Of a stretch of 64,000 nt of DNA, positions 1 to 64,000 are shown one piece after another; positions within the stretch are counted from its first letter, which is position 1, and every line of letters begins with the position of its first letter. Below the pieces are notes generated by a model. It did no database searches, was not told where the DNA came from, and was given only the letters and a program-made list of their open reading frames with translations. A program made the position numbers and the translations under genes. Where the stretch lies: NCBI GenBank assembly GCA_019454145.1, contig CP075366.1:124001-188000 (forward strand), given 5' to 3'. The DNA is from Fimbriimonadaceae bacterium. Its GTDB lineage: Bacteria > Armatimonadota > Fimbriimonadia > Fimbriimonadales > Fimbriimonadaceae.

Positions 1-3
1 AAT

Positions 4-510
4 ATGAAAAGAGCGATTTTGATCGGCGTGTTTGTAGCTCTCTGCTTTTCCGCATCGGGCACCACTATTGTCCCTTACGAGACGACAAAAAAAGCCGATT
101 TTGAATCTGCAGTTGTTCAACTTGATGCGGCAATGAGCAAGCGTTTGAAGATCAAACCGATTGCAACTGTTAAACCCGCACAAGGCAATATCACTCGTAA
201 GGAAGTTGCCGCTCGCTTAATCGCTTTGATGAAGCATTATCAATCCAGCTTCCGCGTGACCCCGCGACCGTTTGATGTTTATCCAGAAGTTATTGATAAA
301 TACAACAAGGACGCGACTCTGCGAGCAGATTTGCTTACCCTTTCACGATGGGGATTGATCGGCCCGGTTGGTCCGCTTGTTTCGAATCCTAGTGAGAACA
401 TCAGCGAGGAAGAAGTTGGCGACGCACTTGGTTACTTTTACACTCAAATCACTTATCTCAGCCATCAACCAGATCCTCGATGGACGCCCGCTCTCAGTGA
501 CGGCGAATAA
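4..510 (+). CDS. Secreted protein of unknown function, possibly SLH-like
   Basis: 168 residues. An N-terminal signal peptide is visible (MKRAILIGVFVALCFSASG, basic start then hydrophobic core). The mature part contains a stretch beginning ITRKEVAARLIALM and a later segment with FDVYP...DLLTLSRWGLIGP, which loosely resembles the helix-turn-helix rhythm of S-layer homology (SLH) repeats (R-x-E-x-A-x-x-L followed by a gap and a G-x-I/L turn). Only one weak repeat is seen, so a cell-envelope role is a guess. The ATG starts 3 bases into the window, so its promoter lies outside. The histidine kinase gene follows 32 bases downstream on the same strand. No enzyme motif is recognised. Confidence 0.6.
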   Translation: MKRAILIGVFVALCFSASGTTIVPYETTKKADFESAVVQLDAAMSKRLKIKPIATVKPAQGNITRKEVAARLIALMKHYQSSFRVTPRPFDVYPEVIDKYNKDATLRADLLTLSRWGLIGPVGPLVSNPSENISEEEVGDALGYFYTQITYLSHQPDPRWTPALSDGE

Positions 511-542
511 CCCTGAATTCAAGCTGACGATCTGCCGATAAT

Positions 543-2051
543 TTGAGAGAATTGGCGGCACAACCACGGTGGTCACAAGCTGACCTCTGGGATCTGTTTG
601 ACCTGAGCCCGGTCTCAGATTCGGATATTGCTAAGTACTTGGACATCACTCTTGCCAAGTGCGTGAGTTGGTTTCGTGCGTCTGGCGGTTCAATTTTCCT
701 CGCCGATGGCGGAGACCGTTTTGGATTGCAGGCCAAAGTGGGTGCCCAAAGCAAACTTCCCGAAGATGCGGCAGTGATTAGCGGAGTTGGCATTGCGGGA
801 ATTGTTGCCGCAAGCGGAGTTGCCCGGCTGATTGACGATCCGACCTTTTATGCGGATATGTCGGAAATTGAAACCAAGCAATCCATTTCAAGTTCAATGG
901 TCATCCCGCTGGTTGATGTTCGGCGTAGAGTGATCGGGGTTCTCAACATCAGCCGTAAAACTGGCGAACATCCGTTTGAAGAACGAGATTTAGATCAAGC
1001 AGTTGCACTCGCCGCTCATGTTACTTTGGCGGTGACAAACGCTCAAATGGTAACCCGGCTCAAATCAACCGTCAAAGAAACAAAACTTGCGAATGAAAAG
1101 CTAACGGCCGTACTTGATTCTGTTGGTGGCGCGGTGATCGTAGTAGATGGCGATGGCGAAATTGTAAACAAGAATTCCACAGCTGAGGAAGACATCCTTG
1201 CTCCCAGCGCGGGCCGATTAGGGGAATCCATTTCCCATGTGATTTGGGATACATTGACTCTTCACGAAACGGTCAAAAAGCCGTTCTACGATTCGGATTT
1301 TGATCGCACTTGGATGGTGGAAGCTCGACCTCTGAACTCTGGTGGAGCGGTTATCACGTGCCAGGAAATCACTGACCACGAACGTCAACAAAGAGAACTG
1401 GGCAGAGTTCGGCGGTTAGCCGAAATTGGTCAGATGACCGCCGCAATCGCCCATGAAATCCGCAACCCCCTGACCGGGATTCGGAGTGCGGCGCAGATGA
1501 TTTCCCAGCATCCCGAAACCATGCCGGACTTCATTGGTGCCATTGAGGAAGAAGCATTGAAACTCAACGACCTCTGCGACGAGTTTTTAGAGTTCGCAAG
1601 GCCGATGCAACTGAACCTCCAGCCAGTGGTTCTCAGCGACGTCATCGGCGACGTACTCAAAGTTCTCAAACCACTTGCGGAAGAAAAGGGAATCGAAATC
1701 AAATTCGAATTTTCGCCAGGTGGAGAGCAAGTACAGCTTGATATTCGTCGGGTTGGGCAGATTGTTCATAACCTCGTTCGGAACGCATTCGACGCAAGTC
1801 AACCGGGCCAGTCCATCACGGTTTCTGCCGAAGGTGGAACATTCAGGGTAACGGATCAAGGAATCGGCATGAGTGAAGAGCAAGTCGCCAAGTTGTTCTC
1901 TGCATTCTTCACCACGAAGTCGGCCGGAACTGGGCTCGGATTGAGCGTTTGCCGCAAGATTGTAGATGCCCACGGAGGCGAGATTCGTGTGCAGTCGGAA
2001 GTGGGCAAGGGCACCACATTTGAAGTTTGTTTGGATCGGAATCAAAAATGA
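543..2051 (+). CDS. Sensor histidine kinase, GAF-PAS-HisKA-HATPase (NtrB/AtoS-like)
   Basis: 502 residues, no membrane segment, so probably cytoplasmic. Order: GAF-like sensor domain (about 25-165), a short coiled linker, a PAS-like domain (about 190-285), a dimerisation/phosphoacceptor domain with H-box AAIAHEIRNPLTG (phospho-His about 304), then the ATPase domain with N-box (NLVRNAFDAS), G1 (DQGIGM), F-box (FFTTKSAGTG) and G2 (GTGLGLSVCRKI). The H-box and ATPase layout match the NtrB/AtoS type that pairs with sigma54-activating regulators, and such a regulator follows with an ATGA stop-start overlap. The start codon is TTG with no clear Shine-Dalgarno; a second in-frame TTG lies three codons later. 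The sensed signal is unknown; GAF domains often bind small ligands. Confidence 0.9.
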   Translation: MRELAAQPRWSQADLWDLFDLSPVSDSDIAKYLDITLAKCVSWFRASGGSIFLADGGDRFGLQAKVGAQSKLPEDAAVISGVGIAGIVAASGVARLIDDPTFYADMSEIETKQSISSSMVIPLVDVRRRVIGVLNISRKTGEHPFEERDLDQAVALAAHVTLAVTNAQMVTRLKSTVKETKLANEKLTAVLDSVGGAVIVVDGDGEIVNKNSTAEEDILAPSAGRLGESISHVIWDTLTLHETVKKPFYDSDFDRTWMVEARPLNSGGAVITCQEITDHERQQRELGRVRRLAEIGQMTAAIAHEIRNPLTGIRSAAQMISQHPETMPDFIGAIEEEALKLNDLCDEFLEFARPMQLNLQPVVLSDVIGDVLKVLKPLAEEKGIEIKFEFSPGGEQVQLDIRRVGQIVHNLVRNAFDASQPGQSITVSAEGGTFRVTDQGIGMSEEQVAKLFSAFFTTKSAGTGLGLSVCRKIVDAHGGEIRVQSEVGKGTTFEVCLDRNQK

Positions 2052-3235
2052 GTAGCAAAAAGAGAGTTTTGGTTGTTGACGACGAATTGAATATCCGTCG
2101 CATATTGCAGGCATCGTTTGATAAAAACGGATGGGTTGCATTGACTGCCGAATCGGGTGAGGAAGCCTTGGCAGTTTTGGGCCGAGAAGAAGTGGATTGT
2201 GTACTCACCGACGTCACAATGCCAGGGCTGAGCGGCTACGATTTACAAAAACAAATCGCCGATAAGTTTCCCAATTTGCCGGTTGTGATCATGACTGCTT
2301 TCGGCACGATTCCTCAAGCGATTGAATCAATCCGATCTGGCGCATTTGAATTCGTCACAAAACCGTTTGATCTGGATTCGGTCAAGAAAGTTGTTCAGTC
2401 TGCGCTTGAAGGCGATTCCGCAAAAGCGAAGAAATCTTCTCGCAAAAAGGCAACCGGAGGTTCCGCATCCAAAGCCTTTATTGCTGAGTCTCCGGCCATG
2501 AAAGAAATTCTGGAGATGGTTCAACAAGTGGCGGATTCTCGAGCAACGGTACTTGTAACCGGCGAAAGCGGGACAGGGAAGGAAGTCATTGCCAGGTTGA
2601 TCCACACCTACTCAAACAGAAATGAAAATCCGTTTGTCGCGATTAGCTGTGCGGCGTTACCGGAGACTCTTTTAGAAAGCGAACTTTTCGGTCACGAAAA
2701 AGGTGCGTTTACCGGTGCGGATTCCGCAAAAGCTGGGCGATTTGAACTCGCAGATACCGGAACATTCTTCCTGGATGAAGTGGGCGATATTCCAATGCCG
2801 ATTCAGATCAAGCTCCTGCGCGTACTCCAAGAACGAGAATTCGAGCGCCTTGGTGCAACCAAACCAACCAGAGTAGATGTTAGGCTTGTAACCGCGACCA
2901 ACCGAGATTTGCAGGAAGCGGTTGATGATGGGCTGTTCCGTCTCGATCTGCTTTATCGGCTTCAAGTCGTGGAAATCCACTTGCCGCCACTGCGCGAAAG
3001 AATTGAAGACATCAAACCCCTCTGCGAGCATTTCTTAGCGAAGTACTCCGAAGAAAACGGCCGTAGCCTCGCTACCGTCAGTGATGAGGCCTTAGAAGTC
3101 CTTTCAAATTATCCGTGGCCGGGCAATGTGCGTGAGCTAGAAAACACGATGGAGCGCGCAACCGTTATGGCGAAAGCGGATGAAACCGAGATGCTAGTGA
3201 AGCATCTGCCATCAAAAATGAGAACTGCCGCTTAA
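2048..3235 (+). CDS. NtrC-family response regulator lacking a DNA-binding domain
   Basis: 395 residues from the ATG that overlaps the kinase stop. Receiver domain 1-120 with phosphoacceptor Asp55 (LTDVTMPG) and the acidic pair DD near residue 11. The sigma54-interaction AAA+ domain carries Walker A GESGTGKE (172-179), the sigma54-contacting GAFTGA loop (219-224), Walker B FLDEVGD (241-247) and the conserved YPWPGNVRELEN segment (355-366). The protein ends about 25 residues after that segment, whereas NtrC-type proteins normally carry a further Fis-type helix-turn-helix domain. It should therefore activate sigma54-RNA polymerase without specific enhancer binding, as described for FlgR of Helicobacter/Campylobacter. 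Its partner is the adjacent kinase. Flagellar control is plausible because flagellin lies in the window, but this is inference. Confidence 0.92.
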   Translation: MSSKKRVLVVDDELNIRRILQASFDKNGWVALTAESGEEALAVLGREEVDCVLTDVTMPGLSGYDLQKQIADKFPNLPVVIMTAFGTIPQAIESIRSGAFEFVTKPFDLDSVKKVVQSALEGDSAKAKKSSRKKATGGSASKAFIAESPAMKEILEMVQQVADSRATVLVTGESGTGKEVIARLIHTYSNRNENPFVAISCAALPETLLESELFGHEKGAFTGADSAKAGRFELADTGTFFLDEVGDIPMPIQIKLLRVLQEREFERLGATKPTRVDVRLVTATNRDLQEAVDDGLFRLDLLYRLQVVEIHLPPLRERIEDIKPLCEHFLAKYSEENGRSLATVSDEALEVLSNYPWPGNVRELENTMERATVMAKADETEMLVKHLPSKMRTAA

Positions 3236-3741
3236 CGAGGCTGAGCGCGATAAACCCAAATCGTTCCGGACTTGAGCGTGTTCAGCCGGATCGTTTTGCG
3301 GGTAACAAATCGTTTTCCGTTTGAATTCTGCTCAAGCAGAGTGATCTCGGCACCGTCAGCTTTCACTTGCTCAATAATTGCTGTGTGCTGACTCGCCGTG
3401 TAAGTTGTGGTCATTGGGCCAGCTTTTTCAACGAACTTGGCGTTGCGGATTTGAATAATGTCGCCTGGCTGGAATAAGTTAGGCTCTACCGAAAAATTAG
3501 TGGGAGTGATCGTCGCCAGTTTTTTGCCCCATACGTAGTCGCCAGATTGGGGAGAATCCGCCCAACTGCCATAGGCTTTGGCTTTCGCCGCCTTTAGAGC
3601 CTCGTCGGCAAGTTCTGCACACTCGCCGCTTCCCACAGTCTGACCAATGTGTTCTGAGGCGTAGCTTAATACCTGCGTACGCAGATGATCTTCTGCTGAT
3701 ACGTTGGAAATCAGGAAAGTGCAAAGCGCCAAAGCTGTCAT
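3232..3741 (-). CDS. Secreted CHAP/NlpC-like protein, hypothetical
   Basis: 169 residues from the ATG at 3741, which gives a compact signal peptide (MTALALCTFLISNVSA). A TTG at 3771 would add ten residues. The mature part has a Cys in GECAELADEAL, a central FQPGDIIQIRN strand, a His in SQHTAIIEQV and an acidic/Asn segment LLEQNSNG. That Cys...His...Glu/Asn order, with a 'PGDIIQ' strand before the His, resembles CHAP/NlpC-P60 papain-fold amidases, which cut peptidoglycan or amides. Overall similarity is too weak to name a substrate. The stop codon interlocks with that of the convergent response regulator in TTAA at 3232-3235. Confidence 0.6.
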   Translation of the reverse strand: MTALALCTFLISNVSAEDHLRTQVLSYASEHIGQTVGSGECAELADEALKAAKAKAYGSWADSPQSGDYVWGKKLATITPTNFSVEPNLFQPGDIIQIRNAKFVEKAGPMTTTYTASQHTAIIEQVKADGAEITLLEQNSNGKRFVTRKTIRLNTLKSGTIWVYRAQPR

Positions 3742-3927
3742 GTGGAATGTGCCCAGTAGGAATTGTGCCAAGTCAATGACGTTTCGTTACTCGTAACAAT
3801 ACTAGGTTGGGGGCCTAAAACAACACTGAGTTTCTTGCGGAAAATTTGTGCAGTCGTTCGGCCATTTCGTTAAATCACCGACAACGCAAGCGATAAACTA
3901 GGCGTACAAACGTCTGGAAGAGAAATC

Positions 3928-4995
3928 ATGCTGAGCTACGACCGATCTATAGTCGAAACTTTGGAGGCCGACCGCCCCAAGATTCCCGTTGGATTGCTCA
4001 GCCGGGATGAAAAAGACCGCCTGATTGAGCGTGGATTCCTTGCTCTGTACCGATGGTACGTTGATCGGAGCCAAGCATTGCGAAATTGGAATCCCGACCG
4101 CGACGTGCTCTGGAAGAAGATTCGGCAAGACCACAATTACGAAGTTAACAAGATTCTGGAAGGGTTTTTCGCTGTGGAACAGTACGTTCCCGACTACGTG
4201 GAAAGCATTGTTGACCTCATCCGCAAAAGCCACGGGCGTTCTCACTTCCAAATCCGTTGGGGCAGTGAAGAAAGCAAACACGCTGATCTTTGGCACAACG
4301 CAGTTTTGTTTAGTCGGTTCCGCTCTCCGGAATGGCTTCGCAACTACATGGGCGAACTGCGGTCAAACACTTGGAAGTTGCCATGGGAAGGCGACCCGAT
4401 CCGGATGATTTTCTATACAGTGTTCCAAGAACGGGCCACCCAGATCAATTACCTTGGTATGGGCGTTATCGCTAAGGGCCAGAGCAAGGTAGAACAATTC
4501 AAAGATTCCGCTGACCCGGTTTTGGTTCAGGCTTGTAAGCTGATCGCGATTGATGAAGCGGCGCACTACAACTTCTTCCTCGAAGGCGCACGGCTGTTCC
4601 TTTACTACTATCCGGCTCAGGCTTTGGAAGCCATGCACGACGTGATCAAGTACTTCTCCATGCCGGCGGGGGCGTTGATTCCGGATTACAACGAGTTCTC
4701 AACTATCGTTCATAAGGCGGGCATCTACGGCCCCCGTGAACACAGCCGCGACGTGATTCAAAAGGCTCTGGACAACCTTGGCATGGCGAGCAAACGACTG
4801 CTTGAAGAAGGCATCCGCAAAACCCGGCTTGTGCCAGATGAAGATGGAAATCTACGCCAAACGGCCATCTTCCCGGGGCTAGATTTTCAGCATATCGAAG
4901 ATGCGGTGAAGCGGATGTTCGACCGGACGGGTAAGTATGAAGCTGAGATCGGGTTCGACGAAATCGATCCGGTTGAGTTCAAGCCAGCTTATTGA
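3928..4995 (+). CDS. Acyl-ACP desaturase, soluble di-iron type
   Basis: 355 residues. Belongs to the ferritin-like stearoyl-ACP desaturase family (FA_desaturase_2), which introduces a cis double bond into acyl chains on acyl carrier protein using O2 and ferredoxin electrons. Iron ligands are visible: an early Glu in FAVEQYVPDY (about 84), the first EExxH motif EESKH (114-118), a Glu in FQERATQ, and the second motif DEAAH (209-213), where Asp replaces the usual first Glu outside the metal-binding positions. No transmembrane segment, as expected for a soluble enzyme. A GAAGAG-like ribosome site lies about 8 bases before the ATG. It stands alone and a palindromic repeat pair follows it. The 2Fe-2S ferredoxin at 41225 is one possible electron donor, by inference only. 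Confidence 0.9.
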   Translation: MLSYDRSIVETLEADRPKIPVGLLSRDEKDRLIERGFLALYRWYVDRSQALRNWNPDRDVLWKKIRQDHNYEVNKILEGFFAVEQYVPDYVESIVDLIRKSHGRSHFQIRWGSEESKHADLWHNAVLFSRFRSPEWLRNYMGELRSNTWKLPWEGDPIRMIFYTVFQERATQINYLGMGVIAKGQSKVEQFKDSADPVLVQACKLIAIDEAAHYNFFLEGARLFLYYYPAQALEAMHDVIKYFSMPAGALIPDYNEFSTIVHKAGIYGPREHSRDVIQKALDNLGMASKRLLEEGIRKTRLVPDEDGNLRQTAIFPGLDFQHIEDAVKRMFDRTGKYEAEIGFDEIDPVEFKPAY

Positions 4996-5009
4996 AATTG
5001 GTTTTGTTT

Positions 5010-5046
5010 CCCTCCCTGATAGTTCGGGGAGGGTTGGGAGGGGTTA
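5010..5046. repeat. Family A palindromic repeat (CCCTCCC...GGGAGGG), copy 1
   Basis: Imperfect palindrome around TTCGGGGAGGG followed by TTGGGAGGGGTT. The four closely spaced G-runs on the plus strand form a G-quadruplex-type motif. It sits just after the desaturase gene. Confidence 0.85.
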
Positions 5047-5064
5047 ATCTAAGTCCTCAAAAAT

Positions 5065-5094
5065 CCCTACCTTTGAAAATCAAAAGTAGGGCAC
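5065..5094. repeat. Family B palindromic repeat (CCCTACCTTTG...CAAAGGTAGGG), copy 1
   Basis: Degenerate copy of a second dispersed palindrome ending in GGGCAC. It lies 18 bases from family A copy 1, the same pairing seen elsewhere in the window. Confidence 0.8.
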
Positions 5095-5144
5095 GATCAG
5101 TTTTCGGAAAAGGAAGAGAATGAGTGCTTCTAATGTTGACTTTG

Positions 5145-5720
5145 CTAAGAGGTGCCTATTTTTATGCTCCAAATAAGATAGTGGATGAATTGCAGGCACT
5201 CGTATTCTGTCGGGGAATTATCTTTCTCAAAACCGCAACTTATTATCACGACTTCATTTTCAGAGAACAAATGGATACTTGCACCAAAACTATGGTACCG
5301 CCAGTATCCGGCAAAACTATTTGCGATAATATGATCAGATGTTGGTCTGCGATTAACTTCCTCAAGTAATTCTTTTTTTATTTTACTATAGTATTGAGAT
5401 TCTATTTGCTTACGTCCGAAGTCATCTTCAAACTCGCGATCAGTTGGAATCGGCACTTCAACAATAATGTTTGCTCCTGATCGCGACTCAAGGTTTACTG
5501 TTCCTTCTCTGATACGTTTGAGTGTAACCAGGCTTGTTGGCATCTGAAACGTGAATGATTTTTTGTTTTTGCCTGCGGGAACCGACACCGTTTGTGTGTT
5601 CGACATATCCGGTTTCGCAACGGATGGCGGTAATTCTGCAAACTTTTTAGTTGAAGAGCACCCGAATAGAAATAGGAACAGAATGAGACAGCCCGCAGTT
5701 TTCACAATACGATTGTGCAT
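5145..5720 (-). CDS. Hypothetical lipoprotein
   Basis: 191 residues. The N-terminus is a lipoprotein signal with lipobox LFGC (Cys21), followed by the Ser-Ser-Thr-Lys-Lys tether. The mature part has an acidic/polar linker, a strand-rich region (KSFTFQMPTSLVTLKRIREGTVNLESR) and a C-terminal segment containing EVVIISCGFEKDN. No catalytic motif is recognised. Being a lipoprotein it should be anchored in the envelope. It is flanked by palindromic repeats on both sides and has no operon partner: the prepilin-like gene upstream on the same strand is 206 bases away behind three repeats. Function unknown. Confidence 0.65.
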   Translation of the reverse strand: MHNRIVKTAGCLILFLFLFGCSSTKKFAELPPSVAKPDMSNTQTVSVPAGKNKKSFTFQMPTSLVTLKRIREGTVNLESRSGANIIVEVPIPTDREFEDDFGRKQIESQYYSKIKKELLEEVNRRPTSDHIIANSFAGYWRYHSFGASIHLFSENEVVIISCGFEKDNSPTEYECLQFIHYLIWSIKIGTS

Positions 5721-5755
5721 CAGAAATGCTGTAAGTAGGGTTAATTCTAAGTTTG

Positions 5756-5791
5756 CCTCCCCAAGCCTGGGGAGGGTTAGGGCGGGGTTGA
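5756..5791. repeat. Family A palindromic repeat, copy 2
   Basis: CCTCCCCAAGCCTGGGGAGG core followed by a GGGCGGGGTT tail. Part of an A-B-A cluster between the lipoprotein and prepilin-like genes. Confidence 0.85.
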
Positions 5792-5802
5792 ACTACTGGA
5801 AT

Positions 5803-5832
5803 CCCTACCTTTGCAATCAAAGGTAGGGGCAC
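5803..5832. repeat. Family B palindromic repeat, copy 2
   Basis: Near-perfect copy: CCCTACCTTTG, a short loop, then CAAAGGTAGGGGCAC. Confidence 0.88.
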
Positions 5833-5849
5833 GAGAGTACGAACCGTTT

Positions 5850-5900
5850 CCCTCCCCAAGCTTGGGGAGGGTGGTCGCAAAGCGACCGGGTGGGGTTGAA
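5850..5900. repeat. Family A repeat with second hairpin, copy 3
   Basis: CCCTCCCCAAGCTTGGGGAGGG is followed directly by a second hairpin GGTCGC-AAA-GCGACC and the tail GGGTGGGGTTG. The same long form occurs at 21328 and, inverted and decayed, at 60250. Confidence 0.88.
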
Positions 5901-5926
5901 TAACTCCCTCAAAAAGTCGCTGGAAC

Positions 5927-6703
5927 CTACTCCACCTTCGCTGTCGCGAAATAGTAATCTTCGCAAGCCGAACCAAATGAACACCCAGCTTTGAGCAAAT
6001 CGCCTAAATCGTGCGGCTTGAACATGGATTCGTTGTAACCATAACCAAACGAGCCACTCCTCAGAACCGGGCGCATGCGATTGGCGTGGGAATCAGTCCA
6101 AACCACGACCGCCATCTTTGCCGCCCTGCCATGAATGGTGGGGAATTCCGAGCTGGGTGGCTCGAGGTAAGAATTCGATTCAAAAACCGCCGTAGATGAA
6201 GACCAATTGTTGATCCGAGCCGCTGTTGCAAAGGCAATGGTTTCCGCTGTACGTTCAATTTGCGAAGCATTTACGGGCCTTGGTACCTCGTTGTAAGTCG
6301 GGGCGGGGTAATCGCTTGGTGAAAGATAGGCGTAGTTGTATCCGTAGCCTGTGTCTCCAAGAGCAGAACGGTTTTTGAGATCAAAAAGAGGGTCGCTTTG
6401 AATCTGCCCGTTCCGCATGTAAGGGAAAAGTAACGCCTCATTTTTACGGAGCGTTGTCCCGTCAAAACTGCCCCACCAGTAGTAGGTTTTCTCGGACGAT
6501 TCAGTTCGATCGCGCATGCAGGTGTCGTCGTAATCCGCGAGATACATATTCCAGGCGAGGCCGATTTGTTTGAGATTGCTTAGCGACTGGGTAGCTTTGG
6601 CGGCGGTTTTTGCCTGGGCAAAACCGGGGAAAAGGATCGCGGCAAGAATCGCGATGATCGCGATGACGACGAGGAGTTCGATAAGCGTGAATGCTTTTTT
6701 CAT
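5927..6703 (-). CDS. Prepilin-like secreted protein (N-terminal methylation motif)
   Basis: 258 residues. It begins with a textbook type IV prepilin leader: [20 protein letters not shown], with the FTLIEL cleavage/methylation motif and the hydrophobic pilin helix. The following [28 protein letters not shown] pattern is typical of the large families of prepilin-motif proteins in planctomycetes, verrucomicrobia and Armatimonadota. The remainder contains a block with [11 protein letters not shown] and a late [12 protein letters not shown] prepilin peptidase should process it before assembly or surface export. The ATG is 107 bases from a probable cobalamin riboswitch on the same strand, the only regulatory element seen for it. 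There is no pilus assembly gene next to it, so it may be a surface protein rather than a structural pilin. Confidence 0.85.
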
Positions 6704-6811
6704 TGTTCTGACCAGTTGGGCCAGAAGGATTGATTTACGAAGGGCCAGACAAACGCCATTGTTGACGCCTGCCCCATGCTCGTAGGTTAGCCTTCTGATT
6801 TTAACGAAACA

Positions 6812-6955
6812 CGGCAGGCATTCGGACTGACCTTATCGCTAAGGATCACCGTTGCGGCACAGTGCCGGATTCTCACCGGACTTCCCCTGAACGCTCCGAT
6901 CAAGATCGGAACGTCTTGACCCACGATAGGTCAAGCTGGTTTCAGATTCAAAGTT
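6812..6955 (-). promoter_or_regulatory. Probable cobalamin (B12) riboswitch
   Basis: Read on the minus strand, positions about 6887 to 6846 give GGGGAAGTCCGGTGAGAATC, then a CCGGCACTGTGCCGCAACGG arm, matching the conserved core of cobalamin riboswitches (GGGAA...GGTG...AAxTCC...GCxxCxGTxxCCGCAACxGT). Nearer the gene, 6829-6812 reads AGTCCGAATGCCTGCCG, close to the B12-box consensus. Two stem-loops (TTGACCtatcgtgGGTCAA and CCGATCttGATCGG) lie on the 5' side where accessory helices are expected. Downstream, GGCAGGC (minus strand, 6773-6767) is the exact complement of the box's GCCTGCC, giving a plausible switching helix. The next minus-strand gene is the prepilin-like one at 6703. Confidence 0.8.
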
Positions 6956-7038
6956 ACCCAGATTCCTAAGTTCAATCCAGGGCTAAGCGGGTGCCCAGTT
7001 TTCGCCGAACCCTGCCGGGTAACCTGAGGGGATACAAG

Positions 7039-8484
7039 ATGGCCAATTCCGTTATGGCAGACATGAAAATTAAGCGCGAAGATTTGAACCCAGCGACGGT
7101 TCAATTAGAAATCAGTTGTTCTGAAGATCAGATTAAGTCTGGATTTGAGAAGGCAGTACGTGAATTGGGCAAAAAGGTGCGAGTCCCTGGATTCCGACCA
7201 GGCAAAGCCCCCAAACACATGATCGAAGAAGGGCTGAACCCTCAGGCACTTTACGAAAGGGCCGCCGACGTGATCATCCGCGCCGCCTACGAAGAAATTG
7301 TAGAAAAGGAATCCATTAAGCCAGATGGAATGCCAAGCGTGGATATTTCAATGTTCCACCGCGGCGGCGAAACTCTGGATGACGGAAAAATCGCAACCCC
7401 GACCTTTGAATTCAAAATGAAGGTGCCTCTGGCTCCAGTTGTTGAATTGGCTGACTTCAAAGGTCTTCAAGCTCAAAAGCCAGCGATTGAGGTCACAGAA
7501 GACGAAATCAACCACCAGATTGACGAGCTTCGCCGAGGCGCAGGTAAGAAAAGCGAAGTCACCACTCGTGGAATCCAAGAAGGCGACGCAGTTGTTCTTT
7601 CTCTTAGTGTTGATTGGGATGCTAACGACACCCGTAGCTTTATGGTGATCGCTGGTCAAACATTTCCTGGCCTTGATAAAGCCATCATGGGCATGAGCAC
7701 CGACGACGTAAAGGTTGAAGAACTAAGCTTCCCCGATAGCTTCCAACATGAAGCTTGGAAGGGCCAAAAGCTCAAAACCAAGATTTTGGTCAAGTCAGTC
7801 AGTGCATTCCAGTTGCCTGATCTGACCGACGAATTTGCCGCCGCGTTCAACTTTGATAACGTTGATGCCCTCAAGGAACGAGTCCGCGAAGGAATCACCA
7901 CCGTCAAGCAAAACATGGTCAAGGATATGGTTCGCGACCAACTGCTCGATTCACTGCTCGAAAAGAGCACTGTTCACGTAGCAGATAACACTTGGGAAGG
8001 AGTGGTTGATCGCCGCATTCGAGAACTCGGAGCCGAACTCGATCGCAACAACGCAACTTTTGCTCAATACTTTGAAGCCAACAACCTCACCGAAGAGCAG
8101 TTCATGGATTCTCTCCGTGAAGAAGCAAAGGTCAATGTGCGGCGTGCGCTCATTATTCAGCGCTTGTTCCAAGACCATGGCATGAAAATTGAGAACTCCG
8201 ATGTTGACTTCCATTTCCGCCAGGTTCTTGCTGAAAACAATGTTCCTCAGGATCAAGTTGATGCGTTTACCAAGCAATATGGTGGTCAAGTCCGAGAAGA
8301 AATCATCTTCCGCGCAATGGCGAGCAAGGTTACAGACTTGCTGATCGAAAACGCGAAAGTTGAAGAAGTCAAGGGTAGCACCGGAGGCAAAGCTCCGGCA
8401 AAAGCCGCATCTAAATCGGCTAAAGCGGAACCAAAGGCGGAGAAGGCTCCGGCTAAGGGAACGAAGAAGCCAGCGAAGAAGTAA
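7039..8484 (+). CDS. tig: Trigger factor (ribosome-associated chaperone/PPIase)
   Basis: 481 residues from the ATG preceded by GAGGGG eight bases upstream; an upstream in-frame ATG at 6991 lacks such a site. The N-terminal ribosome-binding domain has the signature GFRPGKAPKHMIE, which docks to protein L23 at the exit tunnel. A middle FKBP-like peptidyl-prolyl isomerase domain follows (EGDAVVLSL... TFPGLDKAIMGM), then the helical C-terminal chaperone domain. The last 35 residues form an Ala/Lys/Pro-rich basic tail (repeats like KAAPKAEKAPAK), a common extension. First gene of a tig-clpP-clpX proteostasis cluster. Start at 7054 (MADMKI) is an alternative. Confidence 0.95.
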   Translation: MANSVMADMKIKREDLNPATVQLEISCSEDQIKSGFEKAVRELGKKVRVPGFRPGKAPKHMIEEGLNPQALYERAADVIIRAAYEEIVEKESIKPDGMPSVDISMFHRGGETLDDGKIATPTFEFKMKVPLAPVVELADFKGLQAQKPAIEVTEDEINHQIDELRRGAGKKSEVTTRGIQEGDAVVLSLSVDWDANDTRSFMVIAGQTFPGLDKAIMGMSTDDVKVEELSFPDSFQHEAWKGQKLKTKILVKSVSAFQLPDLTDEFAAAFNFDNVDALKERVREGITTVKQNMVKDMVRDQLLDSLLEKSTVHVADNTWEGVVDRRIRELGAELDRNNATFAQYFEANNLTEEQFMDSLREEAKVNVRRALIIQRLFQDHGMKIENSDVDFHFRQVLAENNVPQDQVDAFTKQYGGQVREEIIFRAMASKVTDLLIENAKVEEVKGSTGGKAPAKAASKSAKAEPKAEKAPAKGTKKPAKK

Positions 8485-8491
8485 TTAAACT

Positions 8492-8519
8492 GGGCCTGCA
8501 TGGATGACACGCCAGGCCC
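8492..8519 (+). promoter_or_regulatory. Intercistronic hairpin between tig and clpP
   Basis: GGGCCTG and CAGGCCC are perfect 7-base inverted arms around a 14-base loop in the 64-base gap. There is no T-run after it, so it is more likely an mRNA processing or stability element than a terminator. Confidence 0.5.
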
Positions 8520-8548
8520 GATAACAAAAGAGAACAAAGGATTGATAC

Positions 8549-9148
8549 ATGAATGAAATGAATGTTGGAGTGCCGTTTGTTATTGAACAAACCGCCCGTG
8601 GAGAACGCAGCTACGACATTTGGTCAAGGCTGTTAAAGGATCGCATCGTATTTCTGGGCACCCCAGTAGATGACTATGTAGCAAACCTTTTGATTGCACA
8701 GTTTCTATTCCTGGAAAAAGAAGATCCTGATAAGGACATTGATTTCTATATCCACAGCCCCGGAGGAAGCGTAAGTGCAGGACTGGCCATCTACGATACA
8801 ATGAAGATGATCAAGCCTGATGTCGCAACCATCTGCGTGGGTCAAGCGGCCAGCATGGGGGCAGTACTCCTCGCTGGTGGTACCAAAGGCAAGCGATATT
8901 GCTTGAATAACGCCCGAGTGATGATTCACCAGGTATCTGGTGGAGCCCGCGGTCAGTTGACCGATATGAAGATCGCCATCCAAGAAGCTGAGAAATACAT
9001 GCAGGTTCTGATGGGAATCTTGGCGGATGCAACCGGCAAAACCGTGGAGCAAGTTTCAAAGGATTGCGACCGTGATTACTTCATGTCGGCGCAAGAAGCG
9101 GCAGATTACGGAATTGTAGATAAAGTTCTGAAGCCGGGCGAACGATAA
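8549..9148 (+). CDS. clpP: ATP-dependent Clp protease proteolytic subunit
   Basis: 199 residues, the usual ClpP length. ClpP forms a double heptameric barrel that degrades unfolded proteins fed by ClpX or ClpA/C. The serine-protease triad is visible: Ser102 in GQAASMGA, His127 in MIHQ and Asp176 in DRDYFMSA. The oxyanion-hole glycines are in HSPGGSV, and the N-terminal segment has the [15 protein letters not shown] pattern. A short propeptide may be removed. Fourteen bases separate it from clpX, so both are almost certainly cotranscribed, and tig lies 64 bases upstream. Confidence 0.97.
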
Positions 9149-9161
9149 TAAAAGAAGGTTT

Positions 9162-10463
9162 ATGGCAAAAACAGAAGAGCGTCGAGACCGCTGTTGTCTA
9201 TGCGGTAAGAAAAAAGAGCAAGTTCCGAAGCTGATCGTGGGTCTCCACGGGGCAGTGTGTTCGGATTGTGTGGAGCTTTGCAAAGAGATTCTGAGCAACG
9301 AAGGCACCAAGCGAATTGATGCCGCTCCGGCAGCTGCTCTTCAGGCCACAGCTGGCGGATTTAGCGGAAGCATGGAATCCGTGCCTAAACCAAAGGAAAT
9401 CGTTGAATTCCTTGATTCGTACGTAATTGGTCAAGAATCGGCAAAGCGGGCACTCGCAGTTGCGGTTTACAACCACTACAAACGGATCAACACTCGCGGC
9501 GACGATGCGGAAGTTGAACTTCAAAAGAGCAACATCCTTATGGTTGGGCCAACGGGAAGCGGTAAGACACTGCTCGCCCAAACCCTGGCTCGTATGCTGG
9601 AAGTGCCGTTTGCTATCGCTGATGCAACCGCTCTCACCGAAGCTGGTTATGTGGGCGAAGATGTTGAGAACATCTTGCTCAAGCTTTGGCAAGCCGCCGA
9701 AACCATGGATCCTCGGAATCCGAAAGATCTTTGCGAGCGCGGAATCATCTATGTGGATGAAATTGACAAAGTCAGCCGCAAGAGCGACAACCCATCCATC
9801 ACCCGTGATGTGAGCGGGGAAGGCGTTCAGCAAGCATTGCTCAAGATTCTGGAAGGAACAGTTGCCAATGTTCCCCCTCAAGGTGGACGGAAGCATCCTC
9901 AGCAAGATTATCTACAAGTGGATACCAGCAACATCCTCTTCATTTGCGGTGGCGCGTTCGATGGTCTCGAGGAGATCATCATGCGACGCCAGAAAGAGAA
10001 TGTGATGGGATTCCGCAGCGAACCTCAAAGCAAGCAGGAACGCAAGAACGACGTATTGCAAAATGTCAATCCGGAAGATCTGATGAAATTTGGTTTGATT
10101 CCAGAATTCATCGGTCGTCTGCCGGTGATCACGGCGCTGGATCAATTGGATGAGGAAGCACTCATCCAAATCCTCACCGGTCCAAAGAACGCAATTATGA
10201 AGCAATATGCGCGGTTCTTTGAACTAGACGGCGTAGAACTCCAAGTCGCTGCAGAAGCACTGCGCGAAATCGCTCAGGAAGCACTCAAGCGCAAAACTGG
10301 TGCTCGCGCTCTTCGCGCCATCATTGAACAAATGATGCTGGAAGTGATGTACGAAGTTCCAAGTAAGACTGACGTCAAGCGGGTCGTCATTCCTCCGGGA
10401 GTGATTACTGAAAAGACTCAGCCGATTTTGATGACGGCTGAGATGATCAAAGAAGCTAGCTAA
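9162..10463 (+). CDS. clpX: ATP-dependent Clp protease ATP-binding subunit ClpX
   Basis: 433 residues. An N-terminal zinc-binding domain (Cys11, Cys14, Cys33, Cys36) for substrate and adaptor binding, a variable linker of about 25 residues rich in Ala, then an AAA+ module with Walker A GPTGSGKT (129-136), Walker [10 protein letters not shown] and the sensor/arginine-finger region ending in the C-terminal helical domain ([12 protein letters not shown]). ClpX unfolds tagged proteins, including ssrA-tagged ones made through SmpB/tmRNA (smpB is at 18492), and threads them into ClpP. The ClpP-docking IGF-type loop is near [12 protein letters not shown] strong intrinsic terminator follows. Confidence 0.97.
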
Positions 10464-10484
10464 GCTCTTTCTTAATAAACCAAC

Positions 10485-10521
10485 TGATCGCCTTCTGCTA
10501 AAAAGCGGGAGGCGATTTTTT
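10485..10521 (+). terminator. Intrinsic terminator after clpX
   Basis: Stem ATCGCCTTCTGCT / AGCGGGAGGCGAT (two G-T wobbles) closed by an AAAA loop, followed by a run of Ts. Ends the tig-clpP-clpX operon. Confidence 0.9.
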
Positions 10522-10526
10522 GTTTT

Positions 10527-10564
10527 CCCTCCCCAAGCTTGGGGAGGGATTAAGGGCGGGGTTG
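10527..10564. repeat. Family A palindromic repeat, copy 4
   Basis: CCCTCCCCAAGCTTGGGGAGGG core with an AAGGGCGGGGTTGA tail. It follows the clpX terminator immediately. The rest of the 332-base gap to the next gene holds one family B copy and no other structure I can see. Confidence 0.88.
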
Positions 10565-10579
10565 ACCACTAAAATAAAT

Positions 10580-10610
10580 CCCTACCTTTGAATCACAAAG
10601 GTAGGGGCAC
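10580..10610. repeat. Family B palindromic repeat, copy 3
   Basis: CCCTACCTTTG / CAAAGGTAGGGGCAC, 15 bases after family A copy 4, the same order and spacing as at 5010-5094. Confidence 0.88.
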
Positions 10611-10795
10611 ATTGTTCCTCTCTCTACTTAGTCGCATCTTATAACTGAATTTCAATCCCAGCAACAACGCGGGAATATCTCATGCCTGTTAACTGTTACG
10701 GGGAATCCATACGCCGAATAGTGAATAACCTTGATGTACCTAGTTGGAAAGAGTTTTCTGCGAGGTGCACTTTGATTGAGGATTGACCTTTACCC

Positions 10796-11137
10796 ATGTA
10801 CCTGATGACCTGGAACCCTGAAAACAGCCAAATTGAAGTCAGCTTTGGCGGACACATTACCAAAAGTGAAACCTCGGCTTTTAGTGAGGATATTCACGAT
10901 ATGCTGCTCTCTAAACAAGGACACGAGTACGAGGTAATGGTGGATTATTCCACCGCAAGCACACTTGATAAAGGAGTCTCTGAGATGTTCGGAGAAATCC
11001 GGGAGACATGCCTGCTTTCTGGCGCTCAAAGGGTGACGTTTATCACTCGCAGCGAAGATGAAGCGGCAACATTGACAAACTCACGTTTGCATGATGTTCT
11101 CCAAGGCCGTGAGAGATACATGGCGTATCCGGCCTAA
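10796..11137 (+). CDS. Small alpha/beta protein, unknown (STAS/SpoIIAA-like pattern)
   Basis: 113 residues, soluble. The pattern is strand (QIEVSFGGHIT), helix (SETSAFSEDIHDMLL), strand (YEVMVDYSTAS), helix (VSEMFGEIRETCLL), strand (RVTFITRS), helix (AATLTNSRLHDVL). This beta-alpha alternation with 'vDyS' after the second strand resembles STAS/SpoIIAA-like domains, which act as partner switches or small-molecule binders, but no conserved phospho-Ser is certain. No neighbour links it to a pathway. Ribosome site is weak (GAGGATTG, about 13 bases upstream); ATG at 10805 is an alternative start. A clear terminator follows. Confidence 0.6.
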   Translation: MYLMTWNPENSQIEVSFGGHITKSETSAFSEDIHDMLLSKQGHEYEVMVDYSTASTLDKGVSEMFGEIRETCLLSGAQRVTFITRSEDEAATLTNSRLHDVLQGRERYMAYPA

Positions 11138-11167
11138 AACAAGCCGTTTGGAGTCCGTTCTCAACCC

Positions 11168-11195
11168 TCCCCCGACCGTTAGGTCGGGGGTTTCT
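11168..11195 (+). terminator. Intrinsic terminator
   Basis: CCCCCGACC / GGTCGGGGG perfect stem, GTTA loop, then TTTCTTATTT. Ends the gene at 10796. Confidence 0.88.
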
Positions 11196-11209
11196 TATTT
11201 GGTATGAGT

Positions 11210-11575
11210 TCATGGGAGACGTTCGATGGGGAACGGAGCATTAGCGAGAGGTTTTGCTGCTAATTGAAGCAAAACGTAGGGATTGTCGTCGGCTGCTACC
11301 CGATTAGAACTAAGCGTTCCGCACGATTTACAGCGATGAATAACCGCCCATTCGCTCCCTTTGCGTACCCAAAGTGCAACTGGTTCCATAACGGAACCGC
11401 AGTCGGCACTTCGGTCACCTGGAACGTCATCCAGGTGAAGTGAATGGAGGCAGTTGGGGCAGTGGTTTCGGTGGTGCGATCCTGCACCTTCGGGATTAAC
11501 CATAACCGAGCAATTCCGGCAACGGAACGGCTGGTTAAGTTGGCGTGATGATATTTTTGTTTTTGTGCGTTTCAA
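11210..11575 (-). CDS. RNHCP-domain zinc-binding protein
   Basis: 121 residues. The hallmark RNHCPNCLHSLH motif is present, after a CRNC pair and before a second pair in HRCKSCGTLSSNR; eight or so Cys suggest two zinc sites. The RNHCP domain family is found in many bacteria and has no established function; a nucleic-acid-binding or zinc-ribbon role is usually suspected. TTG start with AGGA six bases upstream. No operon: a 140-base gap separates it from the phosphotransferase gene further along. Confidence 0.85.
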   Translation of the reverse strand: MKRTKTKISSRQLNQPFRCRNCSVMVNPEGAGSHHRNHCPNCLHSLHLDDVPGDRSADCGSVMEPVALWVRKGSEWAVIHRCKSCGTLSSNRVAADDNPYVLLQLAAKPLANAPFPIERLP

Positions 11576-11715
11576 GTGATCCTAATTGAAATGGGTTACT
11601 GCGAAGCAATAGCTCCGGGTGACAGGAAATTTATGTGGCTCTGCGCGTTTTGTAAACTACTCAGAACCTTGTTAGGATCGGGCTTGTGGCATAGGTCTCA
11701 GCATGAAATTATACT

Positions 11716-12714
11716 TCATTGTGTAGTTGGGTCGTAAACTCCGTTTTTTAGGAAACTCGCCATCAACTCTGCGCCTTTGTTTGCGTAGACCACGACCTTT
11801 TTGCGATAGTCCGCGTTCATCATCTGGAACAGCTCATTACAAAGCATCACCCGGCGGCTTGCGACCAATGCCTCGAAATCTCTTTCGCTAATGCCATGAT
11901 CGGTAGGACGGCTTCCAAACCCTTGCCAGTAGGCTGGCTCTTTGGTGGTTCTAAAACTTGCAGAAGGCTTAAAGGTGCGGGCGTAGTACATCGAAACACT
12001 TGCATCTACCATTGGCCATCCGAGTAAGCAGTCATCAAAATCGAGGACATGAAGTGTAGAACGTTCCTTCATGATGTTGTACCGATGCAGGTCGTAGTGG
12101 ATGATCTGTGCAGGTTTTTTGGCGAGCACTTTTACGACAGCATTCGCTTCATCCACAACCGCCTGCATAACGCCAAGATCGCCGGTAAAACCATGCTCAC
12201 GAAGCTCTAGCGGTTTTCCGAGCAGGACATCTTCAAAAAGTGGCAGTGCCGCGTCATTTGGAAGAGCCAAACCTTCGGTATTTTCGTGGAGTAACCGAGT
12301 AACCCGTCCCAATTCTTTCATCGTGGCCTTACTAGGTATGCCGGGGAATTTGCGACCAGGAAGCCATTCATAAACCGCTACCGCCGTTTCGCGTGGCAAA
12401 CTCGGAATCGTGCGGATCAGAATCCAATCGCCGTTCTTTGCCTTGACTGGCTTAGCCGCGTGAACCGGAGAGTTCGCTAGTCGCGAAGTCCAAAATATTT
12501 CCGCACGTAGATTCTCAAGAGACCGAACGGAGTTGATATTCATCCGGAGCGCATAACTTTTGGTCGCCGTGTCTATTCTAAAAGTCGTGTTAAAGCCGTG
12601 GTTCGCCAGCGAAATCTTGATGGGTTTCAAACCGTATTCCGCCGCAAATTCGGCGGCGTAGGGTCGGAGCAGAGCAACTTGAGCACGAGGAGTGAGTTCA
12701 GCAAAGGGAGTCAT
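11716..12714 (-). CDS. APH-family phosphotransferase (SrkA-like kinase fold)
   Basis: 332 residues. It has the aminoglycoside phosphotransferase/choline kinase fold: a nucleotide-binding N-lobe (SLANHGFNTTFRI ... YALRM with the probable lysine/arginine contact), then the catalytic loop IIHYDLHRYNIM (HxDxxxxN) and the metal-binding LDFDD. These residues transfer phosphate from ATP to a hydroxyl on a small molecule or a protein Ser/Thr. Resistance enzymes, homoserine kinases and the stress kinase SrkA all share them, so the substrate cannot be told. The P5C dehydrogenase gene lies divergently 51 bases away, and the two may share a control region. Confidence 0.82.
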   Translation of the reverse strand: MTPFAELTPRAQVALLRPYAAEFAAEYGLKPIKISLANHGFNTTFRIDTATKSYALRMNINSVRSLENLRAEIFWTSRLANSPVHAAKPVKAKNGDWILIRTIPSLPRETAVAVYEWLPGRKFPGIPSKATMKELGRVTRLLHENTEGLALPNDAALPLFEDVLLGKPLELREHGFTGDLGVMQAVVDEANAVVKVLAKKPAQIIHYDLHRYNIMKERSTLHVLDFDDCLLGWPMVDASVSMYYARTFKPSASFRTTKEPAYWQGFGSRPTDHGISERDFEALVASRRVMLCNELFQMMNADYRKKVVVYANKGAELMASFLKNGVYDPTTQ

Positions 12715-12765
12715 GGCGCGGGTCTATCCGCAAGCATATACGGAATCGGTCGGTAGACTGTTCCC

Positions 12766-14397
12766 ATGAAAGTCGGTAACTTCAGTTATCCTATTCCCGC
12801 CAACGAACCAGTTTTGAACTACGCTCCGGGTAGCCCTGAGAAAAAACGGCTCAAAGAAGTTCTCGCCGAACTGAAAGGCGAAACCGCCGACATCCCGATG
12901 ATCATCGGCGGCAAAGAAGTCCGCACCGATAAAAAGGTTGAAATCCGACCTCCTCACGAAACCGCGCATTTGCTTGGACATTTCCACATGGGCGAAGCCA
13001 AGCACGTAGAGCAGGCGATTGAAGCCGCGCTTGCCGCCCGCGAAGAATGGTCGAACATGAGCTGGGAAAACCGAGCGAATATCTTTTTGAAAGCCGCCGA
13101 ACTCATGGCAACAAAGTACCGCCCCTACATGAACGGCACCACCATGCTCGGTCAAAGCAAGAATGCTTTCCAAGCTGAGATTGATTCCGCTTGCGAGATC
13201 ATCGACTTTTTACGATTTAATGTCCACTTTTTGGACGAAATCTATCGTCAGCAACCGATTAGCAGTCCCGGAGTTCATAACCGACTTGAATTCCGCGCGC
13301 TAGAGGGATTTGTGCTCGCAGTAACTCCATTTAACTTCACGGCAATTGCCGGAAACTTGCCAACCAGCGCGGCGATGTGCGGCAACGTTGTGGTTTGGAA
13401 ACCAGCAAACACCCAGGTTTATTCCGCGAACATGATCATGACGGTTCTTCGTGAAGCCGGCCTTCCAGATGGCGTGATTAACTTGGTTTTTGTTGGCGGG
13501 CCGACGGTTGGCGATGTCTGCTTCAACCATCCGGATTTTGCTGGCGTGCACTTCACTGGTTCAACCGGAGTGTTCAACCAGATGTGGAAGACCATCGGCG
13601 AGAACATGGGTAAGTACAAAACTTATCCCAGAATCGTTGGTGAAACAGGCGGGAAAGACTTCGTCATCGCCCATAAGAGTGCCGACGTGGATGCGGTTGT
13701 CACGGCTTTACTCCGAGGCGCATTTGAGTATCAGGGTCAGAAGTGTTCAGCCGCTAGCCGAGCCTACATTCCATCTAATATCGCGGATGAAGTCAAAAAG
13801 AAGCTTGTTGCCGGAATCAAAACCTTTAAGATGGGGCCGGTTGATGACTTCCGAAACTTCGTGAACGCAGTGATTGATGAAAAGTCTTTCAATTCTATTG
13901 CCGAATACTTGGATCAAGCCAAGAAAGATTCCGGGGTTGAAATCCTGGTCGGTGGCGGCTACGATAAGAGCAAAGGCTGGTACATCGAACCAACCGTTAT
14001 CGAAGCGAAGGATCCAAAGTACCGAACTATGTGCGAGGAGATATTCGGACCAGTTCTGACGATCCATGTTTACGATGCTGAAAAGTTTGAAGAAGCTCTG
14101 CATTTGGTTGATACAACTTCGCCTTACGCTCTCACCGGAGCGGTCATTAGCACCGATCGAATGGCAGTAGAACTTGCGGTTGATAAGCTTCGTGGAGCCG
14201 CCGGGAACTTCTACATCAACGATAAACCCACCGGTGCGGTCGTTGGGCAACAGCCCTTTGGTGGTGCGCGCGCCAGTGGCACCAATGATAAGGCTGGCTC
14301 GGCGTTAAACCTGTATCGGTGGCTCAGTGCACGAACTATTAAAGAAACTCTAGTTTCTCCAGTGGATTACAGGTATCCGTTCTTGGGCGAAGAGTAA
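12766..14397 (+). CDS. L-glutamate gamma-semialdehyde (P5C) dehydrogenase
   Basis: 543 residues. An aldehyde dehydrogenase superfamily member matching the 1-pyrroline-5-carboxylate dehydrogenase branch, which oxidises glutamate semialdehyde to glutamate with NAD+ in proline and arginine breakdown. It has the diagnostic N-terminus (FSYPIPANEPV...YAPGSPEKKRL), the general base Glu in VGETGGKDFV and the nucleophile Cys in GQKCSAASRAY. The cofactor-binding FTGSTGVF turn and the C-terminal PFGGARASGTNDKAG are also family features. There is no proline dehydrogenase beside it, so this is a stand-alone enzyme rather than a PutA fusion. Confidence 0.93.
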   Translation: MKVGNFSYPIPANEPVLNYAPGSPEKKRLKEVLAELKGETADIPMIIGGKEVRTDKKVEIRPPHETAHLLGHFHMGEAKHVEQAIEAALAAREEWSNMSWENRANIFLKAAELMATKYRPYMNGTTMLGQSKNAFQAEIDSACEIIDFLRFNVHFLDEIYRQQPISSPGVHNRLEFRALEGFVLAVTPFNFTAIAGNLPTSAAMCGNVVVWKPANTQVYSANMIMTVLREAGLPDGVINLVFVGGPTVGDVCFNHPDFAGVHFTGSTGVFNQMWKTIGENMGKYKTYPRIVGETGGKDFVIAHKSADVDAVVTALLRGAFEYQGQKCSAASRAYIPSNIADEVKKKLVAGIKTFKMGPVDDFRNFVNAVIDEKSFNSIAEYLDQAKKDSGVEILVGGGYDKSKGWYIEPTVIEAKDPKYRTMCEEIFGPVLTIHVYDAEKFEEALHLVDTTSPYALTGAVISTDRMAVELAVDKLRGAAGNFYINDKPTGAVVGQQPFGGARASGTNDKAGSALNLYRWLSARTIKETLVSPVDYRYPFLGEE

Positions 14398-14444
14398 ATC
14401 CGCGCAAAAAACAGATACTCTGTAAGTGGAGTAACAGAAAAGAG

Positions 14445-14669
14445 ATGGTATCAGGGCATTACTTTTCGGCGAATACGACAACGAAGCTCGTAGAAATTTT
14501 CCGGGTTCAAAATGGATCCGTAGAAAGCCTAGGAGATTGGAAGTATTGCGAAAAGTTGGTCAAGTTGCTGGAAGATGTGGAAGTTGTTTGGCACGTCACC
14601 GATAAGCCAAATATCTATTTGTCGCAGGTGATTCAAGCCGAAGAAAAGGTCGAGCAGTTCCTATTTTAA
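14445..14669 (+). CDS. Small hypothetical protein
   Basis: 74 residues, soluble, acidic. AGAAAAGAG precedes the ATG closely. The sequence alternates short strands (KLVEIFRVQNGSV, EVVWHVTD) with helices (YCEKLVKLLED, SQVIQAEEKVEQF). I recognise no family. It lies 47 bases after the P5C dehydrogenase gene on the same strand and could be cotranscribed. Confidence 0.5.
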   Translation: MVSGHYFSANTTTKLVEIFRVQNGSVESLGDWKYCEKLVKLLEDVEVVWHVTDKPNIYLSQVIQAEEKVEQFLF

Positions 14670-14683
14670 TGCGTAAATAAATT

Positions 14684-14730
14684 AACCCCTCCCTCACCTT
14701 CCCAATATATGGGGAGGGCTGGGAGGGGTT
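14684..14730. repeat. Family A palindromic repeat, copy 5 (full-length form)
   Basis: AACCCCTCCC ... CTTCCC / GGGGAGGG ... GGGAGGGGTTT: outer and inner inverted arms, with a four-run G-quadruplex-type motif on the plus strand. It lies between convergent genes. Confidence 0.87.
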
Positions 14731-14735
14731 TCAAA

Positions 14736-15578
14736 TCACTGCAAACTACGAATTGTCAGCACCGTTACTTCCGGCGGGCAGAATAACCGCGCAGGCAAGA
14801 ATGTCGTCGCCAGTCCTCGAGTCACATACAGCGGCGTTGGAGCATGAGGATAGAACCCTCGCACGTACTTCCGGCCGTTGCGGGTTTTCATTGGTGTCCA
14901 GCCGGGCAAGCCGAACTGACCGCCATGCGAATGGCCGCTGAGCATTAGTTCTGGCCCGATTGGCAAAACGTCAACCATATCTGGCTCGTGCCAAAGCGCA
15001 ACCATCGGTTTCGTTGGGTCAGCTTTCAGGATTGTGCTGAACGGATCAGCCATTTCTGCATTAGCTGAATCAATTCCCAGCCATTCGATTCCATCGTGCG
15101 ACCAGACTTGGTTTTGCAAAAGGCGAATTCCGTATTTAGCGAGCACCCATTCAAATTCGCTAGGTGCGTGGTTCTTGTAGTCTTGGTTTCCGGGGATTGC
15201 CACCGCACGACCACTAAAAAACTCAGCTTCTTGGAGAGCAAATTCCAGTAATGGAATTGGATCATTATTTGAGTCTTCGATGAGATCGCCGACAAAAACA
15301 AGAACGTCAGGATTTTCGTCAACGAGCCAACTCACGGCCGCCCGTGTAAGAGTCACAGTGTTCTGGTCGCGAATATGCATATCGCCGATTAACCCAATGC
15401 GATATCCATCTAACGATTTTGGCCATCGCTTGAGCCGAATGGTGCGCCGCTCTGGCTGAATGCGTTTTGCTTCGACAAGCGATCCGTAAGCGTAAGCTCC
15501 CGCTCCCGCGAGAATCCAGGGCCAGAGTTTTTTCAAGACTTTTGTTGTACCAGTTGAAATAACAATGCCCCGAACCAA
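14736..15578 (-). CDS. Metallophosphoesterase, membrane-anchored (YkuE/YaeI-like)
   Basis: 280 residues. A hydrophobic N-terminal anchor (LKKLWPWILAGAGAYAYGSL) precedes a calcineurin-type metallophosphoesterase domain with all blocks in order: GDMHIRD (D-x-H), VFVGDLIED (GD), IPGNQDYKNH (GNxD with Gln in place of His), and LSGHSHGGQFGLPG (GHxH). The arrangement, with 'GDxHgGQ' near the end, fits the YkuE/YaeI/LpxG group acting on phospholipids or lipid precursors at the membrane. Start is TTG at 15578; a TTG at the KKLWPW segment is an alternative. Confidence 0.85.
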   Translation of the reverse strand: MVRGIVISTGTTKVLKKLWPWILAGAGAYAYGSLVEAKRIQPERRTIRLKRWPKSLDGYRIGLIGDMHIRDQNTVTLTRAAVSWLVDENPDVLVFVGDLIEDSNNDPIPLLEFALQEAEFFSGRAVAIPGNQDYKNHAPSEFEWVLAKYGIRLLQNQVWSHDGIEWLGIDSANAEMADPFSTILKADPTKPMVALWHEPDMVDVLPIGPELMLSGHSHGGQFGLPGWTPMKTRNGRKYVRGFYPHAPTPLYVTRGLATTFLPARLFCPPEVTVLTIRSLQ

Positions 15579-15614
15579 TTAGGCTCAGGGCTGAAGTTTG
15601 ATCACTTTTGGAGA

Positions 15615-16340
15615 TTAGTTGTGGCTTTGTACTTGTAGTGCTGCGCCGGCGATCTGAACTGCTTCCGCCCGTGCTGCTTTCAGCGCGTTTACTTCTCGCA
15701 GGCTTGGCTTGGTAACCGGGTGGTTTAGATAAAGTGGCCCCATCACGTCGCCATAGTTGGGGCTATCCCACAATCCCAGGAGGTGTCCGACTTCATGAGC
15801 AGTTGTGTGAACCATTGCCGCTGGCTGCATTGCCTGACCAGTCGGGGTCGTAAAGCGAATCTTAATATCTCCGGAGAGTCTTGCTGAGTATCTGCCTTGT
15901 CCCCAATCAACGACCTGGCGTTGCCACACGGCATAGCCAGCAACTTCACGGCCCATTTCTCTTACTGAATCCACGAAGTTAATGCGCACTGTTGCCTCGT
16001 TGCGAGGGACTTCAGTGAACTTCACTTGTCCTTCAAGACTAGATTGCCAACCGTTGATTGCATCAACAGCCGCTTGGCGAGCTTCGGCTTCTCGACCATC
16101 TTGCACTTTTGAAGTATCAATCGAGTACTTGATTTCTTGATGCACCAAAATCAGGTCGGCATAAGCCAGAGTTTTGTTAATATCGCCTTGATTAAGCGCA
16201 TCGTTGGCGGATTTCAGTAGATCTCGAACTTTTGGTTGCACGAGGTCAGATTCTCGGAAATTGTTCTTGCTCGGATCGGCAATCCCAGCAGATAAAGTGA
16301 ACAGTGCCAGCCCTGTGATCAAACTTGTGGATTTCAACAT
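15615..16340 (-). CDS. Secreted metzincin-type zinc protease
   Basis: 241 residues from the ATG that starts a signal peptide (MLKSTSLITGLALFTLSAG). The catalytic motif HEVGHLLGLWD gives zinc ligands His-His and, as the third ligand of the extended HExxHxxGxxH/D motif, an Asp; the Met-turn is in GDVMGPLYL. An Asp third ligand is known from snapalysin-type (M7) metzincins, whereas matrixins use His. The region before the motif (ATVRINFVDS, RYSARLSGDIKIRF) is the strand-rich metzincin core. Residues 28-90 may be a propeptide. Likely secreted; substrate unknown. Confidence 0.83.
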   Translation of the reverse strand: MLKSTSLITGLALFTLSAGIADPSKNNFRESDLVQPKVRDLLKSANDALNQGDINKTLAYADLILVHQEIKYSIDTSKVQDGREAEARQAAVDAINGWQSSLEGQVKFTEVPRNEATVRINFVDSVREMGREVAGYAVWQRQVVDWGQGRYSARLSGDIKIRFTTPTGQAMQPAAMVHTTAHEVGHLLGLWDSPNYGDVMGPLYLNHPVTKPSLREVNALKAARAEAVQIAGAALQVQSHN

Positions 16341-16498
16341 AACGGCCCCAAATGCAGGCAGAATCTGCCCGGTGGTATATGAGTTGTTCCCGGTAAGTTG
16401 AACAAATCCCCACAAAGAAATACTTGGGTTATCAATCGGAAACTGGAATGCAGAGTGGGGATAAGTATTTAATTGGGTATAAGCCGAAAACCGAACAA

Positions 16499-17407
16499 AT
16501 GAACCTGAAAATGATCGCCGTGATGGGCCCGACCGGCTCGGGGAAGAGCGGAATTGCTGAGATTGTCGCAAGAAAAATTGGCGCGCAACTCATCAATGCT
16601 GACGCATTTCAGGTCTATCGCGGTTTAGATATTGGTACCAATAAGCCTGAAAATTGCTCTCAGTATGAGCTGATTGACATAGTTGATCCAGCCGAGCAAT
16701 TCGGGTTGGGTGAGTGGATTAAAGAATCTTGTAGGGTGCTCGACCGATGTTGGAAGAGCGGTCAGCCTGTCGTTTTCGTTGGCGGTACTGGCCTGTACAT
16801 TCGTGCACTTTTTGAGGGCTACTCGGAAATGAGCGGGCCACCGAATGAGGAACTGCGCGAGCAACTGATGATTCGCGAGAAAAATGAAGGCTTGCAATCG
16901 CTGGTCAACGAGTTAACTCTGAGAGCAAAGCATATTGCAGAAGCTACGGACTTAAAGAACCCAGTGAGAGTTCGTCGTGCATTAGAAAGGTTAGAGAATC
17001 CCCAAACAATTGAATTCAAAATTCCGCCATACCAAAAAGCGAAGTATTCAATAGTTTTGAATTCAGAAACACTTGCTGATCGCATTTCAAAACGGTTAGA
17101 TCAGATGATTAAGGCGGGCTGGGTTGAAGAAGTAGAAAAATTATTAAAAAATGGAGTACCCGAAAATGCACCAGGTTTCCGCGCAATCGGGTATCACACT
17201 TGGGTCAGACTTTTGAAGGGCGAATTGTCGCTCAACGAGGGAAAGGCGGAGGTTTTGCAAGCAACCTTGGCGTATGCTAAACGTCAGAGGACTTGGTTGC
17301 GTAAGGAACCAGGGATCACGGAAATACCGTTTGACCCTGTAACCGCCGATACTGAACAGCTGGTTGGAGAGAGAATTTGGGCTCTCCTGGCATCGGCAAA
17401 TGGATGA
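16499..17407 (+). CDS. miaA: tRNA dimethylallyltransferase
   Basis: 303 residues from this ATG (alternatives at 16448 and 16511). MiaA adds a dimethylallyl group to N6 of A37 in tRNAs that read codons beginning with U. P-loop GPTGSGKS, the substrate-binding INADAFQVYRGLDIGTNKP block (usually DSxQvYrgldigTaKp), GGTGLYIRAL and the C-terminal GFRAIGYHTW (normally aiGYkE) and KRQRTWLRKE motifs are all present. The Ala in NADAFQV replaces the Ser/Met usual there. Six bases later hfq begins, a miaA-hfq pairing conserved in many bacteria. Confidence 0.94.
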   Translation: MNLKMIAVMGPTGSGKSGIAEIVARKIGAQLINADAFQVYRGLDIGTNKPENCSQYELIDIVDPAEQFGLGEWIKESCRVLDRCWKSGQPVVFVGGTGLYIRALFEGYSEMSGPPNEELREQLMIREKNEGLQSLVNELTLRAKHIAEATDLKNPVRVRRALERLENPQTIEFKIPPYQKAKYSIVLNSETLADRISKRLDQMIKAGWVEEVEKLLKNGVPENAPGFRAIGYHTWVRLLKGELSLNEGKAEVLQATLAYAKRQRTWLRKEPGITEIPFDPVTADTEQLVGERIWALLASANG

Positions 17408-17413
17408 TGAGAA

Positions 17414-17674
17414 ATGGGCAAAGCAATTAACTTGCAGGACATGTTTTTAAACCAGGTTCGAAAAGAAGGAATCTCGGTTACGGTTTATTTGATGGGTGGG
17501 GTTCAACTGCGGGGTAGCGTTCGGGGTTTTGACGCTTTCACAGTTCTTTTGGATTCTCCCGGAAAGCCAACTCAATTGGTTTACAAACACGCAATTACGA
17601 GCGTAGTACCAAGTAAACAAATCGGTGGAAAGGAAGATGAGGAGCAGCCGCGTCCTCCTCGCGACGAAGAGTGA
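17414..17674 (+). CDS. hfq: RNA-binding protein Hfq
   Basis: 86 residues. Sm-like chaperone that forms a hexameric ring and pairs small RNAs with mRNAs. Sm1 motif: [25 protein letters not shown]... with the proximal-face residues around QDMFLNQ; Sm2 motif [11 protein letters not shown] (usual YKHAISTV). A short acidic/Pro tail ([15 protein letters not shown]) follows. Its presence implies sRNA regulation in this organism. The last codons overlap the dapF start (GTGA). Confidence 0.95.
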
Positions 17675-18495
17675 GCTTGAATTTTGAAAAATGGCACGGA
17701 ATCGGTAACGATTTCGTGCTTTTAGAATCCATACCTAAACAGCTTGGCGAATGTGATCTCGCCGAGCTTGCCCGTTTTATTTGTGACCGAAAGTTTGGCG
17801 TAGGAGCCGATGGCCTGTTACTTTTCAGTGAATCTGATCGTGCGGATGCTCGGATGATCATGCTGAATCCAGATGGAACTGAAGCCGAAATGTGTGGTAA
17901 CGGACTTCGCTGTTTTGGCAAGTGGTTTGATGAGCGTGCACAGCGCCACCCTGCAAGGTACGTTTTTCAAACGGGAGCCGGAGATCTGACCTGTGATATT
18001 CGCGCTGACGGACAGGTAGCCGTTGACATGGGTGAAGTCGAACTACTGACAGATGGATATCCGAATTCTATTGAAATAGGGGGCCACACACTGGATTGTC
18101 TATCAGTTTCTGTCGGCAATCCACACTTAGTGATTTTTACTCCGGCTGAGATAGATGTCCCTCTGGAAGATTGGGGTCCAACTCTTGAACACCATTCTTC
18201 ATTCCCAAATCGAACCAACGTCCATTTTGTCACTCAACTGGGAACGGATGAGATTCGCCAAATCACGTGGGAACGGGGCGCAGGAAGAACGATGGCCTGC
18301 GGAACTGGGGCGTGTGCATCGGCCTACGCGGCAAAAGTGAAAGGATTGGTCGGCGAGCGGACGTTGGTTCACTTGCCAGGCGGAGACTTGCACATTGAAA
18401 TCGAAAATAACCGGGTGGCAATGGTTGGCCCGGCCGAACGCTCTTTTACTGGTTCGTGGCTTGGTTTGCGTGGCTGCTGGCCCGACGAGGATTAA
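17671..18495 (+). CDS. dapF: Diaminopimelate epimerase
   Basis: 274 residues. It converts LL- to meso-diaminopimelate for lysine and peptidoglycan synthesis by a two-base mechanism with two cysteines: [10 protein letters not shown] (first catalytic Cys) and [13 protein letters not shown] (second). The N-terminal [13 protein letters not shown] and the central GNPHLVIF blocks are also diagnostic. It starts with GTG overlapping the hfq stop by four bases, so it is the third gene of miaA-hfq-dapF. Its stop interlocks with that of the convergent smpB. Confidence 0.95.
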
Positions 18496-18962
18496 CCGCC
18501 GCGTTCTAATTCGCGTTTTTCATCGCGAGCTTTGATCGTCTCGCGTTTGTCGTAAGTTTTCTTACCTCGGCCCAAAGCGATTCCTACCTTCGCTTTGCCG
18601 TCTTTAAAGTAGATTTTGTACGGCACCAAAGCGAGCCCCTTTTCTTCGGATTTACGGCGAAGTTGATCAATCTCCTTGCGGTGCATCAGTAACTTTCTGG
18701 TTCTTCGCCGTTCGTGTCCGAATTTGTGGGCAAATTCGTATGGCTCAATGTCGAGGTTATGTAGCCACAACTCATCATCCTTGACAATGCAGTAAGCATC
18801 GGTCAGATTGGCTCGCCCTAAAAACAGGGATTTGACTTCAGAACCGATGAGTACGATTCCTGCTTCGACTGTATCTTCAAAATGATAATCAAAACTAGCT
18901 TTCCGATTTTGGATTGTTGCGGGGCCTTTTTTTTCTCCCGCTTTGGAATTTTTCGCCCCCAT
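18492..18962 (-). CDS. smpB: SsrA-binding protein SmpB
   Basis: 156 residues. It brings tmRNA to stalled ribosomes for trans-translation. The core FEAGIVLIGSEVKSL-type segment (here VEAGIVLIGSEVKSLFLGRANL), the LHNLDIEPYEFA and RTRKLLMHRKEID blocks and the basic C-terminal tail (LGRGKKTYDKRETIKARDEKRE), which mimics the mRNA/anticodon region, are all present. The tagged proteins are substrates for ClpXP, whose genes are in the same window. No tmRNA gene is seen here. Confidence 0.96.
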   Translation of the reverse strand: MGAKNSKAGEKKGPATIQNRKASFDYHFEDTVEAGIVLIGSEVKSLFLGRANLTDAYCIVKDDELWLHNLDIEPYEFAHKFGHERRRTRKLLMHRKEIDQLRRKSEEKGLALVPYKIYFKDGKAKVGIALGRGKKTYDKRETIKARDEKRELERGG

Positions 18963-19006
18963 AGGTCGTTGAGTTTACCGTGAGTTCAAAAAGGTACCAT
19001 TTCGGG

Positions 19007-19786
19007 ATGCAAAAGAGTTACACGGCGGTGGGGATAGGCCTGTGTTTGATGATGATGAGTTGCAGCCCAGGCGGCGGTTCTAAGCAAGCTGCTGAGTCAT
19101 CGGCAAAAGTAAAAATGACAGATATTGAGGTGGGCACTGGTCGCGAAGCTAAAGAAGGCGACTATGCTCTTGTACTGTACCGAGGAACTCTGGCAAAAGA
19201 CGGCAAGCAGTTTGATACAAATATGGATGACTTAGAATCGCAACTGCCATACGGATTCGGTGTCGGTGCGGGCCAAGTGATTAAAGGTTGGGATGAAGGT
19301 ATTCCTGGTATGAAGGAAGGCGGAACCCGTAAGTTAGAAATTCCTTGGGAGCTTGCGTATGGAAAAGATGGGGACGGCGACAAAATCCCACCGAAGGCGA
19401 ATCTGAATTTTGAAGTCAAATTGCTTTTCGTCATGAAGCAAGACGAAAAAGGCATTTTCGATTACAACGACAATAAAGTGGGCACTGGTGCCGAGGCAGT
19501 TGCGGGATCAACGGTTGAAGTGCATTACGTTGGCACTTACCTGACAGGCAAGGTTTGGGACGATTCACGCAAACGGGGCAAAACCGTGAGTTTCGTGCTC
19601 GAAAAAGAAAGTGACGCGATTCCTGGCATGGTTGCAGGAGTTACAGGTATGAAGGTTGGTGGACAGCGCACCCTTGTTCTCCCACCTTCTCTCGTTTTCG
19701 GCCCATACGGCAATGCCAATATCCAGGGCAATCAGCCAGTAAAGATTGTGGTAGACCTAATTAGCGTCAACGGCAAGAAAGGTTAG
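19007..19786 (+). CDS. Lipoprotein with two FKBP-type peptidyl-prolyl isomerase domains
   Basis: 259 residues. A lipoprotein signal with lipobox MMMSC (Cys20) precedes two FKBP domains in tandem. Domain one runs from DIEVGTGREAKEGDYALVLYRGTL through FGVGAGQVIKGWDEGIPGMKEGG to LNFEVKLLFV; domain two from VGTGAEAVAGSTVEVHYVGTY through FGPYG to VKIVVDLISV. Several active-site aromatics (Tyr, Phe, Trp of GWDEGI) are kept in the first domain; the second has AVPGMVAGV-like IPGMVAGVTGMK with Trp lost, so it may be less active. Anchored in the envelope it should fold exported proteins. A GTG at 18980 is an alternative start but would spoil the signal. Confidence 0.9.
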   Translation: MQKSYTAVGIGLCLMMMSCSPGGGSKQAAESSAKVKMTDIEVGTGREAKEGDYALVLYRGTLAKDGKQFDTNMDDLESQLPYGFGVGAGQVIKGWDEGIPGMKEGGTRKLEIPWELAYGKDGDGDKIPPKANLNFEVKLLFVMKQDEKGIFDYNDNKVGTGAEAVAGSTVEVHYVGTYLTGKVWDDSRKRGKTVSFVLEKESDAIPGMVAGVTGMKVGGQRTLVLPPSLVFGPYGNANIQGNQPVKIVVDLISVNGKKG

Positions 19787-19805
19787 CTCGTCTAAAAGGA
19801 TAACA

Positions 19806-20495
19806 ATGAGAATCATCACAACGGCGTTATTGGTTGGTCTGATGGGTTCGGCAGTAGTCGTTGCCCCTTCAATGGCTGAGGCTCAAGTCAGCAAAAAAGG
19901 AACGAAGTACCAACTTCGAATGAAGTGGACGAAGAACCTGAAAATGAGCTACGACATTGATGTCCAGGCTCCCGGTCAAAGCCAATCCATGAAAATGGGC
20001 CTCTCCTATCTTGTTAAAAGTGTGAAAGGAACAACTGGTTCTGTCTTGGTCACCATGAGCGGAATGGGCGAAAAGCCTTCTTCCAGCACAGTTAGCATAG
20101 ATGACCGAGGCCGGGTTTCAGGCGGCGATTCTCAAAGTATGGGCAACTTCCTTGAATATCCCGTGAACCCTATTGGAGTTGGCGAAAGTTGGTCAACAAA
20201 AGGTTCGTTGCCTGGCATGACAGGCGGCACGATGGATGGCACGGCCAAGCACACTCTTAAAGGTTTTAAGACGATTTCCGGCAAGCAGTACGCGCACATC
20301 GCGAGCACAATCACTACCGCTAGTGGAACAGAACTGAAAGGCTCTGGTAGCTCGGATAGTCTGATATCAATGGTAGATGGTCATACATTGCGTTCAACCA
20401 TGAACATGAAAATGACATTCACCATGCCTGCACAAAATGGCGGCAAACCGCAATCACAAACGATCAACATGGTCGTCAAAATGACCAAGAAATGA
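19806..20495 (+). CDS. Secreted hypothetical protein (DUF6263-like)
   Basis: 229 residues. Signal peptide to about 27 (VAPSMAEAQ). The mature part is beta-rich with long stretches of Met/Ser/Thr, a segment GVGESWSTKGSLPG and a late MKMTFTMPAQNG. Proteins with a 'P-x-x-V/G-G-x-S/D-W' segment and a final strand like INMVVKMTKK are grouped as DUF6263; the match is by eye. Function unknown. It follows the FKBP gene by 19 bases and overlaps the next gene by ATGA, so these three may be one transcript. Confidence 0.6.
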   Translation: MRIITTALLVGLMGSAVVVAPSMAEAQVSKKGTKYQLRMKWTKNLKMSYDIDVQAPGQSQSMKMGLSYLVKSVKGTTGSVLVTMSGMGEKPSSSTVSIDDRGRVSGGDSQSMGNFLEYPVNPIGVGESWSTKGSLPGMTGGTMDGTAKHTLKGFKTISGKQYAHIASTITTASGTELKGSGSSDSLISMVDGHTLRSTMNMKMTFTMPAQNGGKPQSQTINMVVKMTKK

Positions 20496-21232
20496 ACTGG
20501 TCAGTCCAGCCTGTAAAGAATCCGGCCCTCCAGCATTTGCTGGAGGGTCATCCTATTTTTGAGGTTGGGGGCGAGCCATCAGCGGGAATTCACTTCCACA
20601 AAGAAAAATGGAATCGTGAGCTGCTGGTAGCCGAGCCAGGGTTTGAGGCGATCAATGGTTGCCTATATGGGTTAGTTGAACTTTGTGACAATAATCCACT
20701 CGTCTGCGCTGATATTTTCAGCGTTCCTTCACCCGAAGCGACGCTTGCTCTGATCGGACTTGGGCCGCTGATTCGGGCGGGATTAATTCTCGACGATCCG
20801 GTTGTGCAACTTAGCTTTACGTCAGATAAAGATGATCTGCAGGAAGCTTTGCGTATCCAAGGCTGGTCGGGTGACGCGGTTGTTTCGGTGGATGAACAGG
20901 AACTCGGCTCGGTTCGCGCCGCTGTGTGCATGGCAGAAGTTCCGCTCATGGACGACTACCAAGAGATTGATGAACTCTACGACGAGGCGTTTGGTCGGTC
21001 GTTCTTTATCCGCCCAGTGGATGCGCTTTATTGGGATGTCGAGCAAGTGCGGGATAAACACCATGCGGTTTATTCGCTCAGGGTGAGCGTAGGCGAAGAT
21101 CGGGCACTGGTGACCTGTTTAGTCATGGCCGATGCTGAAGGCAAGTGCGGTGCCGCGCAGATGCTTCATGCGATGAATGTAATGTGCGGATTTGAAGAGT
21201 GTCTCGGCTTGCAAGTGCCTGAATCAAACTAA
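20492..21232 (+). CDS. ArgC-like protein without the catalytic cysteine
   Basis: 246 residues. Segments align in order with N-acetyl-gamma-glutamyl-phosphate reductase: YGLVEL (59-64; ArgC YGLPEL), SVPSPEATLALIGLGPLIRAGLI (77-99; ArgC GCYPTAxLLALxPLLxxGLI) and EGKCGAAQMLHAMNVMCGFEECLGL (216-240; ArgC KGAAGQAVQNMNLMxGxxExxGL). The active-site Cys of GCYPTA is Ser/Val here, and the N-terminal NADP-binding Rossmann part with GASGYTG is absent, since the protein starts about 55 residues before YGLVEL. It is therefore probably not an active reductase. Possible roles are a regulatory paralogue or a relic. It starts with ATGA overlap on the preceding gene. Confidence 0.6.
   Translation: MNWSVQPVKNPALQHLLEGHPIFEVGGEPSAGIHFHKEKWNRELLVAEPGFEAINGCLYGLVELCDNNPLVCADIFSVPSPEATLALIGLGPLIRAGLILDDPVVQLSFTSDKDDLQEALRIQGWSGDAVVSVDEQELGSVRAAVCMAEVPLMDDYQEIDELYDEAFGRSFFIRPVDALYWDVEQVRDKHHAVYSLRVSVGEDRALVTCLVMADAEGKCGAAQMLHAMNVMCGFEECLGLQVPESN
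20526..20547 (+). promoter_or_regulatory. Perfect inverted repeat at the 5' end of the ArgC-like gene
   Basis: CCCTCCAGCA-TT-TGCTGGAGGG, ten-base arms, 34 bases into the coding sequence and 31 bases after the upstream gene's stop, followed by TCATCCTATTTTTG. It may act as a partial terminator or translation control hairpin. Confidence 0.45.
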
Positions 21233-21284
21233 TCCGTTCGATCTACTCTCAATTCTGGCGAGGGGTTATTTTAAAATGTTAGCT

Positions 21285-21315
21285 CCCTACCTTTGCTTCG
21301 CAAAGATAGGGGCAC
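21285..21315. repeat. Family B palindromic repeat, copy 4
   Basis: CCCTACCTTTGCTTCGCAAAGATAGGGGCAC pattern, with stem bases TTTGC/GCAAAG. Here it precedes a family A copy rather than following it. Confidence 0.87.
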
Positions 21316-21327
21316 GAGACTGAGTTT

Positions 21328-21378
21328 CCCTCCCCAAGTTTGGGGAGGGTGGTCGCATAGCGAACGGGTGGGGTTGAG
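21328..21378. repeat. Family A repeat with second hairpin, copy 6
   Basis: CCCTCCCCAAGTTTGGGGAGGG then GGTCGCATAGCGAAC and GGGTGGGGTTGA: the long form also seen at 5850. Confidence 0.88.
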
Positions 21379-21396
21379 TATCCAGCGAGTAAGCAC

Positions 21397-21738
21397 TCAC
21401 TCATCCAAATCAATCACGATTCCAGGTTCCTTTTCTTCCCGAACCGCTTGCTTATCCTCATCCGTGCCGATGATCGCATCAACTCCTTCGCCTGCGATTT
21501 TTTCCCAAGTGCCTTCGCCAGATTTCCGGAATGTGGTTAAGCCATGCCGAGCGGCCTTTTCGTAATCCACTTTCGTTGGAGTCGTTGCAATACTCGCCCG
21601 TGAGATCACTTTTTTAGCTGGTAACCCGCATGTAGGGCAGTAGGCAAGCGGTTCGTCATCTATCGCCTGCAAAACCGCGAATCTGCCCGGGCACATTTCG
21701 CATTCTCCTTCGCGTTTTTCGTATTCGTAGAGAGGCAT
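21397..21738 (-). CDS. FmdB-type zinc-ribbon protein
   Basis: 113 residues. It begins MPLYEYE and has a C-x-x-C pair ([10 protein letters not shown]), then the second pair [14 protein letters not shown]: the FmdB/putative regulatory zinc-ribbon fold. These small proteins are widespread and poorly understood. The C-terminal half is acidic and not conserved in the family as I know it. Its ATG overlaps the ATG of the divergent uracil-DNA glycosylase inside one CATG, so neither gene has its own leader. Confidence 0.85.
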
Positions 21739-22462
21739 GGGGTTGAATAGAGTCTTGCAGGAATTTGACGTTCTGAATGAGCAGATTGTGGCATGCGAGC
21801 GGTGTCCAAGGTTGCGGGCATGGTGCGAGCAGGTCGCTCAAGAAAAGCGCAAGAGCTTTATGGATTGGACTTACTGGGGCAAACCAGTCCCCAATATGGG
21901 CGATACTAACGCGAAAGGATTGATCGTCGGCCTTGCCCCCGCTGCTCATGGAGCAAACCGCACCGGAAGGCTTTTCACTGGTGACCGAAGCGGAGATTGG
22001 CTATTCCGCGCCATGCACAAAGCTGGCTTGGCTACCCAAGCCGAGGCGGTTTCTGCCGATGACGGGCTAGAACTGATTGGCACAATGATCTCCCCGGTCT
22101 GCCATTGCGCGCCGCCCGATAACAAACCGACTCGCGAAGAAATTGAAAACTGTCGGGATTGGCTGACCGCCACCTTTGCCCTGCGAGAGTGGAAGGCGGT
22201 TCTCTGCCTGGGCGGAATCGCTTGGAACGAGGTTCATCGGTATCTGGGTGTCCGTCCCGTGCCGAAATTTGGTCACGGAGTGGAAAGCGTTGTCGCGCTG
22301 ACCTCACCCCCTCAATCCCCCTCTCCATTGAAACGGAGAGGGGGAAGCTTGGTAGTTTTGGGTTGCTATCACCCTAGCCAGCAGAACACGTTTACTGGTC
22401 GTTTGACTGAAGCGATGCTTGATGAAGTGATGCTCAAGTTCAAAAATCTTTCACAAGATTGA
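21737..22462 (+). CDS. Uracil-DNA glycosylase, family 5 (UdgB-like)
   Basis: 241 residues. It excises uracil and other deaminated bases from DNA. Family 5 features: [10 protein letters not shown] (Fe-S cysteines Cys19, Cys22), the active-site block [26 protein letters not shown], a second Cys pair around VCHCAPP, and the [13 protein letters not shown] loop near the end. The GLAPAAHG motif (Ala in place of the catalytic Asp/Asn of other families) is characteristic of family 5. Between [11 protein letters not shown] and [12 protein letters not shown] sits a 16-residue insert, [16 protein letters not shown], encoded by a dispersed palindromic repeat (22301-22348). The end overlaps rdgB by 12 bases. 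Confidence 0.92.
22301..22348. repeat. Family C palindromic repeat inside the UDG coding frame
   Basis: ACCTCACCCC-like lead, then CCCCTCTCC-attgaaac-GGAGAGGGG stem and loop. Forty-eight bases, a multiple of three, in frame with the gene. The same unit recurs in the YjbR-like gene at 63547 and as a relic at 60166. Confidence 0.88.
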
Positions 22463-23050
22463 TTTAAGATATTCGGAGAACGCACTCAGAACCTTTCCGC
22501 GATGCGAAATCTGGTGCTTCTGATCGGCGGTGAGATCAGCCATTGTGCAGTCGAGTTCGGGCAACCAGAAAATCGGATCGTAGCCAAAGCCGCCGTTCCC
22601 GTTGGGTGATTCGGCAATGCGGCCTTCGCAGATAGCGGAGAAATTCTGGGTTGGCTGGCCCAAATAAGCCAGCGCGATGTGGCAGTTGAATCTTGCGCCG
22701 CGTTTTTCTTCGGGCAATCCTTTCATCCGGTCAAGGATAATCGCCATTTTTTCGGGGAAAGGGGTTTCCTCGCCCGCAAACCGCTTGCTGAACACGCCGA
22801 GTTCGCCGGGCAGAGCGTCAATTTCTAATCCTGCATCGTCGGCCAGACACCATTCACCCGTGAAAGCGGCGGCTGATTCGGCTTTGATCGCGGCATTTTC
22901 TGCGTAAGTCGTGCCGGTTTCTTCTGGCTCCGGTGCTCCGGGATAGTCGGCCAAGGTGCGGATTTCAAGCTCAGGAAAAGCTCGAGAAAGAATTGTGACC
23001 ATTTCTCCGGCTTTTTTAGCGTTATGGGTGGCGATGACGAGCGTTTTTAT
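22451..23050 (-). CDS. rdgB: XTP/dITP pyrophosphatase (RdgB/HAM1), apparent AUA start
   Basis: 199 residues if started at the ATA at 23050. It hydrolyses non-canonical purine NTPs (dITP, XTP) to monophosphates. The substrate-binding motif [10 protein letters not shown] is at the N-terminus, followed by [14 protein letters not shown], the metal-binding [24 protein letters not shown] and ISHRGKVL. The first conventional start, ATG at 23002, lies after ATHNAKK and would remove it. The stop codon TAA is only four codons before the ATA, leaving no ATG/GTG/TTG in between. AGAGG is 12 bases upstream of the ATA. Overlaps the UDG end. Confidence 0.82.
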
Positions 23051-23090
23051 GGCTTTGTTTTACCTCTGAGCGTGTAAGGTCACGCAAATC

Positions 23091-23129
23091 TCCTCCCCAA
23101 TTCTGGGGAGGAACCAAAGGAGGGGTTAA
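23091..23129. repeat. Family A palindromic repeat, copy 7 (CCTCCCCAATTCTGGGGAGGA)
   Basis: A shorter core, TCCTCCCC/GGGGAGGA, with tail GGAGGGGTTAA. Lies between rdgB and the sugar ABC genes. Confidence 0.82.
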
Positions 23130-23159
23130 TCCAAATATGAGACACTAAGCACGTTCCGC

Positions 23160-24611
23160 ATGAACTTGGGGATAATGAACGGAATGGTTCGGTTGGAATG
23201 CCAGGGCGTTGTGAAAGAGTATCCCGGCGTTCGTGCGCTTGGCGGAATCAGCCTGGATTTTCGCGAAGGAGAAGTCCACGGAATTATCGGCGAAAACGGG
23301 GCCGGAAAATCCACGTTGATGAAGATACTTTCTGGAGTGGAAGAACCCACCGAAGGCACAGTTTCGGTTGCAGGAAGCCTGACCAAACTGAAAAATGTCC
23401 GCGATGGGATGGAGGCGGGAATCGCCATGATCCACCAAGAATTGAATCTGGTTGACCATCTTTCCGTAGCGGAAAACATCTTTTTAGGTCGAGAGATTGC
23501 GGTCGGGCCAAAGCTCAATCGGCGAGAAATGAATGAACTCGCCGCGCAGTATTTAGCCGATGTCAAATCGGATGCAAAACCAACGGATCTGGTTGGGAGT
23601 CTGCCTCTGGCACAGCAACAGCTTGTCGAAATCGCTAAGGCTCTGAGCTGCAATGCGGATGTACTGATCATGGATGAGCCGACGGCGGTTCTATCAGAGC
23701 GTGAAAAGTCGGCTCTCTTTAAACTTGTGAAGCGGTTGAAATCAGAAGGGAAAGCCATCATTCTTGTATCGCATCTGTTAGGCGAACTGATTGCAAATTG
23801 CGACCGGATCTCTGTACTTCGTGATGGTGAGTTTGTGGCTACGGTTCAGGCCAGCGAAATCAACGAACATGAACTAGCCAACATGATGGTTGGGCGAGAA
23901 CTGGGTGATTTGTTCCCGGTGAAAAGCACGCCCACGACGGAAAAAACTCTTTTGCAGAGCAATTCGCTGCAAGTGAGGGCGGGAGAAGTTCTGGGGTTTG
24001 CTGGTTTGATCGGCAGTGGCAGAACGGAGCTATGGGAAGAAATCTGCGGACTACGCCCTGGTGAACAAAGCCAATCAAAAAACTATGCGGAATCAATCTC
24101 AAACGGGGTTGTGTACGTGAGCGAAGATCGCAAAGGGGCAGGGCTGCATTTGGAGTTTTCGGTTCAAGACAACATCGTTTTGCCGTGGCTCGGCAAGTTT
24201 GGCAAGGTAGTAACAAACCGGAAAGAAGTTCAGACTTGCGCTGAAGGTTGGAAGGAAAAGCTCTCAATTCGAGTACCGACGGTCGCCTCAAGGGTCGGCA
24301 GTCTGAGCGGCGGCAATCAGCAAAAAGTAAGTCTTTCCAAATGGCTTGAAGGCAACCCAGAGGTGATTATCCTCGACGAACCAACTCGCGGCGTGGATGT
24401 TGGCAGTAAAGCCCAGATTTACGAAATCATCGCCCAACTCGCGAGCCAGGGAAAAGGTGTCGTGGTGATCAGCAGCGAGATGCAGGAATTAATCGGACTT
24501 TGCCACCGGGTTGTGGTCATGCGCGACCAATCGTTTGCGGGAGAATTAGAGGGTGAAGAAATAACTGAGCAAGCGATGATGAAACTTGCCGCCGGGGTGC
24601 AGTCGGCATGA
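23160..24611 (+). CDS. Sugar ABC transporter, duplicated ATP-binding protein (RbsA/MglA-like)
   Basis: 483 residues with two fused ABC ATPase halves. First half: Walker A GENGAGKST, Q-loop IHQELNLV, signature-like SLPLAQQQLVEIAKAL, Walker B VLIMDEPTAVL. Second half: degenerate Walker A GLIGSGRTE, as is usual for this family, signature LSGGNQQKVSLSKWL, Walker B VIILDEPTRGVD. It powers import of a pentose, galactose or similar sugar with the two following genes, and overlaps the permease gene by ATGA. In-frame ATGs at 23175 and 23184 are alternative starts. Confidence 0.93.
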   Translation: MNLGIMNGMVRLECQGVVKEYPGVRALGGISLDFREGEVHGIIGENGAGKSTLMKILSGVEEPTEGTVSVAGSLTKLKNVRDGMEAGIAMIHQELNLVDHLSVAENIFLGREIAVGPKLNRREMNELAAQYLADVKSDAKPTDLVGSLPLAQQQLVEIAKALSCNADVLIMDEPTAVLSEREKSALFKLVKRLKSEGKAIILVSHLLGELIANCDRISVLRDGEFVATVQASEINEHELANMMVGRELGDLFPVKSTPTTEKTLLQSNSLQVRAGEVLGFAGLIGSGRTELWEEICGLRPGEQSQSKNYAESISNGVVYVSEDRKGAGLHLEFSVQDNIVLPWLGKFGKVVTNRKEVQTCAEGWKEKLSIRVPTVASRVGSLSGGNQQKVSLSKWLEGNPEVIILDEPTRGVDVGSKAQIYEIIAQLASQGKGVVVISSEMQELIGLCHRVVVMRDQSFAGELEGEEITEQAMMKLAAGVQSA

Positions 24612-25603
24612 AAAAAGAGTTTAAGGTCAGCGAGTTCGTGCAGGAATGGGGCGTGCTTATCGCGTTTGTTCTGTTCTCAATTTTTGTGTTCGTTAAGTTT
24701 CCCGATGTCTTCCACAACCCTCTCACTTGGCGAAATCTATTTTCGCAAAACGTTGATGTCGGGTTGATTGCGCTGGGGATGACGATGGTCATTATCGGCG
24801 GGGGCATTGACCTCAGCGTCGGCAGTATGTTGGCTTTGACCGGGGTGCTCGGGTTATCGTTTTTGAATCGCCAAATGGGAAGCGGGAGCGAATCATCAGC
24901 GGTTCTGCTCAGTGCTCTGGGAATGGTTGGAATCGGCGGAGTCCTTGGTGCGATCAACGGCGTGATCATCACAAAATTTCGAGTTGTGCCGTTTGTGGCA
25001 ACTCTTGTGGGGCTGCTCGTTTTCCGTAGCCTTGCATTGGCTTATGCCAACGGTGGCACGATTACGAGTTCAAGTAAGAATGAATGGGCAAAAGTAGCGC
25101 TTACCGGTGTTACATTGCCCGTCGGTAAGGCGGGGATGCTGATTCCTTGGAGCGTTTTTGTACTAATTGCCGTAGCCCTCTTTTTAGGATTTCTTCTGAA
25201 CTGGACGCCATTCGGTCGCCATCTAGTGGCGGTGGGAAGTAACGAACGGGCGGCGAAGTATTCGGCGATTTCGGTTGACCGAGTGCGTCTGTGGACTTAC
25301 ACAATTCTTGGTCTGTGTGTTGGTTTAGCGGCGTGGGTCGCGTCGGCAAGATTGAACTCAGTGACGAGCACCACCTTAGGGCAGTTATACGAACTGGATG
25401 CTATCGCGGCGGTTGTCATTGGTGGAACCGCTCTCAGTGGCGGGAAAGGTCGAATTTGGGGCACGTTTATTGGCGTTCTGCTTTTGGGAATGATCACAAC
25501 TACATTGGTTGCGGCGGGAGTGAGCGGTTATTGGCAAGGCGTGGTCAAAGGTGGGATTATCTTGGTGGCTGTGCTGATCTCTCGAGGCAAACGAGAAAAC
25601 TAG
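24608..25603 (+). CDS. Sugar ABC transporter permease (RbsC-like)
   Basis: 331 residues with about nine or ten hydrophobic segments. Typical RbsC-family blocks are seen: GMTMVIIGGGIDLSVGSMLALTGV, NGVIITKFRVVPFVATLVGL, AVGSNERAAKYSAISVDRVRLW and AVVIGGTALSGGKGRIWGTFIGVLLLG. It forms the membrane channel through which the substrate passes, coupled to the preceding ATPase (ATGA overlap) and the binding protein 28 bases downstream. Confidence 0.94.
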   Translation: MKKEFKVSEFVQEWGVLIAFVLFSIFVFVKFPDVFHNPLTWRNLFSQNVDVGLIALGMTMVIIGGGIDLSVGSMLALTGVLGLSFLNRQMGSGSESSAVLLSALGMVGIGGVLGAINGVIITKFRVVPFVATLVGLLVFRSLALAYANGGTITSSSKNEWAKVALTGVTLPVGKAGMLIPWSVFVLIAVALFLGFLLNWTPFGRHLVAVGSNERAAKYSAISVDRVRLWTYTILGLCVGLAAWVASARLNSVTSTTLGQLYELDAIAAVVIGGTALSGGKGRIWGTFIGVLLLGMITTTLVAAGVSGYWQGVVKGGIILVAVLISRGKREN

Positions 25604-25631
25604 GTGCGTTCATTGCCCAGAATAGGGCAGA

Positions 25632-26633
25632 ATGGACTTGATGAAGACGCGACTTTTATCATGGGGCGTAGCCGCCCTTGCTGGTCTTGCGATGTTTGCA
25701 TGCAATCCACCTGCTACCGATACTGGTGGCGGAACGGCTCCAGCTCCCGAGGCAAATACTCCAAAGCCAAAAATTGCGGTGAGTATTCCAACTGCAACTC
25801 ATGGTTGGACGGCAGGTGTTGTTTATTGGGCAAATGAAACCGCCAAGGAACTCGGCGGAGATGCGGACATCACGGTTGTGACCAGCGAAACCGCAAGCGA
25901 TCAAGCTAAAAAGCTGGAAACTCTTGCGACTCAAGGTTATGATGCGCTGGTTATTCTCAGCTTTGAGCCAGATGTTGTGACCCCCATCGTTAAGGCTAAT
26001 CGCGACAGTTTTGGTTATATCGTCAGCGTTGACCGTGGTCTCACCGAACCAATCGCAGACGTATGGATGCGCGGCGACAATAAGAAATTTGGACACGAAG
26101 CCGCGACATTCATGGCAGAAAAACTGGGCGGCAAGGGTTCAATCCTGGTTTTCCGTGGAATTGCTGGCCCGGTTGATGATGACCGAGTTGCTGGATTCCA
26201 AGAAGTCATGAAAGGATTCCCAGACATTAAAATCCTAGATATGCAGCATGGCGATTGGAGCCGAGACAAGAGCTTCACGCTTGCCCAAAATCTGCTCGTT
26301 AAACATCCGAAGGTTGATGCGATCTGGGCGGCGGATGACGACATGGCTCTTGGAATTGAAAAAGCTCTGCAGGAAGCTGGTCGCAAAGGCGTGTGGCTGG
26401 TCGGCGGTGGCGGAATGAAGGACGTTGTCAAGCGAGTCATGGATGGTGATGAAATGTATCCGGCAACTGTCACCTATTCTCCAATGATGATCGCTGATGC
26501 CATCAAACGATGCGTAGCTGACCTCAAAGCGGGCAAAACCAAAGGTAGCACTCAAGTTGATGAAGTTCTTCCGGTTGAATTGGTGAAACCGGATAACGCG
26601 AAAGACCACTACTTCCCAGACGCGGCCTATTAA
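25632..26633 (+). CDS. Sugar ABC transporter substrate-binding lipoprotein (RbsB-like)
   Basis: 333 residues. A lipoprotein signal with lipobox MFAC, then a Pro/Ala/Thr linker and a type I periplasmic binding-protein fold: KIAVSIPTATHGWTAGVVYWANETA, DALVILSFEPDVVTPIVKANRD, SVDRGLTEPIADVWMRGDNKKFGHEAA, then the second lobe with DAIWAADDDMALG and VWLVGGGGMKDVV. The aromatic and Asp/Arg residues around HGW, DRG and DDD are where RbsB-type proteins hold a sugar. Completes an ATPase-permease-binding protein operon. An ATG three codons in (25641) fits the signal equally well. Confidence 0.93.
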   Translation: MDLMKTRLLSWGVAALAGLAMFACNPPATDTGGGTAPAPEANTPKPKIAVSIPTATHGWTAGVVYWANETAKELGGDADITVVTSETASDQAKKLETLATQGYDALVILSFEPDVVTPIVKANRDSFGYIVSVDRGLTEPIADVWMRGDNKKFGHEAATFMAEKLGGKGSILVFRGIAGPVDDDRVAGFQEVMKGFPDIKILDMQHGDWSRDKSFTLAQNLLVKHPKVDAIWAADDDMALGIEKALQEAGRKGVWLVGGGGMKDVVKRVMDGDEMYPATVTYSPMMIADAIKRCVADLKAGKTKGSTQVDEVLPVELVKPDNAKDHYFPDAAY

Positions 26634-26643
26634 GCTGGCAAAA

Positions 26644-26680
26644 AAAAAGCGGAGTGATCTAGCATCACTCCGCTTTTTTG
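26644..26680. terminator. Bidirectional intrinsic terminator
   Basis: AAAAAGCGGAGTGAT / ATCACTCCGCTTTTT stem, loop CTAGC, with A-run on one side and T-run on the other. It ends both the sugar ABC operon and the convergent thioredoxin-like gene. Confidence 0.92.
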
Positions 26681-26689
26681 TTTATCCGA

Positions 26690-27241
26690 TTATTTGTCCA
26701 TTTTACTTGCCGCAATAATTTGCTTCATTTTTTCAGCGGTGAGCTTATCTTCAACTGAACCAGGAAAGCCTTGCCATCGCACAATCCCATCTGGGCTTAC
26801 CACCATTACATGTGGAATTCCTTCGACTCCAAGAATCTTGCTCATAGTTTTCTCTTCGTCAGTAGTGATCGTGTACTCCACTTTGAAATTTTCTAGGAAC
26901 TGGGTAATCACTTCTGGCTTTTCGTCGCTGACCCCAATAACAACAAGGTCTTCTTTAAACTCTTTTTGCCATTCATCAAGTTCCGGCATGACTTCACGGC
27001 ATGGGCCACACCATGTTGCCCAAAAGTCAATCAGCACAACCTTGCCTTTAAGATTCGGAAGTGAACCATTGAGTGGCTTACCGAAGACCATTTTGGGTGC
27101 TTTTTGCCCGCGCAGATCAACTTTGGCGTAAAGTTTTTTATCCTTTACGATTGGCGGATAGCTCGGCGTGTTTTGCGCTGTGAGCGATAATGCGGTTGCT
27201 AGCGCCAGAGCAACAACGATTATTGGCTTCATATTCTTCAT
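26690..27241 (-). CDS. Secreted TlpA/ResA-like thioredoxin
   Basis: 183 residues. A cleavable signal peptide (VVALALATALSLTAQ) exports a thioredoxin fold with the redox motif FWATWCGPC and the cis-proline GIPHVMVV. TlpA/ResA-type proteins reduce or oxidise disulphides outside the cytoplasm, for example in cytochrome c maturation or antioxidant defence. The lead-in GQKAPKMVFGKPLNGSLPNLKGKVVLIDF is typical of the AhpC/TSA-like redoxin group. A DinB gene follows upstream on the same strand, 22 bases away; cotranscription is possible. Confidence 0.9.
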   Translation of the reverse strand: MKNMKPIIVVALALATALSLTAQNTPSYPPIVKDKKLYAKVDLRGQKAPKMVFGKPLNGSLPNLKGKVVLIDFWATWCGPCREVMPELDEWQKEFKEDLVVIGVSDEKPEVITQFLENFKVEYTITTDEEKTMSKILGVEGIPHVMVVSPDGIVRWQGFPGSVEDKLTAEKMKQIIAASKMDK

Positions 27242-27263
27242 GACGTTTCTCCTATTTCGTGAG

Positions 27264-27743
27264 TTATTTCGGAAATCGTGGATCAGTGATCATAAGATAC
27301 ACCTGACCTTGGTGATAAAGCGCATGCATTGCTAATCGTGCAAATGCTCCTTCGCCCGTAATCATCGGCCCGAGAGCCGACTTTAACTCTTTTTGTCTGA
27401 GGCCTTCACCTTGTTCAAAAAGAGCTTCCGCAAAGCCTTTGCCAACATTCATGGCTTCTTTTACATACTCCGGCTTCAGCAGTTCTGGTGCAACGGGGAA
27501 CTGTTCATCATTGACGACACCCTGTGTCGAACAGGATAGAATAAGTTCTTGCTCAGGGGTAAGGGTAGTGCCAAGTAACTGGCTAGCGAATGAAACTTCG
27601 ACTCCGGCAACGTGCATGGCCATCTCGGCAATGGTGAGCGTGTTTGGATGCATTTGCCAGTTCAACTGTTCGTGATTGAGATTGGAAAACGATTCGATAA
27701 ATCGCCCACGCGAGAGTTCCCATGTCATGCGGAAGTCGTTCAT
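27264..27743 (-). CDS. DinB-family protein
   Basis: 159 residues, four-helix-bundle DinB superfamily. Metal-binding histidines are visible in MAMHVAGVE and in the closing HALYHQGQVYLM. Members of the superfamily include mycothiol- or bacillithiol-dependent transferases and damage-inducible proteins; without more conserved detail the reaction cannot be assigned. A second, distant DinB protein is encoded at 55823. Confidence 0.85.
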   Translation of the reverse strand: MNDFRMTWELSRGRFIESFSNLNHEQLNWQMHPNTLTIAEMAMHVAGVEVSFASQLLGTTLTPEQELILSCSTQGVVNDEQFPVAPELLKPEYVKEAMNVGKGFAEALFEQGEGLRQKELKSALGPMITGEGAFARLAMHALYHQGQVYLMITDPRFPK

Positions 27744-27783
27744 TGAATGCAGTGTAGTCTTATTTGACCACTTTGTGTAGGTG

Positions 27784-29019
27784 CTAATGATCAGGATTGT
27801 CAGGGTCAGATTTCACAACCGCAATCCGCTTGAGCAAGATGGGGATGTTCGGCATAAGCAAACCTGATGATGCAAGCATCGCCCAGCGGAATCCGGCAAG
27901 CTGAGAGATTGAACCAAGCACTGGCCCTGAAATGATCTCACCAAAGCTGTGAGCCTGCCCAGCAAAGCTCAAAACTGTAGCGCGGACAGCCGATTCCGCC
28001 CGGCGATTGAGCCAAGCCTTGATCAGCGGGTCGAGCGCGCGTCGAGCAATACGAACCGCAAAAAATGCGGCAATCACAACTGGAAGCACAGGTGCGAACC
28101 CAAAAACAATCATTCCGCCAGCAATGCTGACGACCAACGTCAGAATGATTCCAAGGAGTTTGAGCGGTGGAATTTCGGTTTTCGCCCTGTTTAAAATTGC
28201 TAGCACGATAATCGTTCCAAGCAAAACCCCGCTTTGTAGCAGTGACCAGATTCCCTCCGGATTGTTGAACAAAGTCGGCAAAGTAAAAGAATCCAGGAAC
28301 CGCTTTTGCCAGAGGCGATCCATAGCTTCACTACTAAACCCTACGAAGAACGTGGTGAGCACTACTGCCACTAACGCGGCGCGGCTTTTGATGACATTGA
28401 ATCCATCAAAAAGAGTTTGCTTCAGATCGCCAAGATTATGTGTATGACCGACCACGCGCTTGAATCCGTGTTCGCTTGACATTAAAAAGTACAGAACACC
28501 CAAGATGACGAAGCCAATCGCCCCCACAACTATTGAGGCTCGAACGCTGACAAAACTTATCCCAAAGGCCGCCCAAACGCCGATAAACCGCCCTGCGAGA
28601 CTGTACTGATTTCCGCCAATAAATGCCTGGTCGACAGAAACATTCGGCTGAACCGCAGTGAGTTCATCGGCGATCCATGCCTCACGGGCACCGGAAAGAA
28701 AAGTCTCGGCAATCCCCCAAACCACGGCTCCCAATGCAAGCAGGGCAAATGGAGTGGATAGGCCCGTGATTAAGAAAGCGATACCGGTTAATAAATACGC
28801 GAGGGTCACGCTGAGCTTGCGGCTGTAAACGTCGGCAACAACGCCGGTTGGGATTTCAAATAGGAAAATTGTGACTTCAAATATGGTTCCGAGAATGACG
28901 AGTTGAAAATCTCCCAAACCTGCAGACTTAATAAAATACACCGCCATTAGCGTGCCAATGATGGAATTCAGCAGTCCATCAACGAACAGGAGCGAGCAGT
29001 AGAGCTTGTACGGTTTGAT
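27784..29019 (-). CDS. MFS transporter, apparent non-standard start
   Basis: 412 residues if started at the ATC at 29019; 387 from the first ATG at 28947. About twelve hydrophobic segments, with the family motif LFEIPTGVVADVYSRKLSV (loop 2-3, the G-x-x-x-D-R/S-x-x-R type signature) after helix 2. The first helix is encoded by KLYCSLLFVDGLLNSIIGTLM just upstream of the ATG and contains no ATG, GTG or TTG back to a stop codon nine codons further. An MFS protein lacking helix 1 would be unusual, so a rare start (ATC or a CTG at 28989) is likely. Substrate unknown. It follows a DapA-like gene by about 30 bases. Confidence 0.78.
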   Translation of the reverse strand: MKPYKLYCSLLFVDGLLNSIIGTLMAVYFIKSAGLGDFQLVILGTIFEVTIFLFEIPTGVVADVYSRKLSVTLAYLLTGIAFLITGLSTPFALLALGAVVWGIAETFLSGAREAWIADELTAVQPNVSVDQAFIGGNQYSLAGRFIGVWAAFGISFVSVRASIVVGAIGFVILGVLYFLMSSEHGFKRVVGHTHNLGDLKQTLFDGFNVIKSRAALVAVVLTTFFVGFSSEAMDRLWQKRFLDSFTLPTLFNNPEGIWSLLQSGVLLGTIIVLAILNRAKTEIPPLKLLGIILTLVVSIAGGMIVFGFAPVLPVVIAAFFAVRIARRALDPLIKAWLNRRAESAVRATVLSFAGQAHSFGEIISGPVLGSISQLAGFRWAMLASSGLLMPNIPILLKRIAVVKSDPDNPDH

Positions 29020-29049
29020 CGGCGGAGATTACTCTATTGAAATCTTAGG

Positions 29050-29823
29050 CTAAGCCTTCAAGATGTGATCCACAATCTCCCGCCCTGCCGGATTAAGTGG
29101 CATAAACGGACCCCGGAGAGGGCCGCTTTCTAAACCTTGCGATTCCATGACGTACTTGCCAACCCGTGCCGGGCCAGCGAGTTTGAGAAGCCCCTGAATA
29201 ACGGGCTTGAATGTTTCCCACTTACTCAGAATGTTGTTTGCGGCGTTCATACCGAACATCGCGGCTGGGTGGATCATTCCGCTGGGAGTCCAGCATTCGC
29301 AGTTGCTCCCGTGAGCAGTTACCGCGAGATGTTCGAGGTTGTGTTCAGCGAGCGAGCCGGGAGGTTTGAGACCTGCAGTTTCCACCGAGGCAGTTTGTTC
29401 AGTTAGGTGCCCGGTCGGGTCTATGAATCCGCAAGCTAAATTGGCGTGACGTCGCATTACGGTGAGGTAATTCACCGCTTCCTCTTGCGTGAGGTGCCCC
29501 GAAGGAGGAGGGCAGATGATTGCGCCAACCGCACCCGATTCGGCGGCATCTTGGCAAAGGTCAATGGCAATAGCAGTGGTTTGAGCGGTGGCGTTGATGT
29601 AAACCGCCATATCGGCGGCATCGCGGATCACCCATTCTAATAGCTTTTTGCGTTCGGCGAGTGAAAGGCTCGCTCCTTCACCCGCGTCGGAAGCAACAAT
29701 AACCCCCTCAAATCCTTGATCTCGGAAATGCCGCATCAACCGGGCAAGCCGGATTTCACTAATCGTCGAGCCGTCATCGGTATATGGCGTGATCAGCGGA
29801 ACAATGAGACGCGGGATTTCCAC
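29050..29823 (-). CDS. DapA-family (N-acetylneuraminate lyase-like) protein lacking the Schiff-base lysine
   Basis: 257 residues, shorter than the usual 290 or so. The frame is DapA-like: PLITPYTDDGSTISEIRLARLMRHF, GFEGVIVASDAGEGASLSLAERKKLLEW (family: GxxGxxxxGTTGExxxLsxeEr), YINATAQTTAIAIDLCQDAAESGAVGAIICPP. The family's catalytic Lys should follow a 'xxGiK' strand; here that place reads LEHLAVTAHG without Lys, and the active-site Tyr region is GFIDPTG rather than YNxPxxTG. It may bind a keto-acid-like ligand or have another reaction. It is followed downstream by the MFS gene on the same strand. Confidence 0.7.
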   Translation of the reverse strand: MEIPRLIVPLITPYTDDGSTISEIRLARLMRHFRDQGFEGVIVASDAGEGASLSLAERKKLLEWVIRDAADMAVYINATAQTTAIAIDLCQDAAESGAVGAIICPPPSGHLTQEEAVNYLTVMRRHANLACGFIDPTGHLTEQTASVETAGLKPPGSLAEHNLEHLAVTAHGSNCECWTPSGMIHPAAMFGMNAANNILSKWETFKPVIQGLLKLAGPARVGKYVMESQGLESGPLRGPFMPLNPAGREIVDHILKA

Positions 29824-29843
29824 GCAATTAGGGACGGATGCGA

Positions 29844-30617
29844 TTAAGGGGTTGTCGCAGGTTTACGGGCAAGAAATGTGATCTCCCATAAATCGAAGGC
29901 AGTTTTGGGTTCAGTTTGCGGGTTGAGGTAGTCACGCAACGTTCCAGCAGAATCCAAAATTTGACCGCGCAGACTAACTCTGTGCTGATCAGGAACGTTC
30001 ATTCGCTCCAGCCAATCTTCCAAATCGAGTTGCTTGCGGGTGACATCTATCCATTCGGTTTTGAATCCAACGTCTGCTAAGTGCTGGTTCCATTCCGAAG
30101 TGCTTAGATCGTGAGCGTGAGATGGATCGCGGAGAGCTTCTATTTCATCTACAAGTTGCTGAGTCGCTTCATCTTCTGGGCCGATCGTGTCGATGAGAAC
30201 AAAAAATCCGCCGGGTTTGAGAACACGTGCTACTTCACGCATAAAATTACTCACGCTATCAAAATGATGGGCGCAGAGCCGACAAACTACGCCGTCCATT
30301 GATCCAGTTTCAAACGGAAGATCTTCCGCAGATGCAAGGCACGTATCAATATTTAGAAGCCCCTTTGCCTTGGCTTCACGAGCCACGATGTCAAGCATTT
30401 GCTGAGTGATATCAACTGCGGTGACTTGTTCAACGTAAGGGGCGAATGCGTAAGCGGTGTGGCCAGCGCCCGTGCCGATATCGAGAATCTTTCCGTAAGG
30501 TTTAACCTGGTCGACAATGCGTGCTAGCTCATCGGGTTTGTTATGTGCTTTTGATGTGAGGTAGTTCTCCGCGACGGCCCCGAACTGAGATCGTGGGTCG
30601 GCGGGTTTTTGGCTCAT
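29844..30617 (-). CDS. Class I SAM-dependent methyltransferase (UbiE/MenG-like)
   Basis: 257 residues. Rossmann methyltransferase with motif I ILDIGTGAGHTAYAFA, the acidic post-I VDITQQML, post-II ASAEDLPFETGSMDGVVCRLCAHHF and ARVLKPGGFFVLID. The blocks match the UbiE/COQ5-like methyltransferase group, which methylates quinones or small molecules, but many unrelated members share them. Four bases separate it from the stop of the next gene upstream on the same strand, so it may be cotranscribed with the secreted protein gene. Confidence 0.85.
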   Translation of the reverse strand: MSQKPADPRSQFGAVAENYLTSKAHNKPDELARIVDQVKPYGKILDIGTGAGHTAYAFAPYVEQVTAVDITQQMLDIVAREAKAKGLLNIDTCLASAEDLPFETGSMDGVVCRLCAHHFDSVSNFMREVARVLKPGGFFVLIDTIGPEDEATQQLVDEIEALRDPSHAHDLSTSEWNQHLADVGFKTEWIDVTRKQLDLEDWLERMNVPDQHRVSLRGQILDSAGTLRDYLNPQTEPKTAFDLWEITFLARKPATTP

Positions 30618-30621
30618 GAAT

Positions 30622-31857
30622 TTACTTTACTTGAACGTAAAACGTCTTGCTGAGGTTCTGCTCTCCCACGTTTGCCGTAAGGGTAATCGGGAAGGTGCCA
30701 ACCGTGCCGCCGGGAATGGAATACTCCACGTTGATTTTGGCGTTACCGCGGGAGAAGTAGATCAAGAACTTTTCTGCTTTGCCTCGCCGTGACGACCAAG
30801 TTTCGGGCAGAACGTAATCGAACGTTCCGTCCATTCGCCCTGTGCCTTGGGAGCGCAGAGTCACGGTTCCCTTAATGACTTGAGCTTCTTCGGAGTACCG
30901 CACAGATTTGGGTAATCCGAATTCAAAATCAAGCAGATCAGCGATTCTGAAACTGGTGCGGATTTGCGCAATCTGACCATCTGCCGCCAAAACCGTTGCC
31001 CGCAGCACCCGGTAACCGCCAACCGCCTCGTTTTTGATTTCCGAACTGTAATTCAGCGATGCGTTGCCACGTCTATCGAGTCCAGGGAAGGGAAGCGTGA
31101 CTTGGTTGATGGCATCGCGGGCGTAGCCTTCGCCAACAATATCTACCGATTGAATCATCGGGCAGTCTTCTTCTACCGTGAAATTGAACTTGAAATTAAG
31201 CGGATCGAACCGTGCGACGTTGCGGTTACTGATTCCGGGCTTCCAAACCAATCCGCTGAACAAATTGCGTGACTTATCGAACCGTAACCTCAAAAACTGC
31301 AGATTGCGGGGGAGATAGGAAGGGCCAGTATCGGCATCGGTTGGCAAAATGTCAACCCGAACGCCTACTCGTGAATCTTCTTTGATTTCTTTGGAGAATC
31401 CTTCGACGTTGAATGAGCCTTCAAGATTCCAATAGGCGGTAGAAGGCTTTCCGGCGACTTTGATTGAATCTGGCAGAACTCGCGGCACCACCCAAACCGG
31501 GCCGTTGCGGTCGGTGGCATCCAATTGGCGAACGGTTGTCTTCGTAGATTCGCCGTTCATTGTCACCCGAATTTCTAGGTTGTCATCGCCCACCAGCCAG
31601 CCGTCGCCGTTGGTATCTAAACTCAGAACAACGTCAAACCCTGGTCGGGGTTTGGCTCCCCAATACAGTTTTCCTGGTTCCCACTGGAAGAAAGTCGGCC
31701 CGCCTTCGGTTTCAGTGAACTGATCCCATTCCTGATCCGAAACAACGCCGTCGGCAATCGGCGTGATTGCCAGCCGCAATGGATCAATGCCTTGTTGAGG
31801 CCGGAGCAAGGGGTTTTCTTGCCCAAGGAGAATGCCGCCGAGAAGAGTTGGGATCAC
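30622..31857 (-). CDS. Large secreted protein with an N-terminal CBM9/DOMON-like segment
   Basis: 411 residues. Short hydrophobic start MIPTLLGGILLG (GTG start; a TGA stop is three codons upstream). The opening ITPIADGVVSDQEWDQFTETEG and SLDTNGDGWLVGDDNLEIRV resembles the 'D-G-x-x-x-x-x-E-W' start of CBM9-like/DOMON domains, which often bind sugars or haem. A long beta-rich middle and a final Ig-like segment with KTFYVQV follow. No catalytic residues are recognised. Probably envelope or extracellular. Its signal lacks a basic start, which is unusual. Confidence 0.6.
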   Translation of the reverse strand: MIPTLLGGILLGQENPLLRPQQGIDPLRLAITPIADGVVSDQEWDQFTETEGGPTFFQWEPGKLYWGAKPRPGFDVVLSLDTNGDGWLVGDDNLEIRVTMNGESTKTTVRQLDATDRNGPVWVVPRVLPDSIKVAGKPSTAYWNLEGSFNVEGFSKEIKEDSRVGVRVDILPTDADTGPSYLPRNLQFLRLRFDKSRNLFSGLVWKPGISNRNVARFDPLNFKFNFTVEEDCPMIQSVDIVGEGYARDAINQVTLPFPGLDRRGNASLNYSSEIKNEAVGGYRVLRATVLAADGQIAQIRTSFRIADLLDFEFGLPKSVRYSEEAQVIKGTVTLRSQGTGRMDGTFDYVLPETWSSRRGKAEKFLIYFSRGNAKINVEYSIPGGTVGTFPITLTANVGEQNLSKTFYVQVK

Positions 31858-31961
31858 TGTACGATTTCAGACTAACGAGGTAGGTTAAACGATTCACGTT
31901 TTGAGTGCCTTTGGGTCTGAGTGGGGACTACTCGGGTTTGGGTATAAATAGGTTCCCGAGC

Positions 31962-32037
31962 AGGGGTATAGCTCAGTTGGTAGAGCGAAGGTCTCCAAAA
32001 CCTTAGGTCGCGGGTTCGAATCCTGTTGCCCCTGCCA
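31962..32037 (+). tRNA. trnW: tRNA-Trp (anticodon CCA)
   Basis: 76 bases including the encoded CCA end. Acceptor AGGGGTA pairs with TGCCCCT (one G-U), D-arm AGCTCAGTTGGTAGAGC, anticodon stem AAGGT/ACCTT with loop CTCCAAA giving anticodon CCA, T-arm with GGTTCGAATCC. Stands between a minus-strand gene and the downstream regulator gene. Confidence 0.95.
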
Positions 32038-32107
32038 TTTATTTACTTTCTCGTACTTCTTCAAAGTAGAATCAATCCGTTACTAAAGTGTTATTGGAGT
32101 TGGATAG

Positions 32108-33454
32108 ATGGATAATTCTCATTTATATTCTGGCGGCGAACTTCAACTTGGCGGGCAGTTCAATGTTCTGTTAGCGGGCAAAGATTTAGGGCCGCCCCCT
32201 AGTTCAGCGGTTGCCGTTCTGCTTCTTGTTCTTGCATTCAACAACGACTGGGTTCCTCGTAGCGAACTAGAATCGAAGCTCCACCCAAACACTGATCCAA
32301 AAGCGCAAAGTAATTCATTTCGACAAACATTGTTCCGGCTAAAGAAGTGGATTGGGAGCGATCAGATTCGCGTTGAATCGCGGCGAATTCGGCTAAATGC
32401 TCCCTGGCTCATGCGCATTGCGAATAGTTCGGGCGAACTGGTCACGGCTTCCCGAATTGCGGCGGGAATAGATCACCCTTGGATGGATGAGCTACGCCAG
32501 CAATTTGCTTCTCGGTTTGGCGCGATCGGCAGCACTGAACACTCCCATTTTTATAACATGTTGCAAGGCTTAAGTGAAAGTGATCGTGAGATTGGACGAG
32601 CGGTTCTGACCTCGGGGGCGCATTTGTTGGAAGCCCACTCGCAAGCTGAGGTTCTGAATATTTTTGCTGCCTTGCGCCCGCGCCGAGGAATGGAAGTTTA
32701 TTCTGCTGAATTCTATTTGGAGCGATCTAAGTGTGCCATGCGGTTTGGTAGTTTCGATTCGGCAGTGAACTATGCGCTTCGCGCTTTTAGAATCGCTCAG
32801 AAGAAGAGGCAGTCTGCAGTTTCCGCTCAATCAGCTGCTTATTTGATGTTCTGGCTTTTGGAAAAGGGTGAGGAAACTGAGTCACAAGAGTGGCTCGGGA
32901 CGCTCAAAAAAATGGAGCGGACTCCGCTGACCCGAACTTTGGTGAGGAACGCTGAGCTTGCGTTTTATTGGAATGCTGGCGATTTTGACCAGGCGTCATC
33001 AATTATGGAAAGCATAGAACTATCATCGCTACCATCCAGCACTCGGTCAGAACAGCTTCATTATTGGGCAAACGCCTCGCTGTTCTTTGCCGAGCGTGAA
33101 GATGCGATCCGCTCCGGAAATTGTCTTTTAAAGGCGAAGGAATTGATTCAGCCCAAGCTGGATTTTACGAGTGACCAAATGTTAGAACTCAGCCAGATTG
33201 TGGTGCAAACAACGAAAAGGAACTACCAGCAATCTTTAGAAAACATTAAGCAGCTTGTTTCGCTTTGTGAATCCCAAGAGTTTCATTTGAGTGCAACATA
33301 CGCTTTAGCTCACCAAGCCTTAATACTTGCAAAAATGGGCAAGGTATTGGAAGCTCGTAAGGTGTGGTTGGAAGTTGAATCTCGCCGCAGAGCGTTCGGG
33401 GGCGGTTTGCCAGAACGAGTTAAGCGTCAAAAAGCGGCGCTACAGGTGTTTTAG
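32108..33454 (+). CDS. Winged-helix/TPR regulator (SARP-like)
   Basis: 448 residues. The first 100 residues look like an OmpR/SARP-type winged-helix DNA-binding domain: a strand/helix start, LLLVLAFNNDWVPRSELESKLHP, NSFRQTLFRLKKWIGSDQIRVESRRIRL (recognition helix and wing). The rest is helical with TPR-like repeats (LEAHSQAEVLNIFAALRP, AVNYALRAFRIAQKKR, SATYALAHQALILAKMGKVLEARKVW), a layout shared with the SARP/AfsR regulators and bacterial transcriptional activator domains. No ATPase P-loop is seen. Target unknown. Its stop interlocks with ispH in TTAG (33451-33454). Confidence 0.7.
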   Translation: MDNSHLYSGGELQLGGQFNVLLAGKDLGPPPSSAVAVLLLVLAFNNDWVPRSELESKLHPNTDPKAQSNSFRQTLFRLKKWIGSDQIRVESRRIRLNAPWLMRIANSSGELVTASRIAAGIDHPWMDELRQQFASRFGAIGSTEHSHFYNMLQGLSESDREIGRAVLTSGAHLLEAHSQAEVLNIFAALRPRRGMEVYSAEFYLERSKCAMRFGSFDSAVNYALRAFRIAQKKRQSAVSAQSAAYLMFWLLEKGEETESQEWLGTLKKMERTPLTRTLVRNAELAFYWNAGDFDQASSIMESIELSSLPSSTRSEQLHYWANASLFFAEREDAIRSGNCLLKAKELIQPKLDFTSDQMLELSQIVVQTTKRNYQQSLENIKQLVSLCESQEFHLSATYALAHQALILAKMGKVLEARKVWLEVESRRRAFGGGLPERVKRQKAALQVF

Positions 33455-34404
33455 CCTTTGGCCAATGCCAGGTTGACGAGATTCCGAGACGGTAGAAACT
33501 CAACTTCTTCTTTCACGACTTCAAGCGTTTCGACTGGAGTTCCAGGCATCCAATTCAGCAGAGTGCCGATCACGTTTTCGACCAGTTCATCCGGCGTTGA
33601 AGCTCCCGAAGTGATACCGATTGTGCCGTACAGTTGCGCCCATTCTGGGTTCATTTCGTCCGGCGACATGAGAAGTGTGGACTTCGCACCGTAAGCCTCA
33701 GCAACTTCGGCTAACCGGTTTGAGTTAGAACTCGTTGTGCTACCGACGACAATAATGAAATCACAGATTTCCGCAAGCGACTTCACGGCGATTTGACGGT
33801 TCGTTGTGGCGTAGCAGATGTCCTCTTTTTGTGGCTTTTGAAGGTGAGGGAACCGGCGTTCAAGCACTGATGTGATCGCGGTGACTTCGTCTACGGAGAG
33901 TGTGGTTTGAGTGACGAGCGCAAGCCGCTCGTGCGGGGGCAGAGTGATGTTTTCCGCTTCCTCTGGGGTTTCCACAAGAACCATCCGCTCAGGTGCTTCG
34001 CCCATCGTTCCTTCGGCCTCAACATGACCTCGGTGCCCGACATAGATCATCAGGAAGTCTTTGGCGGCGAACCGTTTTGCTTCGTTATGAACCTTTGTGA
34101 CGAGCGGGCAAGTGGCATCAATCACGTTGAGGTTCTTGGAGGCAGCAGCTTCGCGAACCGCAGGCGAAACTCCGTGCGCTGAGAAGACGACAGTTTGACC
34201 CTCGGGAATTTCCGTGACGTCTTCGATGAAGATCACGCCTTTGGATTCAAAATCTTTGACAACGAACTCGTTGTGTACGATGGCGTGGCGCACGTACAGC
34301 GGTGCGCCATGAATTTTAAGCGCGAGGTTCACAACCTCGATGGCGTAAGCAACTCCCGCACAGAATCCGCGCGGCGCAGCGAGAACGATTTTGCTAAGAG
34401 CCAT
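33451..34404 (-). CDS. ispH: 4-hydroxy-3-methylbut-2-enyl diphosphate reductase
   Basis: 317 residues. Final enzyme of the MEP pathway: it reduces HMBPP to IPP and DMAPP with a [4Fe-4S] cluster. The three cluster cysteines are Cys15 (PRGFCAGV), Cys99 (DATCPLVTKVH) and Cys197 (EDICYATTNRQ). Substrate-contact residues VHNEFV, YVGHRGHVE, VVGSTTSSNSNRL and SGASTP are intact. So this organism makes isoprenoids through MEP, and the miaA prenyl donor derives from it. Stands alone; a short gap separates it from the gene at 34422. Confidence 0.96.
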   Translation of the reverse strand: MALSKIVLAAPRGFCAGVAYAIEVVNLALKIHGAPLYVRHAIVHNEFVVKDFESKGVIFIEDVTEIPEGQTVVFSAHGVSPAVREAAASKNLNVIDATCPLVTKVHNEAKRFAAKDFLMIYVGHRGHVEAEGTMGEAPERMVLVETPEEAENITLPPHERLALVTQTTLSVDEVTAITSVLERRFPHLQKPQKEDICYATTNRQIAVKSLAEICDFIIVVGSTTSSNSNRLAEVAEAYGAKSTLLMSPDEMNPEWAQLYGTIGITSGASTPDELVENVIGTLLNWMPGTPVETLEVVKEEVEFLPSRNLVNLALAKG

Positions 34405-34421
34405 CCCTTCTATTTTACGGC

Positions 34422-35750
34422 TTAGCGAGATACAGCGTTGGGTTTAGCTTGAGTTTTGAGCATTGCCTTCGGAACACCGCCGATAAAATAGGCTGTGTCT
34501 GCTAAGTAATTGTTGGCGTAATCTTCCTTAAATGGCTTGGGTAAATCGGTTGACAATGACCACATTGGCGGATATTTGCTGCGCCTTCTTCCAAAGGCTT
34601 TCTCGTACTCAATATCCTTACTCATTTCTTCTGAAGAAGTGATAGGAGCATATTTCATCGGCTTTTGTGTATACGGATCAATTGGAGTTTCGATTTCTCC
34701 AAGGAGTGGTAGTCGGCCGTGTGCCTCTAAATAATCGAGCAAGCTCAGATTGAAATTCAGGATCAAGAATTCTATATCTGTGGCGTACATCGCGAACAAT
34801 GAAAGCCGCGGTTGGCAATTGGTGATCGCTACCGACAGCGGATTGAGCAACGATTCTTTTGGGCGACTTTTGGACTCCACTTCAAAAATGGCAAGTATTT
34901 GCTCAGGTGATCGATCAGCACCGTAAGTAGCCGCAGTTTGCAGGCTGTTCGCATATTGAATAAGCCAGTCTTCAGTTTCCTTTGCGGGGAACGCAGGAGG
35001 CGTGATGTTCCAATCCGCATATTTTTTATTGAAAAACATTTTGTTCATGCCTCTGGAATGCCTAACATCTAAAATTGCATCAGATACTTCATAGTTGATA
35101 ACATCTGTTATTGACCGAGACGGAATGTTCTTGTATTTTTTGATTACTTGTCGCAAAAATTCTCTTTGTTTCAGGCTCGTTGGCTGTGTATTGATCGCAT
35201 CAGTTATTGAACGTAAATAGATGCTTGCAATAGTTCTGCCATTGCTACTTACAAATTTATTGCGATGATTAGCACAGAAGTCGAGGAAGGCCACATGATC
35301 ATTCACTGCTTTTTCAGCTTCCTGAAAATCATTAGTTGCAATGTAAAAGAGGATTTGGTTACTCACGAGCCGTGCGGCATTCATTAAATAGCCGACTTGG
35401 CGCGTATTATTCCCATCTGCTTTGAAAGGGATTATACGAATAAGTCGTCGAGCTTCTTGGAATTCGTTTTTCAATTCCAGATGGAGCTGAATTGTTGAAG
35501 CATCGGAATTGAGCCGTGAACTCTCGGGATACTCGACCGGCTCGAATTTGATTTGGGAAATATTGCTACCTACGCTGCTTGAAGTAGGTCGAGGGATAAG
35601 TTTAAACCGCTGTGCGGGGCTCATCGGTTTGACCGCTAGTGGTTGAGGCTTCTCAAGTGCTAAGGATGCACTCCACAGACACAAAACAATAAATCCAAGA
35701 ACCGCACAAATGGTAACAATCTTGAGGCCGCTAGACTTTAGCTTCTTCAC
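34422..35750 (-). CDS. Membrane-anchored protein of unknown function
   Basis: 442 residues. One N-terminal transmembrane segment (LKIVTICAVLGFIVLCLWSASLAL) and then a mostly helical body of about 400 residues. A late segment, EIETPIDPYTQKPMKYAPI, resembles the 'D-P-x-T-x-K-P-x-x-Y' calcium/surface-protein turn of pseudopilin-like and secreted proteins, but no family is certain. Tandem motif GRTIASIYLRSITDAINTQP / NIPSRSITDVINYEV suggests an internal repeat. No catalytic motif. Between ispH and rph, without clear operon links. Confidence 0.55.
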   Translation of the reverse strand: MKKLKSSGLKIVTICAVLGFIVLCLWSASLALEKPQPLAVKPMSPAQRFKLIPRPTSSSVGSNISQIKFEPVEYPESSRLNSDASTIQLHLELKNEFQEARRLIRIIPFKADGNNTRQVGYLMNAARLVSNQILFYIATNDFQEAEKAVNDHVAFLDFCANHRNKFVSSNGRTIASIYLRSITDAINTQPTSLKQREFLRQVIKKYKNIPSRSITDVINYEVSDAILDVRHSRGMNKMFFNKKYADWNITPPAFPAKETEDWLIQYANSLQTAATYGADRSPEQILAIFEVESKSRPKESLLNPLSVAITNCQPRLSLFAMYATDIEFLILNFNLSLLDYLEAHGRLPLLGEIETPIDPYTQKPMKYAPITSSEEMSKDIEYEKAFGRRRSKYPPMWSLSTDLPKPFKEDYANNYLADTAYFIGGVPKAMLKTQAKPNAVSR

Positions 35751-35784
35751 TCCTAATTGTTACCACTTATTGTTGTGTTAAATA

Positions 35785-36552
35785 CTATAGATTCAGAGCA
35801 TTTTTTTGAGCTTCAATAAGTTCAAGAATGCCTTTTTTGCCGAGTGCGAGCATTTTGCCCAGTGTGTCGGCTCCGAACGGATCAGCTTCAGCTGTGCCTT
35901 GAATCTCGATAAACTTCCCGCTAGCCGTCATTACAATGTTCATGTCGGTTTGCGCGGTGGAATCTTCTTCGTAGCACAGATCAAGCATTTCGTGCCCACG
36001 GACAACGCCGACTGAGATTGCCGCCATTGGCTCTTTCATGAACGGCTTTTTGAGCATCCGATTCTGCATCATCCACTGCATTGCCTGGTAGGTGGCGATG
36101 TAGGCTCCAGTAATGCTGGCGCATCGTGTCCCGCCATCCGCCATGATTGCGTCGCAGTCAATGGTGATGGTGCGCTCGCCCATCACTTCCATGTTAATGT
36201 TTGCGCGGAGTGCACGGCCAACAAGCCGCTGAATCTCCATGGTGCGTCCGTTCGGGCCACCCCGGTGTGCATCTCGCTGATTGCGTTGTTTGCCGCTACG
36301 AGGGAGCATGGAATATTCGGCGGTGACCCAACCTTGGCCTTTGCCTTTTAGCCACCGCGGCACTTGGTCTTCGACGGTTGCGGTTATGTACATGTGGGTG
36401 TCACCCATTTTGATAAAGCAGGAGCCTTCAGCGTGTTTTGCCACGCCAGTTTCAATTGAGATGGGGCGGAGCTCGTCTAATGCTCGTCCGTCAATGCGCA
36501 TAGGAAGCAGTTTACCGGTTGGCACTCTCAGGCTCTCGGGAGTAGCAATCAC
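35785..36552 (-). CDS. rph: Ribonuclease PH
   Basis: 255 residues. A phosphorolytic 3'-5' exoribonuclease that trims tRNA 3' ends and degrades structured RNA. The RNase PH fold is clear: MRIDGRALDELRPISIETGVAKHAEGS, RWLKGKGQGWVTAEYSMLPRSGKQR, EIQRLVGRALRANIN, TIDCDAIMADGGTRCASITGA and the second-half MTASGKFIEIQGTAEADPF. The GTG start overlaps the upstream gene's stop as GTGA, which favours translational coupling; an ATG at 36501 begins the canonical MRIDGR and is also possible. Confidence 0.93.
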   Translation of the reverse strand: MIATPESLRVPTGKLLPMRIDGRALDELRPISIETGVAKHAEGSCFIKMGDTHMYITATVEDQVPRWLKGKGQGWVTAEYSMLPRSGKQRNQRDAHRGGPNGRTMEIQRLVGRALRANINMEVMGERTITIDCDAIMADGGTRCASITGAYIATYQAMQWMMQNRMLKKPFMKEPMAAISVGVVRGHEMLDLCYEEDSTAQTDMNIVMTASGKFIEIQGTAEADPFGADTLGKMLALGKKGILELIEAQKNALNL

Positions 36553-36938
36553 TCAATTTCAGACCAGTCCTCAGGGTATGTATATCGCTTATTCTGCGCT
36601 TTGTCTTTAACAATAATGAGCCCCATTTCGTACCACATATCAAAGAAACGAACATCACGGTATGCAAGCGCTCTCATTTTTGCTGCCGCAAATTTCTGAG
36701 CGAGTGGTGCTGAGAGAATAGCAATCACAATTGCCACGCAGCCGAAATTGATTCCCTTCGTAAATCCAATTATCACGGACACAACAATAAGAATCAGAAC
36801 AGTCAACACCATCGCGCCAACCGAACGATCCTGTTTAGCCATTATAGTTGTAGCCGATGAGCGATCCAGTCCAATTGTTACTCGACCAGACTCTTCAAAC
36901 GCGATCAATTTATTCAAAGTAATCAAGTCATGATGCAT
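36549..36938 (-). CDS. Small membrane protein, hypothetical
   Basis: 129 residues. Two adjacent hydrophobic segments (VGAMVLTVLILIVVSVIIGF and FGCVAIVIAILSAPLA) flanked by soluble, charged ends. It could be a membrane regulator or anchor; no family is recognised. Its stop overlaps the rph start by four bases, so it is the first gene of a two-gene unit. Confidence 0.55.
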   Translation of the reverse strand: MHHDLITLNKLIAFEESGRVTIGLDRSSATTIMAKQDRSVGAMVLTVLILIVVSVIIGFTKGINFGCVAIVIAILSAPLAQKFAAAKMRALAYRDVRFFDMWYEMGLIIVKDKAQNKRYTYPEDWSEIE

Positions 36939-36989
36939 CGCTCCATTTTACTTTGAAGCAACGCAACGAGGTAATTCTAAACAAAAGAC

Positions 36990-37009
36990 GGGCCGGACGA
37001 ATCCGACCC
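36990..37009 (-). terminator. Intrinsic terminator of the PEP-CTERM gene
   Basis: On the minus strand GGGTCGGA-TTCG-TCCGGCCC, then GTCTTTTGTTT: a UUCG-type tetraloop stem with a T-rich tail after the gene at 37042. Confidence 0.85.
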
Positions 37010-37041
37010 GATTTCTATCTATTTAGGAATGGATGAGAGGT

Positions 37042-37692
37042 TTATTTCTTGCACTTTCGTAGAAAGGCAAGTACACCGGCACCAAGAAGAACCATTGTGG
37101 TTGGTTCTGGTACCGATTCAATAGTCATTGTTGACGGAATATATTCCGCGCCAAAGTTGCCGAACCGGCCTATACCGAATAAATAGGAACTTACATTGGC
37201 CGAGAGGTCATAAGTTCCGACTGCGTCGCCGATATTCAACGAACTGAATGTCGTTCCGTTAGCAAATGTATGCTTGAAGCTCAGCTCGTGCGTGGGTGTG
37301 AGACCAGGAATGTGGACTGCAAGAGGAACGTCAAAGTCAGTTCCGAAAGAAAGGAAAACTCCGTCAATCGCTGGGTCATTGTTTCGCAGAACGAAGTAAG
37401 CCGGATTGGGTTGAGGATTATCGAAGTTGACTGGACGCCCGTCGACTGTCATTGCAAAAGAACTTGCGATTACGTTGTAGCCGCGAGTTGGAAACATCGC
37501 ACTATTCAAAAATGTATCCGAGTCAACGTTGAACGACATAGAAACTGGTGCGCCGGACTGCACGCCAGCCATGGATCCGCCGATGACGTTGTAGTCAACA
37601 TTTGCGGAAACGGTGACTTTGTAAAGCGAAGCTTGAGCTTGAACTGTGAATGCGCTCAAAACGAGAGCGAAGGCAAGGGATTGGATTTTCAT
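37042..37692 (-). CDS. PEP-CTERM secreted protein
   Basis: 216 residues from the ATG that begins the signal peptide (MKIQSLAFALVLSAFTVQAQA). Ends with the PEP-CTERM sorting signal: VPEPTTMVLLGAGVLAFL then RKCKK, i.e. VPEP, a transmembrane helix and a basic tail, which an exosortase cuts and attaches to the envelope. The middle is beta-rich. Upstream on the minus strand are GACAAT/ATTGTC inverted arms around a CGATAT centre (37712-37730) and an ATAACGTTAT palindrome, possible regulatory sites. Function unknown; surface or biofilm matrix proteins commonly carry this tail. Confidence 0.87.
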   Translation of the reverse strand: MKIQSLAFALVLSAFTVQAQASLYKVTVSANVDYNVIGGSMAGVQSGAPVSMSFNVDSDTFLNSAMFPTRGYNVIASSFAMTVDGRPVNFDNPQPNPAYFVLRNNDPAIDGVFLSFGTDFDVPLAVHIPGLTPTHELSFKHTFANGTTFSSLNIGDAVGTYDLSANVSSYLFGIGRFGNFGAEYIPSTMTIESVPEPTTMVLLGAGVLAFLRKCKK

Positions 37693-37822
37693 TTTAGTAA
37701 ATTCTCTCCAAGACAATCGATATAATTGTCAATGAAGGTAAGTTACCATAACGTTATCATGAATTCAATGTACTAGGACTGATTGCAGGGTTTTGAGAAA
37801 AACATTAACGGAATGACCGGTG

Positions 37823-38536
37823 TTATTGATTCGAGAGAGCGAGGGCACAAGCTGTTGTCACAGCGGTGGCGACTCGCAAAACTCGGGGGCCGAGAGTGAT
37901 GGAACGATCGGCAATCAGCGCGACTTCTCGCTGATCCCATCCGCCTTCCGGGCCAATGATCAGTGTCGCCTTAGATTTCAGTTTTGGCAAAGTGGCAGTA
38001 ACGTAATCCATTTCGCTGAGAGCTAGCGAATCTGGATACTGCTTCAAAACTTCGGATAAATCTTTCAGGATCGAAAAAGTTGGCAGTTTAGTGCGGTAAG
38101 CGACTTCGCACGCTTCGCGGGAAATAGTCTGCAAACGCACTAGCTTTTTTTCAAATTTGGCTGGTTCCCATTTAGCGACCGTGCGACGTGCCGTGAAAAG
38201 TACAAAATGCGCTACTCCAAGTTCCGAAGCCATGCGGATGGACTCTTCTAACGCATCGGGCTTAGATATGCCAAGTGCTAAGGTGAGTTCCAGTTTTGAT
38301 TCAGTCTCGGGAAACTCGGCTTCAATCGGAATAGCCGATTTGCCGGCGAGTTCGCATCGGATGACCGCACCGTTTCCCGGGAGAATTGCCACCTGATCGC
38401 CCGTTCCAAGCCGCAAGACATTTTTGAATTTCTTAAAATCTTCCTCGGGGAGTGGAATTGAGTCGGGAAGATTTGTTATGTCGACTGGTACGTTTACAAA
38501 AGCGCGGGGAAGCGCCCGCATTGGGAGTTGGCTCAT
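37823..38536 (-). CDS. rsmE: 16S rRNA (uracil-1498-N3) methyltransferase
   Basis: 237 residues from the ATG overlapping the prmA stop. RsmE methylates N3 of U1498 in 16S rRNA. The SPOUT knot is visible: IIGPEGGWDQREVALI (SAM-binding loop) and ITLGPRVLRVATAVTTACALAL (normally LGxRILRTETA; here the knot's LRxETA is LRVATA). N-terminal PUA-like part has HVLRLxxGD-like FKNVLRLGTGDQVAIL. Last gene of rpoZ-dnaJ-prmA-rsmE, all joined by short overlaps. Confidence 0.93.
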   Translation of the reverse strand: MSQLPMRALPRAFVNVPVDITNLPDSIPLPEEDFKKFKNVLRLGTGDQVAILPGNGAVIRCELAGKSAIPIEAEFPETESKLELTLALGISKPDALEESIRMASELGVAHFVLFTARRTVAKWEPAKFEKKLVRLQTISREACEVAYRTKLPTFSILKDLSEVLKQYPDSLALSEMDYVTATLPKLKSKATLIIGPEGGWDQREVALIADRSITLGPRVLRVATAVTTACALALSNQ

Positions 38537-39372
38537 TTTCGTAGCCTGGCCGCAACCCAATCGCCTTCTTGAATAGAGTCAACCAATGTGAACCCGCACC
38601 GGGTTGCTTTGTCTAAAACGTCGGGCCAGTTGGATTCAATGATTCCGCTAATGATCCACGCTCCGCCCAGACGCACTCGTTTTGCCGCGTCATGCGCTAT
38701 TCCAATCAGCGCGGCAGAAATAATGTTGCTGAGAACAAGATCGTATGAGTCATCAGCCGGGAGGGGTTCAAATCCTGCTCCATGATAGATCGTTCCACTG
38801 ATACCGTTGCGCTCCAGATTCTCTTGCGAAGAAGCCACGCTGACTTGCTCAGTGTCCACACCGACGATTGACTTTGCGCCCAGCAGTCCAGCTCCGACGC
38901 TGAGAATTCCGCTCCCGCAACCGATATCTGCGATATCTTTGCCCTCAGCTCCTTCTCGTTCAAGAAGCTCTAAGCAACCTCGGGAAGTTGGGTGATCGCC
39001 GGTTCCAAAAGCTTGACCAGGGTCGAGAGTAATGACTAAGTCACCAGGTTCTGGTTCAAACTCCGTCCAACTTGGAACGACCATAAACCTTTTGCCGACG
39101 CGGCGAGGAACAAAAAACTGCTTCCAAGCTTCTGCCCAATCCACTTCGGGCACTTCAGATTCGGTGACTTCTTGGGCACCAAATTCCAAAAGCTTTGTTT
39201 TGAGGTTTTCTTTTAAATGTTCGGAACCAGGAGCAATATATCCAGAAAGAGTTGGTGGTTCATCGGTTTGAACCGTTCCATTCACGCCATGGTCGGCAAA
39301 AATCTCGTCCCAAGCTGACCAATCCAGGGGGGCAGCCGCAAGGTGGGCCTTGACTTCAATCCAGACGCTCAT
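38533..39372 (-). CDS. prmA: Ribosomal protein L11 methyltransferase
   Basis: 279 residues. PrmA trimethylates lysines of ribosomal protein L11. The catalytic domain has DPGQAFGTGDHPTSRGCLELLE, GKDIADIGCGSGILSVGAGLLGAKSIVGVDTE and YDLVLSNIISAALIGIA (NxxANxL equivalent NIISAAL). The N-terminal L11-recognition domain precedes it. It overlaps dnaJ at its start and rsmE at its end by four bases each. Confidence 0.95.
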   Translation of the reverse strand: MSVWIEVKAHLAAAPLDWSAWDEIFADHGVNGTVQTDEPPTLSGYIAPGSEHLKENLKTKLLEFGAQEVTESEVPEVDWAEAWKQFFVPRRVGKRFMVVPSWTEFEPEPGDLVITLDPGQAFGTGDHPTSRGCLELLEREGAEGKDIADIGCGSGILSVGAGLLGAKSIVGVDTEQVSVASSQENLERNGISGTIYHGAGFEPLPADDSYDLVLSNIISAALIGIAHDAAKRVRLGGAWIISGIIESNWPDVLDKATRCGFTLVDSIQEGDWVAARLRK

Positions 39373-40493
39373 TTTCGTTTGAATATCTTTTCAAAGATGT
39401 TGGCCGATTTTCCCGGCCCTTGAGGAACCGGCTCGCCCCGTAGCTCGGAATACTCTTTCAACAAATTAGCTTCGGCCTGGCTGGTTTTCTTTGGAACGAC
39501 GATTTTCGCTTCGACGAACAAATCACCTCGTGTCCCGCCGCCGATTCGTGGCAATCCTTGATTCTTGATGCGGAAAGTGTCGCCTGGCTGAGTGCCTGGT
39601 TCGATATTCAACTCAAGATTTTCGGTTAATCCTTCCACGGCGATTACATCTCCAATTGCCGCTTGAGCGTAGGTGATTTCGACTTCCGTTCCAAGGTTGC
39701 GGCCTTCGCGAATAAATCTCTTATCTTCGGCAACATGAACCACTACGTACAAATCGCCATTGCTGCCGCCCCGGATACCATCGGAACCTTTGCCTTGAAC
39801 GCGTAACGTTTGTCCGCCGTCAATTCCTGGCGGGATGGTCACAAAGAGTTCTTCTTGAACTGGCGTGACCCCTTCGCCTCGACAGGTGGAACACGGATTT
39901 TCAATCGTGATTCCTTCGCCCCGGCATTTAGGGCAGGGGGTAGAAGTGCGAATGCTACCGATCATGGTTTGGCGAACGGCGGTTACGGAACCTCGGCCTT
40001 GGCATTCGGAGCAAGTAGTTGGCTTGGAGCCATCTGATGTTCCCGAGCCTGAGCAGGTTTCGCACCGAGCGGCCTTGCGGAATTTCACCGGAACTTCTTT
40101 GCCTTCTAAAACATCAACGAGTTCAATTACTGCTTCAGCTCGGAGATCGTCGCCGTCACGAGCGCCGCCGCGGGCACGAGGTTGAGCTTGCTGACCCCCA
40201 AAAAATGCCTCGAACAGGTCACCAAATCCGCCACCTTGGAAGAAGTCGCCTTGTCCGCCGCCAAATCCCGTGTCTTCAACGGAACCAAATTGGTCGAAGC
40301 GAGCCTTCTTTTCTGGGTCGCCGAGGATAGCGTATGCCTGGCTGATCTCCTTGAATTTCTCTTCAGCCTCCGGGTTATTAGGGTTGACGTCCGGGTGATA
40401 CTGACGCGCGAGCTTGCGGTACGCCGATTTAATCTCGTCGGGGCTTGCTGAACGAGCCACCCCTAGAGTTGCATAGGGGTCTTGAACACTCAT
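39369..40493 (-). CDS. dnaJ: Chaperone DnaJ
   Basis: 374 residues. J-domain with HPD in KLARQYHPDVNPNN, a Gly/Phe-rich linker (GGGQGDFFQGGGFGDLF), four CxxCxGxG zinc repeats (CETCSGSGT, CSECQGRGS, CPKCRGEGI, CSTCRGEGV), then two C-terminal peptide-binding domains. It stimulates Hsp70 (DnaK) ATPase and delivers unfolded clients. The start is four bases after the rpoZ-like stop region. No dnaK or grpE is in this window. Confidence 0.96.
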   Translation of the reverse strand: MSVQDPYATLGVARSASPDEIKSAYRKLARQYHPDVNPNNPEAEEKFKEISQAYAILGDPEKKARFDQFGSVEDTGFGGGQGDFFQGGGFGDLFEAFFGGQQAQPRARGGARDGDDLRAEAVIELVDVLEGKEVPVKFRKAARCETCSGSGTSDGSKPTTCSECQGRGSVTAVRQTMIGSIRTSTPCPKCRGEGITIENPCSTCRGEGVTPVQEELFVTIPPGIDGGQTLRVQGKGSDGIRGGSNGDLYVVVHVAEDKRFIREGRNLGTEVEITYAQAAIGDVIAVEGLTENLELNIEPGTQPGDTFRIKNQGLPRIGGGTRGDLFVEAKIVVPKKTSQAEANLLKEYSELRGEPVPQGPGKSANIFEKIFKRK

Positions 40494-40496
40494 GGG

Positions 40497-41063
40497 TTAA
40501 TCGTCAGACTCTTCGTCGTTGCCGGCTTCTTCTTCTTCCGCCAGGTCATCGAGCGAGACTTCAGTTGCTTCGTCCGAATCTTTTGTGACTACATCTGATT
40601 CTTCTGAGTCGGAATCCGAGTCTGAGTCATCATCGCCGAGGAGAGCGGCGAGCGGATCAGCGTCTTCATCAGCGGTATCGTCAGAATCTTCGTCGTCATC
40701 TTCTTCGTCTAGGCCAAAGTCGCCAAGACCAAGAAGATCGTCGTCGTCCATTGAATCTTCGTCTTCTTCGATGCTAGGAAGCAATAGACCAACGTCGTCC
40801 AGACCCAATTCGTCGAGTGCTGAATAGTCTTCGTCCAACTCGGCGGCTTGAGCATCTGCGCCAAGGATCGGTTTGATTTTGCCTTTGGCAATTTCTTCCA
40901 ATGCGATACTTAAAGGATGGTTGGTATCAATGCGAACGAGTGGGGGGGCGCCTTCTTTAATCTGCTTGGCTCGTTTAGCAGCAAGGTTCGTGAGAACGAA
41001 CTTGCCGTATTCGACTTCATTCAGAATATCTGGGGCCGGAAAAATCTTCTCGTTGGCACTCAT
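40497..41063 (-). CDS. rpoZ: RNA polymerase omega subunit with long acidic tail
   Basis: 188 residues versus 70-110 for typical omega. The first 70 match RpoZ: EYGKFVLTNLAAKRAKQIKEG (family: R-F-x-L-V-x-x-A-A-K-R-A-R-Q), then HPLSIALEEIAKGKI (family: Kp-x-x-x-A-L-x-E-I-A-x-G-K-I). From about residue 78 the protein is almost all Asp, Glu, Ser and Leu with several runs such as DDDSDSDSDSEES. Omega helps fold and latch the beta' subunit. The acidic tail could contact basic partners or DNA-binding surfaces of polymerase; that is inference. First gene of the operon with dnaJ. Confidence 0.85.
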   Translation of the reverse strand: MSANEKIFPAPDILNEVEYGKFVLTNLAAKRAKQIKEGAPPLVRIDTNHPLSIALEEIAKGKIKPILGADAQAAELDEDYSALDELGLDDVGLLLPSIEEDEDSMDDDDLLGLGDFGLDEEDDDEDSDDTADEDADPLAALLGDDDSDSDSDSEESDVVTKDSDEATEVSLDDLAEEEEAGNDEESDD

Positions 41064-41224
41064 AGGGAACTGTAGATGATACCAGTCGGGGTTAAAGTTG
41101 GTTGCGCTCAGTCCTAGTCAAACAGAATGTTTGGTTAACTGACGAAAACTGGAATACACCAACCGCACAATATGATAAAGCGGGATACAGATATTTTGGT
41201 AAACACAGGTAGGATTTCGCTGAT

Positions 41225-41548
41225 ATGCCCGATCATAAGGTCACAGTTGCTGGATTCGGAACATTTGAAGTTCCCGAAGGCACAAAGCTTGTTAATGCGA
41301 TGGAAGGCAATGGTGTGGATGTGAGCCATCGTTGCGGTGGATTCGCGCGTTGCACTACATGCCGAGTCGAATTTAAATCGGATGAGCCGCCCATGGATTC
41401 AGATGAAATGAACAGCCTGGAAGAAGATGGGGTTTTGGGAGAGTTTCGTTTAAGCTGCCAAATTCGGGTTGACCGGGAAATGAGTGTTTCAGTGCTCATG
41501 CGGGCAAGTGAACAGGGTTGGGATCCAGGCCCGACCGTGGATCCTTAA
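41225..41548 (+). CDS. 2Fe-2S ferredoxin
   Basis: 107 residues. Plant/adrenodoxin-like [2Fe-2S] ferredoxin: the cluster cysteines are in SHRCGGFARCTTCRVEF (C-x5-C-x2-C) and the later FRLSCQIRVD. Such a protein passes electrons to oxygenases or desaturases. It is a candidate donor for the acyl-ACP desaturase at 3928, but it is not next to it. The apt gene follows after 27 bases. Confidence 0.92.
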   Translation: MPDHKVTVAGFGTFEVPEGTKLVNAMEGNGVDVSHRCGGFARCTTCRVEFKSDEPPMDSDEMNSLEEDGVLGEFRLSCQIRVDREMSVSVLMRASEQGWDPGPTVDP

Positions 41549-41575
41549 TCAGTCAGAGGTATAAACCTGGACGCC

Positions 41576-42097
41576 ATGGCAACTCTTTTGGCCGAAAGTT
41601 TAATTCGCGACGTTCCGGATTTTCCGAAACCGGGCATCATTTTCAAAGATATTCACCCGGTGTTGCAAAGCCCGCAAGCATTTCATGAAGTAGTTGAACT
41701 TCTGAAAGAAGATGTGAAATCGAAAGGGGCAGATGTCATTGTCGGAATCGAAAGCCGCGGATTTATTTTTGGTGTGCCGCTTGCTTTGGATCTGGACTTG
41801 CCATTCGCGCTCACACGCAAGATCGGAAAACTCCCTTACGAAAAAATCACCGAAGAGTATTCGCTAGAATATGGCACCAATACGATTGAGATGCACGTTG
41901 ATGCAATTTCGCCCGGTCAACGAGTTTACGTTGTGGATGATCTCCTTGCAACCGGGGGAACCGCTGCCGCCGCGGCAAAGTTGATCGAACGATTGAATGG
42001 CACGGTTTGTGGATTCGGATTCATGGTTGAGCTTGAATTCCTCGGCGGTCGAAAAAATCTGCCCGGGTACGACATTCACAGCTTGATCACTTACTGA
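41576..42097 (+). CDS. apt: Adenine phosphoribosyltransferase
   Basis: 173 residues. Salvages adenine to AMP using PRPP. Family blocks: RDVPDFPKPGIIFKDIHPVL, VGIESRGFIFGVPLALDL, the flexible loop TRKIGKLPYEKITEEYSLEYGT and the PRPP motif VYVVDDLLATGGTAAAA. Typical length. Downstream, 12 bases after its stop, an OB-fold-like secreted protein gene starts. Confidence 0.95.
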   Translation: MATLLAESLIRDVPDFPKPGIIFKDIHPVLQSPQAFHEVVELLKEDVKSKGADVIVGIESRGFIFGVPLALDLDLPFALTRKIGKLPYEKITEEYSLEYGTNTIEMHVDAISPGQRVYVVDDLLATGGTAAAAAKLIERLNGTVCGFGFMVELEFLGGRKNLPGYDIHSLITY

Positions 42098-42109
42098 TAC
42101 AATAGAAAC

Positions 42110-42508
42110 ATGAAACGAGCACTCTTACTGATTTTTGTACTCAGCGTTGCCGCATTTGCTGCAGAAGCGTTGACCGTTGATAAGCTACTGAAAGAAAGAG
42201 ATGAGTACGACAACAAAGATGTGGTCGTCACTGGTGTAGTTTCGGAATATCGCCAACGCGAATCTCGCTTGGGTAACCCTTACGTGACTCTGAAACTCAA
42301 GGGTGAAAACAAAATCGCAAGCGTGTATATGCAGGGCAAGCTGGAAGGCGATGCCGCCCCCAAAGATGGCGACACGGTTGAAGTCAACGGTGTCTATCGT
42401 AAAGAAAAGAAAGTCAACGATGACTTTGTTGTGAAAGATGAAATTGATGCCACCAAGAAAGAAAAGAAAAAGTACGGTATCAAAATCACAAAACGCAAAG
42501 GCAGTTAA
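42110..42508 (+). CDS. Secreted OB-fold-like protein
   Basis: 132 residues. Signal peptide (LLLIFVLSVAAFAAEA), then a small beta-barrel-like pattern: DNKDVVVTGVVSEYRQRE, GNPYVTLKLKGENKIASVYM, PKDGDTVEVNGVYRKEKKVNDDFVVKD. 'x-V-x-V-x-G-x-V' and 'L-x-D/G-x-x-x-x-v-x-v-x-G' rhythm is that of tRNA_anti/OB-fold nucleic-acid or oligosaccharide binders. The C-terminus is lysine-rich (KKEKKKYGIKITKRKGS). Role unknown. Confidence 0.6.
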   Translation: MKRALLLIFVLSVAAFAAEALTVDKLLKERDEYDNKDVVVTGVVSEYRQRESRLGNPYVTLKLKGENKIASVYMQGKLEGDAAPKDGDTVEVNGVYRKEKKVNDDFVVKDEIDATKKEKKKYGIKITKRKGS

Positions 42509-42525
42509 GTTACTTAACTAACTCT

Positions 42526-42560
42526 AAATCGGGCTGACGAAATCGTCAGCCCGATTTTTT
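42526..42560. terminator. Bidirectional intrinsic terminator
   Basis: AAATCGGGCTGACGA / TCGTCAGCCCGATTT 15-base perfect stem with AA loop and a T-run; serves the gene at 42110 and the convergent gene at 42563. Confidence 0.92.
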
Positions 42561-42562
42561 TC

Positions 42563-45103
42563 TCAGTCATCTAAATCAAAACCAGTGATGTCAGAAAGGG
42601 TCAGCCCCCTAGCTTTTAATCCTTTAGCATGAGCACCTGCCCATTCCGAAGGGTATTGAGCGTTGCCCTTCATGGCGTGCCAAACAAATCGCGAAAGAGT
42701 GTCCATCTCATATTCCGTCTGAACCTCACGCTCTCTGAGATCGATTTTCTGCACTTCGCTCAAGAACTCCAATGCTTTGCTTGAAAGAGTCTCTTTCGAG
42801 TTGAATTCGCCTAGCGGCTGCTCTGGTTGGAGAGCATCGTAGGGCGCAATATCTGGGGTTGCATTGAAGCAATCCGTCATCAACGGGGCACCTGCATCTT
42901 TCTGGTTCATCGGAGAAATTCCAAAAATGCGGTTGATAGTATGGAGCACTGAAGTTTGATTGTAGAAGTTGCTCACCAATCCTCGACCTCGGGTGTACGG
43001 GCTGACGACAAGGCATACGGAGCGGTGACCATCTATGTGGTCGGTTCCCGCTTGTGGATCATCCTCGTTAATGAAAATTGCTGTATTGGGCCAAAACTGA
43101 GAGTGAGAAACCGCTTCTACTAACCGTCCGATCGCTAAGTCGTTATCCGCTAGATGGGCTGCCGGAGTCATTACGCCGCCCGTGTGATCTTGCGGAAGGT
43201 AGAGAATCATGAAGTTAGGCAATTCTCCCGCCTTCTCGAACTCTCTAAACTCGTCCATAAACCGATCCATGCGGAATTGATCAGGAATGTTCATGTTCCA
43301 GCCGGGATAGTTAGGGCAGGAATATCTGCGAAGATTGGCAATTTGGTTGTCTTGCTTGAATTCTAATTTTTCGCCTGCGATGTATTTCTCCCAGATCTGC
43401 TTGCCGTTCATAGGAGTTGCTGGTTCAGCGGAATCCATTTCTCCGTAATTGCGGAAGGTAAGACCAGCGGCGAGCACTCCATCCCAAATAAACCCAGAAC
43501 TGCTGTAGGTAATGGGGTCATTACCGAACGTGTATGAACGGGTGAATCCGCCGAACGCCCGGTTGAGATAAGGTGTTACGTTGCCTTCGGTCGCCCAAGA
43601 ATGACCGTCGGCACTCAGCACACCGTTGCAGTAGTAGTTGTCGAGCTGAACAAAATCCTGAGCCAATTGGCGATGGTTAGGGATGTGTTTGTCGGTGAAG
43701 ATATTAAGCGACGGCATTCCTTCACCTTTTGGCAAGTTGCCAAATAGCTGATCATACGTTCGGTTTTCTTTGATCACGTAGATCACGTGCTTGATCTTGG
43801 AAGGGTCGCCTAGTTTTGCTGGTACTGGAACTTCTGGTGTTGAAGAACTGCCATTGCGCTCAAGTGAAGCCAAGATTTGGGCTTGCTTAGCGAGCTTGCT
43901 AGCCGTCGCAGAGTATTCCTTTAACTCTTTTTCGCCAGGAATCTTGAGTGAAATCAGAGTTCCATTTTTCTCATGCGAGTTGTATGCTGGCTTGGTTTGA
44001 CCGTTAATCGGCCTTGCCCCGATTCCTTTATTATTAAGAATAAACAGGTTGCCTTTGTTAATGAGTAAGCCGTACGGATTCCAATCGGTAGGAATCTGAC
44101 CAACCATTCGCTTAGTTTTCAGATCAAAAACTCCAACTGCATTGTTTCCGGAGTTGGCGACATACAACTTATTGGCAGACGAATCTAAAGCGAGGGCACT
44201 CGGCATAGAACCGAACGGCAACTTGGAATCTGGTTTGCATTCAAATGACGTCTGAATTTTGTTGTTTTTAATGTCTAATACAGTGATCGAATCATTGTTA
44301 GCTTCGGCAATATAAGCTAGATTCTTTTTGGCGTCCACGGATATAGAGCAAGGCTGTAATCCTGTTCTGAGTTGCTTAATTGATTTGCCGGATTCTAAAT
44401 CAAGAATCGAAACAGAACCAGTGGCCGCGATGCCATCTTCTTCGATTTCGACTTCGGTGCCCGCACTGAGGGCGGTTTCCATACCCTCTTCAGGAATTGG
44501 GCCGCCTTGTTCGGTGACAATAATTTTGCCTTGATGAATGGCGATTCCGTAGGGTGCAACTCCAACCTGAGTGCGCCAAAGGGTCTTGTGGGTTTTTGTA
44601 TCAACACAAGCAACCTCGTTAGTTAAACTAAGAGCAACAATTGCTTTCGATCCATCTTCCGTGAAAGCAATACCGCAAGGGAAGGAGTTACCTTTTCCAT
44701 CTTTGCCGTGAAGAGTTATCGGATCCAAGCGCTTTGGCTCAGCCGTATTTGCAATATCGAAGATGTGTATTTGGTTTCCGGCCCCTGTAACCCATACCTG
44801 GTTTGTTTTGGGTTGTTGAGCGATTCCATACAGCGAAGCACCGCCGGGAAGATCGGTTGTCGCCAGTAGCTTATTAGTCGCGGCATCCACGGTATGAACA
44901 AACTTAAAGTCTTTTATTACGATCGTTTTGCCGTCAGCGGCAAGAATCATATCAACCGGGCGACCCGGGATTTCAAGTCGCTTTCCGGGAGATTCCAAAA
45001 AATATCCAGTCGGCAGAAGTGTTCCTTTTTCGTTGGAGCCAACTCGCTCGGTTGTGGCGCAGCCAACCAAGAAAAGGGGCAATAACATCAGCATCCGGCG
45101 CAT
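42563..45103 (-). CDS. Lipoprotein: YncE-like beta-propeller fused to phosphoesterase
   Basis: 846 residues. Lipobox VGC (LFLVGCATTE) then a seven-bladed YVTN-type propeller, with repeats such as AIHQGKIIVTEQGG, SVDAKKNLAYIAEANNDSITVLDI and ALDSSANKLYVANSGNNAVGVFDL. From about 430 a phosphoesterase domain of the alkaline-phosphatase superfamily begins: HVIYVIKENRTYDQLFGNLPKGEG (nucleophile Thr in ENRTYD), LSADGHSWATEGN, FINEDDPQAGTDHIDGHRSVCLVVSP. Comparable bifunctional YncE/alkaline-phosphatase proteins act on phosphate esters or phospholipids at the surface. Function of the propeller is unknown. It stands alone. Confidence 0.9.
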   Translation of the reverse strand: MRRMLMLLPLFLVGCATTERVGSNEKGTLLPTGYFLESPGKRLEIPGRPVDMILAADGKTIVIKDFKFVHTVDAATNKLLATTDLPGGASLYGIAQQPKTNQVWVTGAGNQIHIFDIANTAEPKRLDPITLHGKDGKGNSFPCGIAFTEDGSKAIVALSLTNEVACVDTKTHKTLWRTQVGVAPYGIAIHQGKIIVTEQGGPIPEEGMETALSAGTEVEIEEDGIAATGSVSILDLESGKSIKQLRTGLQPCSISVDAKKNLAYIAEANNDSITVLDIKNNKIQTSFECKPDSKLPFGSMPSALALDSSANKLYVANSGNNAVGVFDLKTKRMVGQIPTDWNPYGLLINKGNLFILNNKGIGARPINGQTKPAYNSHEKNGTLISLKIPGEKELKEYSATASKLAKQAQILASLERNGSSSTPEVPVPAKLGDPSKIKHVIYVIKENRTYDQLFGNLPKGEGMPSLNIFTDKHIPNHRQLAQDFVQLDNYYCNGVLSADGHSWATEGNVTPYLNRAFGGFTRSYTFGNDPITYSSSGFIWDGVLAAGLTFRNYGEMDSAEPATPMNGKQIWEKYIAGEKLEFKQDNQIANLRRYSCPNYPGWNMNIPDQFRMDRFMDEFREFEKAGELPNFMILYLPQDHTGGVMTPAAHLADNDLAIGRLVEAVSHSQFWPNTAIFINEDDPQAGTDHIDGHRSVCLVVSPYTRGRGLVSNFYNQTSVLHTINRIFGISPMNQKDAGAPLMTDCFNATPDIAPYDALQPEQPLGEFNSKETLSSKALEFLSEVQKIDLREREVQTEYEMDTLSRFVWHAMKGNAQYPSEWAGAHAKGLKARGLTLSDITGFDLDD

Positions 45104-45131
45104 ACACCTAATTTAGCTGATATCAATAGAA

Positions 45132-45158
45132 AAAGCCCAGATGTTTAGTCTGGGCTTA
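45132..45158 (-). terminator. Intrinsic terminator
   Basis: AAGCCCAGA / TCTGGGCTT on the minus strand with a short loop and TTTTTC, at the end of the protease gene at 45183. Confidence 0.82.
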
Positions 45159-45182
45159 ACCTTGGTCTAACTTTGCTGGCGA

Positions 45183-46364
45183 TTACTTGTGAATCTGATT
45201 CACCATCACCGAGCGTTCTAGTTCAAATCGCTCAAGCAATCCGTTTCGAGAAACCGAAATCTTTACGGTTGTTCCGGGCTTGCCAGATAGCTTATCGCGG
45301 AGAGTGTAAGGATTCATGTTTTCAATGACTTCACCTTCTAAACCGATCAGGAAGTCTCCGGCTTTGACTCCAGCTTTTGCGGCTGGACTTCCCGGAGTAA
45401 CGTTGTAGATCAACATTCGCTTGTCTCGTGGACTGTAGAACGCACTAATTCCAACTTCACCTTCTGGGTCATCGCTGACTTTGCCCGTCCAGTTTTCAAG
45501 CATGACAACCCTTCGATCCATGTCTACGGTGATGTTAAAGTTTTTGAGGAATCCGAACCCAACGGTTCCATCACCTTCAGCCGAGCTTGATGGTCGGTCA
45601 ATGATGTTCCAAACTGCGCTAGGAACGGGGACACCAAAGATGCTCACATCTTTCATTTCAATGTCCCAACTCTTTACTGGCCCTGATGCAACCCAACTTT
45701 GCTTGGGATAGTTTGGCTCAACCCCAGTTTTCCAGAGTCCAATTCGCTCAAGAGTATCTTTGTGAGTTGTGCTGTAGAAAGCATTTCCAGTATCCAACGC
45801 GAGGTGCATTTTCTCGCCGTTATGGGCGACAACACTCATTTCCATTGAGTTGTTGCCAAACGGCAAAAGCTTAACAACGTGTTTGCCTTCTTGACCTTTG
45901 AACTTATTGATGTCATAGGATTGCGGATAAAAAACAAATTTCTTCTTTTCAAAATTGATTTGGAAGACCTTATGAGCAACCACTTCCAGCCCCATGATTC
46001 CATCACAGTGGGTTCCATAGCTAAGAGTGTAGTTTTCATCTGGCATTTGCACAACGGTCATGCCATTTGTATCAAAAGTGACCGATCCCATTTTGAGGCT
46101 TTTGATTGGGACAGTTGGAGCTTCAAAAGTGCCGACAAAGTCTTGGAGAGTCATGGTTCCAGTCGGCTTGCCAATGTTGACGCTTTGGTTCATAACGTAT
46201 GAACCGGAAAATCCCGTATCGAACATACATGAAACATTCCGACCGTTCACCTGCGAATCAACAATGATCGCGTGATCCGTGACCTTGAAGGGCCATTCTG
46301 ATTCGGCTTGAATCGCTGTATTGGTCGCCAATAACGGCAATGCGGCTAATGCAATCGTGATCAT
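45183..46364 (-). CDS. Secreted retropepsin-like aspartyl protease with PDZ domain
   Basis: 393 residues. Signal peptide (LAALPLLATNTAIQA). Two aspartyl-protease half-sites are visible: SCMFDTGFSGSYVM (about 48) and HLALDTGNAFYSTTH (about 190), each with the DTG catalytic triad, as in pepsin-like proteins rather than a single retropepsin monomer. After the protease part comes a PDZ domain (VTPGSPAAKAGVKAGDFLIGLEGEVIENM...GTTVKISVSRNG). Similar aspartyl-protease/PDZ proteins occur in other bacteria; substrate unknown. Likely exported to envelope or outside. Terminator follows. Confidence 0.85.
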   Translation of the reverse strand: MITIALAALPLLATNTAIQAESEWPFKVTDHAIIVDSQVNGRNVSCMFDTGFSGSYVMNQSVNIGKPTGTMTLQDFVGTFEAPTVPIKSLKMGSVTFDTNGMTVVQMPDENYTLSYGTHCDGIMGLEVVAHKVFQINFEKKKFVFYPQSYDINKFKGQEGKHVVKLLPFGNNSMEMSVVAHNGEKMHLALDTGNAFYSTTHKDTLERIGLWKTGVEPNYPKQSWVASGPVKSWDIEMKDVSIFGVPVPSAVWNIIDRPSSSAEGDGTVGFGFLKNFNITVDMDRRVVMLENWTGKVSDDPEGEVGISAFYSPRDKRMLIYNVTPGSPAAKAGVKAGDFLIGLEGEVIENMNPYTLRDKLSGKPGTTVKISVSRNGLLERFELERSVMVNQIHK

Positions 46365-46475
46365 ATTTTTAGTGGCTCTATATTACATCAACGTTTAATT
46401 GGGATGACAGTTGCAGTGAGATTCCGGCTTTTATGCCGGATATAGGCCATTTCGAGTTCGGTACACTTACTGGCA

Positions 46476-48233
46476 ATGGTTGGGTTGCTTGCGGCGAGCG
46501 TATTAGTTGCCGGCTTGTTTGGGCAACCAGCAAAGCCAGACCCAGTTGTCATCCCTTATCCGATGGAGATGACAAAAAAAACCGGCGAATTCGAAATTCT
46601 GCCCTCCACGCAAATCGTCGCGACGGGCGAAGCATTGGAGGTAGCTAATAACTTTGCGACTTATGCCCGAATTCCAACGGGATACCCGCTTTCGATACGA
46701 CCAACAAAACCTACCAAAGATTACATAGAGTTTGAAGTAAAAGACGAACTGAAATGGCTTGGCCCAGAAGGGTATCGAATCAACATTCGCGATACATTTA
46801 TCAGCATTCGATCTGCCACACCTCAAGGATTATTTTACGGAGTGCAGTCATTACGCCAGTTGCTTCCACATAGCATTGAAAGCAAAGAACCAGTCTTTAC
46901 CAATTGGAAGGTTCCGGGATTAGATATCACCGATATGCCGAGGTTCAGTTGGCGCGGGTTGATGCTCGACGAAAGCCGCCATTTTTTTGGACAGGAAAAA
47001 GTAAAAAAGTTAATCGATACTTTAGCTTTGTATAAGATCAACCGCTTTCATTGGCACCTGGTTGATGATGGGGGCTGGCGGGTCGAAATAAAGAAGTATC
47101 CGGATCTGACTAAAATCGGGGCTTGGCGAGCGGGAGACGGGCGCGGATGGAGCAATTCCGACATATTTTTCCATCCGAATGACGGGATTGTTGAAGTCTA
47201 CGGCGGATTCTATACGCAGGATCAGGTTCGTGATATTGTTGCGTACGCCGCAGAGCGAAATGTTGAAATCGTCCCGGAGATCGAAATGCCAGGTCATAGC
47301 TTGCCAGCGTTGTGGGTGAATCGCGAACTAGCTTGTGACGATGCTACGCTTAACAAATTACTGCCGAACCTACCGTATCAATTCGCCAACGTTTACTGCG
47401 CTGGCAATGAAAAAACTTACGAATTTTTAGAAGGCGTATTAGATGAAATCTGCGAGCTGTTCCCCGGGAAATATGTCCATATTGGCGGTGACGAAGTTGA
47501 TCAAAGAGCTTGGCAAACTTGTACAAAATGCGTTGACCGCCGCATAAAAGAGAGGCTCAATGGCACCGACGAGTTGCAAGCGTATTTTATTTCCCGTATG
47601 GCGAGTTATCTTAAAAACAAGGGCAAAGTCGCCATAGGTTGGGATGAAATTTTGGATGGCGGCAAATTAAAAGATGCCGCCGTGATGAGTTGGCGCGGAA
47701 CTGAGGGTGGTGCCAAAGCAATCAATCAAGGATTTGCCGCTGTGATGTCACCCACTAGCTACTGTTACTTTGATTACAGCTACGCGACTACTCCAGTTGA
47801 AAAGGTGTACGGATTCGACCCAATGCCGCCGAAGCTGACCATTCCTCAGCAAGCCCTACTCCTAGGAGCCCAAGGAAACGTCTGGACGGAGCGAATGGAG
47901 AGCTTCGACAGGGTCGAAGAAATGGTCTTTCCGCGTTTGCTTGCGCTCAGCGAAGCGTTGTGGACGCCAGCAAAGCAGAAGAACTTTGCTCGGTTTCAAA
48001 AAAATCTTCCTCAAGCACAGAACCGACTTGAAGCATTAGGTGTGAACTACCATGGCAAAGATGACGAAAGACGGGACGGCTTGATCGGCTCACGGCTTCT
48101 CACTTTTGGCGGCCCACCTAGTGGCGAATCAAGCAAACTTGCTACGTTTTTTGCCGTATTAGCCGGTTTGTTCTTTGGCGGTCATAAGTGGTCAAACAAA
48201 AACCGGGAAGCTTCTCTGCTTGCCAGCGGGTAG
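46476..48233 (+). CDS. GH20 beta-N-acetylhexosaminidase with C-terminal membrane helix
   Basis: 585 residues. Removes terminal GlcNAc/GalNAc from chitin oligosaccharides or glycoproteins by substrate-assisted catalysis. Signal peptide (VGLLAASVLVAGLFGQPA), an N-terminal GH20b domain (VIPYPMEMTKKTGEFEILPSTQIVATG), then the (beta/alpha)8 barrel: SWRGLMLDESRHFFGQEKVKK, FHWHLVDDGGWRVEIKKYP and the catalytic Asp-Glu pair in VHIGGDEVDQRAW. Near the end a hydrophobic segment ATFFAVLAGLFFGGHKW followed by a short charged tail could anchor it in the envelope. The DUF2779 gene starts 9 bases later. The sugar ABC importer lies elsewhere in the window. Confidence 0.92.
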   Translation: MVGLLAASVLVAGLFGQPAKPDPVVIPYPMEMTKKTGEFEILPSTQIVATGEALEVANNFATYARIPTGYPLSIRPTKPTKDYIEFEVKDELKWLGPEGYRINIRDTFISIRSATPQGLFYGVQSLRQLLPHSIESKEPVFTNWKVPGLDITDMPRFSWRGLMLDESRHFFGQEKVKKLIDTLALYKINRFHWHLVDDGGWRVEIKKYPDLTKIGAWRAGDGRGWSNSDIFFHPNDGIVEVYGGFYTQDQVRDIVAYAAERNVEIVPEIEMPGHSLPALWVNRELACDDATLNKLLPNLPYQFANVYCAGNEKTYEFLEGVLDEICELFPGKYVHIGGDEVDQRAWQTCTKCVDRRIKERLNGTDELQAYFISRMASYLKNKGKVAIGWDEILDGGKLKDAAVMSWRGTEGGAKAINQGFAAVMSPTSYCYFDYSYATTPVEKVYGFDPMPPKLTIPQQALLLGAQGNVWTERMESFDRVEEMVFPRLLALSEALWTPAKQKNFARFQKNLPQAQNRLEALGVNYHGKDDERRDGLIGSRLLTFGGPPSGESSKLATFFAVLAGLFFGGHKWSNKNREASLLASG

Positions 48234-48242
48234 ATTCCACCT

Positions 48243-49718
48243 GTGAACTCCGCCTGGCGCACGTTATCCAAATCAGCATATAAGGATGGGCGAAAGTGTG
48301 CCAAACGGTTGTATCTGCGGTGGCATGAGCCGCAACTGCGTGCCTTGGACGAAGGCATGGAGATGCGGGCTGAACTTGGCAGGCAAGTCGGCGAACTAGC
48401 TCGAGGTTTGAACCCAGGTGGCGAAATCGTCGAAGCCAGATCACTTGAAGAACGGGCTGACATAACGCAACAGTTGATTCGCGAAGGGCACTCCATCATT
48501 TATGAAGCTGCGTTTCTAGCCGATGACCTCTTCGCTCAAGTTGATATTTTGTTCCGAGTTGCCGATGGCTGGGTAATCCGAGAAGTGAAGTCTTCGAAAA
48601 CCGTGAGCGACGACCACTTGTTTGATGTAGCGTTTCAGGTGCTGGTGGCCGAAAAAAGTGGGCTAGAAATCTCGTCGGCTCAAATTGCGACTATATCCCG
48701 AGAAGCACCTATGATCGAAAGTGCCGCAGTTTCGCAACTGTTTTCGATTACTGATTCAACCGAAAAAGTCCGAGAACTGATTCCGCAAGTCGAATCTGAA
48801 ATCGAAGGACTAAAAAATCAGATTGAGTCAGGTCAGGCGGTTCAAATCCTTGCAGGGAAACATTGTGATTCTGATTGCCCCTTCACAAACCACTGCTTTG
48901 CGGGGTTTGAGGATGACGATTTAATGTTCGTTCCGGGCATTGTAAAAAAGCGATTCGACGATTTACAGTCGCGAGGCATTCGCCGCCTCAGCGACCTGCC
49001 TACCGATGAAACTTTGCCGCCAACGAGTGAGTTCGTACGCAACGCATTCGCAAGTGGAGAAGTGCCTTGGGTCAGCCGGAACTTAAAACAAGAACTAGAG
49101 CGGATTAAGTTCCCAGCCGTGTTTTTAGATTTTGAGACGGCTCGGCCGATGTTTCCGCTTGATCCCGGATTCAAAGGCGGGGAACTGATCGTATTCCAAT
49201 GGAGTGCTCACGTTCTCAGCGAACCGGGCGGGCACTTAGCCCACTTTGAATACATAGATTTAGAGAGCGCCAATCCTCACCCACGGTGTGTGGATGAACT
49301 CAATGTCGTACTCGCTGGCGCGGGAAGTGTAGTTCACTATTCTGGGTTTGAACGCACAGTTTTGCGAGAACTCGATAAGCGAGGAGTTTTCGGTGCAAAA
49401 GAACTTCTGAGTCGTTTTGAAGAATGCGCCGTAGATTTGCAGGATTACTTTAAGCAGCAGGTTTATCATCCCGCCTTTCGGGGAAAGAGCTCAATTAAGG
49501 TGGTTTTGCCGATCATGGTGCCGGGGCTCAGCTACGACGACTTGGAAGTCAAAGGTGGCGGAGTCGCCGAAATGAGCTATATCCTGGCCCGGCAGGGAGT
49601 ATTGCAAGGCGATGAATTGGCGAAACGCCGCAAAGCATTACTTGAATACTGTAAACGCGACACCCTTGCTATGGTGAAGTTGTATGAAGTTCTCTTAGAA
49701 CTCGCGTATAGAAACTAA
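48243..49718 (+). CDS. DUF2779-family protein with PD-(D/E)xK-like nuclease region
   Basis: 491 residues, GTG start. N-terminal: SAYKDGRKCAKRLYLRWHEP (family start 'LSKSxxxxxxxCPKRLyL'), then DILFRVADGWVIREVKSSKTVSDDHLFDVAFQ: a PD-(D/E)xK-like core (D...E-V-K) resembling Cas4/RecB nucleases, with Cys near the start (C19) and CDSDCPFTNHC later, consistent with an Fe-S cluster. The C-terminal half is DUF2779: VFLDFETARPMFPLDPGFKGGELIVFQW and KYLxxCxxDT-like LEYCKRDTLAMVKLYEVL (exonuclease-like DEDD fold). No CRISPR array or cas genes are nearby. Its stop interlocks with peptidase E (CTAA). Confidence 0.82.
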   Translation: MNSAWRTLSKSAYKDGRKCAKRLYLRWHEPQLRALDEGMEMRAELGRQVGELARGLNPGGEIVEARSLEERADITQQLIREGHSIIYEAAFLADDLFAQVDILFRVADGWVIREVKSSKTVSDDHLFDVAFQVLVAEKSGLEISSAQIATISREAPMIESAAVSQLFSITDSTEKVRELIPQVESEIEGLKNQIESGQAVQILAGKHCDSDCPFTNHCFAGFEDDDLMFVPGIVKKRFDDLQSRGIRRLSDLPTDETLPPTSEFVRNAFASGEVPWVSRNLKQELERIKFPAVFLDFETARPMFPLDPGFKGGELIVFQWSAHVLSEPGGHLAHFEYIDLESANPHPRCVDELNVVLAGAGSVVHYSGFERTVLRELDKRGVFGAKELLSRFEECAVDLQDYFKQQVYHPAFRGKSSIKVVLPIMVPGLSYDDLEVKGGGVAEMSYILARQGVLQGDELAKRRKALLEYCKRDTLAMVKLYEVLLELAYRN

Positions 49719-50407
49719 CTAATCACCTGACTGGCGATCTTTTCGTGGTATCCATCTCGATCAACCCAATATGCAGTTGCGTCGGGCCTAGTAGAAATCA
49801 CGCATTTAAGTTCCAGATTTTCAAAGTGGCAACCAGCCCCACCATCGCAAGCCAGAGTTCGGCCCATTTCACCAGCATCTATCATTCGGCGGAGAGTGGG
49901 GTGTCGCGATTCTTCTTCGTCGTAATGCGGGCAAAAATCGAACGGCAGCCAACCCATACCGGGCGTAACGCTGAGCTCGCCAAAAAACGAATCAGTGCTG
50001 CATCGTTCAAACCAGCAGTTGGCCCCGGCAGAGGTTCCGGCAAGGGGAATACCTTGCTCCCAGGCTTTGCGGAGGATGGAATCCAATCCCCAGGCACGCC
50101 ACAAAACAAGCATATTGAAAGTGCTACCACCACTTACGTAAATCACGTCTTGGTTGAGTAGATAGTCTTCCAAATCTGCACTCGGCGGACGGAACAATTC
50201 GCACAACGACGGCTGGCATTCCAGCGATTCGACAGCCTTATTGAACCGAGCAATCCTCAAAAGCGAATCGCCAGTTGCGGTTGGAATTAAGCAGATTTTT
50301 GGATTAGATTTGTTTGCTAAGCTCAGAACGTACCGATCCAGGGCAGAGCGGTGGGGTTGGTCGGAATCGAATGCGCCGCCGCCAATGGCAAAAATTGTTC
50401 TGGTCAT
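49715..50407 (-). CDS. Peptidase E (S51 family)
   Basis: 230 residues. Class I glutamine-amidotransferase-like fold serine peptidase acting on Asp-X dipeptides or, in related forms, cyanophycin: catalytic Ser in GTSAGAN, SGGSTFNML and ICLIPTATG blocks, and a His/Asp acid pair further on (FCPHYDEE). ACDGGAGCHFEN follows. No signal peptide. Cyanophycinase cannot be excluded. Stop interlocks with the DUF2779 gene. Confidence 0.88.
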   Translation of the reverse strand: MTRTIFAIGGGAFDSDQPHRSALDRYVLSLANKSNPKICLIPTATGDSLLRIARFNKAVESLECQPSLCELFRPPSADLEDYLLNQDVIYVSGGSTFNMLVLWRAWGLDSILRKAWEQGIPLAGTSAGANCWFERCSTDSFFGELSVTPGMGWLPFDFCPHYDEEESRHPTLRRMIDAGEMGRTLACDGGAGCHFENLELKCVISTRPDATAYWVDRDGYHEKIASQVIS

Positions 50408-50430
50408 ATCCCGAACAACGTTTTACCGCT

Positions 50431-51159
50431 TTAGTGGTCGTGATGATCGTGATCTTCGCCTTCGTTGGGGGTGATTGCAATATGAATATTGAACTTCGCT
50501 TCTAATTCACCCACTTTTGAACCAGCCAAAGGCGTGAACGGCGTAATCACCGATTTTCGCGCCGCTTCATCGCGGATGCCAAGTAACACTCCGTCTCGGT
50601 CGTTTTGTTTTTCACCCGCAACATAAAGCTGGGTCGTTAATAGGTGCTGGTCGCCTTTCTTGACCATCACATGGATGTGTGGAGTTCGCCCTGGATACGA
50701 GACTGGCTTGATGGTGCGGAATCTGTATGCACCAGTGGAGTCAGTTTCAAATCGCCCGAATCCTTGGAAGTTCTTATCGCGCTTTTCGTATCCATCCGAT
50801 CCTGTGTGGATATAAACCGCGTTGTTATCAACCTGCCAAATCTCAATGGTGGCGTTGCGGATTGGGTTGCCGCTTAGGTCGAGAATCCGACCAGATAGAT
50901 GGGTCACCACGCCAAGAGCGGGAGTCGCGTTGCCTCTGATGATCACTAGGTCGTTGTCTGTATCTAGGGGCATTTTGTTAGGATAAAACGGCCCTTCGGT
51001 TTGAGATGGAGTTCGGATAAGTTCCTGCGCAAAATCACCGTCCGCGATAAACCGCAATGCTTCTTGAGAGAACACCGAGAGTCCGGTAAAGTTCGCCGCT
51101 CCCATAGTGAGTTCTCGCAAAAATGTGCGCCGATTGTAACGAGAAGTGAAGAACTCCAT
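50431..51159 (-). CDS. Intradiol ring-cleavage dioxygenase-like protein, Tat-exported
   Basis: 242 residues. The N-terminus NRRTFLRELTMGAANFTGLSV has a twin-arginine pattern, suggesting export. Fold of protocatechuate 3,4-dioxygenase beta: SQTEGPFYPNKMP, LSGRILDLSGNPIRNATIEIWQVDNNAVYIHTG, AYRFRTIKPVSYPGRTPHIHVMVKKG; iron ligands Tyr (in NAVYIH and in KPVSYPGR) and two His (TPHIHV). A His/Asp-rich tail (GEDHDHHDH) follows. Aromatic-ring dioxygenase activity on an extracellular phenol is plausible but untested. It is divergent from the SanA/YdcF-like gene, 142 bases away. Confidence 0.88.
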   Translation of the reverse strand: MEFFTSRYNRRTFLRELTMGAANFTGLSVFSQEALRFIADGDFAQELIRTPSQTEGPFYPNKMPLDTDNDLVIIRGNATPALGVVTHLSGRILDLSGNPIRNATIEIWQVDNNAVYIHTGSDGYEKRDKNFQGFGRFETDSTGAYRFRTIKPVSYPGRTPHIHVMVKKGDQHLLTTQLYVAGEKQNDRDGVLLGIRDEAARKSVITPFTPLAGSKVGELEAKFNIHIAITPNEGEDHDHHDH

Positions 51160-51301
51160 GATCAGTAGTTTGCAACAGGTTGGTGAGAATTGTATGAGGA
51201 AATGGGGGAATCAGGCAGTGACCGCAGGGTCTAGTAGAATTTCTTCGCCGCAAATGATTGTTTTGGGAGTGATGAAGGGGATGAGGAAAGGTATCAAGCG
51301 G

Positions 51302-51904
51302 ATGAAACGCTGGCGCTGGTTCCGAATTCTCTGTACACTTACCTTGTTAGCCAGCGTAGGATTTGGGGTTTTGCTGGGTGATATATATCTATTCGCAAAG
51401 AATCGTAGTGCCTCCAATGCCGATGCGGCAATCGTTTTAGGTGCCGCTGCCTGGGGGCCAAAACCCAGCCCCGTATTCCGAGAAAGGTTAAACGAAGCGG
51501 TTAAGTTGTATCAGGATGGGAGGATTAAGTCCGTAGTTGTCACAGGGGGAGTTGGCCGGTTAGGCGGGCCAAGCGAATCTAGCGTGGGTAAGGATTATCT
51601 AAAAGACCGCGGTATTCCTGCAAAAAAGATTTTTACCGAAGAGGGCAGCCGCACCACTTGGGAAAACCTAGTGAACGCCAAAAAAGTCTGCAAACAGCAC
51701 GACATTAATTCCACGTTGATTGTCTCTGATCCTCTTCACATGCGTCGAGCAATAGCGATGGCCCATGGTGTTGGCTTAGATGCAAAAAGCTACCCGACGA
51801 GCACAAGCTTGTACACGGGTGGCAAGAAAACAGTTCAGTTTTGGCTCCGCGAAGCCTGGTATCTGGCGGGATATTGGCTCAGTTTCCGCTGGACAAGAGC
51901 TTAA
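51302..51904 (+). CDS. SanA/YdcF-like (DUF218) membrane protein
   Basis: 200 residues from the ATG with AGGAAAGG about ten bases upstream; upstream in-frame starts (51281, 51272, 51254) lack such a site. One N-terminal transmembrane helix (FRILCTLTLLASVGFGVLLG), then the DUF218 domain: DAAIVLGAAAWGPKPSPVFRERLNEAVKLYQDGRIKSVVVTGG, SESSVGKDYL, EGSRTTWENLVNAKKV and LIVSDPLHMRRAIAMAHGVGL. SanA/ElyC/YdcF proteins affect envelope integrity or vancomycin sensitivity; the reaction is unknown. Ends directly at the stop of the convergent gene. Confidence 0.85.
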   Translation: MKRWRWFRILCTLTLLASVGFGVLLGDIYLFAKNRSASNADAAIVLGAAAWGPKPSPVFRERLNEAVKLYQDGRIKSVVVTGGVGRLGGPSESSVGKDYLKDRGIPAKKIFTEEGSRTTWENLVNAKKVCKQHDINSTLIVSDPLHMRRAIAMAHGVGLDAKSYPTSTSLYTGGKKTVQFWLREAWYLAGYWLSFRWTRA

Positions 51905-52483
51905 TCACATATCTTTTGGCAACAAAGTAGGAACCGTCCAGCGAGTATCCACTTTGTATTCAGAAGCTTTCGCAGGGTCGAGTTGCATAATTGTCCTTGC
52001 CGTATTGACCGAAATCGGCTCGGAATAATTGGGCTTGCTATCCATAGTCATTAAAACAAACCGCATATTGGTTTTCCAACTTCCAGAGGGTATTCCAACC
52101 TTGTACTGAAGATTGTGTCCTTTATCCAGAAAAACCTTGTGATAAGAATTTCCGCAGGAAGCCCACCCTTGGTATTGAGCCGGACTCCAATTCCGTCCAT
52201 CTTGGATTTCTAACCAACCTCGAAGATTGGAATCGGTGGCTGGGAGCCACAAATCTGGTTGATTGTGGTTTGCGATTGTGATGCTGAGAATTCCTTTGTT
52301 GTTGGTCAGAGTAAGAAATTCCTTTGGAGTTGAGCTGTTGTTTTCTGCTGGAAAATTATCTGATGTCGCAAAACCGCCCGGTGCTGTTTGATCAGGCTGA
52401 GTAGAGCCAGCCGGATAGTGCGCCGCCGACATAAAAGCGGAAGGATCAGCAAGAGCCATTGCGAGAGATAACGCAACCATCAT
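51905..52483 (-). CDS. Secreted protein, unknown function
   Basis: 192 residues. Short signal peptide (MMVALSLAMALADPSA). The mature part has a beta-sandwich-like pattern: EFLTLTNNKGILSITIANHNQ, LWLPATDSNLRGWLEIQDG, WASCGNSYHKVFLDKGHNLQYKVGI, NMRFVLMTMDS. No family recognised. The 268-base gap upstream holds a probable structured RNA on the other strand. Confidence 0.55.
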   Translation of the reverse strand: MMVALSLAMALADPSAFMSAAHYPAGSTQPDQTAPGGFATSDNFPAENNSSTPKEFLTLTNNKGILSITIANHNQPDLWLPATDSNLRGWLEIQDGRNWSPAQYQGWASCGNSYHKVFLDKGHNLQYKVGIPSGSWKTNMRFVLMTMDSKPNYSEPISVNTARTIMQLDPAKASEYKVDTRWTVPTLLPKDM

Positions 52484-52600
52484 ATCGGTTCTGACGAATT
52501 TTTTGAACTAGAGTTACACTCAAATACGGTTGTTGAAAATTTTTTGAAAAATATCAAAAAATCCACGAACTAAATAAACAAAGTGATCGGTCAACCATTT

Positions 52601-52739
52601 GCAAGGTCGACCGGGTGTATCCCTCTTCCCCAGAAATCCCCGGATCGAGTACCGCAACTACGTGGGGTTGCAGCCCTCCCCCGGGGCCTCACGGAAACAT
52701 CCTAGTCGGTACAGAAATTTCGGCCTTGCGAATTTTTTT
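52601..52739 (+). ncRNA. Probable structured non-coding RNA closed by a terminator stem
   Basis: Long-range pairings: outer stem GCAAGGTCGA (52601-52610) with TCGGCCTTGC (52720-52729), followed by a T-run at 52733-52739, so the closing stem is also a rho-independent terminator. Inside: GGGTGTATCC (52613-52622) with GGAAACATCC (52693-52702, one mismatch, one wobble), CCCCGG (52638-52643) with CCGGGG (52681-52686), and a GCAAC/GTTGC hairpin (52654-52658/52667-52671). GTACCG (52649-52654) is perfectly complementary to CGGTAC (52707-52712), giving a possible pseudoknot or an alternative fold. The upstream A/T-rich stretch could hold a promoter. 6S RNA is the first alternative to test. No good match to tmRNA, RNase P or SRP RNA by eye. 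Confidence 0.55.
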
Positions 52740-52751
52740 GCTTGGACGAAA

Positions 52752-53195
52752 CTAGAGTACGCCCAAAACAGCTTCGAGCTGAACGTTGCTCGATCGCAAC
52801 CGTTGACACAGGGTTTTGCCAATATTTCGCAGAATTTGCAAACCGATTTGTGGCTGCTCGTTCATTAGCTCGTTCAGCTTATCGGCCTTAAATTGGATTA
52901 AAGTTGATTCCCCTTCGCTAAGCACAGTCGCAGATCGCTCTGCGTCTTCAAATAATGCGATTTCTCCAACCAATGCGCCGCGTTGCAAGCGAGCAATTGG
53001 ATCGCCATTGACAGTGGTCACTCGAACCTTGCCATCGAGAATAATGAAAATATCGTTAGCTTGCTCATACTCTTTCACGATCTCTTCCATGTCGTTGGCA
53101 TGAACCACGGTGCTGATTGCCGCCATGGCGGCGATTTGGTCATCGCTCAGACCATCTGCGAGGTAGCTATTCTTAATTCCGGCAATCAAATCCAT
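52752..53195 (-). CDS. Stand-alone cyclic-nucleotide-binding domain protein
   Basis: 147 residues, one cNMP-binding beta-barrel domain and no DNA-binding domain. Pattern: DIFIILDGKVRVTT, GDPIARLQRGALVGEIALFEDAERSATVLSEGESTLIQFKADKL, in which GEIAL...RSATV is the phosphate-binding cassette (Glu and Arg contact the cyclic phosphate). Related to the gene at 60583. Such single-domain proteins usually act as ligand-sensing adaptors or are membrane-linked; partner unknown. It is close to parB (55 bases) on the same strand. Confidence 0.85.
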   Translation of the reverse strand: MDLIAGIKNSYLADGLSDDQIAAMAAISTVVHANDMEEIVKEYEQANDIFIILDGKVRVTTVNGDPIARLQRGALVGEIALFEDAERSATVLSEGESTLIQFKADKLNELMNEQPQIGLQILRNIGKTLCQRLRSSNVQLEAVLGVL

Positions 53196-53250
53196 TACTC
53201 TGCCATTTTACTTGGAGTGCACTATGGTCTTGGAGGAATTTGCGGCGCCA

Positions 53251-54105
53251 CTAAAGTGAAACGCCGAGAATGTCCAGAATCCTCTGCAGATCATCTTCGC
53301 TATAAAAGCTGATCGAAAGTTTGCCGCCCATTTGCTCTGCATTAAGGCTGACCGGAGTACCGAAATATTCGCTCAGTCCTTGTTCCAATGCTGACCAATT
53401 CGGATCTTTGTTGGTCGCTTTATTCTTCTGTGGTTTGGAACCAGCGGGACGGGGAAGATCAGAATGCCTGGCTTGGCGTTCTGCTTCTCGCACAGAAAGC
53501 CCGTCTTTTAGAATTTTTTGGAAGAGCGAGTTTTGCTGGATCGGCGACTCCACCATCAGTAATGCGCGAGCGTGACCTTCGCTGAGCTCGCCATCGTAGA
53601 TCGCTTTCTGAATCTGATCGGGCAAGCGAAGAAGCCGAAGAGTATTGGCGATTGCGACCCGGCTTTTGCCGACTCGTTGGGCGATCTGCTCCTGGCTCAT
53701 GTCGAATTCATCCGCGAGCCGTTTGTAGGCCACCGCGCATTCCATAGCTGTGATGTCTTCGCGTTGGACGTTTTCGATGAGTGCGATTTCTAGGCTTGCT
53801 TGCGCCGATGCCGCGCGGATTGTGACCGGTACCTCGGCTAATCCGGCGAGTTTAGAAGCCCGAAGGCGTCTCTCACCCGCAATAAGCTCATATTGGTCGT
53901 CACCGAGGGGCCTGACCACCAGCGGTTGGATCACTCCGAACTCTCGGATAGAGGCTGCAAGTTCTTTGAGTGCTTCTTGGTCGAACTGAGTTCGCGGCTG
54001 TCGTGTATTTGCCCGGATCGAACTGATCGGGACAGAGTTTACGGAACCAGTCTCCGCTGGTTCGTTCAGCAATTGAGAAAGCCCTTTACCCAACGCACGT
54101 CTCAT
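53251..54105 (-). CDS. parB: Chromosome partitioning protein ParB
   Basis: 284 residues. ParB/Spo0J: N-terminal CTP-binding/clamp domain with SSIRANTRQPRTQFDQEALKELAASIREFGVIQPLVVR and ELIAGERRLRASKLAGL (GERR motif), the helix-turn-helix parS-binding part MSQEQIAQRVGKSRVAIANTLRLLRLP, and the C-terminal dimerisation tail. ParB spreads on DNA around parS to segregate the origin. Its usual neighbour ParA is not adjacent: a flagellin gene lies upstream. A MinD/ParA-fold ATPase at 56266 has a different architecture. No perfect parS site (TGTTTCACGTGAAACA) is seen nearby. Confidence 0.95.
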   Translation of the reverse strand: MRRALGKGLSQLLNEPAETGSVNSVPISSIRANTRQPRTQFDQEALKELAASIREFGVIQPLVVRPLGDDQYELIAGERRLRASKLAGLAEVPVTIRAASAQASLEIALIENVQREDITAMECAVAYKRLADEFDMSQEQIAQRVGKSRVAIANTLRLLRLPDQIQKAIYDGELSEGHARALLMVESPIQQNSLFQKILKDGLSVREAERQARHSDLPRPAGSKPQKNKATNKDPNWSALEQGLSEYFGTPVSLNAEQMGGKLSISFYSEDDLQRILDILGVSL

Positions 54106-54146
54106 GTGCTAACTCCGTTCATAAATAGTTCGACCACTAAAAGATT

Positions 54147-54179
54147 ATGACCAGACTAGCAACTTGCTGGTCTGGTCAT
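54147..54179 (-). terminator. Hairpin after flagellin
   Basis: On the minus strand ATGACCAGAC-C-AGCAA-G-TTGCT-A-GTCTGGTCAT, about 15 base pairs with a bulge, followed by AATCTTTTAG. Probable terminator; T-run is short. Confidence 0.7.
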
Positions 54180-54202
54180 TGCTTACGATTGAGTCGGACG
54201 GT

Positions 54203-55657
54203 TTATCCGCCGCGTAAGAGTTGAAGCACGCTTTGCGGTGACTGCGACGCCTGCGCCAGAACCGCAAGACCGGATTCCCGCAAGATATTGATCTTGGTGT
54301 ATTCGGTCATTTCTCGCGCCATGTCAGCATCGCGGATATAGCTTTCTGAAGCGGTGAGATTTTCTTCTGTGACACCCAGTGAGCGGACGTTTGAATCAAG
54401 GAAGTTTTGTTGGAACGATCCCAGGGAACCTCGAATCACGCCGAGTTGCTGAACCGCAGCATCAATAATTTGGATCGCTTGGGTCGCCCCTTGTTCGTTT
54501 GTAATGTCAACCGTATCAATTGATTGACCGGAAATCACGTTTAATCCAAGGTCAGCGGCAAAAACGCTTGGTAAGCTGAATGAAGCGAACTGGTTAGCGT
54601 TGGCTCCAATTTGGAATCGGACAGCTCCTACTGTAACGCTACCAATGGTGTTGGAACCCGCAGTCGCGTTACCCGCCGCAGTGATGACCATTCGGTTACC
54701 ACCGGGGGAGGTGAGTGTTAAACCGTTGACTCCCGGCCCTTGTCCGCCAGTGAATCGCTCGACTTGGGTTGCCGGACTTGGTTCGACCGGAACGGTAACG
54801 TCAAAAATCGCATCGGTTCCCAGAACCGCTGAAGTTGCCGCACCACCGTTAAGAATGTTGGAGGTTTCGGTGTATTGAATCGGGAATCGGCTACCGAATT
54901 CGACTGAAGTTAGTGAAATTCCGCCGCCCGCTGTGTGCCCTGCAATTACTCCGGTGAGGTTTGCCTTCGAGTTGATTTTTGCTAGCAAACTGCCAACCGT
55001 TTCACCTGGCTCGCTGGTGAACGAAACGCCGTTGATCGCAAAAACGCCCGCGTTAACGCTTGAAGAAGCGTTTGCAAAAGTATTCGCCATTGGAGCGATG
55101 GTTGATTGAGTTGCCGCTTGAACTCGGGCGATGTCAATTGCACCGGAGCGGATGGTTTCTCCGTTAATGCTGCTGCCGAGGAACAAACTGGAAACGTCGG
55201 TTGTGTTGGTGACGTTGGCAATGGTTCCACTCGCACCGTTAAGAAGCTTCTTTTGACCCCAACTTGTATGATCAGCAATACGGTTGAGTGAGGCAACGAT
55301 ATTGCGAATCTGATTTTGATTGGCTTGGAGCGTGTTGGCATCAACAACTGCGGTGTTCGCGGATGAAACCGCAAGTGCCCGCATAGATTGCAAGAGTCGG
55401 CTGACTTCTTCTAGTGCGCCTTCCGCAGTTTTAGAAAGGTTGACGGCATCTTGTGAGTTGCGAATGGCTTGCTGAACGCCTTTGATCTGCGCTCGCAGCC
55501 CTTCGCTGATGATCATTCCCGATGGATCATCGGCGGCACTGTTGATCCGTAGACCTGTGCTCAGCCGCGTAATGGCCCCTTGCAACATATTCTCGTTGAC
55601 ATCGAGCTGTCGCATGGCGGTCATTGCCGGGATGTTTGTGTTTATCCTTAAACTCAC
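54203..55657 (-). CDS. Flagellin
   Basis: 484 residues. Filament subunit. Conserved N-terminal D0/D1 (SLRINTNIPAMTAMRQL, LQGAITRLSTGLRINSAADDPSGMIISEGLRAQIKGVQQAIRN) and C-terminal D1/D0 (IRDADMAREMTEYTKINILRESGLAVLAQASQSPQSVLQLLRG) flank a Thr/Ala/Gly-rich variable central region of about 200 residues, which would be surface-exposed. No flagellar motor or export gene is in this window. Upstream on the minus strand is a perfect palindrome (GAAAATTG-t-CAATTTTC, 55685-55701) in the leader, and TAAA...CGCC is only a weak sigma28-type match. Confidence 0.95.
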   Translation of the reverse strand: MSLRINTNIPAMTAMRQLDVNENMLQGAITRLSTGLRINSAADDPSGMIISEGLRAQIKGVQQAIRNSQDAVNLSKTAEGALEEVSRLLQSMRALAVSSANTAVVDANTLQANQNQIRNIVASLNRIADHTSWGQKKLLNGASGTIANVTNTTDVSSLFLGSSINGETIRSGAIDIARVQAATQSTIAPMANTFANASSSVNAGVFAINGVSFTSEPGETVGSLLAKINSKANLTGVIAGHTAGGGISLTSVEFGSRFPIQYTETSNILNGGAATSAVLGTDAIFDVTVPVEPSPATQVERFTGGQGPGVNGLTLTSPGGNRMVITAAGNATAGSNTIGSVTVGAVRFQIGANANQFASFSLPSVFAADLGLNVISGQSIDTVDITNEQGATQAIQIIDAAVQQLGVIRGSLGSFQQNFLDSNVRSLGVTEENLTASESYIRDADMAREMTEYTKINILRESGLAVLAQASQSPQSVLQLLRGG

Positions 55658-55684
55658 TTTTTAGGCTCCAAATGCAGGAAAATC

Positions 55685-55701
55685 GAAAATTGTCAATTTT
55701 C
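55685..55701. promoter_or_regulatory. Palindrome in the flagellin leader
   Basis: GAAAATTG-T-CAATTTTC, eight-base perfect arms about 30 bases before the flagellin start; a candidate operator or stem in the mRNA leader. Confidence 0.45.
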
Positions 55702-55822
55702 CATGTGAAATCTTTGGCGATATATGGAACAAACTTTAGTCAACTTGTGAGGTTTATGTTTTCGGATGGAACTTCGACCACATTGAAATGAGTCTAAATT
55801 GGGTGCCATTTGGGGGGACTAT

Positions 55823-56269
55823 TTGAAAGATTTGAGGCGTGAGCTGCTTCTCAAAATGATTGACTACGAGCTTTGGGCGAATGAGGCCTGGATTAACTAT
55901 TTGCCCAAGTTTGAAAATCGGAAGCGGGCAAAACAGATTCTTCTTCACATTGTCGGATGCCACAGCGGATGGATTACCAGCGTGGATGACTGGAAAGATG
56001 TTCCTGATGAAGAACTGGAACTCGAACGCGACTTGCCGGAATTATTGCGTCGATGGAAAAACGTTGTTCAAACCCGTGATTTGGATGAAGTTCTCAAATG
56101 GAATCAAGGGAAGGGTCAGAGCCGATCTGTGTTATTGCACGAGCTTGTTCACCATGTAATGAACCACGGAACGTATCATCGAGGTCATCTCAGAGGCCTC
56201 GCGGAAAGCGAAGGCCTCAAAGATTTCCCGGAAACCGATAGCGTTGGTTTCTTTATTAAGCGAGATTAG
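55823..56269 (+). CDS. DinB-family protein
   Basis: 148 residues from a TTG with GGGGGG seven bases upstream, a better site than the TTG at 55799. Helical DinB fold: LLLKMIDYELWANEAWINYLPKFENRKRAKQILLHIVGCHSGWI and MNHGTYHRGHLRGLAESEGLK, with His in LHIVGCH and HRGH as the metal-binding set. Distant paralogue of the protein at 27264. Stop interlocks with the MinD-like gene in TTAG (56266-56269). Confidence 0.85.
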   Translation: MKDLRRELLLKMIDYELWANEAWINYLPKFENRKRAKQILLHIVGCHSGWITSVDDWKDVPDEELELERDLPELLRRWKNVVQTRDLDEVLKWNQGKGQSRSVLLHELVHHVMNHGTYHRGHLRGLAESEGLKDFPETDSVGFFIKRD

Positions 56270-57405
56270 ATCGCCTGGTTTACGCCTTGGCTTGAGGGCT
56301 GAGCCGCTCGTGCCATGTGAGGCTTGGTGAGTGAACCGAATGCCTGCTTTAGTTGAGTCATTGCCGAATCCTTTGGCCTGAACAAAGCAAGTGGAGTTCT
56401 TACCGCCCAAGATTTAGACATGTGCTTGGAAGCAGGAATTGAACCAGCGAATGAGATTCGATCGTGACCCAACATTGAGCGGACTTTGAGGAACGCTTTC
56501 TTGGCTTCTCCGGCAGATGCAGCTTCATTGAACAACAACTGAGGGGTTGCATACGGATTGCTGTCGCAAATCAGCTTGGCTTGAACTAGCGCATTGTGAA
56601 GCGAAGTTGGTTCGGTTGTCGTGACGATGACCACTTGATCAGATCGCAATGCGTAGGTCATTTGCAAGTCGCTCATTTCCGAGCCAAGGTCAATCAGCCA
56701 GAAGTCGAAGTGATCGGCGAATTGGCTAGGAGATGCACCGAGGTCGTGGAGTTCCGTGTGATCAAGACGAAGGTCGGAACCTGGTTCACCTGCTAAGACC
56801 CGGACGCCGGCCGAACCCATACTGAGGGCCGCCCACGGAGTGCTGATCTTTCGGCTGAGGTCGCGCAAAGTAGATTTCGGTTTTGAGCCGAGAGCAATGT
56901 GCGCGGTAGGATTGGCAAAGTGCGCATCCAGCAAACCAACTTTGTTACCGATTTGCGCTAAATGAACCGAGAGGTTTGCTGCTACGGATGTCGTGCCTAC
57001 ACCGCCTTTTGCGCCAAGGAATGCGACCGTCCGGCAAGGTTGGCTGGCAAATTCGAGATTGGTGTGAATTTCACGGTCGGTGATTTCAGGTTTTTCGCCG
57101 CAGAGCAGGTCAAGCAAAGCCGGAGCCTGAGGAACCAACCGAGTTCCGTATTGGCGTTCAAACGCTTCGGTAAACAAATCTTGGGGAACCTTGACGAGGG
57201 TCAGCCGTTTTTGGAGTTGAAATTGGAGTTGCGTGAGCAAGTTCAAATCAAACGGCCCTGGCCCTGCGCACACAAGCGAACCGCCCATTGTTCGCAAAGG
57301 AAGAATGTTATGCATAGAAGCAAGGTTTGCGGGCAAGAGAGCTAGTGCTTCGGCCTGCGGGATCAATCGCACGGGCGCGGCGGAATTATTAGCAACGTGA
57401 TTCAT
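56266..57405 (-). CDS. MinD/ParA-like ATPase with N-terminal MshEN-like domain
   Basis: 379 residues from the ATG preceded by AGAGG. Residues 14-88 (RLIPQAEALALLPANLASMHNILPLRTMGGSLVCAGPGPFDLNLLTQLQF...) match the T2SSE_N/MshEN pattern, a domain known to bind cyclic di-GMP in type II/IV pilus ATPases. Residues 126 onward are a deviant Walker-A MinD/ParA ATPase: TVAFLGAKGGVGTTSVAANLSVHL, DAHFANPT, FDFWLIDLGSEMSD. This combination is unusual. Chances: placement of flagella or pili (FlhG-like) under c-di-GMP control, next to flagellin at 54203. The ATPase core is certain; the binding activity is inference. Confidence 0.82.
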   Translation of the reverse strand: MNHVANNSAAPVRLIPQAEALALLPANLASMHNILPLRTMGGSLVCAGPGPFDLNLLTQLQFQLQKRLTLVKVPQDLFTEAFERQYGTRLVPQAPALLDLLCGEKPEITDREIHTNLEFASQPCRTVAFLGAKGGVGTTSVAANLSVHLAQIGNKVGLLDAHFANPTAHIALGSKPKSTLRDLSRKISTPWAALSMGSAGVRVLAGEPGSDLRLDHTELHDLGASPSQFADHFDFWLIDLGSEMSDLQMTYALRSDQVVIVTTTEPTSLHNALVQAKLICDSNPYATPQLLFNEAASAGEAKKAFLKVRSMLGHDRISFAGSIPASKHMSKSWAVRTPLALFRPKDSAMTQLKQAFGSLTKPHMARAAQPSSQGVNQAI

Positions 57406-57581
57406 AGACAGCCTCTGTGGTTCGTGTTCCACTTACGAGCAAGATTCGCGCCACAACTTGTACTAGGAATTATTGATGCGAAGAAAGCAATAAATTAATT
57501 GAGATACTAGGAAAGCGGATTTACGCAGGGCTGGCAAGAGAACGCATAGAACTAACAGATAGATTCAATGAAAAGGCATAA

Positions 57582-57627
57582 AAATAGTGGGTTTGGCTGT
57601 CGAACTAGAGAGTCAAACCCACTATTT
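57582..57627 (-). terminator. Intrinsic terminator of the PEP-CTERM gene
   Basis: AAATAGTGGGTTTG / CAAACCCACTATTT arms, closed by an 18-base partly paired loop, then TTTTTATG on the minus strand. Confidence 0.88.
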
Positions 57628-57639
57628 AGGATCAGATGA

Positions 57640-58452
57640 TTATTTGCGCTTTCGTCGAGCGGCAGCCGCAAGACCAGCCGCCGCGAGAACTGCCATGGTA
57701 GCTGGTTCAGGAACTGCGTCAGTGGTTGCTCGGATGGAAAGGTTATCCATCGCAAGACCAGCGTCATTGCCCGCATCATTGGTATCTCTCCATGCGAAGA
57801 ACATACTAGAGCCGTTGGCAAGTGGGGTTTGCAGAGTCAAGGTTGCTGCAACCAGTGCTTGGTTAGCTGGATCATTTCCGTCAAGGGCACCGTTAGATGA
57901 TGCAACAAATGCGGGGCCAGTAATATCCCAACCTGTGAATGCAGTCATACCAGCATCGCTCAAGAAGTTTGAACTGTTTGCAGATCCCCCGTTAAAACCG
58001 TAGAATGCGGTCAGCACGTTGGTTACGACGGTACTGGATCGCCAAAATTCGGCCGTGAAGCTGAGTGTGATCGAAGTGATGTTTGCGCCCGAGTTGTTGA
58101 TAAGTTCAAAACCGAAGCCGCCAACGTTTGATCCAGAAGCCAATGCTCCCAATGCTCTTTCGGTTGCGTTACCAGTCCCGTAGCTGTACAATGCGCCGGA
58201 GGTAGCTGCTCCTCCGCTAACTACAAAGTTCATTGAACTGCCCGTACCACCAATCCGTCCACCAACAAAGCCAGTGGAACCTGGAATTGCAACCTGGTTT
58301 AAAGCTGTGAACAATCCAGCTGAATCGACCGAATTTGGCAGGGAATCAAAATCTTCGTTAATAATCGCACCGGTGAAGCTGTACGATGCGCTTGCAGTAG
58401 CTGACAATGCAACCATGCCGAGCGTAAGGGAGGCGAAAGCAATCTTTTTCAT
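57640..58452 (-). CDS. PEP-CTERM secreted protein, paralogue 1
   Basis: 270 residues from the ATG that starts the signal peptide (MKKIAFASLTLGMVALSATASA). Ends VPEPATMAVLAAAGLAAAARRKRK: PEP motif, helix, basic tail, recognised by exosortase. The middle is beta-rich with INEDFDSLPN, TGFVGGRIGGTGSSMNFVV, RALGALASGSNVGGFGFELINNSG, FTAEFWRSS. A close paralogue lies at 59218 (same order of blocks, many identical residues), separated by a DUF559 gene and repeats, so a tandem duplication was followed by insertion. Confidence 0.9.
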   Translation of the reverse strand: MKKIAFASLTLGMVALSATASASYSFTGAIINEDFDSLPNSVDSAGLFTALNQVAIPGSTGFVGGRIGGTGSSMNFVVSGGAATSGALYSYGTGNATERALGALASGSNVGGFGFELINNSGANITSITLSFTAEFWRSSTVVTNVLTAFYGFNGGSANSSNFLSDAGMTAFTGWDITGPAFVASSNGALDGNDPANQALVAATLTLQTPLANGSSMFFAWRDTNDAGNDAGLAMDNLSIRATTDAVPEPATMAVLAAAGLAAAARRKRK

Positions 58453-58615
58453 TTTTTCCAATCCTGAAAGGGAATTCAACGGCCCAAATTAGGCCGACTC
58501 GAATTTGATAAGAATATCTTAAGGAAATGTTAAAGGCTAGTCACCGGTAGGTCAATCCAGTACATTTGCGGGTATTGGGGAGTGCCTTTGTGCTCAGTCT
58601 AGACTTAGCCTGTGC

Positions 58616-58659
58616 AACCCCTCCCTTAATCCCTCCCCGAACTTCGGGGAGGGAATTCC
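58616..58659. repeat. Family A palindromic repeat, copy 8
   Basis: AACCCCTCCCTTAATCCCTC then CCCGAACTTCGGGGAGGGAA: same orientation as the copy at 59168. The 331-base gap 58453-58783 holds only this and the copy at 58739. Confidence 0.9.
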
Positions 58660-58738
58660 GGGATGCAATTTGCCGAATATGCGGGTCTAACTCCACATAC
58701 TCGCAAAACGTAAGTCAATACTTTTGAAGAATCTCGCA

Positions 58739-58783
58739 AGGAACTCCCTCCCCGAAGTTCGGGGAGGGTAGGGAGGGGTTGCC
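58739..58783. repeat. Family A repeat at the left edge of the DUF559 gene
   Basis: GGAACTCCCTCCCCGAAGTTCGGGGAGGGTAGGGAGGGGTT pattern, inverted relative to the copy at 59168. Contains four G-runs. Abuts the stop codon of the DUF559 gene. Confidence 0.92.
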
Positions 58784-59134
58784 CTACCGAGCCACGGCCT
58801 CAACAATCCGCTCAACAACCCAATCAATTTGCTTGATAACGTCTAAATTGTCGAAATACAGGATTTGCCAGCCTTGATCATGGAAAAATTTTTCACGAAT
58901 TAAATCAGCAGATCCAGATTCGGCGTGGCTCTTTCCAATTAGTTCAATAACAGTTTTTGACTTGAGATGAGCAAAGTCAGCTATGTACGGGCCAACTGGA
59001 TGCTGGCGTCTAAAGACGAGGTTTTCTGATCTAAGAACACGGAGTCGGCTCCATAATGCCGCTTCTACAGTGGTGAGGTTTTTGCGATTATTTTTACTAA
59101 AAGATTTAGCTTGGCTAGTTGCAAAGCGTTTCAC
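58784..59134 (-). CDS. DUF559 (VSR-like) endonuclease-fold protein
   Basis: 116 residues. DUF559 proteins share the very-short-patch-repair (Vsr)/PD-(D/E)xK fold. Visible blocks: LTTVEAALWSRLRVLRSENLVFRRQHPVGPYIADFAHLKSKTVIELIGKSHAESGSADLIREKFFHDQGWQILYF. The family core is 'F-R-R-Q-x-P-i-g-x-Y-i-x-D-F-x-x-x-x-x-x-l-x-i-E-i-D-G/x-x-x-H'; Asp in IADF, Glu in VIELIGKSH supply the metal site (family ELDG; here ELIG, losing the second Asp). It sits between two inverted family A repeats, 58739-58783 and 59168-59211, and between two PEP-CTERM paralogues. The nick or strand specificity is unknown. Confidence 0.85.
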   Translation of the reverse strand: MKRFATSQAKSFSKNNRKNLTTVEAALWSRLRVLRSENLVFRRQHPVGPYIADFAHLKSKTVIELIGKSHAESGSADLIREKFFHDQGWQILYFDNLDVIKQIDWVVERIVEAVAR

Positions 59135-59167
59135 AAAATATTTCAGCTGAGCGAATCAAAGAATATC

Positions 59168-59211
59168 AACCCCTCCCTTTATCCCTCCCCGAAGTTCGGG
59201 GAGGGAATTAG
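59168..59211. repeat. Family A repeat at the right edge of the DUF559 gene
   Basis: AACCCCTCCCTTTATCCCTC CCCGAAGTTCGGGGAGGGAATTA pattern. With the copy at 58739 it forms inverted ends of a segment of about 470 bases carrying only the DUF559 gene. Confidence 0.92.
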
Positions 59212-59217
59212 TCGTGC

Positions 59218-60027
59218 TTACTTGCGCTTTCGTCGAGCAACTGCGGCAAGTCCAGCCGCCGCGAGAACCGCCACAGTTGCTGGCTCAGGCACTGCATCGG
59301 TAGTTGCAGAAATGGTCAGATCGTCAATTGCAAGACCAGCATCGTTACCGCCATCATTGATGTCGTTCCAGCTGACAAAGAAGCTTTGACCGTTAGCAAG
59401 CGGAGTACTGAACGTAAATGTGCCAATAACCGAAGCTTGATTGTTAGGGTTGTTGCCATCAAGTGCGCCGTTAGAAGCAACTGGGCCAGGGCCAACGATA
59501 TCCCACGAAGTGAAAGCAGCCATCGAACTGTCGGTAAGGAAGTTCGATGAGTTAGCCGAGCCACCAGAAACGCCAACGGTAGCCGCAAGCACGTTTTGCA
59601 CGGAAGTGCTGGATCGCCAGAATTCTGCGGTGAATCGAAGGGTAACCGAAGTCATAGCCGAACCGGAGTTGTTCACGAGTTCAAAACCAAATGCGCCCCA
59701 GTTGCTACCAGAAGCAATAGAGCCTAGCGCGCGCTCACCTGAACCAGAAGCTCCGTAGCTGTAAAGAGCGCCAGAGTTACCAGTACCAGCATCGGCAACA
59801 AAGTTCATTGCGCTGCCACTGCCTCCAACACGAGTGCCAACAAATCCGGTTGTGCCTGGGATAGCGGTTTGGGTGCCGACGGTGAACAAGCCCGTGGTGG
59901 TTCCGGAGCTTGGAAGCGAGTTGAAATCTTCGGTGATATTTGCACCAGTGAAGATATAAGCAGCTTGTGCGGTCGCAGAAAATGCGACGAGCCCTAAGGT
60001 GAGGGTTGCGAAAGCGAGTTTTTTCAT
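59218..60027 (-). CDS. PEP-CTERM secreted protein, paralogue 2
   Basis: 269 residues from the ATG after ATGGATGAAAAA; start chosen to match the paralogue at 57640 (MKKLAFATLTLGLVAFSATAQA). Ends VPEPATVAVLAAAGLAAVARRKRK. Blocks shared with the paralogue: ITEDFNSLPS, TGFVGTRVGGSGSAMNFVA, ALGSIASGSNWGAFGFELVNNSG, FTAEFWRSSTSVQNVL, GNxxxNQASVIGTFTFSTPLANG, DDLTISATTDAVPEP. Probably an exosortase-processed surface or matrix protein. Function unknown. Confidence 0.9.
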   Translation of the reverse strand: MKKLAFATLTLGLVAFSATAQAAYIFTGANITEDFNSLPSSGTTTGLFTVGTQTAIPGTTGFVGTRVGGSGSAMNFVADAGTGNSGALYSYGASGSGERALGSIASGSNWGAFGFELVNNSGSAMTSVTLRFTAEFWRSSTSVQNVLAATVGVSGGSANSSNFLTDSSMAAFTSWDIVGPGPVASNGALDGNNPNNQASVIGTFTFSTPLANGQSFFVSWNDINDGGNDAGLAIDDLTISATTDAVPEPATVAVLAAAGLAAVARRKRK

Positions 60028-60165
60028 TTTTTCATCCAATCCTGTTCAAGGAAATTCAACGATCCGGTGGGATCAGGTTCAATTTGGATGGGGAATTTGA
60101 AGGCTGAGTTAAGCCCGGGACGAAATTTGCATTAACAACGAAAAGTTAATCTTGGAAGTTTGTTG

Positions 60166-60195
60166 ACCTCACCCCTTGGCCCCCTCTGGGGGATA
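60166..60195. repeat. Family C repeat relic
   Basis: ACCTCACCCC-TTGG-CCCCCTCTGGGGG: shortened copy of the unit found in frame at 22301 and 63547. The 555-base gap 60028-60582 holds only repeats and one terminator. Confidence 0.7.
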
Positions 60196-60198
60196 ATC

Positions 60199-60241
60199 AA
60201 CCCCTCCCTTAATCCCTCCCCGATCTTCGGGGTGGGAATTC
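60199..60241. repeat. Family A palindromic repeat, copy 11
   Basis: AACCCCTCCCTTAATCCCTC, CCCGATCTTCGGGGTGGGAA: one base off in the right arm. Confidence 0.85.
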
Positions 60242-60249
60242 ATTCGGAT

Positions 60250-60294
60250 AAACCCACTCGGTCACGATGCGACCACCCTTCCCAAGTGGGAGGA
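60250..60294. repeat. Family A long form, inverted and degenerate copy
   Basis: AACCCACTCGGTCACGATGC, GACCACCCTTCCCAAGTGGGAGG: reverse complement of the long form at 5850 and 21328, with several changes. Confidence 0.7.
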
Positions 60295-60302
60295 AATCTT
60301 TG

Positions 60303-60342
60303 GATTAACCCTCCTCCCCAGAATTGGGGAGGAGGGTTAGCT
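60303..60342. repeat. Family A palindromic repeat, copy 12
   Basis: GGATTAACCCTCCTCCCCAG, AATTGGGGAGGAGGGTTAGC: longer outer arms AACCCTCCTCCCC/GGGGAGGAGGGTT. Confidence 0.85.
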
Positions 60343-60353
60343 TTGATTTGGGT

Positions 60354-60372
60354 GGCACGGGTTTCAACCCGT
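60354..60372. repeat. Palindrome CACGGGTTTCAACCCGTG
   Basis: Eight-base arms around TC, within a GTGGCACGGGTTTCAACCCG context. Only copy in this window, but of a type usually dispersed. Confidence 0.6.
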
Positions 60373-60422
60373 GTAGGTGAAACATCTAATTTCGCGTAGC
60401 AAACGGGTGTTAGTTGCTTGAT

Positions 60423-60453
60423 CCCTACCTTTGCATTGCAAAGATAGGGGCAC
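60423..60453. repeat. Family B palindromic repeat, copy 5
   Basis: CCCTACCTTTGCATTGCAAAGATAGGGGCAC pattern; precedes a family A copy. Confidence 0.87.
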
Positions 60454-60487
60454 TGGCATCTCAAATAAATGCAACCTAGCCTTAGAG

Positions 60488-60511
60488 TTCCTCCCAGAAT
60501 TGGGGAGGAGT
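60488..60511. repeat. Family A palindromic repeat, copy 13 (short)
   Basis: TTCCTCCCAGAATTGGGGAGGAG; end of the repeat-dense stretch. Confidence 0.75.
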
Positions 60512-60524
60512 CTTAAACAGAAAT

Positions 60525-60552
60525 AACCGCACTTTGATATGAAAGCGCGGTT
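60525..60552 (-). terminator. Intrinsic terminator of the cNMP-binding gene
   Basis: AACCGCGCTTT / AAAGTGCGGTT on the minus strand with a CATATC loop, then ATTTCTGTTT, just after the gene at 60583. Confidence 0.82.
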
Positions 60553-60582
60553 AATTATTTTGGCCAAGGAATCAGAGCTAAG

Positions 60583-61035
60583 TTACCGTTCGACGACGCT
60601 ATCCAACGCGACGTTGGCGGCGCGGAGGCGAGCGGTGAGGATGCGGGCGATGTTGAGCAGAATCACCTTAGCGATGGATGGTTCATCGTTCATGAGTTGC
60701 CACAGCATGGCGTTGGGAATGGTGGCGACCTTGGTTCCGCCCGCACTGACCACGGTTGCCGAGCGAGGTTTATCGTCAATGAGCGACATTTCCCCAATAA
60801 CGGAGCCCGGGCCGGCTTCGGCGATTTCTTCACCGGAGAATGTTTTGATCTTGGCCGAGCCTTCCAGAACGATCATAAGATCGGCATCTTTTGCGAACTG
60901 TCGAACCAAAATATCTCCTCCGCCGAATTCCTTTGTGCCGCTGATCGCGGCGATTTGAGAAATCTGAGTGGGGTTAAGTCCCTGCATGAGATAGTTATTC
61001 TCGAGGGCGGAGTGAAGATCCATGGCCATTGACAT
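60583..61035 (-). CDS. Stand-alone cyclic-nucleotide-binding domain protein
   Basis: 150 residues from ATG at 61035 (a second ATG at 61023 aligns with the start of the paralogue at 52752). Single cNMP-binding domain: ADLMIVLEGSAKIKTFSGEEIAEAGPGSVIGEMSLIDDKPRSATVVSAGGTKVATIPNAM, with the phosphate-binding cassette GEMSL...RSATV. No DNA-binding domain. It resembles the protein at 52752 in length and layout. Partner unknown. Ends at a clear terminator. Confidence 0.85.
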   Translation of the reverse strand: MSMAMDLHSALENNYLMQGLNPTQISQIAAISGTKEFGGGDILVRQFAKDADLMIVLEGSAKIKTFSGEEIAEAGPGSVIGEMSLIDDKPRSATVVSAGGTKVATIPNAMLWQLMNDEPSIAKVILLNIARILTARLRAANVALDSVVER

Positions 61036-61196
61036 GATAACAGTATGCCAGTTGAATGGGCTAGAGGGCAATAGTAGGCAGTTTCTGTTTAAGATTCAAA
61101 AGATTATTCGTAGTCCAGAAATGTGGGATTTTGGTCCGTATTTTAGCAGTCGGCCTACGAGATTGCCAAATTGTAGAGTCTCCGCAAGTAGAATCA

Positions 61197-61223
61197 TTAG
61201 CAGAACCAAGCCACGAGTGCTAA
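61197..61223. promoter_or_regulatory. CIRCE-like element upstream of groESL
   Basis: TTAGCAGAA-N9-GAGTGCTAA, 39 bases before the groES ATG. The right arm is identical to the HrcA operator consensus TTAGCACTC-N9-GAGTGCTAA; the left arm matches six of nine. Suggests HrcA control. Confidence 0.8.
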
Positions 61224-61261
61224 CCGTGGTTTGTATTTAAAACGGAGATTATTGAAACACA

Positions 61262-61552
61262 ATGGCAGGAATTCGACCTCTCGGCGATAAGGTTGTCGTT
61301 AAAGTTCTCGACGCAGAAGAAAAAACTGCGGGCGGGATCATCCTTCCTGATTCGGCAAAAAAGAAGCCGACAGAAGGAGAAGTGATCGCAGTGGGCGAGG
61401 GCCGCGTGCTGGATAACGGCAAGCGCAACAGCCTCACCGTGAAGGTAGGCGATCGAGTGATTTTCAGTAAATACGGCGGGAACGAAGTGACCCTCGAAGG
61501 TCAAGAAATGACAATTCTCGACGAAGACCAAATCTACGCAATCGTGAAGTAA
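61262..61552 (+). CDS. groES: Co-chaperonin GroES
   Basis: 96 residues. Heptameric lid for GroEL. Start [36 protein letters not shown] contains the mobile loop ([12 protein letters not shown]), and [34 protein letters not shown] closes the barrel. First gene of groES-groEL, probably under the CIRCE-like element. Confidence 0.97.
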
Positions 61553-63211
<1,659 letters not shown>

Positions 63212-63237
63212 GCTCAGCCTGATTCAAAAGCTCGAAG

Positions 63238-63258
63238 CCCCCCCTCGCGTTTGCGGGT
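63238..63258 (+). terminator. Intrinsic terminator after groEL
   Basis: CCCCCTCGC-GTTT-GCGGGTGGGGG stem then ATTTTTAATT. Confidence 0.85.
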
Positions 63259-63351
63259 GGGGGATTTTTAATTGTCTAAAGTTAGATTGCCTCCGAAATG
63301 ATTGGACGGACAGGAAAGGGATGTATATTCTTCAGCAGGTAGCCTTACTTG

Positions 63352-63723
63352 ATGCTAAACCGAATCCGCGAAATCTGCTTGGCTTTGCCAGATGTAAACG
63401 AGCGGCCTTCGCACGGGGAGCCGTGTTGGTTCTACAAGAACAAGCGGGTGGTGTGTATGTTCGATGACCATCACCACGGGGCGGAGCGGACGGCGGTCTG
63501 GGTTCCGGCGCCTCCGGGGGTCGCGGCGGGTCTGGTGAGCGGGGAAACCTCACCCCCCAACCCCCTCTCCATTGAAACGGAGAGGGGGAGCCGCTATTTT
63601 ATCCCGCCGTATGTGGGGGTCAAAGGCTGGGTCGGGGTTCGGGTTGATCTTCCGGATACCGATTGGGATGAACTCGCAGGGTTGATTGGTCAGGCTTGGG
63701 AGATGGTGAGTTCTAAGCGGTGA
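63352..63723 (+). CDS. MmcQ/YjbR-family protein with a repeat insertion
   Basis: 123 residues. CyaY-like fold: IREICLALPDVNERPSHGEPCWFYKNKRVVCMF (family: 'LPgxxExxxwGxPxFxvxGKxFxxl'), then RYFIPPYVGVKGWVGVRVDLPDTDWDELAGLIGQAWEMV. In between, [19 protein letters not shown] is encoded by a dispersed palindrome at 63547-63591, lengthening a loop between two strands. MmcQ/YjbR proteins may bind DNA; function not established. TTG at 63349 precedes the ATG directly. Confidence 0.85.
   Translation: MLNRIREICLALPDVNERPSHGEPCWFYKNKRVVCMFDDHHHGAERTAVWVPAPPGVAAGLVSGETSPPNPLSIETERGSRYFIPPYVGVKGWVGVRVDLPDTDWDELAGLIGQAWEMVSSKR
63547..63591. repeat. Family C palindromic repeat inside the YjbR-like coding frame
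   Basis: ACCTCACCCCCCAACCCCCT then CTCC-attgaaac-GGAGAGGGGGAGC, 45 bases, a multiple of three. Same unit as at 22301 but three bases shorter and read in another phase after the lead, so the peptide differs. Confidence 0.88.
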
Positions 63724-63727
63724 GAGA

Positions 63728-63991
63728 TTATCTACCATAGCCAGTGCCAAAACTATGCCTGCCCCCATGAAGCACTGATTCGGGAAAGATCGTGACCAGG
63801 TAGTAAATCATGATTATGATTGCAAGAATGAGGGTGAATTGTTCAACATTAACTGCAGTGCCGAATGACATTTTGAGTTCGGGCTTTTCCTTGGCTTCTA
63901 AACGGAGCGATTTGGTGTAGCTTCGAGTGCCAACTACAGCGAGTATTGGAAGAAAAACATAAAAGAAGGCGTTCGTCCAAGCTTGGTTCAT
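63728..63991 (-). CDS. Small membrane protein, hypothetical
   Basis: 87 residues with two hydrophobic segments (WTNAFFYVFLPILAVVGTRSY and FTLILAIIIMIYYLVTIFP) and a Gly/His-rich tail. No family recognised. Convergent with the YjbR-like gene, four bases between the stops. Complete within the window, 9 bases from the edge. Confidence 0.55.
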   Translation of the reverse strand: MNQAWTNAFFYVFLPILAVVGTRSYTKSLRLEAKEKPELKMSFGTAVNVEQFTLILAIIIMIYYLVTIFPESVLHGGRHSFGTGYGR

Positions 63992-64000
63992 CTGATTAGA

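Follow-up and report, generated by a model that had tools for sequence, protein, structure and literature searches.

The window, a 64,000-nucleotide stretch of a Fimbriimonadaceae genome, raises the question of why a lone DUF559 gene should stand between two inverted palindromes, and whether gene and repeats together form a mobile unit. Comparison with Pfam profiles gave a PF04480 (DUF559) match of 90.5 bits for the encoded protein against a gathering score of 20.6; DUF559 was its sole Pfam match, and the PF01797 (HUH Y1) genes of the genome are located elsewhere. The repeat copies at 58746 and 59183 are mutually inverted and bracket the gene with their tails inward and their hairpins outward (Table 1), the left tail stopping ~6 bp from the stop codon and the right tail beginning ~36 bp past the start codon; PEP-CTERM paralogues are the neighbours on both sides. 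An earlier, sequence-only reading had described a lone DUF559 gene framed by inverted palindromes, and a ~470-base one-gene unit flanked by PEP-CTERM paralogues. Both descriptions are borne out (58746-58768 and 59183-59205 around 58784-59134 on the minus strand; 58742-59211 for the unit), but the end string AAxTCCCTCCCCGAAxTTCG, which was said to read outward, actually appears reading inward from both outer ends. PADLOC gave no defence-system match, Rfam gave no known RNA family at gathering score, and no transposase gene was found within DUF559 units.

Table 1. Features of the DUF559 locus, in window coordinates
Feature	Position	Strand	Support
DUF559 gene, 116 aa, predicted Vsr-fold PD-(D/E)XK nuclease	58784..59134	-	PF04480, model, dN/dS
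Left end: hairpin 58746-58768 with 2-nt loop, third-strand tail GGGAGGGG at 58771-58778 toward gene (triplex motif)	58746..58778	+	
Right end, inverted copy: tail CCCCTCCC at 59170-59177 toward gene, 5-nt linker, hairpin 59183-59205	59170..59205	-	
Entire unit, ~470 bp: DUF559 gene and two inverted ends	58742..59211	.	
Gene-less third copy beside the unit: tail CCCCTCCC at 58618-58625, hairpin 58631-58653	58618..58653	-	also in sister species G154
Gene-less fourth copy, imperfect hairpin	60201..60236	-	

The palindrome CCCTCCCCGAASTTCGGGGAGGG occurs exactly at 58631-58653, 58746-58768 and 59183-59205 and with two mismatches at 60214-60236, and each of these four copies carries the one-sided tail CAACCCCTCCC. 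The fourth copy was not found at the corresponding place in the sister species (G154). Many gene-less palindromes had been reported as scattered through the window, but the exact family has few, namely those at 58631 and 60214 and a weak one at 21327. The strict triplex motif (a perfect 7-bp pyrimidine-purine hairpin, a 1-6 nt loop and a mirror third strand in which no more than one mismatch is allowed) occurs six times in the window, three of these at the DUF559 locus, versus none in 10 Markov controls. Genome-wide, 14 palindromes lie within two mismatches and 55 fit a broader pattern, with a control count of 0 for each. The 2.76-Mb host genome contains only three DUF559 genes, and all three have inverted palindrome-plus-tail ends whose sequence differs from pair to pair; its two RAYT transposase genes are bracketed by other palindromes, none of the triplex-motif type.

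Two further observations concern RAYT genes. Positions 60340-60460 of the window hold a pair of palindromes, GGGTGGCACGGGTTTCAACCCGTG and CCCTACCTTTGCATTGCAAAGATAGGGGCAC, that belong to other types and resemble those around the two RAYT genes of the genome, and this stretch was not found at the corresponding place in the sister species. One DUF559 gene of the host genome, L015 (G000:C1:825387-825701), has an in-frame stop, lies ~1.7 kb from a RAYT gene (823333) and is accompanied by palindromes of a third sequence family.

Structure and identity of the end repeats

The key feature of the ends is the one-sided tail. Across families with differing arms, this tail mirrors the pyrimidine arm of the hairpin: the mirror fit is better than a direct-repeat fit in 77 elements and worse in 14 (p = 1e-11), and a direct-repeat tail, which would make two equal half-sites, was rejected as the poorer fit. 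The linker measures 3 nt in 71 of 85 good mirror matches. Where the arm has a T, the facing tail base is T or A in 67% of cases, as compared with 36% when tails are swapped between elements, and the two ends of one unit (L304) differ by a change that is present in arm and tail alike. A purine-motif intramolecular triplex requires mirror symmetry with such substitutions (G.G-C, A.A-T and T.A-T triads), and the features of the class II purine motif (pyrimidine arm, purine arm, short loop, mirror third strand) are present in these repeats. The tracts can form a G-quadruplex, and this structure alone might be taken to account for them; however, the mirror tract lengths and the covariation of tail with arm are better accounted for by base triads.

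In Holder et al. (2015, PMC4666352), Box C/PIT/TMECO is an intergenic repeat with 23 copies in E. coli K-12 and occurrences in >260 genomes, has the class II purine motif with second loops T-T-A or C-C-G, forms five inverted pairs and is linked to genome instability; the single-stranded E. coli motif forms a triplex in vitro, in vivo triplex not being shown there. Because the structure, the loop sequences and a TTA-loop copy beside ycjD, the DUF559 gene of E. coli, all agree, the repeats flanking DUF559 are, as judged from their sequence, the intrastrand-triplex motif Box C/PIT/TMECO. The sequence-only reading missed both the mirror-image tail and this identity.

The E. coli gene ycjD lies between fabI and sapF, and a type A (TTA loop) motif is present close to its 3' side. 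No clear motif was found on its 5' side, so the unit looks decayed. The gene with its flanks (K-12 L100 6000-6900) occurs in 3333 of 5426 E. coli genomes, and one strain carries ycjD without its C-terminus. A strict empty site at ycjD was looked for and not found, the two inspected strains that lack the gene carrying a TetR/RND efflux operon after fabI instead.

DUF559 proteins and their flanks across phyla

An AlphaFold2 model of the window protein (pLDDT 89.5) has as its nearest solved folds 3HRL, the structure of a gonococcal DUF559 protein (Z 13.9), the homing endonuclease I-Bth0305I (3R3P, Z 12.4) and Vsr with DNA (1CW0, Z 9.6), at rmsd 1.6-2.2; a sequence search was concordant for 3HRL and 3R3P. 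Based on the model, the protein is predicted to have the Vsr fold. In the window and sister-species proteins (ELIGKSH), Ile takes the place of the Asp that is nearly invariant in the ExDG-x2-H core; this Asp is present in most DUF559 members and is not required for membership.

We compared the flanks of DUF559 loci, picked by protein similarity and not by their flanks, with those of neighbouring, crudely called ORFs of the same DNA. DUF559 matches are present in 165 of 291 genomes of the host phylum. Inverted flanking palindromes are far commoner at DUF559 than at neighbouring genes, so that a comparison which the sequence-only reading had put forward as able to refute it came out in its favour: inverted flank homology was found at 33/60 DUF559 loci versus 3/125 ORFs in the host phylum, and at 46/75 loci versus 3/253 ORFs in other phyla (mostly Proteobacteria, with some Nitrospirae, Elusimicrobia, Rokubacteria, Cyanobacteria and others). 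The strict motif occupies both flanks, tails inward, at 32 of 139 DUF559 genes and at none of 391 neighbouring ORFs (p = 1e-20), while any motif is found at 82 of the DUF559 genes versus 28 of the ORFs and at none of the shuffled flanks; in ~40% of the 139 genes neither flank has a strict motif. Where similar hairpins occur on both sides, the extra homology is gene-side in 38 loci and outer-side in 7, and some families have the tail outward, for example on a Deinococcus plasmid. No clear paired ends were found at the gonococcal DUF559 locus (L325).

The similarity of end repeats tracks that of the DUF559 proteins (Mantel r = 0.35, 0/999 permutations), a covariation partly confounded by shared ancestry, and DUF559 paralogues of one genome have different end families at different sites. 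Within the host phylum, the median number of motif-type palindromes is 6 in genomes with DUF559 versus 1 in those without (p = 1e-8). Despite having no DUF559 match, 22 of 126 genomes contain at least 10 such palindromes, and in two motif-rich, DUF559-less genomes the palindromes have tails of this same kind. No such palindromes were found near 15 RAYT loci of motif-rich, DUF559-less genomes. A search of the open-access literature found no paper tying DUF559 to palindromes or triplex motifs.

Several features of individual genomes and loci are recorded here. At least 100 motif-type palindromes occur in G158, G161, G163, G183 and other genomes that have no DUF559 match. Instead of simple inverted ends, the DUF559 genes of L086, L073, L074 and L083 have long direct repeats of entire palindrome pairs on their flanks. 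In many DUF559 reading frames (L105-L184) the coding sequence continues into the repeat tail and so gives the protein a PSP/PHP-like end, and the proteins of one Variovorax lineage (unit B, below) begin with SRERERA, derived from the hairpin; annotated DUF559 protein ends may be artefacts.

Occupied and empty sites

At the matching site of the sister species the unit and both its ends are present, and comparison of the two DUF559 orthologues gives a dN/dS of 0.059 at a dS of about 1, indicating strong purifying selection. The window unit is old and stable, and common to the sister species. Other species of the host genus show no DNA match across the site, so that no empty site can be read at the window locus.

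Empty-site polymorphism, for which the sequence-only reading had suggested looking, is present away from the window locus: occupied and empty alleles of one site, the mark of a mobile element, were found in Variovorax and in Paraburkholderia (gene names at both junctions were taken from translated ends, not from annotation). Among 81 Variovorax species searched, the fadB-fadA junction holds unit A (21 species read), an unrelated unit B, a decayed B or a solo palindrome, holds other inserts, or is empty with a length of 17-20 bp. The A and B DUF559 proteins share 44-49% identity and have differing ends at this one junction. Flanks are near-identical between L212 (unit A) and L261 (empty), and also between L197 (A) and L218 (B), and the solo palindrome of L220 resembles what a B unit would leave if its two outer halves were fused. 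A tree of the flanks (282 columns) implies that the junction changed state many times, and its well-supported branches force at least six changes for A; recombination at the junction may explain part of these changes. In Diaphorobacter (L122), a DUF559 unit lies at apparently the same gene pair. At the Paraburkholderia acnD-prpF junction, the unit was seen in 8 of 99 species and the others read have ordinary short intergenic DNA. No target-site duplication was seen for DUF559 units. Among plasmid records, DUF559 is found in 33 of 72,556, a rarity that suggests that transfer is not frequent. Another insert of ~110 bp (CCCCCTTGCAGGGGGCAACACC...) is present at the Variovorax fadB-fadA junction in L266-L270 and L272.

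A candidate mobile unit and competing explanations

Taken together, the unit is probably, though by no means certainly, a minimal mobile element consisting of a DUF559 gene between inverted triplex motifs, with the gene-less motifs as its non-autonomous copies or scars. DUF559 is the best candidate yet for the enzyme that spreads Box C/triplex-motif repeats. We infer that the protein binds and cuts the motif, and infer likewise the route of movement. When the element becomes single-stranded during replication or repair, each end would fold as a hairpin or a three-stranded structure; the DUF559 protein would recognise the folded ends of its own family and cut or nick next to these, and either the unit or one of its ends would be moved or copied into intergenic sites, most likely by cutting and insertion or by break-and-copy. 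In a stronger proposal DUF559, a stand-alone Vsr-fold PD-(D/E)XK nuclease, would represent a mobility-enzyme class not known before: it would recognise intramolecular triplex ends, move the ~470-bp unit that encodes it and mobilise Box C/PIT/TM repeats in trans across bacterial phyla. We regard this proposal as evenly poised between true and false.

The main rival to spread by cut-and-insert or break-and-copy is homing, in which DUF559 would cut the empty or solo-palindrome allele and the unit would be copied via flanking homology, as for a free-standing homing endonuclease. The place of I-Bth0305I among the nearest solved folds, the two unrelated DUF559 lineages at one Variovorax junction together with the Diaphorobacter unit, and the solo palindrome at that same junction are all consistent with homing; however, action at one allele is insufficient for gene-less motifs at many unrelated sites and for within-genome paralogues at different sites, and we consider this explanation unlikely. 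On the other hand, DUF559 could be a passenger, a DNA-repair host gene enclosed by repeats that another enzyme, such as RAYT, moves. The Caulobacter DUF559 protein VsrA, held responsible for the SOS response in cells without a cytosine methyltransferase, has been proposed to function in mismatch repair (PMC12907096), and many motif-rich genomes lack DUF559. This reading nevertheless appears improbable, as the end family follows the DUF559 protein and the units contain no transposase gene; RAYT itself was rejected as the moving enzyme because its palindromes differ, those bracketing the host RAYT genes being of other types and the 15 RAYT loci of motif-rich, DUF559-less genomes having none of this kind nearby. 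A reading without mobility, in which the palindromes would simply terminate transcription or stabilise mRNA around a small gene, is scarcely credible although GC-rich hairpins adjoin stop codons, since paired motifs are absent at neighbouring ORFs, the mirror tail, inverted orientation and presence or absence at a junction are foreign to terminators, and the E. coli motif lacked promoter and terminator activity in earlier work, as cited in PMC4666352.

The mobile-unit reading places the element beside several known systems. REP/RAYT elements are likewise short, chromosomal, one-gene units with inverted palindromes bearing a one-sided tail and with gene-less intergenic copies, and the REP/RAYT-like layout with a different enzyme that had been proposed for this locus is upheld, with bracketing palindromes, gene-less copies and no PF01797 match. 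Whereas the REP/RAYT enzyme is an HUH Y1 transposase and the REP foot carries a GTAG/CGTC tag, the enzyme here is a predicted Vsr-fold PD-(D/E)XK nuclease and the tail (CCCCTCCC / GGGAGGGG) is a mirror of the arm with no such tag; the DUF559 unit is therefore not a REP/RAYT member. IS200/IS605 are also one-gene elements with folded single-stranded ends. Their enzyme is an HUH transposase, whereas the only gene of the DUF559 unit matches just DUF559 in Pfam. Vsr (Z 9.6) and I-Bth0305I (Z 12.4) have the predicted fold in common with the DUF559 protein, but DUF559 here has no methyltransferase or intron tie and is bracketed by repeats. Box C/PIT/TMECO, as described in PMC4666352, shares with the DUF559 ends the class II triplex architecture, the T-T-A or C-C-G loops and the sometimes inverted pairs; there the repeats were orphans for which Holder et al. 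found no adjoining mobility genes, whereas here they occur in pairs as the two ends of a unit with a DUF559 gene.

What is new here is the DUF559 nuclease as a candidate mobility enzyme of Box C/PIT/TM repeats. If this assignment is true, a repeat family that is among the most widespread in bacteria, across phyla, would have its missing agent, and a large uncharacterised protein family would have a role. The link to a specific nuclease family makes the origin, spread and function of the repeats testable, and the unit would, if the assignment holds, represent a type of mobile element whose enzyme chemistry and DNA end structure are foreign to known transposon classes.
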